In this document: one piece after another, positions 1 to 35,796 of the stretch
How positions within the stretch are numbered: the first letter of the stretch is position 1
Layout: the number at the start of each line of letters is the position of its first letter
Source of the DNA: Gammaproteobacteria bacterium
GTDB taxonomy: Bacteria; Pseudomonadota; Gammaproteobacteria; Natronospirales; JAJUFS01
Direction: 5' to 3'
Length of the DNA: 35,796 bases
NCBI GenBank assembly: GCA_029263725.1
Contig: JAJUFS010000008.1
Span: 1-35,796 of the forward strand
Notes under the pieces: model-generated
Database searches by the model: none
What the model saw: the letters and a program-made list of their open reading frames with translations, nothing else
What the model was told of the DNA's origin: nothing
Made by a program: the position numbers and the translations under genes

Positions 1-264
1 GCCGGTGACCAGGCATTCCGAGCGCATTGGCCCGATCTGCTTGGGCGGGAAGTTCACCACGGCAACCACCTGCCGCCCGACGAGTTCCTCGGACGTGTAA
101 TGCACGGTGATCTGTGCGGAAGACTTGCGCGTGCCGATCTCCGGCCCGAAATCGATCTCCAGGCGATACGCCGGCTTGCGTGCCTCCGGAAACGGTTCGG
201 CCTTGGTGACCGTACCCACGCGCAGTTCGACCTGCTCGAACTCCTGCCAGCTGATTTCCTTCAC
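1..264 (-). CDS. CsaA/YgjH-like tRNA-binding domain protein (partial, C-terminus missing)
   Basis: I translated this from the reverse strand; the ORF track omits it because it starts with GTG and runs off the window. The protein begins [19 protein letters not shown] and contains [20 protein letters not shown] and [14 protein letters not shown]. These are hallmarks of the CsaA/YgjH single OB-fold tRNA-binding domain, related to the C-terminal domain of MetRS and to Arc1p. Members bind tRNA and were proposed to have chaperone-like activity in Bacillus. The GTG at 262-264 has a GGGAG ribosome-binding site 8 bases upstream. Eighty-eight codons are visible out of a usual length of about 110, so only the last part is missing. 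The gene lies downstream of lgt-thyA on the same strand, but about 190 bases of repeat-containing sequence separate them, so cotranscription is unclear. Confidence 0.85.
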
Positions 265-288
265 GTCACAAGCTCCCGGCAGAACAAT

Positions 289-457
289 GGACAGGATTGA
301 ATAGGATCAACAGGATTGAAAAGCTTCTGCTGGTTCTTCTTTCCATCTGTGTCGAGCAGCGAGCCGGAGAAACCCTCTTCGAACAGGATCGATGGCAAAC
401 AAGTCATCCGATTCTCAAAAGGAATCTGAGAGCCTGTTGATCCTGTCCGTTCAATTC
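289..457. repeat. ACAGGAT-type intergenic repeat with inverted copy
   Basis: The gap between thyA and the csaA-like gene holds two direct copies of acaggattgaa (291-301 and 310-320) and another acaggat near 382. A 12-base arm, aggatcaacagg (303-314), has a perfect inverted copy, cctgttgatcct (433-444), just beyond the thyA stop codon. The arms could form a long hairpin with a loop of about 118 bases. I see no ORF in between. Its function is unknown. Confidence 0.6.
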
Positions 458-1250
458 AGACCGCGACGGGCGCCTTGATGTGCGGGTGGCTCCGGTAGCC
501 GACGATCTCGAAGTCCTCGAAGACGTAGTCGAAGATGCTCGGCGGCCGGCGGCGGATGTCCAGTTTCGGCAGCGGCAGCGGCTCGCGCGCCAGCTGCTCG
601 TCCGCCTGTTCCAGGTGGTTGAGATACAGATGGCAGTCGCCGCCGGTCCAGATGAACTCGCCCGCCTCGAGATCGCACTGCTGCGCGACCATGTGCGTGA
701 GCAGGGCGTAGCTTGCGATGTTGAATGGCACGCCGAGGAAGACGTCAGCGCTGCGCTGGTAGAGCTGGCAGGAAAGCCTGCCGTCGGCGACGTGGAACTG
801 GAAGAAGGCGTGACAGGGCGCGAGCGCCATGCGATCGAGATCGGCGACGTTCCAGGCCGAGACGATCAGGCGGCGCGAATCCGGATTGCTGCGGATCTGC
901 TCGAGCACCTTCGAAATCTGGTCGATGTGCTCGCCGTTCGGCGCCGGCCAGGAGCGCCACTGGAAGCCGTATACCGGGCCGAGATCGCCGTTCTCGTCCG
1001 CCCATTCGTCCCAGATGGTCACGCCGTTGTCGCGCAGGTAGCGCACGTTGGTGTCGCCCTGCAGGAACCACAGCAGCTCGTGGATGATGGAGCGCAGGTG
1101 CAGCTTCTTGGTGGTGACCATCGGGAAGCCTTCCGCGAGGTCGAAGCGCATCTGGTGGCCGAACACGGACAGCGTGCCGGTGCCGGTACGGTCATTCTTG
1201 CGCACGCCCTCGGTACGGACGCGGCGCATGAGATCGAGGTATTGCTTCAT
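456..1250 (-). CDS. thyA: Thymidylate synthase
   Basis: ThyA methylates dUMP to dTMP using 5,10-methylene-tetrahydrofolate as methyl donor and reductant, yielding dihydrofolate in the cytoplasm. The 264-residue product has exactly the E. coli length. It carries the N-terminal [11 protein letters not shown] phosphate-binding loop, the catalytic Cys146 in [10 protein letters not shown], and the conserved [13 protein letters not shown] and HLYLNHLEQ segments. The ORF track gives a longer ORF, but [10 protein letters not shown] is the family start, and its ATG overlaps the lgt stop codon in an ATGA junction. The lgt-thyA pair is therefore translationally coupled, as in E. coli. The gene ends next to the ACAGGAT-type repeat. 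Its folate product ties it to the gcv operon and ygfA elsewhere in the window. Confidence 0.98.
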
Positions 1251-2026
1251 GTGAGCGCCTTGTTGCGTGAACGCAGGATCAGCCAGATGCCGACGATGAT
1301 GAGCGGCAGCGACAGCAGCTGCCCCATGGTCAGCCATCCCCAGGCGAGATAACCGATATGCGCGTCCGGCAGCCGCACGAATTCGACGGCGAAGCGGAAC
1401 GTGCCATAGAGCAGCGCGAACAGGCCGGAGATGAGGCCTTCGGGACGCGGCTTGCGCGACAGCGTGTACAGCACGATGAACAGCACCACGCCCTCGAGCA
1501 GGAATTCATACAGCTGCGAGGCATGCCGCGGAACGCCCTGGTAGACGACCGCCCAAGGCACGTCGGTGGGCTTGCCCCAGAGCTCGGCATTGATGAAGTT
1601 ACCGATGCGGCCCGCGCCGAGGCCGATGGGCACCACCGGCGCGATCATGTCCATCAGCGGCAGGAAGCGGTGGCCCGTGCGGCGCGTGAACCACCAGACC
1701 GCCGCCAGCACGCCCAGCAGGCCGCCGTGGAAGGACATGCCGCCCTCCCAGACGCGCAGCAGCATGAGCGGATCGCGCAGGAAACTGTCGAAGTTGTAGA
1801 ACAGCACCGAACCCAGCCGGCCGCCGATCATGAGACCCAGCGCCACCGCCACGATGAAATCCAGCAGCTGCTCCTCGGTCCAGGCCGCGTGCCTGCCGAT
1901 GCGGATGCGCCGCCGCAGCAGCCACCAGCCGCCGATGATGCCGACGAGATACATCAGGCCGTACCAGTGGATGCGGATCGGGCCGATGCTGATGAGGACG
2001 GGATCGATGTCTGGGTAGGTAAACAT
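1247..2026 (-). CDS. lgt: Prolipoprotein diacylglyceryl transferase
   Basis: Lgt transfers a diacylglyceryl group from phosphatidylglycerol to the lipobox cysteine of prolipoproteins in the inner membrane, the first step of lipoprotein maturation. The 259-residue protein is strongly hydrophobic with about seven membrane segments. It carries the Lgt signature [17 protein letters not shown] and the HGGLLG motif. Its N-terminus, [23 protein letters not shown], matches the family. The stop codon overlaps the thyA start by four bases. The DUF885 lipoprotein at 15178 would be one of its substrates. Confidence 0.97.
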
Positions 2027-2072
2027 CCCGGGATTCTAACTGGCGGCGGGTTTATTTTCAGTGGGCGGTGGT

Positions 2073-2154
2073 GGCGAAAATTTCGCCAGGATCGTGAGAG
2101 GTGAGACGACCGCGCGCGACGCCAATCAGCATCCTCTCACTTCTCACCTCTCAC
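2073..2154. repeat. Intergenic inverted repeat GTGAGAGGTGAGA (copy 1)
   Basis: A perfect 13-base inverted repeat, gtgagaggtgaga (2094-2106) and tctcacctctcac (2142-2154), lies between lgt and rlmI. Its right arm covers the rlmI stop codon. A separate small palindrome, ggcgaaaatttcgcc, sits at 2073-2087. A related but longer element occurs at 13197-13266 inside the gcv operon, which suggests a dispersed intergenic repeat family. Confidence 0.65.
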
Positions 2155-3347
2155 CACTCCAGCACCACCCTCATCGTCACCGCCTTGAGATAGCGCGTCT
2201 CGGGAATGGCGGGGTGCTCGGGATGGTCAACGGCCTGGTGGCCCCATTCCAGCAGCTGCACGAAACGGTCCAGGTGCCGGGCGCTGCGCTGGATGGCGCC
2301 GACGAGATCGGTCTCGGAAAGATGGTGCGAGCAGGAGCAGGACACCAGCAGGCCGCCGGGCGCGACCAGCTGCAGCGCGGCCTGGTTGAGCCGCTGGTAG
2401 CCGGCGAGCCCGGCCTTGTAATCCTTGCGGCGCTTGATGAAGGCCGGCGGGTCGATGATGACGACATCGAACTTCTCGCCCGCCTCGCGGAAATCCGCCA
2501 GCGCCTGGAAGGCGTCCTTGTGGACGGTGTCGACGGCGACCTTGTTGAGTCCCGCGTTCCTGCGCGCCATATCGAGCGCCGCCTCGGAACTGTCCACGCA
2601 GGTGACGCTCTTCGCGCCGCTTGCCGCGGCCGTCACGCCCCAGGCGCCCGCGTAGCTGAACACGTCCAGCACCCGGGCGCCCTTCACGTGCCGCATGAGC
2701 CGCGCACGATTGTCGCGCTGGTCGTAGAACCAGCCGGTCTTCTGGCCCCGCTCGAGATCGATCTCGAAATCGAGGCCGTTCTCGCGGATGCGCAGCGGCC
2801 CCGGCGGCTGGCCGATGACTTCCTGCGTGCCGACGGGCAGGCCTTCCAGCTCGCGCATCGGCAGGTGGTTCTGGATGACGATGCTGCGCGGCTCTACTTC
2901 CGCCTGCAGCGCGGCGATGATCTCGTCGCGGCGCGCTTCCATGCCGGCGGTGGAGATCTGCATCACCAGCACGTCGCCGAAGCGGTCGACCACGAGACCG
3001 GGCAGCAGGTCGGACTCGCCGAATACCAGCCGGTAGTACGGTTCATCGAACAACCGCTCGCGCAGCGCCAGCGCCTGGCGCAACCGGCGCCGCAGCAGCG
3101 CGCCGAAGTCAGGCAGGTGCTTGCCATGGGTCAGCAGCCTGGCCGCGATCAGCGAATGCGGATTGACATAGGCAAGCCCGAGGGGCCGGCCGTTGGCGGC
3201 CTCGACGCTCGCGAGCTGTCCCGGCGCGAAGGCGGTCAGCGGCGAACGTGTCACGTCCACTTCGTTGCTGAACACCCACAGGTGTCCCGCGCGCAGGCGG
3301 CGATCCTCGCCTTTCTTGAGGATCAGCGGGGCAAGTTCGTCGCTCAT
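2151..3347 (-). CDS. rlmI: 23S rRNA (cytosine1962-C5)-methyltransferase, RlmI-like
   Basis: This is a class I SAM-dependent methyltransferase of the RlmI/YccW family, which makes m5C1962 in 23S rRNA. An N-terminal PUA domain is indicated by LILKKGEDRRLRAGHLWVFSNEV. A central EEHEA-like domain precedes the Rossmann methyltransferase domain. That domain has the SAM-binding motif VLDVFSYAGAWGV, a DPPAF motif (VVIIDPPAFIK) and the catalytic-type CSCSHHL. I chose the start at MSDELAPLIL, giving 398 residues against 396 in E. coli. The longer track ORF adds 28 unlikely residues that overlap the divergent promoter region. The start has only a weak Shine-Dalgarno sequence. The gene is divergent from the DUF255 gene. 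Confidence 0.92.
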   Translation of the reverse strand: MSDELAPLILKKGEDRRLRAGHLWVFSNEVDVTRSPLTAFAPGQLASVEAANGRPLGLAYVNPHSLIAARLLTHGKHLPDFGALLRRRLRQALALRERLFDEPYYRLVFGESDLLPGLVVDRFGDVLVMQISTAGMEARRDEIIAALQAEVEPRSIVIQNHLPMRELEGLPVGTQEVIGQPPGPLRIRENGLDFEIDLERGQKTGWFYDQRDNRARLMRHVKGARVLDVFSYAGAWGVTAAASGAKSVTCVDSSEAALDMARRNAGLNKVAVDTVHKDAFQALADFREAGEKFDVVIIDPPAFIKRRKDYKAGLAGYQRLNQAALQLVAPGGLLVSCSCSHHLSETDLVGAIQRSARHLDRFVQLLEWGHQAVDHPEHPAIPETRYLKAVTMRVVLEW

Positions 3348-3454
3348 GGGTGAAACGCACTCCGGGCGTGATACGAATTGAACCCGCGGCGGCGGAAACA
3401 GGCATGCGGCGGGGTTATAGTCGGCGCACATTCTAGCATTCGCGGGTCAGCGCC

Positions 3455-5494
<2,040 letters not shown>

Positions 5495-5989
5495 TCAGGG
5501 CGGCGGGATGTCTTCCTTGACCGGCTTGCTCGGCTTGTGCACGCCACGCGCGAAATTCTCGACATGCTCTTCGAGGTAATCCATCAGCCAGAGCACGAAC
5601 AGCGCCACCAGAGACAGCGCGAACGCGCCCTTGTAGTACCCGAAGCCGATGGCCGACCCGATGGCGGCCAGCGCCCAGACCACCGATGCCGTGGTCACGC
5701 CGGTGAGCGTGCCCTCGCGCGAGATGATCACGCCGGCCCCAAGAAAGCCCACGCCAGTGACGACCTGGCCGAGCACGCGCGAGGCGTCGGTACCTTCGCC
5801 CATGGTCTGCATGCCGAGATGGATGAAGATCGTGGTGCTGAGGCAGATGAGGATGCTGGTGCGGATGCCTGCAGGCTTGCCGCGCAGCTGCCGCTCCAGG
5901 CCGATCATGCCGCCGCACAGCAGCGACATGCCGATCGGAATCCAGAATTCCAGGGTCAAGGGGTCGAAGAATTGCACAGCCGTCTCCAT
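5495..5989 (-). CDS. MgtC/SapB family membrane protein
   Basis: The 164-residue membrane protein shows the MgtC/SapB hallmarks: GLERQLRGKPAGIRT after the first helix, GVGFLGAGVI in the middle, and LTGVTTASVVW before the third helix. Four to five transmembrane segments are apparent. MgtC proteins in pathogens modulate the F1Fo ATP synthase and survival in low Mg2+. Many environmental relatives have no proven role. This copy lacks the long C-terminal domain of Salmonella MgtC (about 230 residues) and is closer to the short SapB type. Its start is only 7 bases after the stop of the large protease gene, so it may be the last gene of that operon. I saw no Mg2+-type leader in so short a gap. Confidence 0.9.
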   Translation of the reverse strand: METAVQFFDPLTLEFWIPIGMSLLCGGMIGLERQLRGKPAGIRTSILICLSTTIFIHLGMQTMGEGTDASRVLGQVVTGVGFLGAGVIISREGTLTGVTTASVVWALAAIGSAIGFGYYKGAFALSLVALFVLWLMDYLEEHVENFARGVHKPSKPVKEDIPPP

Positions 5990-5996
5990 GCCACGC

Positions 5997-8810
5997 TCAC
6001 TCGATCGCGCGCCGCACCCAGCCGTCCTCGTCGCGCACGATCTCGTACGCCGGCCAGTAGTGCTTGTCCGTCTTCAAGGTGATCACTTCCACGCGGCCGT
6101 CCCATTGCACCGTGGTCAGGCGCACCGGGTCGCGATGCGCCTTGCCGCGCACGGCCGCGATGAAGGCGTCGAGATCGGGCGTCGGCTTGCCATCGACTTC
6201 GAGAATGCGCCGCCCCGGGGTAAGGCCATAGCGGCTGGCCGGCGAACCGAAGCCGTAGTAGGCGACGAACACGCCCTCGCGCGGAATGCCGCGCTGGACC
6301 GCGATGTCCCGATGCGGGTTCTGCAGTTCGGCCCCGGCCCACAGCAGCACGCGGCCGGTGCCGCTGCCGTCGAGCTCGACGGTGGCCACGTCCACTTCGA
6401 TGACCTCGGAATTGCGCAGCAGCGTCAGGCGCACTTCCGGCTTCTGCACGGCAAGCTCGACGGCGCGGAAGCTGCCTACCGGCTTGCCGTCAATGGCGAG
6501 CAGCAGGTCGCCCTCCTGCAGGACTTCCGCGGCCGGCGATTCCGCCACCCGCCGCTCCACCGCCAGCACGCGCCGGTCGCGCGGCGACAGCTTCTCGATG
6601 CGCCGCGCCCATTCCTGCGGCAGGCCGATGCGGCGCGCCGCCGACAACGGCATGTGGAACAGCTCGGCTTCCAGCGAGCGCAGGCTGCCGTCCTGGCGCG
6701 CCAGCCGCACGATCTCGGCGATGAATTCCGCCGGCACGCCGGCATAGGTCTGGCCCAGCTGCCTTCCGGCCTGGTAGGCGAAGCTCGACCACAGGCCGCG
6801 CACCCGCCCGTCGGCATCGACGATCACGCCATCGCCTTCATCCAGGCGATCGACGAAACGCATGGTCTCGATGTTCGCGTCCCGGTAACGGAAGGTGCTG
6901 GACAGCGGCAGCCGCAGCGGCTCGTAGGCCTGCACGGTGCTGGAGCGCGATTGCAGCGTGAGGTCCGGCTGGAATCCGACCACCCACAGTGACTCGCCCA
7001 GCCGTGGCCGGTTGACGTCCAGCGGCGCGGCGCGCACCGGCGTGTCGCCCAGCAGTGCCGGGTCGTACTTCAGCACCACCAGGTTGTGCAGCGGATGCAC
7101 GTAAAGAACGCGCGCCGGCACTTCCACCGAACCCGCGAACGTCAGGCGCGCATCACCCAGGGAAACTGGTGCGGTGTTGCGGTCGGCCACCGCGAGTCCG
7201 CGCTCGTGATCGACGATCAGTGCGGTGCCGAAATAGTTCGGCATGCCGACGCCGTCGATCAGGTAGGGCATGTCGAACTCGAGGAAGGCCACCGAACGCG
7301 CGATCGCGTTGGTGCGCCTGTCGCCGTAGTCGGGGAAGGTGGCCGTGGCCGGCTCCGGCGTCTCCTCGCCTTCGGGGGCCGCGAGCGGCGTGCAATCCCA
7401 GAAGCCCGAGGCGTCGTTGCGCAGGCAGTTGGCAGCCGGGAACCAGCGCCAGTCCATGCTGAACACGCCCAGCACCTCGCGGCGCGGTTCGCTGAAATCG
7501 AAGAACCGCAGCCGTGCCTGCTCGCCCTGCTTCAATGCCAGCAATCGTTCGCGGAACTCGTGCAGGCGGCCGATGGGCTCGCCGTTGAAGGAAGTGATCA
7601 CGGCACCGCGCGGAATGCCGGCGCGGTTCAGCACGTAGCCGGGGTTGGCGACGTACACGCCCACCTGCGGCCGGTGCAGGTGCCGCGCCTGCTGGTAGGA
7701 AAGGTCGTGCACCACGCCGCCGCCGAACTCGAGGTATTCCGCCGGCGTGATGGCGTGCAGGTCCGTGACCGACAGCTCGAACTCCAGCGGCTCGCCGCCG
7801 CGCTCCACGGCGATGCGCAGCGTCCTGCCGACGTTGTCATCGAGCATCGCCTCGAATTCCGGGAAGCGGGTGATGAGCTCGCCGTTGATCCGCACCAGCA
7901 CGTCGCCCGGCTGCAGATGGCGATCTGCCGTGCCGCCCGGCTGGACCTGCGTCACCACCAGCATGCCGGTCTCGTCGCGGTTCGCCTTGCGTGCCAGCCG
8001 CTCGGTTTCATCACGCAGGCCGAGGCGGCGCAGCTCGTCGAAGGAACGATGCATGAAGGTGCTTTCCAGCGTGCCGCGCGGCGGCACCTCGCCGCGGCGC
8101 ACGTATTCCAGCGCACGCACCACGCGGTCCAGCGGCAGGAAGAAGCTGCTCTGCGCGGCCATGCTGCCGCCCGCATTCAGGGCCACCGCGTTGCCGCTGA
8201 TGTCCAGCACAGGCGAGCCCGACGAGCCGCCGGAAGTGCCCGAAGCCGCCTGGATGTAGAAGGTGTTGAAATCGTTGTACTGGCCGCGGCCGTACTCGGG
8301 GGCGTTGCGATCGAGCCGCGCCAGCGTGCCGGCCAGGATGGAAAGCCGCTCGCCGGCATCGTTGCCGATGACGCGGATCTCGCGCCCCACGGTGGCGCGG
8401 TCGGGACGCAGCGCGATCGACTGCGGTTCGATGTAGCGCAGCGCCTTCGGGTCGTAACGGTAGAAACCGAAGTCATGCACCGGATCGCGGTACACCGGCG
8501 TGAGCGCGACTTCCTCGTTGTTGCGGAACAGCGCCTCGGCCGTGACCGGGCCGGGCTGCACCACGTGGCGGTTGGTGAGGATGATGCCGTTCTTCGCGTC
8601 GACCACGAAGCCGGTCGCCTGCGAGGAGGCGTTCCACTCCGTGTCGAAGGCACGCGCGGCATCGATGTGGATGCTGACGATGGCGGGCGCGACCCGCTCG
8701 ATGGTGCGCGCCCAGCGCCCGTCTTCTTCCGCCGCCTGCACGGCGCCGGCAAGCAGGACGAACGCAATCGCAAACCGCGACAGCTCGAGAACCCGGCGGC
8801 TTGCTCGCAT
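5997..8810 (-). CDS. Tandem HtrA-type serine protease with four PDZ domains (Nma111/Deg7-like)
   Basis: The 937-residue protein has a signal peptide (RFAIAFVLLAGAVQAAEED), so it should act in the periplasm. The first trypsin-like domain is intact: His82 in LTNRHVV, Asp113 in PVHDFGF and Ser197 in GGSSGSPVLD. A PDZ domain follows around 285-350 (GMLVVTQVQPGGTADRHLQP) and a second around 380-440. The second protease-like domain (about 525-710) is degenerate. ALIVDHERGLAVADRNT lacks the His motif, and EGDGVIVD stands where GNSGGP would be. Two more PDZ domains follow (EVLQEGDLLLAIDGKP and YGLTPGRRILEVDGKP). This order matches yeast Nma111 and plant Deg7, not DegP/DegS. A GAGGAGG ribosome-binding site supports the ATG. 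It follows rnk by 12 bases. Substrates are unknown. Confidence 0.9.
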   Translation of the reverse strand: MRASRRVLELSRFAIAFVLLAGAVQAAEEDGRWARTIERVAPAIVSIHIDAARAFDTEWNASSQATGFVVDAKNGIILTNRHVVQPGPVTAEALFRNNEEVALTPVYRDPVHDFGFYRYDPKALRYIEPQSIALRPDRATVGREIRVIGNDAGERLSILAGTLARLDRNAPEYGRGQYNDFNTFYIQAASGTSGGSSGSPVLDISGNAVALNAGGSMAAQSSFFLPLDRVVRALEYVRRGEVPPRGTLESTFMHRSFDELRRLGLRDETERLARKANRDETGMLVVTQVQPGGTADRHLQPGDVLVRINGELITRFPEFEAMLDDNVGRTLRIAVERGGEPLEFELSVTDLHAITPAEYLEFGGGVVHDLSYQQARHLHRPQVGVYVANPGYVLNRAGIPRGAVITSFNGEPIGRLHEFRERLLALKQGEQARLRFFDFSEPRREVLGVFSMDWRWFPAANCLRNDASGFWDCTPLAAPEGEETPEPATATFPDYGDRRTNAIARSVAFLEFDMPYLIDGVGMPNYFGTALIVDHERGLAVADRNTAPVSLGDARLTFAGSVEVPARVLYVHPLHNLVVLKYDPALLGDTPVRAAPLDVNRPRLGESLWVVGFQPDLTLQSRSSTVQAYEPLRLPLSSTFRYRDANIETMRFVDRLDEGDGVIVDADGRVRGLWSSFAYQAGRQLGQTYAGVPAEFIAEIVRLARQDGSLRSLEAELFHMPLSAARRIGLPQEWARRIEKLSPRDRRVLAVERRVAESPAAEVLQEGDLLLAIDGKPVGSFRAVELAVQKPEVRLTLLRNSEVIEVDVATVELDGSGTGRVLLWAGAELQNPHRDIAVQRGIPREGVFVAYYGFGSPASRYGLTPGRRILEVDGKPTPDLDAFIAAVRGKAHRDPVRLTTVQWDGRVEVITLKTDKHYWPAYEIVRDEDGWVRRAIE

Positions 8811-8822
8811 GCGTTCGCCTCC

Positions 8823-9236
8823 TCAGCGGAAATAGTCGCCGGCGGCTTCCGGCTGGTAGACGACCTCGACGATGCGCAGCTTGCCGGTGCGGCCGCCGGG
8901 CAGCGGCCAGGCGATGGACTGGCCGACCGCAAGCCCGAGCAGCGCGCTGCCCACCGGTGCGAATACCGAGACCTTGCCTTCGCCGCGCGCATCGCGCGGG
9001 TAGACGAGCTCGAGCTCATACTCGCGGCCGCTGTCTTCCTCCACGAAACGCACCCGCGAGTTCATGGTGACCACGCCCGCGGGGATCTCCTGCGGGTCGA
9101 CGACATTGGCACGGCCGATCTCGGTCTCGATCTGCTCGCGCCCCGGGAAATCCCGAAAGGCCGGATCTTCCAGGAGGCGCTCGATGCGCTCCACGTCGAG
9201 GCTGGACAGCGTAATGGGCGGCAAGGCTTTTTCCAT
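8823..9236 (-). CDS. rnk: Regulator of nucleoside diphosphate kinase (GreA/GreB-like)
   Basis: Rnk is a small protein that binds RNA polymerase, with an N-terminal coiled-coil region and a C-terminal FKBP-like domain shared with GreA/GreB. The 137-residue product matches the usual length of about 136. The C-terminal domain shows the family segments FVEEDSGREYELELVYPRDA and KVSVFAPVGSALLGLAVGQSI, ending in the GRTGKLRIVEVVYQPEA tail. I chose MEKALPPITL, which has a GGAG sequence 6 bases upstream. The track ORF adds 34 residues that read back into the preceding pfkB gene. It sits between the PfkB kinase (25-base gap) and the protease (12-base gap), so the three are probably cotranscribed. Confidence 0.93.
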   Translation of the reverse strand: MEKALPPITLSSLDVERIERLLEDPAFRDFPGREQIETEIGRANVVDPQEIPAGVVTMNSRVRFVEEDSGREYELELVYPRDARGEGKVSVFAPVGSALLGLAVGQSIAWPLPGGRTGKLRIVEVVYQPEAAGDYFR

Positions 9237-9261
9237 TTCCAACTCTCCGTTTGACGGCTGT

Positions 9262-10194
9262 TCAGAACTCGTGGCCGAACGCTTCCCTGTAACTCTCACG
9301 GAATTCGTCCGGCGTGAAATGATGATTCTGGGTGCCATTGTGCGCGATCTTGATCGCGCCCAGCAGCGCCGCGATGCGGCCCGTGGTCTCCCAGTCGAAG
9401 CCCTGCATCAGACCATACAGCAGACCCGCGCGGTAGGCATCGCCGCAACCGGTGGGATCACGCAATTCCCGCGCCTTCACGCAGGGGATTTCCGTCACCT
9501 TGCCGTCGTGGAAGATGCGCGAGCCTTCCGCGCCGCGGGTAACGATGAGCGCCTTCACGCGCCGCGCGATTTCTTCCACGCCGAGCCCGGTGCGGCTGGC
9601 GAGCATCTGCGATTCGTAGTCGTTCACGGCGATCCAGCTCGCCATGCCGACGAATTCCAGCAGTTCCTCGCCGTTGAACAGCGGCAGTCCCTGGCCCGGG
9701 TCGAAGATGAACGGAATGCCGGCGGCGGCGAACTGCCGCGCGTGCTGGATCATGCCCTCGCGGCCATCCGGCGCGACGATGCCGATGCTGTAGCCGCCGT
9801 CATCCGGCACCACGTTGAGGTGCGAGAAATTCATCGCGCCCGGATGAAAGGCGGTGATCTGGTTGTCGTCCTGATCCGTGGTGATGTAAGCCTGCGCGGT
9901 GTAGGTGTCATCGATCACGCGGACATGCCGGCGCGACAGCCCGTTCCGCTCCATCCAGTTCGCGTAGGAAGCGAAATCCTGTCCCACCGTGCCCATGACG
10001 TCGCCCTCGCCGCCGAGCAGCTTCAGGCTGTAGGCGATGTTGCCGGCGCAGCCGCCGAACTCGCGGCGCAGCTCCGGCACCTGGAAGGACACGTTCAGGA
10101 TATGAACCTGGTCCGGCAGGATCTGGTCCTTGAAGCGGCCATTGAACACCATGATGTTGTCATAGGCGAGCGAGCCGCAGATCAGTGCAGGCAT
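9262..10194 (-). CDS. PfkB-family carbohydrate/nucleoside kinase
   Basis: This 310-residue kinase belongs to the ribokinase/PfkB superfamily. It has the N-terminal substrate loop REFGGCAGNIAYSLKLLGG and the C-terminal signature RDPTGCGDAYRAGLLYG, where Asp252 would be the catalytic base and GCG the anion hole. Proteins of this type in proteobacteria are often annotated as adenosine kinase or sugar kinase. I cannot tell the substrate from motifs alone. A strong purine-rich site (GGGGGA) precedes the ATG. It is the first gene of the pfkB-rnk-protease run and is separated from gcvPB by a 12-bp GC hairpin, so it likely has its own promoter. Confidence 0.9.
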   Translation of the reverse strand: MPALICGSLAYDNIMVFNGRFKDQILPDQVHILNVSFQVPELRREFGGCAGNIAYSLKLLGGEGDVMGTVGQDFASYANWMERNGLSRRHVRVIDDTYTAQAYITTDQDDNQITAFHPGAMNFSHLNVVPDDGGYSIGIVAPDGREGMIQHARQFAAAGIPFIFDPGQGLPLFNGEELLEFVGMASWIAVNDYESQMLASRTGLGVEEIARRVKALIVTRGAEGSRIFHDGKVTEIPCVKARELRDPTGCGDAYRAGLLYGLMQGFDWETTGRIAALLGAIKIAHNGTQNHHFTPDEFRESYREAFGHEF

Positions 10195-10283
10195 TCAGAA
10201 TCCCCCGGAAGAAACAAGATCGAATCGGAACGCGCGACGAATACATCGTCTCACGTTTGAGGAATGTTGCAAGCCAGCAGGTC

Positions 10284-10311
10284 GCGGGACGCGGGCCAAC
10301 CCGCGTCCCGC
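10284..10311. terminator. GC-rich hairpin downstream of gcvPB
   Basis: A perfect 12-bp stem, gcgggacgcggg / cccgcgtcccgc, has a ccaa tetraloop and lies 7 bases past the gcvPB stop codon. On the minus strand no clear T-run follows. It may be a weak intrinsic terminator or an mRNA 3' end stabiliser for the gcv operon. Confidence 0.6.
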
Positions 10312-10317
10312 CGGCCG

Positions 10318-11778
10318 TCAGTCCGCCGCGACCTCGGTCCACTTGAGGTCGAGCTGGCGCGCCGCGCGCACGTCGTCGAGACGGCGCACCGGCAAGGTGT
10401 AGGGCGCACCCTTGACCTTCTCGATGTCAGCCTCGGCTTCCTTGCGGATCGCGTACATGGCTTCCACGAAGCTGTCGATGGCTTCCTTCGATTCCGTTTC
10501 GGTCGGCTCGATCAGCAGGCACTCCGGCACCAGCAGCGGGAAGTAGGTGGTCGGCGCGTGGAAGCCGTAGTCCAGCAGGCGCTTGGCGAGGTCCATCGCC
10601 GTGAGGCCAAGCTCCTTGGCTTCCTTCTTGAGCGTGACGATGAACTCGTGGCTGGCGCGACGGTTCGGGAAGGCAAGCTCGAAGCCGGCCTTCTTCAGTT
10701 CCACCATGAGGTAGTTGGCGTTCAGCGTCGCGAACTCGCCGACGCGCTTCATGCCCTCGCGGCCCAGCATGCGCGCGTACACGTAGGCGCGCAGCAGCAC
10801 GCCCGCGTTGCCCATCCAGGCCGACAGGCGGCCGATGGACTGCGGCAGGTCCTTCTCGGTCAGCCAGCGGTAGGTGTCACCTTCCTTGCCGACGATGGGC
10901 GTCGGCATGAACGGCGCAAGCCGCTCGGACACGCCGATCGCACCCGAACCCGGACCACCGCCGCCGTGCGGCGTGGAGAAGGTCTTGTGCAGGTTCATGT
11001 GGATGACGTCGAAGCCCATGTCGCCCGGACGCACCTTGCCGAGGATGGCGTTCAGGTTGGCGCCGTCGTAGTACAGCAGGCCGCCCGCTTCATGGACGAT
11101 CTTCGAGATCTCCCTGATGCGGCGCTCGAACACGCCCAACGTGGACGGGTTGGTGAGCATGATGCCGGCCGTCTTCGGGCCGACCGCCTGCTTCAGCGCC
11201 TCGATGTCGACGTCGCCGTCCTTGTTGGTCGGAATCTCGCGCGCCACCATGCCGCACATGGTCGCGGTCGCGGGGTTCGTGCCGTGGGCGGCATCAGGAA
11301 CGATGATCTCGTTGCGCTCGAAGTCGCCACGGGCATGGTGATAGGCGCGAATCATCAGCACGCCGGCAAGCTCGCCCTGCGCGCCTGCCATCGGCGTCAG
11401 CGACACGCCGCCCTTCATGCCCGTCACCGCCTTGAGGATTTCCTGCAGCTCGTACATGCAGGCGAGGAAACCCTGGCCGGTGGATTCCGGCGCCAGCGGA
11501 TGGCGGCCGAGGAATTCCGGCAGCATCGCCAGCGTGTTGCAGGCCCGCGGGTTGTACTTCATCGTGCACGAGCCGAGCGGATAGAAGTGCGTGTCGATGG
11601 AGAAGTTCTTCTGCGACAGCCGCGTGTAATGGCGCACCGCCTGCAGCTCGGAGACTTCCGGCAGCAGCGGCTTGGACGTGCGGCGCAGCTCGGCCGGGAT
11701 GTCGTCCAGCGAGGCGGGCTGCGCGGGGCCCTGCGCGATGGCACGGCGGCCGGCACGGGAATGTTCGAAGATCAGCAT
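10318..11778 (-). CDS. gcvPB: Glycine dehydrogenase (decarboxylating) subunit 2, P-protein beta half
   Basis: This is the C-terminal half of the split glycine cleavage P-protein, which decarboxylates glycine on PLP and passes the aminomethyl group to lipoyl-GcvH. The PLP lysine is Lys265 in [20 protein letters not shown]. Other conserved parts are [14 protein letters not shown] and [11 protein letters not shown] start at [10 protein letters not shown] (11778), preceded by GGAGAG, giving 486 residues, typical of this subunit. The track extends the ORF to 12405, but that part is out-of-frame sequence of gcvPA. It is last in the operon, 20 bases after gcvPA. Confidence 0.97.
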
Positions 11779-11798
11779 CGTGTTCTCTCCGTTCGAAG

Positions 11799-13166
11799 TC
11801 AGGCCGCCGAGCGCAGCACGTCGTTGAGGGCCGCGGCGTAATGCGCGATGTCGGCGTCGGTGCGCGTCTCGGTCGCGCACACCAGCAGCGCATTGCCAAG
11901 CTCGGGGTAGTCGTTGCCGATGGCATAGCCGCCGACGATGCCCTTCTCCAGCAGCGCGTCGATGACCGGCTGCACCGGACGGTCCAGCATCAGCACGCTC
12001 TCGTGGAAGAAGGCGCCCTCGAAGCGGCGCGATACGCCGTCGATCTTCGTCAGCGCCTCGACCAGCTTGCGGGTCTGGCCATGCGAGACGGACGCCGTGT
12101 TCGCCAGCCCCTCGGGGCCGAGCAGCGACATGTAGATGGTCGCCGCGGTGACCATCAGGCCCTGGTTGGTGCAGATGTTGGAAGTCGCCTTGGAGCGGCG
12201 GATGTGCTGCTCGCGCGCCTGCAGGGTGAGCGCGTAGCCGACCTTGCCTTCCAGGTCCACGGTGCGGCCGATGATGCGGCCGGGCATCTGGCGCACGTGT
12301 TCCTGGCGGCAGCACATGAAGCCGAAGTACGGACCGCCGGAAGACAGCGGCACGCCGAGCGGCTGGCCTTCGCCGCAGACGATGTCCACGCCCTGCCCGC
12401 CCCACTCGCCCGGCGCGCGCAGCACGGCGAGCGCGGTCGGGTTCACGACGGCGATGGCGAGCGCGTCGTTGGCGCGCGCCCAGTCGGTCATGGCATTCAC
12501 GTCCTCGAGCACGCCGAAGAAGTTCGGCTGCGGAATGACGATCGCGGTGATGTCCTCGCCCTCGAAGGCCTTCAGCGCATCGAGCCTGGTCGCGCCGGTG
12601 CGCTCGTCGTAAGGCAAAAGCTCGAAGCGGATGTTCTGCGTGGTGCAGATCGCCTCGGCCACCTTGCGATACAGCGGATGCACGCTCGCCGGCATGAGGA
12701 TGCGGCGCGACTTCGACTTGCGATGCGAGCGCACCGCCATGAGGCAGGCTTCCGCCAGCGCGCTCGCGCCGTCATAGAGCGAAGCGTTGGAAACGTCCAT
12801 GCCGGTCAGCGACGCCATCATGGACTGGTATTCGTACAGCAGCTGCAGCGTGCCCTGGCTCGCCTCCGCCTGGTACGGCGTGTAGGCGGTGTAGAACTCG
12901 CCGCGCGTGGTGATTTCCCAGACGGCGGCGGGAATGTGGTGCTCGTAGGCACCCGCGCCGATGAAGTTCAGGTACTGGCCGTCACGCTGCGCGCGCGCAT
13001 GCATGATGCGCGAGATTTCCATCTCGCTGAGCGCTTCGGGCACGCCATGCAGGTCGTCGATGCGCAGCTCGGCGGGAATCTCGTCGAACAGCCGCTCGAT
13101 GCTGTCGACGCCGATGGCGTCGAGCATTTCGCGGATTTCATTCTCGGTATGGGGGATGAAGGACAT
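11799..13166 (-). CDS. gcvPA: Glycine dehydrogenase (decarboxylating) subunit 1, P-protein alpha half
   Basis: This is the N-terminal half of the split P-protein, 455 residues long, which pairs with GcvPB to form the active decarboxylase. It begins [15 protein letters not shown], as in other GcvPA proteins. Conserved segments include [48 protein letters not shown] and SNICTNQGL. The split form is common in Gram-positives, archaea and some gammaproteobacteria, whereas E. coli has one fused GcvP. The ATG has only a weak Shine-Dalgarno sequence. The upstream gap to gcvH holds a large inverted repeat that may affect downstream expression. Confidence 0.97.
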
Positions 13167-13196
13167 TGTGCGTGTACCGGTAAGGTTGGTTCTGTC

Positions 13197-13266
13197 GTGA
13201 GAGGCAAGACGCGAGACGTGAGACGAGCGCGAGGCGTGAGACCTCGTCTCACGCCTCGCCTCTCAC
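13197..13266. repeat. Intergenic inverted repeat GTGAGAGGC...GCCTCTCAC (copy 2) between gcvH and gcvPA
   Basis: The outer arms gtgagaggc (13197-13205) and gcctctcac (13258-13266) enclose two overlapping inner pairings. These are gcgaggcgtgaga (13229-13241) with tctcacgcctcgc (13247-13259), a 13-bp stem with a 5-base loop, and gtgagacgag (13218-13227) with ctcgtctcac (13243-13252). The inner pairings share bases and are mutually exclusive. The motif resembles the repeat at 2094-2154. It lies in the 103-base gap of an otherwise tight operon. Confidence 0.7.
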
Positions 13267-13269
13267 ATG

Positions 13270-13659
13270 TCACGCTTCGTCGATGACCTTCTGGTAACCC
13301 GCCGCATCCAGCAGCGCGTCGACGTCGGCGGCATTTGCCGGACGGATCTTCATGATCCAGCCTTCGCCGTACGGGTCGCTGTTCAGCACTTCGGGCGCAT
13401 CGGCGAGCGCTTCGTTGCCGGCGATGACTTCACCCGCGACCGGGGCGTAGATGTCGGAGGCGGCCTTGACGGACTCCACCACCGCGCAGGCTTCGCCCGC
13501 GGCGACCTGGCGGCCCGCTTCCGGCGCCTCGACGAAAACGAGGTCGCCGAGCGCTTCCTGGGCATGGTCGGTGATGCCGACCGTCACGGTGCCATCGGCT
13601 TCCTTGCGGACCCATTCGTGCGTCTTCGCGTAACGCAGTTCAGCGGGAATGTTGCTCAT
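13270..13659 (-). CDS. gcvH: Glycine cleavage system H protein
   Basis: GcvH is the lipoyl carrier that shuttles the aminomethyl group from P-protein to T-protein and the electrons to the L-protein (dihydrolipoyl dehydrogenase, not in this window). The 129-residue protein has the lipoylation site Lys65 in [15 protein letters not shown]. Its N-terminus, [15 protein letters not shown], and C-terminal [10 protein letters not shown] are family-typical. A GGGAG site lies 8 bases before the ATG. It is the second gene of the operon, 66 bases after gcvT and followed by the large inverted repeat. Confidence 0.98.
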
Positions 13660-13725
13660 CGTTTTTTCTCCCGTTTGTCGGAGTCGCGGCGTACGCCGCT
13701 CCTGGATCAGAAACTGGCCTGCGGA

Positions 13726-14814
<1,089 letters not shown>

Positions 14815-15177
14815 CCTGATCTCCTCGCGGCCAGAATACAGAAGGGCGACAAAGCCTCGCTTGCCGCCCCGCTCGAACCCGGTCCGTCAATCACACTTAT
14901 TTAATGGATATCGCGCGCGCCTGGCGCGCGGTGCTGACGGGCGCGAATGATACCGGAAACCCCCTATTCGCGCCAATCGACGCCACTTCCCCGGGCCTTT
15001 ACCCGCGGGGTTTTCCCGTGCCCCACCACTCTCCCTGCTGCAGGGCGACAAACACGTCGCCAGGCGTGCCGTGAACCCGCGGCCGCCAGCGCGGTCCAAG
15101 CTCCCGTTTGACACACTCCGGCGCCGGGTGGACCATCCGGCGCACAACAACAAATCCATCCCTGCGGAGAGGAACCC
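14815..15177. other. 363-base divergent intergenic region between gcvT and the DUF885 lipoprotein gene
   Basis: There is no credible gene here; the overlapping track ORFs look like GC shadows. Several inverted repeats are visible: ggcgcgaat / attcgcgcc (14940-14948 and 14966-14974, 9 bp, 17-base loop), a gcgcgcgcc / ggcgcgcg cluster near 14912-14930, ccctgctgcaggg (15033-15045), and a gggcc / cccg-rich cluster near 14990-15020. I looked for a glycine riboswitch reading toward gcvT and did not find its conserved core. A TTGACA at 15108-15113 points toward the lipoprotein gene but lacks a good -10. Confidence 0.5.
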
Positions 15178-16956
15178 ATGCTTCATTCCCATCGCAATTG
15201 GCTTCTTGCACTGGCAGCAGCGCTGTTTCTTGGCGGCTGCGCCACGACCGGCCAGCAAGGCGCGGCCGAAGTCGAAAAACTGCACGCCCTGTTCGAGGAC
15301 GCCTGGCAGCAGGACCTGGCGCGTTCGCCGACCTTCGCCAGCTGGCTGGGCGACAAGCGCTTCAACGACCAGTGGGGCGAGTTCACCCCGGAGAGCCTGC
15401 AGGCCGAGAACGAGGCAAACCGCGCCATTCTCGCCCGCCTCGGCGAGATCGATCGTGACGCGCTGCCGGCGGAAGAGCGGCTGAACTACGACCTGTTCAA
15501 GGAAGAGTACGAGCAGCGGCTGGAGAGCTTCGAGCATCGCTCCTACCTGATCCCGATCAACCAGCGCGGCGGCATCCAGACCACCGACGAGATGCTGGAG
15601 ACGCTGCGCTTCACCGAGCTGAAGGACTACGAGGACTGGATCAAGCGCCTCGAGACCTTCGACACCTACATGGACCAGACCATCGGCATCCTGCGTCTCG
15701 GCATCGAGGCCGGCCGCACCCAGCCGCGCATCATCAACGAGCGCATCCTGCCGCAGATCGAGGCGCAGCTGGTCGACTCGCCGGAAGAAAGCGGCTTCTA
15801 CCGGCCGTTCAAGGAAATCGTTGCCGACGTTCCTGCCGCCGAGCAGGAGCGCCTGCGCCGCGAAGCGCGCCAGGCCATCCAGGACAGCGTGATCCCGGCC
15901 TTCCAGCGCTTCGCGAAGTTCTTCCGCGAGGAGTACTTGCCCGCCTCCCGCCCTGCCGTCGGCATCGGCTCCACGCCGAACGGCAAGGAGTACTACGCGA
16001 TGCTGGCGCGGCACTACACCACCACCGATCTCACGCCGGAAGAGATTCACCAGATCGGCCTGGGTGAGGTCGCGCGCATCCGCAAGGAAATGGACAAAAT
16101 CATCAGGCAGGTGGGCTTCAAGGGCAGCTTCGGCGAGTTCCTCACCTTCCTGCGCACCGATCCGCAGTTCTATTACAAGACGCCCGAGGAACTGCTGGAG
16201 GCCTACCGCGCGCTGTCGAAGCGCATCGATCCGGAACTCGTGAAGCTGTTCGGCAAGCTGCCGCGTACGCCGTATGGCGTGATTCCCATCCCGGACTCCA
16301 TTGCACCCGACACCACCACGGCCTACTACATGCCGCCGGCCGGTGACGGCAGCCGCGCGGGCTACTACTACGTGAACCTCTACAAGCCGGAAACGCGGCC
16401 GAAGTACGAGATGGAAGCGCTGTCCATCCACGAAGCCGTACCGGGCCACCACCTGCAGATCGCCCTGCAGCAGGAACTGGGCGAACTGCCGATGTTCCGC
16501 CGCTTCGGCCGCTACACCGCCTTCGTCGAAGGCTGGGGCCTGTACTCCGAGTCGCTGGGCGAGGACCTCGGGCTTTACAAGGATCCGTACTCCAAGTTCG
16601 GCCAGCTGACCTACGAGATGTGGCGCGCGGTGCGCCTCGTCGTCGACACCGGCATGCACTACAGGGGCTGGACGCGCCAGCAGGCCATCGACTTCTTCAT
16701 GGAGAACGCCGCCAAGACCGAGCTCGACATCATCAACGAGATCGATCGCTACATCGCCTGGCCGGGCCAGGCGCTGGCCTACAAGATCGGCGAACTGAAG
16801 ATCAAGGAACTGCGCAAGCGCGCCGAGACAGAGCTTGGCGACAAGTTCGACATCCGCGCCTTCCACGACACCGTGCTGGGTTCGGGCGCGCTGCCGCTGG
16901 ACATCCTCGAGCGCAACGTCGACGCCTGGATCGCCGAGATCAAGGCGCAGTCCTGA
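15178..16956 (+). CDS. DUF885 family lipoprotein, putative zinc metallopeptidase
   Basis: The 592-residue protein starts with a lipoprotein signal peptide (WLLALAAALFLGGC), so Cys21 should be lipidated and the protein anchored in the envelope. The rest is a DUF885 domain. The motif HEAVPGHHLQ at His418-His425, followed by a glutamate-rich helix with FVEGWGLYSE, resembles the zinc site of M1/M32-like gluzincins. Characterised members are few, so the peptidase function is inferred. GGAGAGG lies 6 bases before the ATG. A strong intrinsic terminator follows, so it is probably monocistronic. Confidence 0.9.
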   Translation: MLHSHRNWLLALAAALFLGGCATTGQQGAAEVEKLHALFEDAWQQDLARSPTFASWLGDKRFNDQWGEFTPESLQAENEANRAILARLGEIDRDALPAEERLNYDLFKEEYEQRLESFEHRSYLIPINQRGGIQTTDEMLETLRFTELKDYEDWIKRLETFDTYMDQTIGILRLGIEAGRTQPRIINERILPQIEAQLVDSPEESGFYRPFKEIVADVPAAEQERLRREARQAIQDSVIPAFQRFAKFFREEYLPASRPAVGIGSTPNGKEYYAMLARHYTTTDLTPEEIHQIGLGEVARIRKEMDKIIRQVGFKGSFGEFLTFLRTDPQFYYKTPEELLEAYRALSKRIDPELVKLFGKLPRTPYGVIPIPDSIAPDTTTAYYMPPAGDGSRAGYYYVNLYKPETRPKYEMEALSIHEAVPGHHLQIALQQELGELPMFRRFGRYTAFVEGWGLYSESLGEDLGLYKDPYSKFGQLTYEMWRAVRLVVDTGMHYRGWTRQQAIDFFMENAAKTELDIINEIDRYIAWPGQALAYKIGELKIKELRKRAETELGDKFDIRAFHDTVLGSGALPLDILERNVDAWIAEIKAQS

Positions 16957-16982
16957 ACCGGTCTCTCGGGACCGAACTGCAG

Positions 16983-17011
16983 GGCGGGCTTCGGCCCGCC
17001 TTGTCTTTTTT
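16983..17011 (+). terminator. Intrinsic terminator after the DUF885 gene
   Basis: ggcgggc-ttcg-gcccgcc is a perfect 7-bp stem with a stable UUCG tetraloop. It is followed by ttgtctttttt, 26 bases after the stop codon. Confidence 0.9.
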
Positions 17012-17093
17012 GCGGCAGATTAACGCAGGTTTTCCGGAGTTCTGCGCAGAAACCCGCAGCTTTCGCCCGCTGCCACTGGCGCTGAGGCCGCTG

Positions 17094-17099
17094 TACAAT
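17094..17099 (+). promoter_or_regulatory. Possible -10 element upstream of phhA
   Basis: TACAAT lies 26 bases before the phhA start and is followed by an ACGGAGGTG ribosome-binding site. No good -35 is present at 17 bases. That would fit an activator-dependent promoter, such as PhhR control in pseudomonads, but I see no clear operator. Confidence 0.35.
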
Positions 17100-17124
17100 A
17101 CCGGCCCACGGAGGTGTTGCGATC

Positions 17125-17934
17125 ATGGGCAAAACTACCAAGTACGTCGCCAAGCAGCCGGACGAGAACGGCTTCATCCACTACACGGAAGAAGAGCACG
17201 CCGTATGGAATGAGCTGATCACGCGCCAGCTGCCGGTTGTCCAGAAATACGCCTGCGACGAGTACCTGGAAGCGCTGGAGCGCATGAACTTCCCGCGCGA
17301 CCGCATCCCGCAGTGCGAGGAAGTCTCCGCGGTGCTGCGCAAGGCGACCGGCTGGGAAGTCGCGCCCGTGCCTGCGCTGATTCCCTTCGGCGAGTTCTTC
17401 CGCCTGCTGGCGGACAAGAAGTTCCCGGCCGCGACCTTCATCCGCTCGCGCGAGGAAATGGATTACCTGCAGGAGCCGGACATCTTCCACGAGATCTTCG
17501 GCCACACGCCGCTGCTCACCGATCAGCGTTTCGCGGATTTCACTCACGCCTATGGCCTCGCGGGACTGAATGCCAGCAAGGAAGACCGCGCCATGCTGGC
17601 GCGCCTTTACTGGTTCACCGTCGAGTTCGGGCTGATGAACACTCCGAAGGGCCTGAAGACCTATGGCGCCGGCATCGTCTCCTCCATGGGCGAGACGCCG
17701 TACTCCATTGAGTCGGACATCCCCGAGCGCCGTCCCTTCGATCCGGTGACCGCGCTGCGCACCCCGTATCGCATCGACATCTTCCAGACCGTCTATTACG
17801 TCATCGACAGCCTGGACGACCTTTTCAACGTGTCCAACATGGACCTGTTCGCACTGATCCGGGAAGCGCGCGAGAAAGGCATGCTGCCGCCGACCTTCCC
17901 GCCCCCGGACGAAAACACGCCCAAGTGGGCCTGA
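17125..17934 (+). CDS. phhA: Phenylalanine 4-monooxygenase (phenylalanine hydroxylase)
   Basis: PhhA hydroxylates phenylalanine to tyrosine using O2, non-heme iron and tetrahydropterin. The 269-residue protein is the bacterial single-domain form without a regulatory ACT domain. Iron ligands are visible as His122 and His127 in PDIFHEIFGHTPLL and Glu167 in YWFTVEFGL. These match the 2-His-1-carboxylate triad of Pseudomonas and Chromobacterium enzymes. Other conserved parts are CEEVSAVLRKATGW and YGAGIVSSMGE. A strong GGAGG site supports the ATG. phhB follows after 15 bases, forming a two-gene operon that recycles the pterin. Confidence 0.98.
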   Translation: MGKTTKYVAKQPDENGFIHYTEEEHAVWNELITRQLPVVQKYACDEYLEALERMNFPRDRIPQCEEVSAVLRKATGWEVAPVPALIPFGEFFRLLADKKFPAATFIRSREEMDYLQEPDIFHEIFGHTPLLTDQRFADFTHAYGLAGLNASKEDRAMLARLYWFTVEFGLMNTPKGLKTYGAGIVSSMGETPYSIESDIPERRPFDPVTALRTPYRIDIFQTVYYVIDSLDDLFNVSNMDLFALIREAREKGMLPPTFPPPDENTPKWA

Positions 17935-17949
17935 ACAAGGGAGACGCCC

Positions 17950-18291
17950 ATGAATGACCTGGCAGAAAAAAGCTGCGTGCCCTGCGAAGGCGGCATCAGC
18001 CCGCTGACCCGAGAGGAAGCCGAGCGCTACCTGAAGAAGATCGCGCCGGAATGGACGCTGAACGACGACGCCACCGAGATTCGCCGCGAGTTCACGTTCA
18101 AGGGGTTCCAGAAGACCATCGGCTTCGTCAATGCCATCGCCTGGATGGCGAACCAGGAAGGCCACCACCCCGACATGGAGATCGGCTGGGGACGCGCGCT
18201 GATCAGGTGGTCCACGCACGCCATCGGCGGCCTGTCGGAAAACGACTTCATCTGCGCAGCAAAGACCGACAGGATCCACAACGGCAAGTGA
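17950..18291 (+). CDS. phhB: Pterin-4a-carbinolamine dehydratase
   Basis: PhhB dehydrates the 4a-carbinolamine pterin released by PhhA so it can be reduced again. The 113-residue protein carries the family core EFTFKGFQKTIGFVNAIAW, the catalytic histidines in NQEGHHPDMEIGW, and the STHAIGGLSENDF motif. The N-terminus (SCVPCEGGISPLTREEAE) also matches bacterial members. It is 15 bases downstream of phhA and followed by a terminator hairpin. Confidence 0.97.
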   Translation: MNDLAEKSCVPCEGGISPLTREEAERYLKKIAPEWTLNDDATEIRREFTFKGFQKTIGFVNAIAWMANQEGHHPDMEIGWGRALIRWSTHAIGGLSENDFICAAKTDRIHNGK

Positions 18292-18301
18292 TCGACAGAA
18301 G

Positions 18302-18322
18302 CCCGGCAAATGCCGGGTTTTC
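18302..18322 (+). terminator. Intrinsic terminator after phhB
   Basis: cccggc-aaat-gccggg is followed by ttttct, 10 bases after the phhB stop codon. A short hairpin with a T-run. Confidence 0.75.
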
Positions 18323-18354
18323 TGCATTTGGGGGGAGAGGCATCCGCGTAGTCG

Positions 18355-18387
18355 CCCCGTACTGCGAATCGGGGTTTTCCTGATTCG
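18355..18387 (+). repeat. Two overlapping inverted repeats upstream of the 92-aa gene
   Basis: ccccg / cgggg (18355-18359 and 18370-18374) is followed by ttttcc and resembles a second weak terminator. cgaatc / gattcg (18365-18370 and 18382-18387) overlaps it and would compete for pairing. Both lie in the 149-base gap between phhB and the hypothetical gene. Confidence 0.4.
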
Positions 18388-18440
18388 GAAGCCGGTGATG
18401 GGCAGCTAAGGTAGCGGCGGTTTGCAGCAAGGAGCCCCGC

Positions 18441-18719
18441 ATGAAACTTCCCGAAACCTCCTTCGATCCTGTCCTCGCCACGCATGCCTTGAAAGGCATC
18501 GGCGAAGCCATCTACTGGTTCGTCTCGGAAGGCCCCGGCTCCGAGCGGCCGATGTCACGCGAGGCGCACGCCAGCCTGCTGGGCCTCACCTGGTCCGCAC
18601 GCAACCTGGCCATCCAGCTGCAGGGCTGGTTCGATGCCATGACGGCAGCGGGATTGCGGCCCGAAGACTTCCTTCCCGACGGGGTCAAGGACCCTCAAGG
18701 GAAGTACACGCTCAACTGA
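18441..18719 (+). CDS. Small protein of unknown function (92 aa)
   Basis: I do not recognise this family. The ORF has a good AAGGAG site 7 bases before the ATG and encodes 92 residues. It has no signal peptide, cysteines or membrane segment. The sequence has an amphipathic helical look: HALKGIGEAIYWFVSEG, a linker with SREAHASLLG, then LTWSARNLAIQLQGWFDAM and an acidic tail. This resembles small helical proteins of pseudomonads and related bacteria. It is convergent with the ubiI-like gene, with 7 bases between the stops. The good ribosome-binding site and GC-type codon use argue that it is real. Confidence 0.7.
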   Translation: MKLPETSFDPVLATHALKGIGEAIYWFVSEGPGSERPMSREAHASLLGLTWSARNLAIQLQGWFDAMTAAGLRPEDFLPDGVKDPQGKYTLN

Positions 18720-18726
18720 GAAGGCG

Positions 18727-19932
18727 TTACCTGACGAGGGCCGGCAGATCATCACGCAGGCCCATCGCCTGCCTGACGATGTACCGCTTCAGGCCGCCAC
18801 TGCGGTCGAAGACTCGAAAGCCCGCGTTCCGCAGCCAGCCCAGCGTCCTGTCCTCGTTCGAGAAGAGGCGATGGAAGCCTTCCATCGCCCACATCACCGT
18901 GGCGTTGTCGCCGCGCCGGCGCCGCTCATAGCGGCGTAGCACTCTCGCCTGCGCGAAGTCGCGTCCCGACTGGCGCGCATCCACGAGCACTTCGACAAGC
19001 GTTGCCACGTCCATGAAACCCAGGTTCGCGCCCTGCCCCGCCAATGGATGAATGACGTGCGCGGCATCGCCGATCAGCACCGCGCGCTCATGCACGTAGG
19101 TCTTCGCATGCTGGCGGCGCAACGGGAAGGACGCGCGCGGCCCGCACTCGGTGACCTCGCCGAGGACATGGTCGCTGGCCTTGCCGAGTTCCGCACGGAA
19201 CTCATCGTCGGGGAGCGCCAGCAGGCGCGCGGCCTCGGAAGATTCCGCGGACCAGACGATGGAAATGCTGCCATCGGCAAGCGGCAGGAAGGCGAGCGGG
19301 CCCGTGGGCAGGAAATGCTGCCAGGCTGTCGCCTGGTGCGGCTTTTGCGTGCGGATCACTCCGACAATGCCGCGCTGTCCGTAATCGCCGCGCTCGACCG
19401 GGATGCCGAACGCCTCGCGCAACGGCGAGGCCGCGCCGTCCGCCGCCACCAGCAGCGCGGCACGCAGGCGCCGCCCGTCTTCCAGCTCAATGTCGATGCC
19501 ATCGTCCTGAGGCGTTGCCTGGGCGATAGCCGCTGGGCAAAGACAGGTGGCGTTGTCGGCTTCCTGGAAGCGTTGCCACAACGCGTGCTGCACCAGCCGG
19601 TTTTCGACGATATGACCGAGGAAGGACTCGCCGATCTCGGCCGCATCGAAATGCACGCCCTCGAAGTCCGCATCCCAGACATGCATGTCGGTGTAAGGGC
19701 TGGTACGAACGCTCTCCATGTACTCCCACGCACCCAGCCTGCGCAGCAGCCGCTCGGAAGCTAGCGACAGCGCCACCACGCGCAGCTCCGGTGGATCGCC
19801 GGGCTGCAATGGCCTGGGCGCATGCCGTTCGACGAGCGCCACGGAGAAGCCCTCGCGCGCCAGCGCAAGCGCGCCGGCCGCACCCACCATGCCGCCACCG
19901 GCAACCACGATGTCAAAGCGTTGCATGCTCAT
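18727..19932 (-). CDS. ubiI: UbiH/UbiF/VisC family FAD-dependent hydroxylase (UbiI-like)
   Basis: This flavin monooxygenase of the ubiquinone pathway hydroxylates the aromatic ring of the polyprenylphenol intermediate at the inner membrane. The 401-residue protein shows the FAD dinucleotide fold FDIVVAGGGMVGAAGALALA, the NADPH/FAD DG motif LLVAADGAASPLREA, and GDAAHVIHPLAGQGANLGFMD, which contacts FAD ribose and phosphate. I chose MSMQRFDIVV at 19932 because it overlaps the ubiH stop codon as ATGA. By position it corresponds to ubiI (visC) of E. coli. Sequence alone does not fully separate UbiI, UbiF and UbiH regiospecificity. Confidence 0.9.
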   Translation of the reverse strand: MSMQRFDIVVAGGGMVGAAGALALAREGFSVALVERHAPRPLQPGDPPELRVVALSLASERLLRRLGAWEYMESVRTSPYTDMHVWDADFEGVHFDAAEIGESFLGHIVENRLVQHALWQRFQEADNATCLCPAAIAQATPQDDGIDIELEDGRRLRAALLVAADGAASPLREAFGIPVERGDYGQRGIVGVIRTQKPHQATAWQHFLPTGPLAFLPLADGSISIVWSAESSEAARLLALPDDEFRAELGKASDHVLGEVTECGPRASFPLRRQHAKTYVHERAVLIGDAAHVIHPLAGQGANLGFMDVATLVEVLVDARQSGRDFAQARVLRRYERRRRGDNATVMWAMEGFHRLFSNEDRTLGWLRNAGFRVFDRSGGLKRYIVRQAMGLRDDLPALVR

Positions 19933-21143
19933 GGCTGCAAGCCTCGCGCGAGCTTCGGCAGCCGACCGGCACGTCCCATCGCGTGCCGCGAGAATTCCCG
20001 GCGCAGTCCCGGCAACAGGTCCATCGCCAACAGCCCGAGGCCGCGGGCGTGCGCCACGGTTTCGAACGGAATGCCGAACAGCCGGTTGAGAATGTCGGTG
20101 AACGCGGCGACGTTGCGCTGATCGCGACGGCGCCACGCGATGTACTCATCGAGCGCGCCGCCACGGCCCGGATCGTCCGCGTTGGCGGCAATCACCTCGG
20201 CAAGAACCGCGACATCGCGCAACGACAGGTTGAAGCCCTGCCCCGCGATGGGGTGCAGGCTGTGCGCGGCATTGCCGAGGATCAGCGCACGTCCCGCGCG
20301 CTGCTGCTCGGCGGTGATCAGGGCCAGCGGGTAGGAGGCGCGCCGCCCGGTGCGCGTTATGCGCCCGAGCCGGTCGCCAAAGCGCGCCTGCACATGCGAA
20401 ATGAAGTCTTCGTCGTCCAGCGCCAGCACCTCGGCGGCACGCGCATTCGCCTCGACCAGCACCAGCGTCATGCGCTCGGCGTCCAGCGGCAGCAAGGCCA
20501 TCGGTCCCTCGCGGGTGAAGCGCTCGTAAGCCGTGTTGCCGTGACTCAGCTCGGTGGAGACGTTGCAGACGATCGCCGTCTGCGCGTAGTCCCAGTGACG
20601 GACGCCGATGCCCAGCGACTCGCGCAGGCTGGAGCGCGCGCCATCGGCGACCACGAGCAGCCTCGCCCTCAGCCGCTGACGGGCGCCATCGCGCTCGATC
20701 TCGGCAAACACCTCATTGGCGTCGTGCTCCACGCTCATTACCTTTGCCGGCGTGGTCAGCGTGATTGAAGGAATCCCGGCCAGCGCTTCCATCAGCGCCT
20801 GCCCCAGGGCCCGGTTGGGGACGACGTAGCCGAGCGCGGGCAGGTTCTCCTCGGCAGCGGTCAGGCGCGTGATACCAAGCCGGCCTTTCTGCGAGACATG
20901 CACCTGCTCAATGGGTCCCGCCTGCGACGCAAGCTGCTGCCAGACGCCCATGGTTTCGAGAATGCGCCGGCTGGTCCAGGCAAGCGCGGTGGAACGGTCG
21001 TCGTAGCTTGGCTGACCGGCGCTGCGCGGCGGCACGGCCTCGATCACCTCGATGCGCAAACCGGTATTCTTCAGGGCTACCGCCAGCGCGGCACCTACCA
21101 TGCCGCCGCCCGCGATGAGGATGTCGGTTTCCGCCTGTTGCAT
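19929..21143 (-). CDS. ubiH: 2-octaprenyl-6-methoxyphenol hydroxylase
   Basis: UbiH is an FAD-dependent monooxygenase of ubiquinone synthesis. The 404-residue protein has TDILIAGGGMVGAALAVALK, LLVVADGARSSLRESLGI and GNAAHSLHPIAGQGFNLSLRD. The last is close to the E. coli UbiH version. I start at MQQAETDILI, 2 bases after the pepP stop; the track ORF reads 16 residues back into pepP. Coupling on both sides supports one operon, ygfB-pepP-ubiH-ubiI, in the same order as E. coli and Pseudomonas. Confidence 0.93.
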   Translation of the reverse strand: MQQAETDILIAGGGMVGAALAVALKNTGLRIEVIEAVPPRSAGQPSYDDRSTALAWTSRRILETMGVWQQLASQAGPIEQVHVSQKGRLGITRLTAAEENLPALGYVVPNRALGQALMEALAGIPSITLTTPAKVMSVEHDANEVFAEIERDGARQRLRARLLVVADGARSSLRESLGIGVRHWDYAQTAIVCNVSTELSHGNTAYERFTREGPMALLPLDAERMTLVLVEANARAAEVLALDDEDFISHVQARFGDRLGRITRTGRRASYPLALITAEQQRAGRALILGNAAHSLHPIAGQGFNLSLRDVAVLAEVIAANADDPGRGGALDEYIAWRRRDQRNVAAFTDILNRLFGIPFETVAHARGLGLLAMDLLPGLRREFSRHAMGRAGRLPKLARGLQP

Positions 21144-21145
21144 GG

Positions 21146-22444
21146 TCAACCCGCCATCAGCTTCTCGATTTCGCCGGGATCCTTCACGCACTCGGCGGTC
21201 AGCACTTCCGGCGCACCCCTGGTCACGGCCACATCATCCTCGATGCGAATGCCGGTATTCCACCACTTCGCATCGACGCCCTTCATGCCCGCGGCAATGT
21301 AAATGCCGGGTTCCACCGTCATCACCATGCCGGGCTCGAGCACCCGCCATTCCTCGCCCACCTTGTAATCACCGACGTCATGCACGTCCAGCCCGAGCCA
21401 GTGCCCGGTCTTGTGCATGTAGAAACGCCGGTAGGCGCCATCGCGGATCAGCTGCGGGAGGCGTCCCTCGAGGATGCCAAGCTTCACCAGGCCGCGCGTG
21501 ATCACCTTCACTGCCGCTTCGTGCGGCGCGTTCCAGTGTTCGCCGGCGCGCACCTTGTCGATGGCCTCGAGCTGCGCTTCCAGCACGATCTCGTACAGTG
21601 CGCGCTGCTCGGGCGTGAACTTTCCATTTACCGGCCAGGTGCGACTGATGTCGGAGGCATAGTTGCGGTACTCGCAACCGGCGTCGACCAGCAGCAGGTC
21701 GCCTGCGGCGAGCTCCGCGTCATTGTCGACGTAATGCAGGATACAGGCATTCGCACCACCGCCGACGATGCTGGAATAGGCGGGATGCCCGCCGTGGCGG
21801 CGAAACTCGTGCAGAAGCTCCGCCTCGATTTCCCACTCCATCATTCCCGGCCGGGTCGCGCGCATGGCGCGCTCGTGCGCCGCTGCCGAGATCTGTGCCG
21901 CGCGGCGCATCAGCTTCAGCTCGCCGGCGGACTTGTACAGGCGCAGGTCGTGCAGGAAAGGATCCAGCGAGACGAACTCGTGCGGCGTGCCGGCGTCGGA
22001 ACGCAGCTGCTCGCGCAGCCGCTTCACCCAGCCGATGACGCGGCTGTCGAACTCCGGGTGCGCGCCCATCGTGTAATAGACGCGCGTGCGGTTCTCCATC
22101 AGCCCAGGGAGGATGTCGTCGATGTCATCGATGGGAAAGGCATCGTCCGCGCCATGAATCTCGATGGCGCCTTCCTGGCCCGCACGGCGGCCGTGCCAGG
22201 TCTCCTTCTCGGCGTCCTTCTCGCGGCAGAACAGGATGTATTCCGCCGCCTTGCGTCCAGGCACGAGCACGGCCACCGCTTCCGGCTCCGGGAAACCGGT
22301 CAGGTACCAGAAATCGGAATCCTGGCGAAACGGAAAGTGGGTATCGCGGCTGCGTATCTTCTCGGGTGCGGAGGGAATGATGGCGATGGCGTTCTCGCCC
22401 ATCATCCGCAGCAGCTGCCGCCGTCGCCTCGCGAAATCGTTCAT
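21146..22444 (-). CDS. pepP: Xaa-Pro aminopeptidase (aminopeptidase P)
   Basis: PepP removes N-terminal residues preceding proline, using a dinuclear manganese site. The 432-residue protein has the creatinase-like N-terminal domain (RRQLLRMMGENAIAIIPSAP, FPFRQDSDFWYLTGF) and a pita-bread catalytic domain. Metal ligands are visible in LLLVDAGCEYRNYASDISRTW (two Asp), HKTGHWLGLDVHD (His), VEPGIY (Glu) and RIEDDVAV (Glu). The gene starts 3 bases after the ygfB stop. It is the conserved middle of the ygfB-pepP-ubiH-ubiI operon. Confidence 0.97.
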   Translation of the reverse strand: MNDFARRRRQLLRMMGENAIAIIPSAPEKIRSRDTHFPFRQDSDFWYLTGFPEPEAVAVLVPGRKAAEYILFCREKDAEKETWHGRRAGQEGAIEIHGADDAFPIDDIDDILPGLMENRTRVYYTMGAHPEFDSRVIGWVKRLREQLRSDAGTPHEFVSLDPFLHDLRLYKSAGELKLMRRAAQISAAAHERAMRATRPGMMEWEIEAELLHEFRRHGGHPAYSSIVGGGANACILHYVDNDAELAAGDLLLVDAGCEYRNYASDISRTWPVNGKFTPEQRALYEIVLEAQLEAIDKVRAGEHWNAPHEAAVKVITRGLVKLGILEGRLPQLIRDGAYRRFYMHKTGHWLGLDVHDVGDYKVGEEWRVLEPGMVMTVEPGIYIAAGMKGVDAKWWNTGIRIEDDVAVTRGAPEVLTAECVKDPGEIEKLMAG

Positions 22445-22447
22445 GCG

Positions 22448-23014
22448 TCAGTGCACGCCGGGTGGCGCCTGGAACTGGGCGGGACGGGGATTCAGTTCGT
22501 CGTGCACCAGCTGGGTGCCGATCCGCAGGTACTCGGTGAGCTCCATGTACGCGGCTTCGTCCTCTTCCGCGTCATCACCGAGCTCGAGATTGCCGCGCCC
22601 GATGTCCGCGAAGTCGCGCAGGATCTCGGCGACATCCGCCGGCAGCTCATCGAATGCCTTGATCTCGGCGCGCGCGAGGCCGTACATGAAGCCGTCACAC
22701 CACTGCGTCAGCGACTCGACGCGATCGGCAAGGCTGGTGTCGTCCGCCGGCAGCAAGGGTTCGAACGAGAACCCGTCGCCGCGGAGCGCACCGGCCACTT
22801 CGTCCCACATTTCGGCGAGCAGCTGGCGGCATTCACGGACGTTCGCGTTGGCGGGGTCGGTGCCTTCCAGCACCTCGCTCACCCACTGATCCTTCATGGT
22901 CCGCTTGCCGGCCGCCAGGAGTCCGCAAAGCGATCCATGGCATTCGGCGGCATCCATCATCACGTTCGCGCGGCGAAGCGCGATTTCGGTCTGTTCGAAA
23001 TCAGGTGTGGCCAC
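22448..23014 (-). CDS. ygfB: UPF0149 family protein YgfB
   Basis: YgfB is a small, largely helical protein upstream of pepP in many gammaproteobacteria. In Pseudomonas it has been linked to regulation of AmpC-type beta-lactam resistance. The family signature here is AAECHGSLCGLLAAG near the N-terminus and QWCDGFMYGLA in the centre, with EDEAAYMELTEYLRIG near the end. The track ORF begins far upstream in non-family sequence. I prefer the GTG at 23012-23014 (VATPDFEQTEIALRRAN), giving 188 residues near the usual 180-195. It has no strong Shine-Dalgarno sequence, so the start is less certain than the gene. It is divergent from the zapB-like gene. Confidence 0.88.
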   Translation of the reverse strand: MATPDFEQTEIALRRANVMMDAAECHGSLCGLLAAGKRTMKDQWVSEVLEGTDPANANVRECRQLLAEMWDEVAGALRGDGFSFEPLLPADDTSLADRVESLTQWCDGFMYGLARAEIKAFDELPADVAEILRDFADIGRGNLELGDDAEEDEAAYMELTEYLRIGTQLVHDELNPRPAQFQAPPGVH

Positions 23015-23124
23015 AGGAAGATCCGCAATGGAAGACCGCGCAATGCTACCACCCGCGGCGCAGGAGCCCCAACAACGGCGGGCGCTCGTTGACCCGCCAA
23101 ATACCGGCATCTATAGTTCCGCGC

Positions 23125-23349
23125 ATGTCCAACGAACCTACATTCCGCCTGGAACTGAAGCGCCTCGAGGAACGCCTCGAGGAAGTGCTCGCGCTCTGCT
23201 CCCGGTTGCAGGAGGAGAATCGCAGCCTGCAGGAGATGCGCGACCAGCTCGCCGCCGAGAAGGCGAACCTCATGCAGCGCAATGAACAGGTGAAGTCGCG
23301 CGTCGAAGCCATCATCACGCGCCTGAAATCGCTGGAGCAGAGCTCATGA
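23125..23349 (+). CDS. TIGR02449/ZapB-like small coiled-coil protein
   Basis: The 74-residue protein is almost entirely a predicted coiled coil (LELKRLEERLEEVLALCSRL, NRSLQEMRDQLAAEKANLM). It ends with VKSRVEAIITRLKSLEQSS. Length and position match the TIGR02449 family found just upstream of zapA in Pseudomonas and relatives, sometimes annotated as a ZapB-like cell division factor. I start at MSNEPTFRLE; upstream track residues are shadow. The stop overlaps the zapA start as ATGA, so the two are translationally coupled. That fits proteins of one Z-ring-associated complex, but the role here is inferred. Confidence 0.87.
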   Translation: MSNEPTFRLELKRLEERLEEVLALCSRLQEENRSLQEMRDQLAAEKANLMQRNEQVKSRVEAIITRLKSLEQSS

Positions 23350-23657
23350 GCGGCATGACCTCCGTCGCCGTGCGCATCCTCGACAAGGAATACCATGTCG
23401 CCTGCCCCGAGGAGGAGCGCGCGGCGCTGCTCGCCTCCGCGGAAATGCTCAACCGGCGCATGAAGGAAATCCGCGACAGCGGCAAGGTGGTCGGCCTCGA
23501 CCGCATGGCCGTGATGGTCGCGCTCAATCTCTCGCACGAACTCCTGCAGCTGCGCCGCGCCTTCGAAGAGATCGATGGCGAAGTCGGGGAGCGCGCCCGC
23601 AGCATGCGGCAGCGCATGGACGAGCTGCTGGGCGCCGTTCGTCAGTTCGAGTTCTGA
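23346..23657 (+). CDS. zapA: Cell division protein ZapA
   Basis: ZapA binds FtsZ and bundles protofilaments at mid-cell. The 103-residue protein has the beta-rich N-terminal head (VAVRILDKEYHVACPEEER), the conserved LLASAEMLNRRMKEIRDSG segment, and a C-terminal coiled-coil tail (LSHELLQLRRAFEEIDGEV). It overlaps the upstream coiled-coil gene by four bases. The 6S RNA gene begins about 55 bases downstream, the conserved arrangement in gammaproteobacteria. Confidence 0.95.
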   Translation: MSGMTSVAVRILDKEYHVACPEEERAALLASAEMLNRRMKEIRDSGKVVGLDRMAVMVALNLSHELLQLRRAFEEIDGEVGERARSMRQRMDELLGAVRQFEF

Positions 23658-23695
23658 ACATTATCCAGTCCGCTTTTTTTCACACCGCAGGCAGG

Positions 23696-23704
23696 TGGTA
23701 TGAT
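23696..23704 (+). promoter_or_regulatory. Extended -10 promoter for 6S RNA
   Basis: TGGTATGAT fits an extended -10 (TGnTATAAT-like) a few bases before the predicted 5' end of 6S RNA. The -35 region is T-rich (ctttttttcac) with no clean TTGACA. Confidence 0.55.
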
Positions 23705-23710
23705 GTGCAC

Positions 23711-23899
23711 GAACATCTCCTGCGGTGTTCGAAACGGGCTGGGGTACCCTTAGAGCCTAATCAAACCCCCCGGAGCTCATTCCCGGGGCGACGGTGCGCA
23801 AGTCCACCCTCGAGTGGAAAGCCTAAAGCGTCCTGGTGAGCTCCACCTGAACCGATGGTTCTAGGGCGATGGTCCGTTACGGCACAGGCGGGAGATGTC
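23711..23899 (+). ncRNA. ssrS: 6S RNA
   Basis: The region between zapA and the formyl-THF cyclo-ligase gene is where 6S RNA sits in gammaproteobacteria. It shows the expected long closing stem: gaacatctcctgcggtgttcg at the 5' end pairs with cggcacaggcgggagatgtc at the 3' end. Internal features also match, including a central bubble flanked by paired segments and the 3' cacctgaaccgatggttcta hairpin that resembles E. coli 6S. 6S RNA mimics an open promoter and sequesters sigma70 RNA polymerase in stationary phase. Ends are approximate to within about 10 bases. The ygfA start lies about 9 bases past the 3' end. Confidence 0.9.
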
Positions 23900-23907
23900 C
23901 TTTCTTC

Positions 23908-24498
23908 ATGAATCCCCGTGAGCAGCAGGAAATTCGCCGGCAGATGCGCGCCGCACGGCGCGCACTCTCACGGCAGGACCTCGACATCGCCGGGGCGCGT
24001 CTCGCCCGCAATCTTCAAAGCCTTCCTGCATATCGCCGCGCCCGCACGATCGGCGCCTATCTCGCGGTCGGCGGGGAAATGCCGTTGCAGCCGCTCATCC
24101 TCGATGCCTGGACGCATGGCAAGCACGTGTACCTGCCCCGCCTGCGCGATGCGCACCTCGATTTCCACCGCTACACCGCCGACACCCGGCTCCGCCGCAA
24201 TCGCTTCGGCATCGCGGAACCTGCAGTGACGGCGCATTCGCGCATCAATCCCAGGTTCATCGATGTCGTGCTGGTGCCGCTGGTCGCCTTCGATGACCAG
24301 GGCAACCGGCTGGGCATGGGCGGCGGATTCTATGACCGCAGCTTCGCCTTTCTCCATGATCGGCGCTGCTGGCGGCGTCCGCTGCTCATCGGCATCGCCC
24401 ACGAGTTCCAGCACCTGCCGGCGCTGGACCCGGCGCCATGGGATGTACCGCTGCATGCCGCCGTCACTGACGAGCAGGTGAGATGGTTCAGAAACTGA
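23908..24498 (+). CDS. ygfA: 5-formyltetrahydrofolate cyclo-ligase
   Basis: This enzyme converts 5-formyl-THF to 5,10-methenyl-THF using ATP. The 196-residue protein has the N-terminal REQQEIRRQMRAARRAL helix, the substrate loop YLAVGGEMPLQPL, and the signature LVAFDDQGNRLGMGGGFYDRSF with the Mg-ATP binding GMGGGFYD. I start at MNPREQQEIR because it fits family length; the track start at 23869 lies inside 6S RNA. The transcript is probably shared with 6S RNA, as in E. coli. The EVE-domain gene follows after 12 bases. Confidence 0.95.
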   Translation: MNPREQQEIRRQMRAARRALSRQDLDIAGARLARNLQSLPAYRRARTIGAYLAVGGEMPLQPLILDAWTHGKHVYLPRLRDAHLDFHRYTADTRLRRNRFGIAEPAVTAHSRINPRFIDVVLVPLVAFDDQGNRLGMGGGFYDRSFAFLHDRRCWRRPLLIGIAHEFQHLPALDPAPWDVPLHAAVTDEQVRWFRN

Positions 24499-24510
24499 AG
24501 GAGATTCAGC

Positions 24511-24990
24511 ATGAGCTACTGGCTGATGAAGTCCGAGCCCGACGTGTTCAGCATCGATGATCTGCGGCGGAAGGGTCCGCGCGGCACCCACTGGGATGGC
24601 GTCCGCAACTACCAGGCGCGGAACTTCATGCGGGAGATGAAGCCCGGCGACCAGGCATTCTTCTATCACTCCAACTGCAAGGAGCCGGGCATCGTCGGCG
24701 TGATGGAGGTGGTGCGTGAAGCCTACCCGGATCACACTGCCTTCGACCCGAAGGATCCGCATTTCGATCCGAAGAGCGATCCCGCCAGGCCGCGCTGGTA
24801 CATGGTTGATGTCGCCTACGTCGAGAAGTTTCCGCGCACCATCACCCTCGATGCACTCCGCCTCAATCATTCGCTTGCCGAGATGCTCATTCTTCGCCGC
24901 GGCAATCGACTCTCGGTGACACCGGTGACGGCAAGTGAATGGAAGGCGGTGATGAAGATGGTCGCCTCATCAACTGATCACTCGCGATAA
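24511..24990 (+). CDS. EVE domain-containing protein (THYN1-like)
   Basis: The 159-residue protein is a single EVE domain, related to PUA/YTH folds that bind modified nucleic acid bases. Family marks include MSYWLMKSEPDVFSIDDL, HWDGVRNYQARNFMREMKPGD, FFYHSNCKEPGIVGV, and the aspartate/proline-rich DPKDPHFDPKSDP loop followed by WYMVDVAYVEKF. A GGAG site precedes the ATG. It follows ygfA by 12 bases and is likely cotranscribed. EVE proteins have been tied to modified-DNA restriction and to RNA. No restriction genes are nearby, so a housekeeping role is more likely. Confidence 0.93.
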   Translation: MSYWLMKSEPDVFSIDDLRRKGPRGTHWDGVRNYQARNFMREMKPGDQAFFYHSNCKEPGIVGVMEVVREAYPDHTAFDPKDPHFDPKSDPARPRWYMVDVAYVEKFPRTITLDALRLNHSLAEMLILRRGNRLSVTPVTASEWKAVMKMVASSTDHSR

Positions 24991-25054
24991 AAAATTGACA
25001 TTGCTGGAAAATTGACTTTTCTGATATATACTCAAAGCCGAGTGATCGGTCACT
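24976..25054. promoter_or_regulatory. Repeats flanking the promoter of the H1-like gene
   Basis: gatcactcg (24976-24984) and cgagtgatc (25039-25047) form a perfect 9-base inverted repeat on either side of the promoter region. The direct repeat aaaattgac occurs at 24991-24999 and 25008-25016, exactly 17 bases apart. agtga-tcgg-tcact (25041-25054) is a small palindrome. Together they suggest a regulated promoter. The regulator is unknown. Confidence 0.5.
25001..25030 (+). promoter_or_regulatory. Candidate promoter for the H1-like repeat gene
   Basis: TTGCTG (25001-25006) and TATATA (25025-25030) are separated by 18 bases, with a TG one base before the -10 (TGaTATATA). TTGACA at 24995 is too far from this -10 to pair with it. 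The AT-rich stretch stands out from the GC-rich surroundings. Confidence 0.5.
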
Positions 25055-25073
25055 TTATTTTGGGAGGATCAAC

Positions 25074-25496
25074 ATGGCTGCCAAAAAGAAAGCCACTGCA
25101 AAGAAGAAGACCGCCGCCAAAAAGCGGGTCGCAAGCAAGAAGCCGGTAGCGAAGAAGAAGAAGGCTACCGCCAAGAAGAAGGTAGGCGCCAAGAAGAAGG
25201 TTGCTGCCAAGAAGAAGAAAGTCGGTGCCAAGAAGAAGGCCGGCGCAAAGAAGAAGGTAGCTGCCAAGAAGAAGAAGGTCGGCGCCAAGAAGAAGAAGGT
25301 CGGCGCCAAGAAGAAGAAGGTCGGCGCCAAGAAGAAGGCCGGCGCAAAGAAGAAGGTAGCTGCCAAGAAGAAGGTCGGCGCCAAGAAGAAGGCTCCGGCC
25401 AAGAAGACTGCGAAGAAGACCGCCGCCAAGCGCAAGAAGACCACCGCGCGCAAGACGACGGCTCGCAGGACGACGGCCTCCAAGGCTTCGATGTAA
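25074..25496 (+). CDS. Lysine/alanine-rich histone H1-like repeat protein
   Basis: The 140-residue protein is made almost wholly of Lys, Ala, Val and Gly in tandem repeats such as KKKVGAKKK and KKKVAAKKK. Its C-terminal tail is rich in threonine and arginine ([19 protein letters not shown]). It resembles eukaryotic H1 tails and bacterial AlgP, Hc2 and BpH1-type proteins. It is very basic and likely disordered, and probably binds DNA or RNA to compact the nucleoid. At DNA level the repeats (ggtcggcgccaagaagaag) are nearly identical, so length may vary between strains. GGGAGG precedes the ATG by 7 bases. A strong terminator follows. The specific role in this organism is unknown. Confidence 0.88.
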
Positions 25497-25519
25497 TTCC
25501 TGCCTCTGGCAGTTTCATG

Positions 25520-25550
25520 AAGGCCCGGGTAAATCCCGGGCCTTTTCTTT
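25520..25550 (+). terminator. Intrinsic terminator after the H1-like gene
   Basis: aaggcccggg-taaat-cccgggcctt is a perfect 10-bp stem followed by ttttcttt, 24 bases past the stop codon. Confidence 0.92.
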
Positions 25551-25641
25551 TGCGCAACCTCCCCTCCCACACCGGTTCGCGAAGACCTTTTCTTTTGCCC
25601 GATCGGCGGAGACAATGCCTGATTTCAACCGGGAAACGATC

Positions 25642-26301
25642 ATGACCGCTGACGACAAGAAGCGCGCGGCCGCCCGTGCCGCGCTGGATCATCTCGACGA
25701 CGCAAGAATCATCGGCGTCGGCACCGGCTCGACCGTAAACCACTTCATCGATGCACTTGGCAGCATCCGCGACCGCATTGAAGGCGCGGTGTCCAGCTCC
25801 GAGGCGTCCACCGCTCGCCTGCGCACGGCGGGAATACCCGTACTTGATCTCAACCAGACCGGCACCCTGGACGTCTACGTCGACGGTGCCGACGAGGCGA
25901 ACCGGCAGCTCCAGCTCATCAAGGGTGGCGGCGGGGCGCTGACACGGGAAAAGATCGTGGCGGAAGCGAGCCGGCGTTTCGTCTGCATCGCGGATGACAG
26001 CAAGCTGGTGGGGCTGCTCGGCGCATTTCCATTGCCGGTCGAAGTCATTCCCATGGCGCGCAGCCTGGTGGCACGGAAGCTCGTTGCCCTGGGCGGCCAG
26101 CCCGCACTGCGCGAGGGCTTCGTCACCGACAACGGCAACGTGATCCTCGATGTGCGCAACCTCGACTTCACCGACGCGGCCGGCCTGGAAACCCGCATCA
26201 ACAACATCCCAGGCGTGATCACCTGTGGCATCTTCGCGCACCGGCCTGCGGACCTGCTGCTGTTGGGCACCGACAACGGCGTCGAGGTCATTCGCGCCTG
26301 A
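25642..26301 (+). CDS. rpiA: Ribose-5-phosphate isomerase A
   Basis: RpiA interconverts ribose-5-phosphate and ribulose-5-phosphate in the pentose phosphate pathway. The protein from [15 protein letters not shown] is 219 residues, identical in length to E. coli RpiA. Signatures are [46 protein letters not shown] and CIADDSKLV. The catalytic glutamate falls in the TREKI segment. An earlier ATG at 25615 has a GGAG sequence only about 3 bases away and would add nine residues not typical of the family. I prefer the second, but the first cannot be excluded. Confidence 0.95.
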
Positions 26302-26335
26302 GAGTCGCGCAGACACGACCCTGGCCACAAACCAG

Positions 26336-26364
26336 AACCCCGGCACAAGGCCGGGGTTTTTGTT
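26336..26364 (+). terminator. Intrinsic terminator after rpiA
   Basis: aaccccggc-acaag-gccggggtt is followed by tttgtttt, 34 bases past the rpiA stop codon. Confidence 0.9.
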
Positions 26365-26632
26365 TTATTGCAGGCCAGGATTGTCGCTGCTTCCGGCGGC
26401 GATCCCTCACTGCGCTCGGGATCACACGCTCCGCGAGTGTCGCGCCGCGTGACCCCGTGAAGAAATCTCGGAGCGCATGGACACGGCTGTCGAACCGAGC
26501 AGATCATCGAACCAAGCAGGAGACAGGATTGCCCGTCCCGTCGAGGGGCGGTCCGGTCCGCGCTCGGGCGGAGCTGAAGCTCCTTGCGAGGGTGTCGAAC
26601 AAGGTCCTCAGCCTGAGGCCCAGAGAACAAAC
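26365..26632. other. Intergenic stretch with REP-like palindrome between rpiA and tRNA-Gln
   Basis: No credible gene is present; the track ORFs here are shadows. The segment contains gatccc-tcactgcgctc-gggatc (26401-26423), whose minus-strand translation CDPERSEGS is typical of dispersed REP-like palindromes in many high-GC bacteria. It also contains cctcag-c-ctgagg (26606-26618). The rest shows no signal I can name. Confidence 0.5.
26401..26423. repeat. REP-like palindrome GATCCC...GGGATC
   Basis: A 6-base inverted repeat has an 11-base loop (tcactgcgctc), followed by further pairs around acactcgcggagcgtgt. It is the only copy I found in this window. The family assignment rests on resemblance to common intergenic REP-type elements. 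Confidence 0.5.
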
Positions 26633-26668
26633 AAAAAAACCCCGCCATCAAGGCGGGGCTTTTTTGTT
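26633..26668. terminator. Bidirectional terminator between rpiA and tRNA-Gln
   Basis: aaaaaaaccccgcc-atcaa-ggcggggcttttttgttt has a 7-bp GC stem with an A-run on one side and a T-run on the other. It can terminate transcription from both strands. It lies directly 3' of the minus-strand tRNA. Confidence 0.9.
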
Positions 26669-26742
26669 TGGCTGGGGGACTAGGATTCGAACCTAGATTC
26701 ACGGAGTCAGAGTCCGTTGTCCTACCATTAGACGATCCCCCA
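26669..26742 (-). tRNA. glnV-like: tRNA-Gln (anticodon CUG)
   Basis: The minus strand reads TGGGGGATCGTCTAATGG and onward, with a 7-bp acceptor stem (TGGGGGA / TCCCCCA), a D arm, an anticodon arm ACGGA-CTCTGAC-TCCGT with anticodon CTG, a T arm with GGTTCGAATCC, and an encoded CCA end. The total is 74 bases. The U1-A72 weak pair and the CUG anticodon fit glutaminyl tRNA reading CAG codons. It lies 38 bases upstream of the bidirectional terminator's far edge and is convergent with rpiA. Confidence 0.95.
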
Positions 26743-26780
26743 GGAACTGCCCCGGCGGCAGGGCCGCCGGGCAACAAGGA

Positions 26781-27173
26781 TCAGCGCTTCGAGTACTGCG
26801 GACGACGGCGGGCCTTGTGCAGACCGACCTTCTTGCGCTCGACCTCGCGGGCATCACGGGTGACGAAGCCGGCCTTGCGGAGCGGCGAACGCAGGGTCTC
26901 GTCGTACTCCATCAGGGCGCGGGTCAGGCCGTGACGGATGGCGCCGGCCTGTCCGGTGTTGCCGCCACCCTGGACGGTGACGTACACGTCGACCGAATCA
27001 GCCAGGTTGGCCAGCTCCAGCGGCTGACGGACGATCATGCGCGCGGTCTCGCGGCCGAAGAATTCGTCCAGGGGCCGGCCGTTGACGGTGATCTTGCCGG
27101 AGCCCGGGCGCACGAACACGCGTGCGGTGGAGGACTTGCGGCGGCCGGTTCCGTAGTTCTGCGTGATTGCCAT
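26781..27173 (-). CDS. rpsI: 30S ribosomal protein S9
   Basis: The 130-residue protein is full length for S9. It begins [20 protein letters not shown] and ends in the conserved basic tail [17 protein letters not shown], whose C-terminal SKR reaches the P-site tRNA on the small subunit. [20 protein letters not shown] is the other family signature. It follows rplM by 35 bases and is expressed from the rplM promoter, the universal rplM-rpsI pair. The tRNA-Gln gene lies 38 bases downstream on the same strand and may be cotranscribed. Confidence 0.99.
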
Positions 27174-27208
27174 CTTGCGTGTTTCCCGTTCGACGATGAC
27201 GTCGTGAA

Positions 27209-27637
27209 TCAGATTTCCAGCGCCTGCGGCTGCTGGGCGGTGTGCTTGTGTTCCGGACCCGCGTAGACCTTCAGCTTGCGGAACATTGCGCGACCCAGCG
27301 GGTTCTTCGGCAGCATGCCCTTGACCGCCAGTTCGATGACCTGCTCGGGACGCTTCTCAAGCATCTCGCGCAGGGAGGCGGACTTCAGGTTGCCGACATA
27401 ACCGGTATGGCGATAGTAGATCTTGTCGCGCATCTTGTTGCCGGTCACGGCGATCTTCTCCGCATTGACAACGACGATGTAGTCGCCGGTGTCGACGTGC
27501 GGGGTGTATTCCGGCTTGTGCTTGCCGCGCAGGCGCTTGGCCACTTCGGAGGCCAGGCGACCCAGGGTCTTGCCGTCAGCGTCGACGACATACCAGTCGC
27601 GCTTCACAGTTTCCGGCTTTGCAGAAAACGTAGTCAT
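27209..27637 (-). CDS. rplM: 50S ribosomal protein L13
   Basis: The 142-residue protein equals E. coli L13 in length. It begins [22 protein letters not shown] and contains [25 protein letters not shown] and [25 protein letters not shown] chose this ATG over the track's longer ORF, which runs into the promoter and leader. L13 in E. coli represses its own mRNA by binding the leader. A candidate leader hairpin is present here too. Confidence 0.98.
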
Positions 27638-27666
27638 TTGGATCCGCTCCAAATCAAGGATTCCGT

Positions 27667-27690
27667 GCCCCTGGGAAAACACCCCGGGGC
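27667..27690 (-). promoter_or_regulatory. Leader hairpin upstream of rplM (candidate L13 autoregulatory site)
   Basis: On the coding strand the leader contains a 9-bp stem with one mismatch, gccccGggg / cccAggggc, and a 6-base loop. It starts just after the predicted transcription start and ends 30 bases before the ATG. Position fits a ribosomal-protein leader. The match to the published L13 leader consensus was not tested. Confidence 0.45.
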
Positions 27691-27702
27691 GAAAGGCGCG
27701 CA

Positions 27703-27731
27703 ATATTAATGGACGAACCGGGATTTTTCAA
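27703..27731 (-). promoter_or_regulatory. Sigma70-type promoter of rplM-rpsI
   Basis: On the minus strand TTGAAA (-35, 27726-27731) is followed by exactly 17 bases and TAATAT (-10, 27703-27708). This is the best consensus promoter I found in the window. The predicted start near 27696 leaves a leader of about 59 bases with one hairpin. Confidence 0.75.
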
Positions 27732-27750
27732 CACACCGGAGGCGCAAACC

Positions 27751-28065
27751 TCAGATTTTCAGGCGCTCGACAGGCACGCCGTCCCGCAGGTGGGAGGTGA
27801 CGATCTCCTCGACGTCCTCTTCGTCCACATAGGTATACCAGACGGCCTCGGGGTAGACGACCGCCACCGGGCCTTCCTCGCAGCGATCCAGGCACCCCGC
27901 GGTGTTGACCCGCACCCCGCCCTTCCCGGCCAGGCCCAGCTCCTTGACGCGCCTCTTGGCGTAGTCGCGGATGGCCGCGCTGCCGCAGCGCCCGCAGCTC
28001 GGGCGGGTGGCGCCCTCGTCGCGGATGTTGGTGCAGAAGAAGATATGGCGGCGATAGTAGGTCAT
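27751..28065 (-). CDS. Thioredoxin-like [2Fe-2S] ferredoxin
   Basis: The 104-residue protein begins MTYYRRHIFFCTNIRDEG. It has Cys11, Cys24 (with Cys27 nearby), Cys58 and Cys62 in FFCTN, SCGRCGS and NTAGCLDRCEEGP. This is the cysteine pattern of thioredoxin-fold [2Fe-2S] ferredoxins of the Azotobacter FdI/Aquifex Fd4 type. The C-terminal WYTYVDEEDVEEIV is also typical. It probably carries electrons in the cytoplasm; its partner is unknown. Its start overlaps the stop of the DUF481 gene as TGATG, so translation is coupled. Confidence 0.9.
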   Translation of the reverse strand: MTYYRRHIFFCTNIRDEGATRPSCGRCGSAAIRDYAKRRVKELGLAGKGGVRVNTAGCLDRCEEGPVAVVYPEAVWYTYVDEEDVEEIVTSHLRDGVPVERLKI

Positions 28066-28832
28066 CAGAAGCTGTACTGGAGGCTGATGGTGGTGTACGA
28101 ATCGAGCTTTTCGCGGCCAACCGGGACGTTACTGTTGCGCTTCGCCGTGAAGCTCGCCACCAGGTCGAGCTCGCCGACGAGCTGCGACGAGATCGAGGTC
28201 ACCGATTCGACATAGGTGTTGAAGTCACCGGCTTCAACCGCCATCTGGTGGGAGAAGTCCGAGCTTTCGCCGAAGTCGAGAAAGTAGCTCAGCGCCAGCC
28301 GGCCGATGTTTTCATCCTGTTCCGTGCCGTCGGTCCGGTCCGTCTGCCGGCCACCGACACCGATTTCCAAGTCAAGGCGCTGCCGGTCGCTCTGGAAGAG
28401 CCGGCGGCCATAACCTATGGCCTCGCTGGTGCGCCGATCGAAGCCCGCGAATTCGTTGGTCTCCCAGTTGAGCGCGAGAAACAGGTAGTTCTGCTCACCC
28501 AGCTTGCGGTCGGCCTTGTAACCGGCCCGGTAGTTCCGCGCGGTGGTGGTCTCGGCGTCCTTGGAATAGATCGCGTTCACGACGGCGCCGTGGCGCCAGT
28601 CGGGCCGGTCCCAGCCCAGGACGAGCTTGCCGTTCAGGTTGGTGGTGTCGGTATTGCCACGCGAGGCGATGTAACCGAGCTGGGCGCGGCCGGCGAACTG
28701 GTCGGACTCATCGGCGAGCGGCACCGTGGTACTTCCCACCGTGTCGAACTCGCCCCAGATCGAATCGGCCTGGGCAGGAGCAACCATGAGACACAATCCC
28801 GCCATCACCGGCCATCGCATTGGGAATGTCAT
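28065..28832 (-). CDS. DUF481 outer-membrane beta-barrel protein (YdiY-like)
   Basis: The 255-residue protein has a signal peptide ending near PAQADS and a body of alternating beta strands. The C-terminal residue is Phe (TISLQYSF), the classic outer-membrane barrel end recognised by the Bam complex. DUF481 segments include FAGRAQLGYIASRGNTDTTNLNGKL and NYLFLALNWETNEFAGFDRRTSEAIGYGRRLF. Related proteins are described as salt-induced outer-membrane proteins. The transport or structural role is unknown. It is divergent from the glcF-like gene and coupled to the ferredoxin gene. Confidence 0.88.
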   Translation of the reverse strand: MTFPMRWPVMAGLCLMVAPAQADSIWGEFDTVGSTTVPLADESDQFAGRAQLGYIASRGNTDTTNLNGKLVLGWDRPDWRHGAVVNAIYSKDAETTTARNYRAGYKADRKLGEQNYLFLALNWETNEFAGFDRRTSEAIGYGRRLFQSDRQRLDLEIGVGGRQTDRTDGTEQDENIGRLALSYFLDFGESSDFSHQMAVEAGDFNTYVESVTSISSQLVGELDLVASFTAKRNSNVPVGREKLDSYTTISLQYSF

Positions 28833-28906
28833 TTCGTCCTCGTCTGAGTCGCGCGGGGACGGCGGAACGAATGCCGCCGCAGCGAGCGGGTTATTATAGG
28901 GCCCGA

Positions 28907-30139
28907 ATGCGAATACTTAAGCGAAAATTCCCACGCTCTTCCCCGGAAAGTCGTGATTCCTTTCATGATTTCCCCTTGCTCGACGCCGACGCCTGCGTGA
29001 AATGCGGCCTGTGCCTGCCTCATTGCCCGACCTACGCATTGCACCAGCATGAAGGCGATTCGCCGCGCGGACGCATCGCGCTGATGCAGGGACTCGCACA
29101 AGGCGAGCTCGATCCCCGCGGAAGCGCAGTGCAGCACCTCGACGGCTGCCTGGTCTGCCGGGCATGCGAACCGGTCTGTCCTGCCGAGGTTCCCTATGGC
29201 CGCCTGATAGACGCGGGCAGAACGGGGCTGTGGCGCGCGGGACGCCGCCCTTCCGCGCTGTGGCGGCTGCTGGCGGCCTTCCGCCGCACGCCGCGGCGGA
29301 TTGCGGTGCTTGAGCGGCTGCTGCTGTTCGCGCACCGCTCAGGCGTCATCGGCCTGTTCCGTCACCTGCCCGTTCCACGGCTGCGCCGGCTGGCGGCCCA
29401 CGTCACCCGCCCTCATGCTGCTCCGAAGCCTGGCCGCCACCCCGCGAAAGGCGAACGCCGCGGCGAGGTGATGCTGTTTCTCGGCTGCGTGGCCCGCCCG
29501 CTCGATGGCCGCGTACTGCACGCCTGCGTCAACGTGCTGACGGCGATGGGTTACGACGTGAACATCCCGGCAGCGCAGGGATGCTGCGGCGCCATGGATG
29601 CGCACGCCGGCGACAGGGAGACGGCGCAGCGTCTCGTCACGGCCAACGTCGCGGCATTCGGCGGCGATTCGGAGATTCTTTCGGCCGCCAGCGGTTGCGC
29701 CATCGTCATGCGCGAGTCCGGCGATGCGTCCGGCGCCCGCGTGCACGATGTGATGGATTTCATCAGCCGCCACGCCGACGCCCTGCCGGCGCTTCGACCC
29801 TTGCATGGCCGCGTGCTCGTCCATCAACCCTGCACGCAACGCAACGCATTGCGCGAAGGCAGGCCAACGGAACTGCTGCGCCGAATTCCCGATCTGGAGA
29901 TTGCGGAACTCGCCTGGCGCGACTGCTGCGGCGCTGCCGGCAGTTACCTGTTCGAGCATCCTGGCGAGGCCGACGCGCTCGGCACCCGCCTGCTCGCGAG
30001 CATCACCGCCGCGCCGGATTACCTCGTCACCTCCAACACCGGCTGTTCCATCCACCTTGCAAGGCTGCTGCGCGAGCAAGGCATGGCCGTGAAGGTACGG
30101 CATCCAGTCGAGCTGCTTGCGGAATCACTCGGCGTATAA
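28907..30139 (+). CDS. GlcF-like (Fe-S)-binding protein with CCG domains
   Basis: The 410-residue protein resembles GlcF, the Fe-S subunit of glycolate oxidase. Two [4Fe-4S] motifs are visible: C30-x2-C33-x2-C36-x3-C40 ([14 protein letters not shown]) and C81-x2-C84-x2-C87-x3-C91 ([12 protein letters not shown]). Two CCG domains follow, with [13 protein letters not shown] and [13 protein letters not shown] start at [10 protein letters not shown]; earlier ATGs lie within the divergent promoter region. GlcD and GlcE flavoproteins are absent here. The stop is 7 bases before coq7, so the two genes are likely an operon. Whether it acts on glycolate or another 2-hydroxy acid cannot be told. Confidence 0.85.
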
Positions 30140-30146
30140 TCAGGCC

Positions 30147-30791
30147 ATGCAACGCCAACTCAATTTCATCGACCATCTCCTTGCCAGCGCCGACAACGCC
30201 CTGCGCACGGTGCTCGGCTCGCACATCAATCACGCCGGCCGTCCGAATCCCGCCAGGGACCTGCCGGAAACCGTGACGGACGAACGCGAACGGCAGCATT
30301 CGGCGGGCCTGATGCGCGTCAACCATGCCGGGGAGATTGCCGCGCAGGCGCTGTACCAGGGGCAATCGGTGTTCGCGCGCGACGCCACGGTGCGCGAATC
30401 GATGCGCCAGTCGGCGGAAGAGGAAGTCGATCATCTCGCCTGGTGCGAGGAGCGGCTGGCGGAGCTGGGCAGCGCGCCGTCGAAACTCGCGCCGTTCTGG
30501 TATGCCGGTTCCTTCGCGATCGGCGCGCTGGCAGGCGCGGCCGGCGATCGCTGGAGCCTGGGATTCGTGGCGGAGACGGAACGGCAGGTGGAAGCGCATC
30601 TCGACAGCCACCTGGAGCGCCTTCCGGAGCACGATGCGCGCAGCCGCGCCATCGTCGAACAGATGAAGATCGACGAAATCCACCACGGCGAAAAGGCGAT
30701 GCAGCTTGGCGCCGCGAGGCTGCCCTGGCCGATCCGGCGGCTGATGCGGCTCACCTCCAAGGTGATGACCACCACCGCCTACCGGCTGTAA
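30147..30791 (+). CDS. coq7: Coq7-type demethoxyubiquinone hydroxylase
   Basis: Coq7 is a diiron monooxygenase that hydroxylates demethoxyubiquinol at C6, replacing the flavoprotein UbiF in many bacteria. The 214-residue protein has the ferritin-like repeats with E and ExxH ligands: [45 protein letters not shown] and [14 protein letters not shown] start at [12 protein letters not shown], which matches the family. The track start is 10 codons upstream and overlaps the preceding gene. A terminator hairpin follows, shared with the convergent speD gene. Confidence 0.95.
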
Positions 30792-30804
30792 CGGCGCAAA
30801 AGGA

Positions 30805-30829
30805 ACGGGGCCTTGCGGCCCCGTCGTTT
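30805..30829. terminator. Terminator between coq7 and speD
   Basis: acggggcc-ttgc-ggccccgt is a perfect 8-bp stem followed by cgtttc. It lies between two convergent genes and probably serves coq7. No clear T-run is seen for speD on the other strand. Confidence 0.75.
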
Positions 30830-31659
30830 CAGTCCTCGATCTCCGAGCGATTGCCGCGCTTGATGTTGCGGCCGTAGAAGATCTCGTGCATCTCGCGCTC
30901 GACCCGCTCCCAGATGATTTCCTGCTCTTCGGGATCCAGCTCGTCGACGCCGGTGCCGAACAGGTAGTTGTCGAGATCGAACTCCTTCAGCAGCATCTTC
31001 GTGTGGAAGATGTTCTCCTGGTAGACGTTCACGTCCACCATGCGATAACGCTCGCGCGTATCCTCGGAGAGGAAGTTCTGGATCGAATCGATGTTGTGAT
31101 CGATGAACAGCTTGTCGCCGTTGATGTCCCGCGTGAAGCCGCGCACCCGGTAGTCGATGGTGACGATGTCCGACTCCAGCGCGTGAATCAGGTAGTTCAG
31201 TGCCTTCAGCGGCGAGATCTTGCCGCAGGTCGACACGTCGATGTCCGCACGGAAGGTTGAAATCCCGTTGTCCGGATGCATCTCGGGATAGGTGTGCACG
31301 GTGATGTGCGACTTGTCCAGGTGCGCCACCACGGCGTCGGGCAGCGGGCCCGGCGATTCCGTCGTCGCGGATCGCACCAGATCGGGCTGCAGCACCGGCT
31401 CCTCGGAGATCAGCATCGTCACGGACGCGCCCTGCGGGTCATAGTCCTGGTGAGCGATGTTGAGAATGTTGGCACCGATGATGTTGGAAACATCCGTCAG
31501 GATCTGCGTCAATCGCTCGGCGTTGTACACCTCGTCGATATATTCGATGTATTCCTTCTGGTGTTTCTCCGTCTTCGCGTAACAGATGTCGTAGATGTTG
31601 AAACTCAGGGTCTTGGTGAGGTTGTTGAAGCCCTGCAGCTTCAGCTTGTTGTCCGCCAT
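30829..31659 (-). CDS. speD: S-adenosylmethionine decarboxylase proenzyme
   Basis: SpeD makes decarboxylated SAM for spermidine synthesis. The 276-residue protein is the E. coli-like long class. The self-cleavage site is Lys116-Ser117 in [19 protein letters not shown]; Ser117 becomes the pyruvoyl group. Other conserved parts are [22 protein letters not shown] and [20 protein letters not shown]. Two adjacent ATGs exist. The second (31659) lies 5 bases after GGAG, the first only 2, so I prefer the second. It is divergent from crp. Confidence 0.96.
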
Positions 31660-31785
31660 CATTGCTCCTGCCATTCTGTGCCGCGCCGCGACAGGGGTGG
31701 CTCCGGGAAGTGGAAGCGGCGAATTATCGCGATTTGCGGCGGCCATGAACAGCCTTTGGGGGCATCGGCTTGCCTTCGCCATGAC

Positions 31786-31798
31786 CTTGTATTACAAG
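31786..31798. promoter_or_regulatory. Palindrome CTTGTA-T-TACAAG upstream of crp
   Basis: A perfect 6+1+6 palindrome sits 32 bases before the crp start in the speD-crp divergent region. A shorter pair, cggac / gtccg (31802-31818), follows. It may be an operator or part of the crp promoter. No known CRP box (TGTGA-N6-TCACA) was found here. Confidence 0.4.
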
Positions 31799-31830
31799 AG
31801 GCGGACACACTGCGTCCGAACGGTAAGTAC

Positions 31831-32520
31831 GTGACTGAGAAAGAAAAAACCTTCAGGCCTTTCAACAATCCGGCCATCGACCGGTTCCTGTCCATCTGCC
31901 ACATCAAGCAGGTGCCCAGCAAGACCGTGGTGATCCACGCCGGGGACGTGCCCGACACCCTCTATTTCATCATCGAAGGCTCGGTGGCCGTCGCCCTGGA
32001 GGATGAGGACGGCAACGAGATGGTCGTCACCTACCTGAACCGCGGCGAATTCTTCGGCGAGATGGGCCTGTTCATGGAACAGTCCAAGCGCTCCGCCTGG
32101 GTCCGCACCCGCACCGAGTGCAAGCTCGCGGAGATCCACTACGACCGCTTCAAGCGCCTCGCCAACGATGACCCCGAGCTGCTGTTCGAGCTGGCCAGCC
32201 AGATGGCCGCGCGCCTCGGCCGCACCACCCGCAAGGTCGGCGACCTCGCCTTCCTGGACGTGACCGGCCGCATCTCGCGCGTGCTGCTGGACCTGTGCAA
32301 GGAACCGGACGCGATGACGCACCCGGATGGCATGCAGATCCGCATCAGCCGCCAGGAAATCGGCCGCATCGTCGGCTGCTCCCGGGAAATGGCCGGGCGC
32401 GTGCTGAAGGCGCTGGAGGAAAACGGCCACATCGAGGTCTCCGGCAAGACCATCGTGGTGCTCGGCGCCACCCCGCGCGGCCAGGAAACCGAGCTGACCG
32501 CGGGACTGAATTTCAAGTAG
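31831..32520 (+). CDS. crp: CRP-family cAMP-responsive regulator (Vfr/Clp-like)
   Basis: The 229-residue protein is a CRP homologue closest in pattern to Pseudomonas Vfr and Xanthomonas Clp. The cNMP pocket shows NRGEFFGEMGLFMEQSKRSAWVR, including the conserved Arg-Ser phosphate contacts. The C-helix carries RTTRKVGDLAFLDVTGRI, where the second Thr replaces E. coli Ser128, as in Vfr. The DNA-recognition helix reads RQEIGRIVGCSREMAGRVLKALE. The GTG at 31831 gives a family-typical start (VTEKEKTFRPF); no ATG is suitable. Whether it responds to cAMP or c-di-GMP, as Clp does, cannot be judged. Confidence 0.93.
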   Translation: MTEKEKTFRPFNNPAIDRFLSICHIKQVPSKTVVIHAGDVPDTLYFIIEGSVAVALEDEDGNEMVVTYLNRGEFFGEMGLFMEQSKRSAWVRTRTECKLAEIHYDRFKRLANDDPELLFELASQMAARLGRTTRKVGDLAFLDVTGRISRVLLDLCKEPDAMTHPDGMQIRISRQEIGRIVGCSREMAGRVLKALEENGHIEVSGKTIVVLGATPRGQETELTAGLNFK

Positions 32521-32544
32521 GCAAGACGACAAGAGGTACGTCGC

Positions 32545-32865
32545 ATGGAATGCGAAACACTGGGCAGGAAGCAGAACGTTCTTGTACGACGGCAGCGACT
32601 CATGCCGGGGCAGAGTTCGCCCTGGCACACCGACCCGCTGCACCGCTTCACCACGGTCCTCAGCGGCACGGAAATCACCATCGAATTCCGCGACGGCGGC
32701 GAGAAGATCGCCGTCCCGGTCCACGCCGGGCTGTGCGACTGGGACGTGCCCGAGCCGCGGGTACACCGGGCGGTGAACACCGGCTCGGAAGTCTACGAAG
32801 AGATCGTGGTGTTCCTGCTCGGCGACGAGAACGACGACCCTCAGCCGGTGGCCAGCACCGGCTGA
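32545..32865 (+). CDS. Small cupin-like protein
   Basis: The 106-residue protein looks like a single cupin barrel. [21 protein letters not shown] supplies His28 and His33 as possible metal ligands in motif 1, and [21 protein letters not shown] supplies His74 in motif 2. The substrate is unknown. AGAGG lies 7 bases before the ATG. It starts 24 bases after crp and may be cotranscribed. Its last 25 bases overlap the end of trpG on the opposite strand. Confidence 0.82.
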
Positions 32866-33452
32866 GCCTGCCGCGTCGATTCAAGAAAGTTCTTCAGCAG
32901 CGCGTGACCGTGCCGGGTGAGGATGGCCTCGGGATGGAACTGCACGCCTTCTATCGGCAGCTCCCGGTGCCGCACGCCCATGATCTCCTCCAGCGCGCCG
33001 TCTTCGGTCTCGGTCCAGGCCGTCATTTCCAGGCAGTCCGGCAGCGAGGATTTCTCGATCACCAGCGAGTGGTAGCGCGTGGCTTCATAGGGTGACGGCA
33101 GCCCGCGAAACACGCCCTTGCCGCGGTGATGGATCATCGAGGTCTTGCCGTGCATCACCTGCCCCGCGCGCACCACGCGGCCGCCGAACACCTGGCCGAT
33201 CGCCTGGTGGCCAAGGCAGACGCCGAGGGTGGGAATCACGCTGCCCAGCTGCCTGACCACTTCCATGGAGATCCCCGCCTCGTTCGGCGTGCACGGCCCC
33301 GGCGAGATCACGATGTGGCTGGGCGCGAGCGCACGGATCTCCGCGGGCGTGATCTCGTCGTTGCGCTTCACCTTCACTTCCGCACCCAGCTCCAGCAGGT
33401 ACTGCACCAGGTTGAAGGTGAAGGAATCGTAGTTGTCGATCATCAGGATCAT
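32841..33452 (-). CDS. trpG: Anthranilate/aminodeoxychorismate synthase glutamine amidotransferase
   Basis: The 203-residue class I glutamine amidotransferase supplies ammonia to TrpE or PabB. The catalytic triad is visible: Cys79 in [11 protein letters not shown] and His173/Glu175 in [10 protein letters not shown]. The opening [19 protein letters not shown] is typical of TrpG/PabA. In many relatives trpE, trpD and trpC lie next to it, but here it follows gph with an ATGA overlap and no other trp gene is seen. It may serve both tryptophan and folate synthesis. Confidence 0.93.
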
Positions 33453-34147
33453 GACGCGCGCTCCGCGAAATGCCCCGGCAGCTCCGCCAGCGAGTCGAGC
33501 AGCAGCCGGGGCGCGAGCGAGGGCAGGTCCTCGCCGCGATGATAGCCGTAAGTGACGCAGGCGCAGTCGATTCCCGCCCTTCTCGCCGCGTAAATGTCCG
33601 TGGCCGAGTCACCGATCATCAGCGTCTGCGCCGCCGCCATGTCGAACTGTTCCATGGCGTGCAGCAGCGGCCGCGGGTCGGGCTTCTTCCAGGGCAGCGT
33701 GTCGCCGCCGAGCACCATCGCGAACGCGGATGCCAGCCCCAGTGTCGCCAGCAGCTCCGTGGCGATGCCTTCCGGCTTGTTGGTGACCACCGCGAGCGTG
33801 ACTCCCCGCGTGCGCAGGAACTCCAGGCATTCCTGCACGCCGGGATAGATGGTGGTCTCGACGCAAACGCGTCGCGCGTAATGGGCGAGATAACGGGAAT
33901 AGAGCGTTTCCACCGCCGCGTCGTCATCGCTGCCGCGCATGTCACGGGAGATGGCGCGGGCGGCGAGATCGCGCGCACCGGTGCCGACCCAGGCACGCAC
34001 CTCGTCGAGGCCGGCCTCGGGGCGGCCGAGCTCGACCAGCGCGCGATTCAGCGCCACGGCGATGTCCGGCACGCTGTCGACCAGCGTGCCGTCCAGATCG
34101 AACAGCGCGAGCCGCGGCAGGCGCAGCGGAAGAAGCTCAGGTTGCAT
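33449..34147 (-). CDS. gph: Phosphoglycolate phosphatase
   Basis: Gph is a HAD-superfamily phosphatase that removes 2-phosphoglycolate made during repair of oxidised DNA ends. The 232-residue protein has the nucleophile motif [17 protein letters not shown] (Asp nucleophile and acid/base), motif II in [10 protein letters not shown], and the acidic motif [17 protein letters not shown] start at [10 protein letters not shown], 1 base after the rpe stop. The track ORF reads 39 residues into rpe. It overlaps trpG by four bases. Confidence 0.93.
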
Positions 34148-34148
34148 G

Positions 34149-34823
34149 TCAGGCGGCGCGCGCCCTGGCGATCTCCGCGCGCATCTCGGCGATGACCTTG
34201 GCGTAATCCTTCGCGCCGAAGATCGCGGAACCGGCCACGAAGGTATCCGCGCCGGCCGCGGCAATCTCGCCGATGTTGTCCACCTTCACGCCGCCGTCGA
34301 TTTCCAGGCGGATGTCGCGGCCGGACTGGTCGATGAGGCGGCGCGCGGTGCGCAGCTTGTTGAGCGCCTCGGGAATGAACTTCTGCCCGCCGAAGCCCGG
34401 GTTCACCGACATGATCAGCACCATGTCCACCTTGTCGAGCACATGATGCAGCCAGCTGAGCGGCGTGGCGGGATTGAACACCAGGCCCGCCTTGCAGCCC
34501 GATTCATGGATGAGCCCGAGCGTGCGATCAATGTGCTCGGAAGCCTCGGGATGGAAGGTGATGTACGTGGCACCGGCCTTGGCGAAGTCCGGGATGATGC
34601 GGTCCACCGGCTTGACCATGAGGTGCACGTCGATGGGCGCGGTCACGCCATGGTTGCGCAACGCCTCGCAGACCAGCGGGCCGATGGTGAGATTCGGCAC
34701 GTAGTGATTGTCCATCACGTCGAAATGCACGATGTCCGCGCCCGCCGCCAGCACGGCGTTCACTTCCTCGCCCAGGCGGGCGAAATCGGCGCTGAGGATG
34801 GAAGGAGCGATCAGGTCGGTCAT
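34149..34823 (-). CDS. rpe: Ribulose-phosphate 3-epimerase
   Basis: Rpe interconverts ribulose-5-phosphate and xylulose-5-phosphate. The 224-residue TIM barrel has the metal and substrate residues in [62 protein letters not shown] and [15 protein letters not shown]. It is first in the rpe-gph-trpG operon, with a 1-base gap to gph. Together with rpiA at 25642 the window holds both pentose-phosphate isomerising enzymes. Confidence 0.98.
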
Positions 34824-34893
34824 GGCGTCTCCGGTTGCGCGGCTGCGCGGAAGGGGGCAGATTCGATGAAGGCGCGATTATAACGGATAGCCC

Positions 34894-35325
34894 ATGCCCT
34901 CACTGCCCACTGCCCTGCTGGACATCGTCACCGCCCTGCACTGGCTGGCCATCGTCGCCTGGATCGGCGGACTGTTCTTCGCGTGCCTGGTCCTGCGCCC
35001 GGCGCTCTCGAGCCTGCCGGCGGCGACGCGCGAGCAGGCCTGGCAGGCGACGATGGCGCGCCTGCTGCCATGGCTGTGGGCAGGCATGGCGCTGCTGTTC
35101 ATCACCGGCCTTGCCCAGGTCTACGCGATCTTCGGCAGCTTCCGCTTCGCCGCCGCGCGCGTGCACTGGATGGCGGCGGCAGCGTCGCTGATGCTGGCGC
35201 TGTTCCTGGTGATGCGCTTTGGCCCCTGGCGTTCATCGCAGCGCGCGCACCATCGCCTGCTGGCCGCGCAACTTGCCATCGGCCTGCTCACCCTCCTTGC
35301 CATCAACCACCTACAGGAACGATAG
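34894..35325 (+). CDS. CopD-like four-helix membrane protein
   Basis: The 143-residue protein has four predicted transmembrane segments. The opening ALHWLAIVAWIGGLFFACLVLRPAL resembles the CopD/DUF2269-type membrane domain, with a histidine in the first helix (LHW) and an HW pair in the third (RVHWMAAAAS). Such proteins have been linked to copper handling or to heme-like cofactors. This small version has no periplasmic CopC domain. Function is uncertain. It is followed by a VOC-family gene after 2 bases. Confidence 0.8.
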   Translation: MPSLPTALLDIVTALHWLAIVAWIGGLFFACLVLRPALSSLPAATREQAWQATMARLLPWLWAGMALLFITGLAQVYAIFGSFRFAAARVHWMAAAASLMLALFLVMRFGPWRSSQRAHHRLLAAQLAIGLLTLLAINHLQER

Positions 35326-35327
35326 CC

Positions 35328-35714
35328 ATGAGCATGAACAAGCTGACCCCGGTGCTGTTCGTGGATGACATCGCATTGCAATTGCCTTTCTGGAAGGAAA
35401 CCCTGGGCTTCGAGACCGTCGTCGAAGTGCCCGAAACCGAAGGCTCGGAAAAGACCGGCTTCATGATCCTCAAGCGCGACCAGGTCGAGGTCATGCTGCA
35501 GACCTGGAAGAGCATCGAGGAAGACACCGGCTGGCGCGAGCGCAGCGCGCAGAGCTCGCTGTTCATCGAGGTCTCCGACATCGATGACATCGAGCGGCGC
35601 TTGCAATCGCTGGACAAGGTCATCCCGCGCCGCAAGACCTTCTACGGTGCAACCAAGATCGGCGTTCGCGATCCGGCCGGCAACCTGGTCACCTTCGCGC
35701 AATTCGAAGCATGA
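35328..35714 (+). CDS. VOC family (glyoxalase/bleomycin resistance-like) protein
   Basis: The 128-residue protein is a single vicinal-oxygen-chelate fold: TPVLFVDDIALQLPFWKETLGFETV, a central FMILKRDQVEVMLQTW, and the C-terminal YGATKIGVRDPAGNLVTFAQFE. Substrate and metal cannot be assigned. I start at MSMNKLTPVL, preceded by AGGAA 7 bases upstream. The longer track ORF is an out-of-frame extension through the CopD-like gene. The stop overlaps the next gene's start as ATGA. Confidence 0.87.
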   Translation: MSMNKLTPVLFVDDIALQLPFWKETLGFETVVEVPETEGSEKTGFMILKRDQVEVMLQTWKSIEEDTGWRERSAQSSLFIEVSDIDDIERRLQSLDKVIPRRKTFYGATKIGVRDPAGNLVTFAQFEA

Positions 35715-35796
35715 CGCTTGTCGCCGCCCTGCGCCGCGCGCTCGACGAGCACGCCGATCCCGCGATCGCCGCGGGACAGGCCGCCTACATGCAGAA
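35711..35796 (+). CDS. DNA alkylation repair protein (AlkD-like), N-terminal fragment
   Basis: Only the first 28 codons are in the window: MTLVAALRRALDEHADPAIAA followed by GQAAYMQ. The A-x2-AAGQAAYM-type start resembles AlkD/DNA alkylation repair HEAT-like proteins, which excise N3- and N7-alkylated purines. The start overlaps the VOC gene stop codon, so it is probably the third gene of this operon. Too short to be certain. Confidence 0.6.
   Translation, partial: MTLVAALRRALDEHADPAIAAGQAAYMQ

Follow-up and report, generated by a model that had tools for sequence, protein, structure and literature searches.

A probably exported bacterial HtrA-like protease with the Nma111/Deg7 layout and a degenerate second protease domain

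The window analyzed here, a stretch of 35,796 nucleotides, carries on its minus strand (5997..8810) a gene whose 937-aa product is a double-domain HtrA-like protease that is predicted to be exported. This protein is made of two protease-PDZ-PDZ units arranged in tandem and, judging from the residues found at its two active sites, the first protease domain should be active and the second one dead. Proteins of this double-domain type form a conserved family, which extends over at least two bacterial groups. We consider it likely that the protein is an exported serine endoprotease of the Nma111/Deg7 layout whose dead second domain serves as a scaffold, and that it works alongside DegP/DegS. A first-pass annotation of this DNA had already described a bacterial Nma111/Deg7-like double protease at 5997-8810, without giving its strand. 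Its coordinates were right and its observation is confirmed, and its interpretation is supported in part: the layout, the PDZ_1 type of PDZ domain and the active-site motif agree with a protein of this kind, but the protein is not an isolated bacterial oddity since it belongs to a family present in two bacterial groups.

Tandem units, active sites and export signal

Pfam, profile comparison and structural models all reveal the order protease-PDZ-PDZ-protease-PDZ-PDZ (all features given below are on the minus strand). The first unit comprises protease domain 1, predicted to be active (residues 32-240, 8091..8717; Pfam Trypsin_2, model and conservation), PDZ1 (residues 248-348, 7767..8069; Pfam and model) and PDZ2 (residues 353-440, 7491..7754), which Pfam assigns to the PDZ_1 type (PF12812). 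The second unit comprises protease domain 2, catalytically dead by sequence (residues 496-708, 6687..7325; profile comparison, sub-threshold Trypsin_2 match, model and Foldseek), PDZ3 (residues 712-814, 6369..6677; PDZ1-PDZ3 profile match and model) and PDZ4 (residues 818-915, 6066..6359; Pfam and PDZ2-PDZ4 profile match), which gives a weaker PDZ_1 match. When the whole protein was searched, Pfam detected Trypsin_2 at residues 65-211 (98 bits) and four PDZ stretches, two of which also match PDZ_1. Protease domain 2 is nearly invisible to Pfam in the window protein (Trypsin_2 at 21.7 bits for a cut-off of 27.6), and a Trypsin_2 match at E<=0.01 was found in this domain for 36 of 46 relatives.

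Profile-profile comparison of residues 30-440 with residues 495-937 aligned 398 columns with an E-value of 2.4e-40. Among the PDZ domains, PDZ1 pairs with PDZ3 (E 4.4e-21) and PDZ2 with PDZ4 (E 3.7e-14), the match between PDZ1 and PDZ2 being weak. This full-length match between the two halves and this pairing show that the layout results from a tandem head-to-tail duplication of one whole protease-PDZ-PDZ unit. The AlphaFold2 model of the whole protein (mean pLDDT 90.6, pTM 0.86) has two protease domains and not one, and the PDB entries that match it best are those of DegQ and DegP, followed by the plant proteases Deg2 and Deg9. Modelled alone (pLDDT 89.5), domain 2 matches HtrA protease domains of the PDB in Foldseek with a probability of 1.00 and a target TM score of up to 0.79. 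The description of two trypsin-like and four PDZ domains made by the first-pass annotation is thus borne out by Pfam, by the half-versus-half profile match, by AlphaFold2 and by the Foldseek matches of domain 2. Searching the PDB by sequence and by fold revealed no experimental structure of the tandem layout.

Full-length identities range from 38 to 61% across the 45 relatives of a 46-row alignment, far beyond chance. Conservation is highest in domain 1 (mean pairwise identity of 66%); that of domain 2 (45%) is similar to that of the PDZ domains. Such values suggest that domain 2 is retained under a looser constraint, which fits a structural role.

Catalytic residues were followed in 66 relatives, i.e. 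the 46 aligned proteins and 20 more, a few of which are second copies of the same gene. The triad of domain 1, formed by His82 (8565..8567), Asp113 (8472..8474) and Ser197 (8220..8222), is invariant (66/66), as expected from the intact first triad that had been reported. Ser197 lies in a GGSSGSP motif (G195-S196-S197-G198-S199 in the window protein). This motif reads GGSSGSP in 58, GGSSGAP in five and GGASGSP in three of the 66 relatives; the pattern GXSXS is therefore found in 61/66 and GXSXG never occurs. The 23 ordinary HtrAs compared, from related genomes together with DegP, DegQ and DegS of E. coli, all have GNSGG, so that the view of an Nma111-type rather than a DegP-type motif holds. 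The GGSSGSP string was not found in the literature searched, and looking for peptide strings in papers yielded no eukaryotic sequence.

In domain 2, profile alignment of the 66 relatives places Asn545 (7176..7178) at the His position and Asn576 (7083..7085) at the Asp position, and Gly659 (6834..6836) stands at the Ser position, in a loop that is two residues shorter. The His position is occupied by N, D, E, S, A, T or Y but never by His; the Asp position is N in 59/66 and D in 7/66; the Ser position is V (n = 28), F (n = 19), I (n = 10) or another residue but never Ser. According to these alignments, the second copy has lost all its catalytic residues in the window protein and its site is dead. 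The absence of His and Ser had been noticed beforehand, and the window protein has lost the Asp as well. Two other histidines of the dead domain, His572 (56/66) and His575 (59/66), are conserved and could be either fold residues or part of a ligand site.

The N-terminus of the protein, MRASRRVLELSRFAIAFVLLAGAVQA/A, reads as a Sec-type signal peptide (residues 1-26, 8733..8810), with a basic start, a hydrophobic core and an AQA/A end. Most relatives have similar N-termini and, in one lineage (L059), the signal has a lipoprotein-type end, LTSC. For these reasons, the double-domain protease is probably exported to the periplasm via the Sec route, in agreement with the secreted form proposed initially. 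The linker between the two units contains a hairpin (7383..7445) whose antiparallel strands (residues 459-465 and 470-476 in the AlphaFold2 model) carry Cys462 and Cys473, both invariant (66/66). A disulfide between these two cysteines is probable and would be suited to an oxidising compartment.

Relationships with DegP, Nma111 and Deg7

DegP, DegQ and DegS share with the window protein the HtrA protease fold, PDZ domains and periplasmic export (predicted here), but they consist of a single unit, have the GNSGG motif and belong to a different clade, whereas the window protein has two units and a GXSXS motif. Its score with the NCBIfam model of the Do family (TIGR02037) is 113 bits for a cut-off of 416. 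In the tree of domain 1, which is unrooted, the family forms a single clade on a very long branch (support of 100/100 in the careful analysis, and of 100 in a quicker one). The double-domain proteins thus form a clade apart from DegP/DegQ/DegS, and the unrooted tree leaves undecided where this clade branches among bacterial HtrAs. The phylogeny does not place the protein inside the DegP-type set, but forcing the family together with DegP and DegQ of E. coli was not rejected (p-AU 0.226). Ordinary HtrA genes are present too in the genome that carries the window, with L077 (482 aa) as a DegP-type and L078 (386 aa) as a DegS-type ORF; therefore, the double-domain protease adds to DegP and does not replace it.

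Among eukaryotic proteins, Deg7 of plants and algae (AtDeg7, CrDeg7) has the same domain order, with an active first site and a dead second one, in about 950-1100 aa. The order protease-PDZ-PDZ-inactive protease-PDZ-PDZ is listed for Deg7 of Chlamydomonas and has also been described for that of Arabidopsis, with gene duplication and fusion followed by the loss of the second activity as its proposed origin (PMC3473262). Plant Deg7 is reported to form homotrimers via its degenerate domain (PMC4754418). Depending on the study, Deg7 is located in the plastid stroma, the nucleus or the mitochondrion, whereas the bacterial protein, with its signal peptide and invariant pair of cysteines, is presumably periplasmic. 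The plant proteases Deg2 and Deg9 match in fold and also combine a protease domain with two PDZ domains, but they have one protease domain only and share 15-16% identity with the window protein. We take the second domains of the plant and fungal proteins to carry VDRNTV-like and HP.HN-like motifs similar to the bacterial consensus.

Fungal Nma111/Ynm3, a protease with chaperone activity (PMC4877387), has GXSXS and PDZ_1 in common with the bacterial protein, but it is nuclear or cytosolic whereas the bacterial protein is presumably exported. One fungal Nma111 has been listed with the GXSXS motif (PMC7804941). PDZ_1 has been reported as a PDZ type that occurs in fungi and some archaea (PMC6411480), and in fungal but not in mammalian OMI/HtrA (PMC5982838). 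In 2018, some bacterial proteins were reported to be nearer to OMI/HtrA of yeast than to the human HtrA (PMC5982838). On the basis of the architecture, the PDZ_1 profile and the motif, in a comparison where the tree includes bacterial sequences only, shared descent of the bacterial family with eukaryotic Nma111/Deg7 is likely. Searches of the literature, whose coverage is incomplete, yielded no description of the bacterial double-domain family. As far as found, this family with the Nma111/Deg7 layout is therefore unstudied and largely unremarked.

Proposed function, origin and alternative explanations

We propose that a single protease-PDZ-PDZ ancestor underwent head-to-tail duplication and fusion, after which one copy, the first, remained an active HtrA-type protease and the other lost all its catalytic residues. 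The protein would be exported via the Sec route to the periplasm, where its PDZ domains would recognise exposed or misfolded ends of damaged or signalling proteins and domain 1 would cleave these substrates. The dead domain 2 may act as an oligomerising scaffold, a role transferred here from plant Deg7, which resides in a different compartment. The whole would constitute a second quality-control or processing protease alongside ordinary DegP/DegS. Since the yeast relative Nma111/Ynm3 cleaves a specific regulator, Roq1 (PMC11914429), a role in dedicated processing is just as plausible as one in general quality control.

Three other explanations deserve consideration. The protein could be merely a DegP-type protease to which a degenerate tail was fused, functionally redundant with DegP, since its first half has the same fold and PDZ-PDZ layout. 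We regard this as very improbable given the fully supported separate clade and its very long branch, the different active-site motif, the score far below the Do-family cut-off and the coexistence of DegP-type and DegS-type genes in the genome. A convergent architecture, i.e. the duplication of a DegP-like protease-PDZ-PDZ gene in bacteria independently of Nma111/Deg7, would still give an exported protease with a dead scaffold; it would find its starting material in the single protease-PDZ-PDZ unit that bacterial DegP/DegQ already have, and it agrees with the non-rejected union with E. coli DegP/DegQ in a tree restricted to bacterial sequences. However, the family has GXSXS and a strong PDZ_1 match in common with the fungal type, and in ordinary HtrAs these features are absent or weak (PMC7804941, PMC6411480, PMC5982838), and the reported proximity of bacterial proteins to yeast OMI rather than human HtrA (PMC5982838) also argues against convergence, which we hold to be unlikely.

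The third explanation concerns domain 2, which might instead be a pseudoprotease with a ligand-binding or regulatory function and turn domain 1 on or off, for example by binding a metal through His572 and His575. Degenerate trypsin-like domains with other functions do exist, such as MamO of magnetotactic bacteria, and the two histidines have been conserved even though the catalytic His is gone. However, the aligned counterpart of the HPLHN segment in domain 1 is DPVHDF, whose His112 is invariant too, so the histidines of domain 2 may be fold residues, and the structural matches point to no ligand site. We regard such a function of domain 2 as unlikely and prefer the reading of an exported protease whose dead second domain would serve as a scaffold.

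If this reading is extended to the eukaryotic proteins, the Nma111/Deg7 duplication may have happened in bacteria, the exported family with its invariant pair of cysteines being the ancestral form, a proposal that we make tentatively, at somewhat less than even chances. If true, the duplication did not arise within plants or fungi, and the cytosolic, nuclear and plastid proteins of eukaryotes descend from an exported bacterial protease whose second domain was already dead. In the literature found, the layout of Deg7, accounted for by a duplication followed by decay, is discussed only for plants, algae and fungi. A conserved and probably exported bacterial family whose second site is dead in 66/66 relatives gives a direct way to date this duplication. 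It also provides an experimentally accessible bacterial protein with which to study why a dead protease domain persists and how the periplasm uses it beside DegP.

Distribution and genomic context

PDZ_1 (PF12812) matches all 46 aligned members of the family, the window protein reaching 89.8 bits for a cut-off of 28. A search with this profile in 274 genomes of the class of the window revealed about 17 genomes with ORFs of about 930-1030 aa (44-85 bits), the ORFs of ordinary HtrA length reaching 36 bits at most. A second sample, apparently from the same class, gave seven of 114 genomes. Roughly 6% of the sampled genomes of this class therefore carry the family. Among the relatives, one copy (L037) belongs to a cultured bacterium, Thioalkalivibrio sp. 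XN8. In a sample of the window's own phylum, five of 399 genomes matched, all of them in the window's class. The other group, the phylum of L044 (labelled Deltaproteobacteria), shows a very different match rate (39 of 141 genomes, about 28%) and its members are grouped on a separate branch of the tree (SH-aLRT 96); for both reasons, we take it to be a phylum different from that of the window. A mobile or viral origin was discarded, the protein having no match in plasmids (E<=1e-40), phages (E<=1e-10) or viral contigs. The labels of two records, L048 ('Rhodospirillales') and L032 ('Actinobacteria'), look wrong, and both carry the gcv synteny described below. L048 was not retained as a member of Alphaproteobacteria because the sample of its class includes genomes from that of the window and appears to represent this same class.

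The protease gene, delimited from the ORF and the alignment of relatives, starts with an ATG at 8810 and stops at 5997. Direct reading of the sequence identifies a ribosome-binding site, GGAGG (8818..8822), 7 nt before the ATG. Long ORFs are also present on the opposite plus strand, but a family, a ribosome-binding site and conserved residues characterize the minus-strand ORF alone, so a spurious ORF or an overlapping antisense gene was rejected. Upstream is a gene of the Rnk/GreA-GreB type (8823..9338; Pfam and sequence), whose stop lies 12 nt before the protease gene and whose 3′ end is overlapped by the GGAGG; it is preceded by a PfkB-family kinase gene (9262..10194; Pfam and loci of relatives) that is syntenic in many relatives. 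Downstream is a gene of the MgtC family (5495..5989; Pfam). Since these four genes are on the same strand and separated by very short gaps, they likely form an operon.

In the window, gcvT, gcvPA, gcvPB and the PfkB kinase gene (9262-14814, minus strand) precede the protease gene, an order common to many relatives of the class. In these relatives, the protease gene usually follows the gcvP genes, often with PfkB in between, and a gcvP2 gene was found upstream in 24 of 28 loci (L024-L051), several of the others being cut by contig ends. The gcv and PfkB neighbors were not detected beside members of the second phylum, for most of which the flank covers only about 1.5 kb. The gcvT-gcvPA-gcvPB-PfkB order contains no protease-related gene and was not retained as a functional clue. 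The Rnk/GreA-type and MgtC genes are adjacent to the protease gene only in the window, with no matches in the syntenic relatives; therefore, the local gene order was rearranged in the lineage of the window. Two loci of relatives have unusual structures: (i) at L050:4051-6731, the gene is split into two frames near 5544-5547, by an assembly frameshift or because the gene is broken, and (ii) contig C27 of G013 carries, downstream of a full gene, two extra fragments of the PDZ4 end (27987-28223 and 29404-29706), one of which contains an in-frame TAG.

Follow-up and report, generated by a model that had tools for sequence, protein, structure and literature searches.

A lysine-rich H1-like repeat gene with a conserved promoter between the EVE-domain gene and rpiA in Gammaproteobacteria

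Gene order and expression signals at the locus

The window, i.e. the whole stretch of 35,796 nucleotides that was analysed, carries in this order zapA, 6S RNA (23714-23898), fau, the gene of an EVE-domain protein (24511-24990, + strand; PF01878, E 1.8e-62), a gene for an H1-like lysine/alanine-rich repeat protein (25074-25496, + strand) and rpiA (25615-26301, + strand; PF06026, E 1.6e-58; NF001924, E 1.1e-87), followed by rpsI/rplM on the opposite strand. The 6S RNA extends into the beginning of the longest fau ORF (from 23869), and the true start of fau is therefore probably located further downstream.

The H1-like gene starts with ATG, has a coding capacity of 140 amino acids and was recognised by composition and third-position bias. 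A single copy was found in the genome of the window (assembly 83% complete, 202 contigs). Pattern search, alignment and a promoter scan all placed a conserved promoter at 25004-25034 (+ strand): a -35-like CTGGAA (25004-25009) and a TATACT -10 box (25027-25032), separated by a 17-nt spacer and followed by CA. Alignment identified a Shine-Dalgarno sequence, GGGAGG (25062-25067, + strand), 6 nt ahead of the ATG. Downstream from the gene, a strong intrinsic terminator is predicted at 25519-25553 (+ strand), with an 11-bp stem followed by a T-rich tail (MFE -29 kcal/mol, z -4.7); this terminator suggests that the H1-like gene is its own transcription unit, with its own conserved promoter.

The pattern CTGGAA-N14-16-TATATACTCA was searched together with a reversed control. 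It occurred exactly once per genome in 17 of the 19 genomes of the order, each time directly upstream of a K/R-rich ORF, and the reversed control gave no match. A sample of 369 genomes of the class yielded three further matches, again before K/R-rich ORFs, so that 20 of 20 matches precede such an ORF. The promoter core is invariant across the order, and the class-level loci have the TATACT box in common. The GGAGG of the Shine-Dalgarno sequence does not vary in the alignment of the order and hardly varies in the class set; most relatives also show a G+C stem and a T run 3' of the gene. The 70 nt ahead of the ATG were more similar than the EVE coding DNA in 9 of 10 species pairs compared. A 12-nt inverted repeat around the promoter (24973-24984/25039-25050, ACTGATCACTCG / CGAGTGATCGGT) is a possible operator; its downstream arm overlaps the partly conserved leader, but its upstream arm was not seen at that place in the aligned relatives.

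The H1-like frame is under selection as a coding sequence

No name for the window protein was obtained from Pfam, NCBIfam or PHROGs, and a PDB sequence search gave no real relative, its matches (E 0.04-0.56) being designed coiled coils and a fibre protein. The lack of a family match and the presence of a long antisense ORF (25055-25615, - strand) could mean that the frame is a spurious product of low complexity or that the antisense ORF is the real one. Comparison of five pairs of related species gave, at codon positions 1/2/3 of the sense frame, 5/3/23, 0/0/6, 0/2/5, 3/2/21 and 5/6/38 differences. Since the differences sit mostly at third positions, 25074-25496 is a real gene and not a chance frame, with purifying selection acting in its sense frame. 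The antisense ORF was rejected because the codon-position differences fit the sense frame; with the conserved promoter, the Shine-Dalgarno sequence and the terminator also on the + strand, the spurious-frame explanation is hardly credible. The family models largely miss the gene because of its low complexity.

Composition of the product and variation of the repeat array

The 140-aa protein contains 49% K+R (lysine 45%, arginine 4%) and 25% alanine and has neither acidic nor aromatic residues, giving a net charge of +68 and a pI of about 12. Repeat-type sequence starts at residue 2, with no N-terminal domain before it. By charge and hydropathy the protein falls deep inside the disordered range, and the single-sequence AlphaFold model is one long helix (residues 2-139, pTM 0.31) with no fold. 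No globular winged-helix domain was detected, either as a Pfam match or as a globular fold in the model, and no RNA-binding domain is recognisable. An earlier note, made from the DNA alone, had likened the product to histone H1; the resemblance to the H1 tail holds, the protein being lysine/alanine-rich, of low complexity and free of acidic and aromatic residues.

The same note had described the gene as tandem units with almost identical codons, the length of which slippage could change. The tandem construction was confirmed: Tandem Repeats Finder reported periods of 18, 21, 39 and 57 across 25136-25407 (+ strand), and ungapped copies are spaced by 18 or 21 nt, hence always in frame. The units are of the KKK(V/A)(G/A)A type, 6-7 residues long, with runs of 3-4 lysines. 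The point about codons stands in part. Lysine is encoded by AAG in 59 of 63 cases; however, the neighbouring genes are equally uniform (19 of 19), so that this uniformity alone is no sign of recent duplication. On the other hand, an exact repeat as long as the longest one observed (54 nt, offset 21) arose in no more than 2 of 500 shuffles of synonymous codons (shuffle mean 28), which indicates that genuine unit duplication has happened.

In arrays of relatives such as L097, L094 and L030, lysine is nearly always AAG although the adjoining EVE gene uses AAA freely (in L097, 90/93 lysines in the array against 8/15 in the EVE gene), perhaps reflecting avoidance of poly-A runs. A bias among alanine codons (GCT 8/35, against 2/73 in the neighbours) was dropped as a sign of high expression, since it is not clearly seen in the ribosomal genes of the window and since repeats are not independent of each other.

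The 29 distinct relatives contain 48-69% K+R, lack aromatic residues, have no more than one acidic residue each and range from 42 to 198 aa. All length comparisons are between species, and several arrays from metagenome-assembled genomes (MAGs) end or contain N runs, which makes those lengths uncertain. The repeat unit also varies, some relatives having AAPKRKK units; what stays the same is charge and composition, together with promoter and locus. Two species with 90% EVE DNA identity have proteins of 94 and 99 aa, and two with 80% identity have 17 and 25 ASKKK units. Repeat-driven change of length, as the note proposed, is thus supported between species, and unit number does differ; its attribution to slippage is not, as slippage and unequal recombination would both leave the same repeat pattern.

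The in-frame 18/21-nt units, the 54-nt exact repeat and these length differences would also fit a contingency locus, in which fast changes of unit number in a population would tune or switch the function. Against this, all units are multiples of 3 and provide no on/off switch, and protein length is the same in the three closest sister species pairs of the order (EVE DNA 88-93% identical). Some array lengths come, moreover, from MAG assemblies in which breaks or N runs affect the array or its edge (L026, L034, L037, L041, L047, L095). We regard a contingency locus as unlikely.

Distribution of the gene

Wherever the EVE locus could be located in a genome of the order, EVE is followed by a K/R-rich repeat ORF that either lies before rpiA or continues to the contig end. 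Among the best 80 EVE loci of a species-level genome collection, mostly more distant than the order of the window, the ORF follows EVE in 19, in two of which the array contains N runs; at 2 further loci the promoter lies at the end of a contig. Carriers group together on the EVE tree: presence changes 9 times, compared with 26 times on average when the labels are shuffled; the 9 is an overcount, L026 and L034 having been scored absent. The distribution is patchy, and many Gammaproteobacteria lack the gene beside EVE: at five loci (L067, L070, L072, L074, L079) rpiA directly follows EVE. At three others (L116, L121, L124) EVE was not found between fau and rpiA, yet the H1-like gene is present. 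The carriers found include one cultivated strain, Thiohalophilus thiocyanatoxydans DSM 16326 (L018).

Direct protein search among the relatives in the order performed poorly, since low-complexity sequence scores weakly: of the other carriers, at least 14 in number, it recovered just 2. Carriers were identified instead by synteny and promoter searches. The six metagenome contigs named above end or have N runs in or just before the array, and the gene is therefore probably under-counted in MAGs. In two other Gammaproteobacteria a long lysine-rich repeat tail was seen on the C-terminus of adenylate kinase (PF00406, PF05191), in G028 and G032 (L002 562-1914, + strand; L004 1501-2949, - strand).

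No description of an H1-like gene with a conserved promoter at the EVE-rpiA locus was found in the open-access papers searched, and this branch of H1-like proteins appears to be undescribed in those papers and in the family libraries. Locus and promoter show that the gene is inherited and under selection in several lineages of the Gammaproteobacteria.

A probable tail-only nucleoid protein

The most probable reading, in our judgement, is that the gene codes for a tail-only H1-like nucleoid protein which would condense or bridge DNA by charge. Nucleic-acid binding is suggested by the composition and by published relatives: the AlgP tail and KPAA peptides bind DNA (PMC9239181), as do Hc2 and BpH1 (PMC2848022). 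We also infer nucleoid condensation and high expression.

The lysine/alanine tail alone, probably disordered or loosely helical, might adopt a helical form along the nucleic acid and neutralise the phosphate backbone without sequence specificity; DNA would then be condensed or bridged as by the C-terminal tail of linker histone H1. The protein would work beside HU/IHF, which all 19 genomes of the order contain, and without detectable H-NS, for which a search with the single model PF00816 gave 0 of 19. Repeat units could be gained or lost in frame, with composition, promoter and locus kept, because function would rest on charge density and length and not on a fixed sequence.

Such likeness is no guarantee of a strong nucleoid role, given that bpH1 knockouts have no clear phenotype and that nucleoid condensation still occurs upon knockdown of chlamydial hctA/hctB (PMC13317200).

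Lysine tails bind any polyanion, and the protein might instead bind mainly RNA or ribosomes, as a polycationic factor that condenses RNA or damps translation. Hc2 binds RNA and represses translation, and it is reported to bind RNA more strongly than Hc1 does (PMC2848022), so RNA could be the main ligand. The 6S RNA lies near the locus, but this is a common gammaproteobacterial gene order and gives no evidence of a link. The best-studied relatives, AlgP, BpH1 and Hc2, are all reported as DNA binders, and the window protein has no recognisable RNA-binding domain; we therefore give the RNA reading a minor share of the probability.

A role like that of AlgP and PhaF, which tether granules of polyphosphate or PHA to the chromosome, was also considered. 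AlgP has a similar lysine/alanine tail and associates with polyP granules, the tail being needed for granule spacing (PMC9239181). However, three nearly complete genomes with the gene (G001, G003, G005; 97-100% complete) have neither PPK1 (PF02503) nor PPK2 (PF03976), both of which the same searches find in sister genomes, and the window protein has no N-terminal domain able to bind a granule. PPK1 and PPK2 were not found in the 83% complete genome of the window either. The PPK-less carriers make an AlgP-type polyphosphate role unlikely as the general function, and the tether explanation as a whole very improbable. Proteins of the H1-like lysine-rich kind need not, then, be tied to polyphosphate. 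Control of exopolysaccharide, raised by the earlier note, finds no support: the link derives from AlgP, and nothing in the present data bears on such a role.

Returning to the tail-only nucleoid protein, a wider formulation is put forward tentatively, as possible but somewhat doubtful in its entirety: an unnamed family of tail-only linker-histone-like nucleoid proteins, located at zapA-6S-fau-EVE-rpiA in several gammaproteobacterial lineages, with a one-per-genome promoter, independent of polyphosphate and bridging DNA where H-NS is absent, in which selection would act on promoter, charge and approximate length and not on sequence. The gene offers a clean test case of whether a polycationic tail without a folded domain can organise a bacterial chromosome.

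Comparison with known systems

By its make-up the protein would belong to the broad kind of bacterial H1-like lysine-rich proteins, being nearest to AlgP, PhaF, BpH1 and Hc2. A protein of the BpH1 (Bordetella) type would be expected to be expressed in exponential growth. BpH1 and the Hc2-like proteins of Burkholderia and Ralstonia also consist of lysine-rich repeats, their length being set by repeat number (PMC2848022); the reported units are pentamers (in Hc2 with two basic residues of five), whereas those of the window have 6-7 residues with runs of 3-4 lysines. Hc2/HctB of Chlamydia (PF07382) is likewise H1-like, repeat-based and variable in length. The window protein matched 0 Pfam families at E<=10, PF07382 included, and of six members of its family only one matched PF07382, weakly (E 0.014); the HMMER composition correction weakens this test for such sequences.

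AlgP of Pseudomonas aeruginosa, also gammaproteobacterial, shares an H1-tail-like lysine/alanine repeat region and reported DNA binding (PMC9239181). It differs in its KPAA repeats, in an N-terminal part predicted to be helical and in working with polyP granules, whereas the window protein has the KKK(V/A)(G/A)A unit, no N-terminal domain, the fau/EVE-rpiA locus and some hosts without PPK. PhaF has a C-terminal tail like that of AlgP, presumed to bind DNA (PMC9239181); the window protein has no counterpart of the N-terminal part of PhaF, which serves granule binding and oligomerisation. With the C-terminal domain of eukaryotic histone H1 the protein shares a lysine/alanine-rich, low-complexity and probably disordered character, without the winged-helix globular domain, and this resemblance is likely to reflect convergent composition rather than demonstrated homology.
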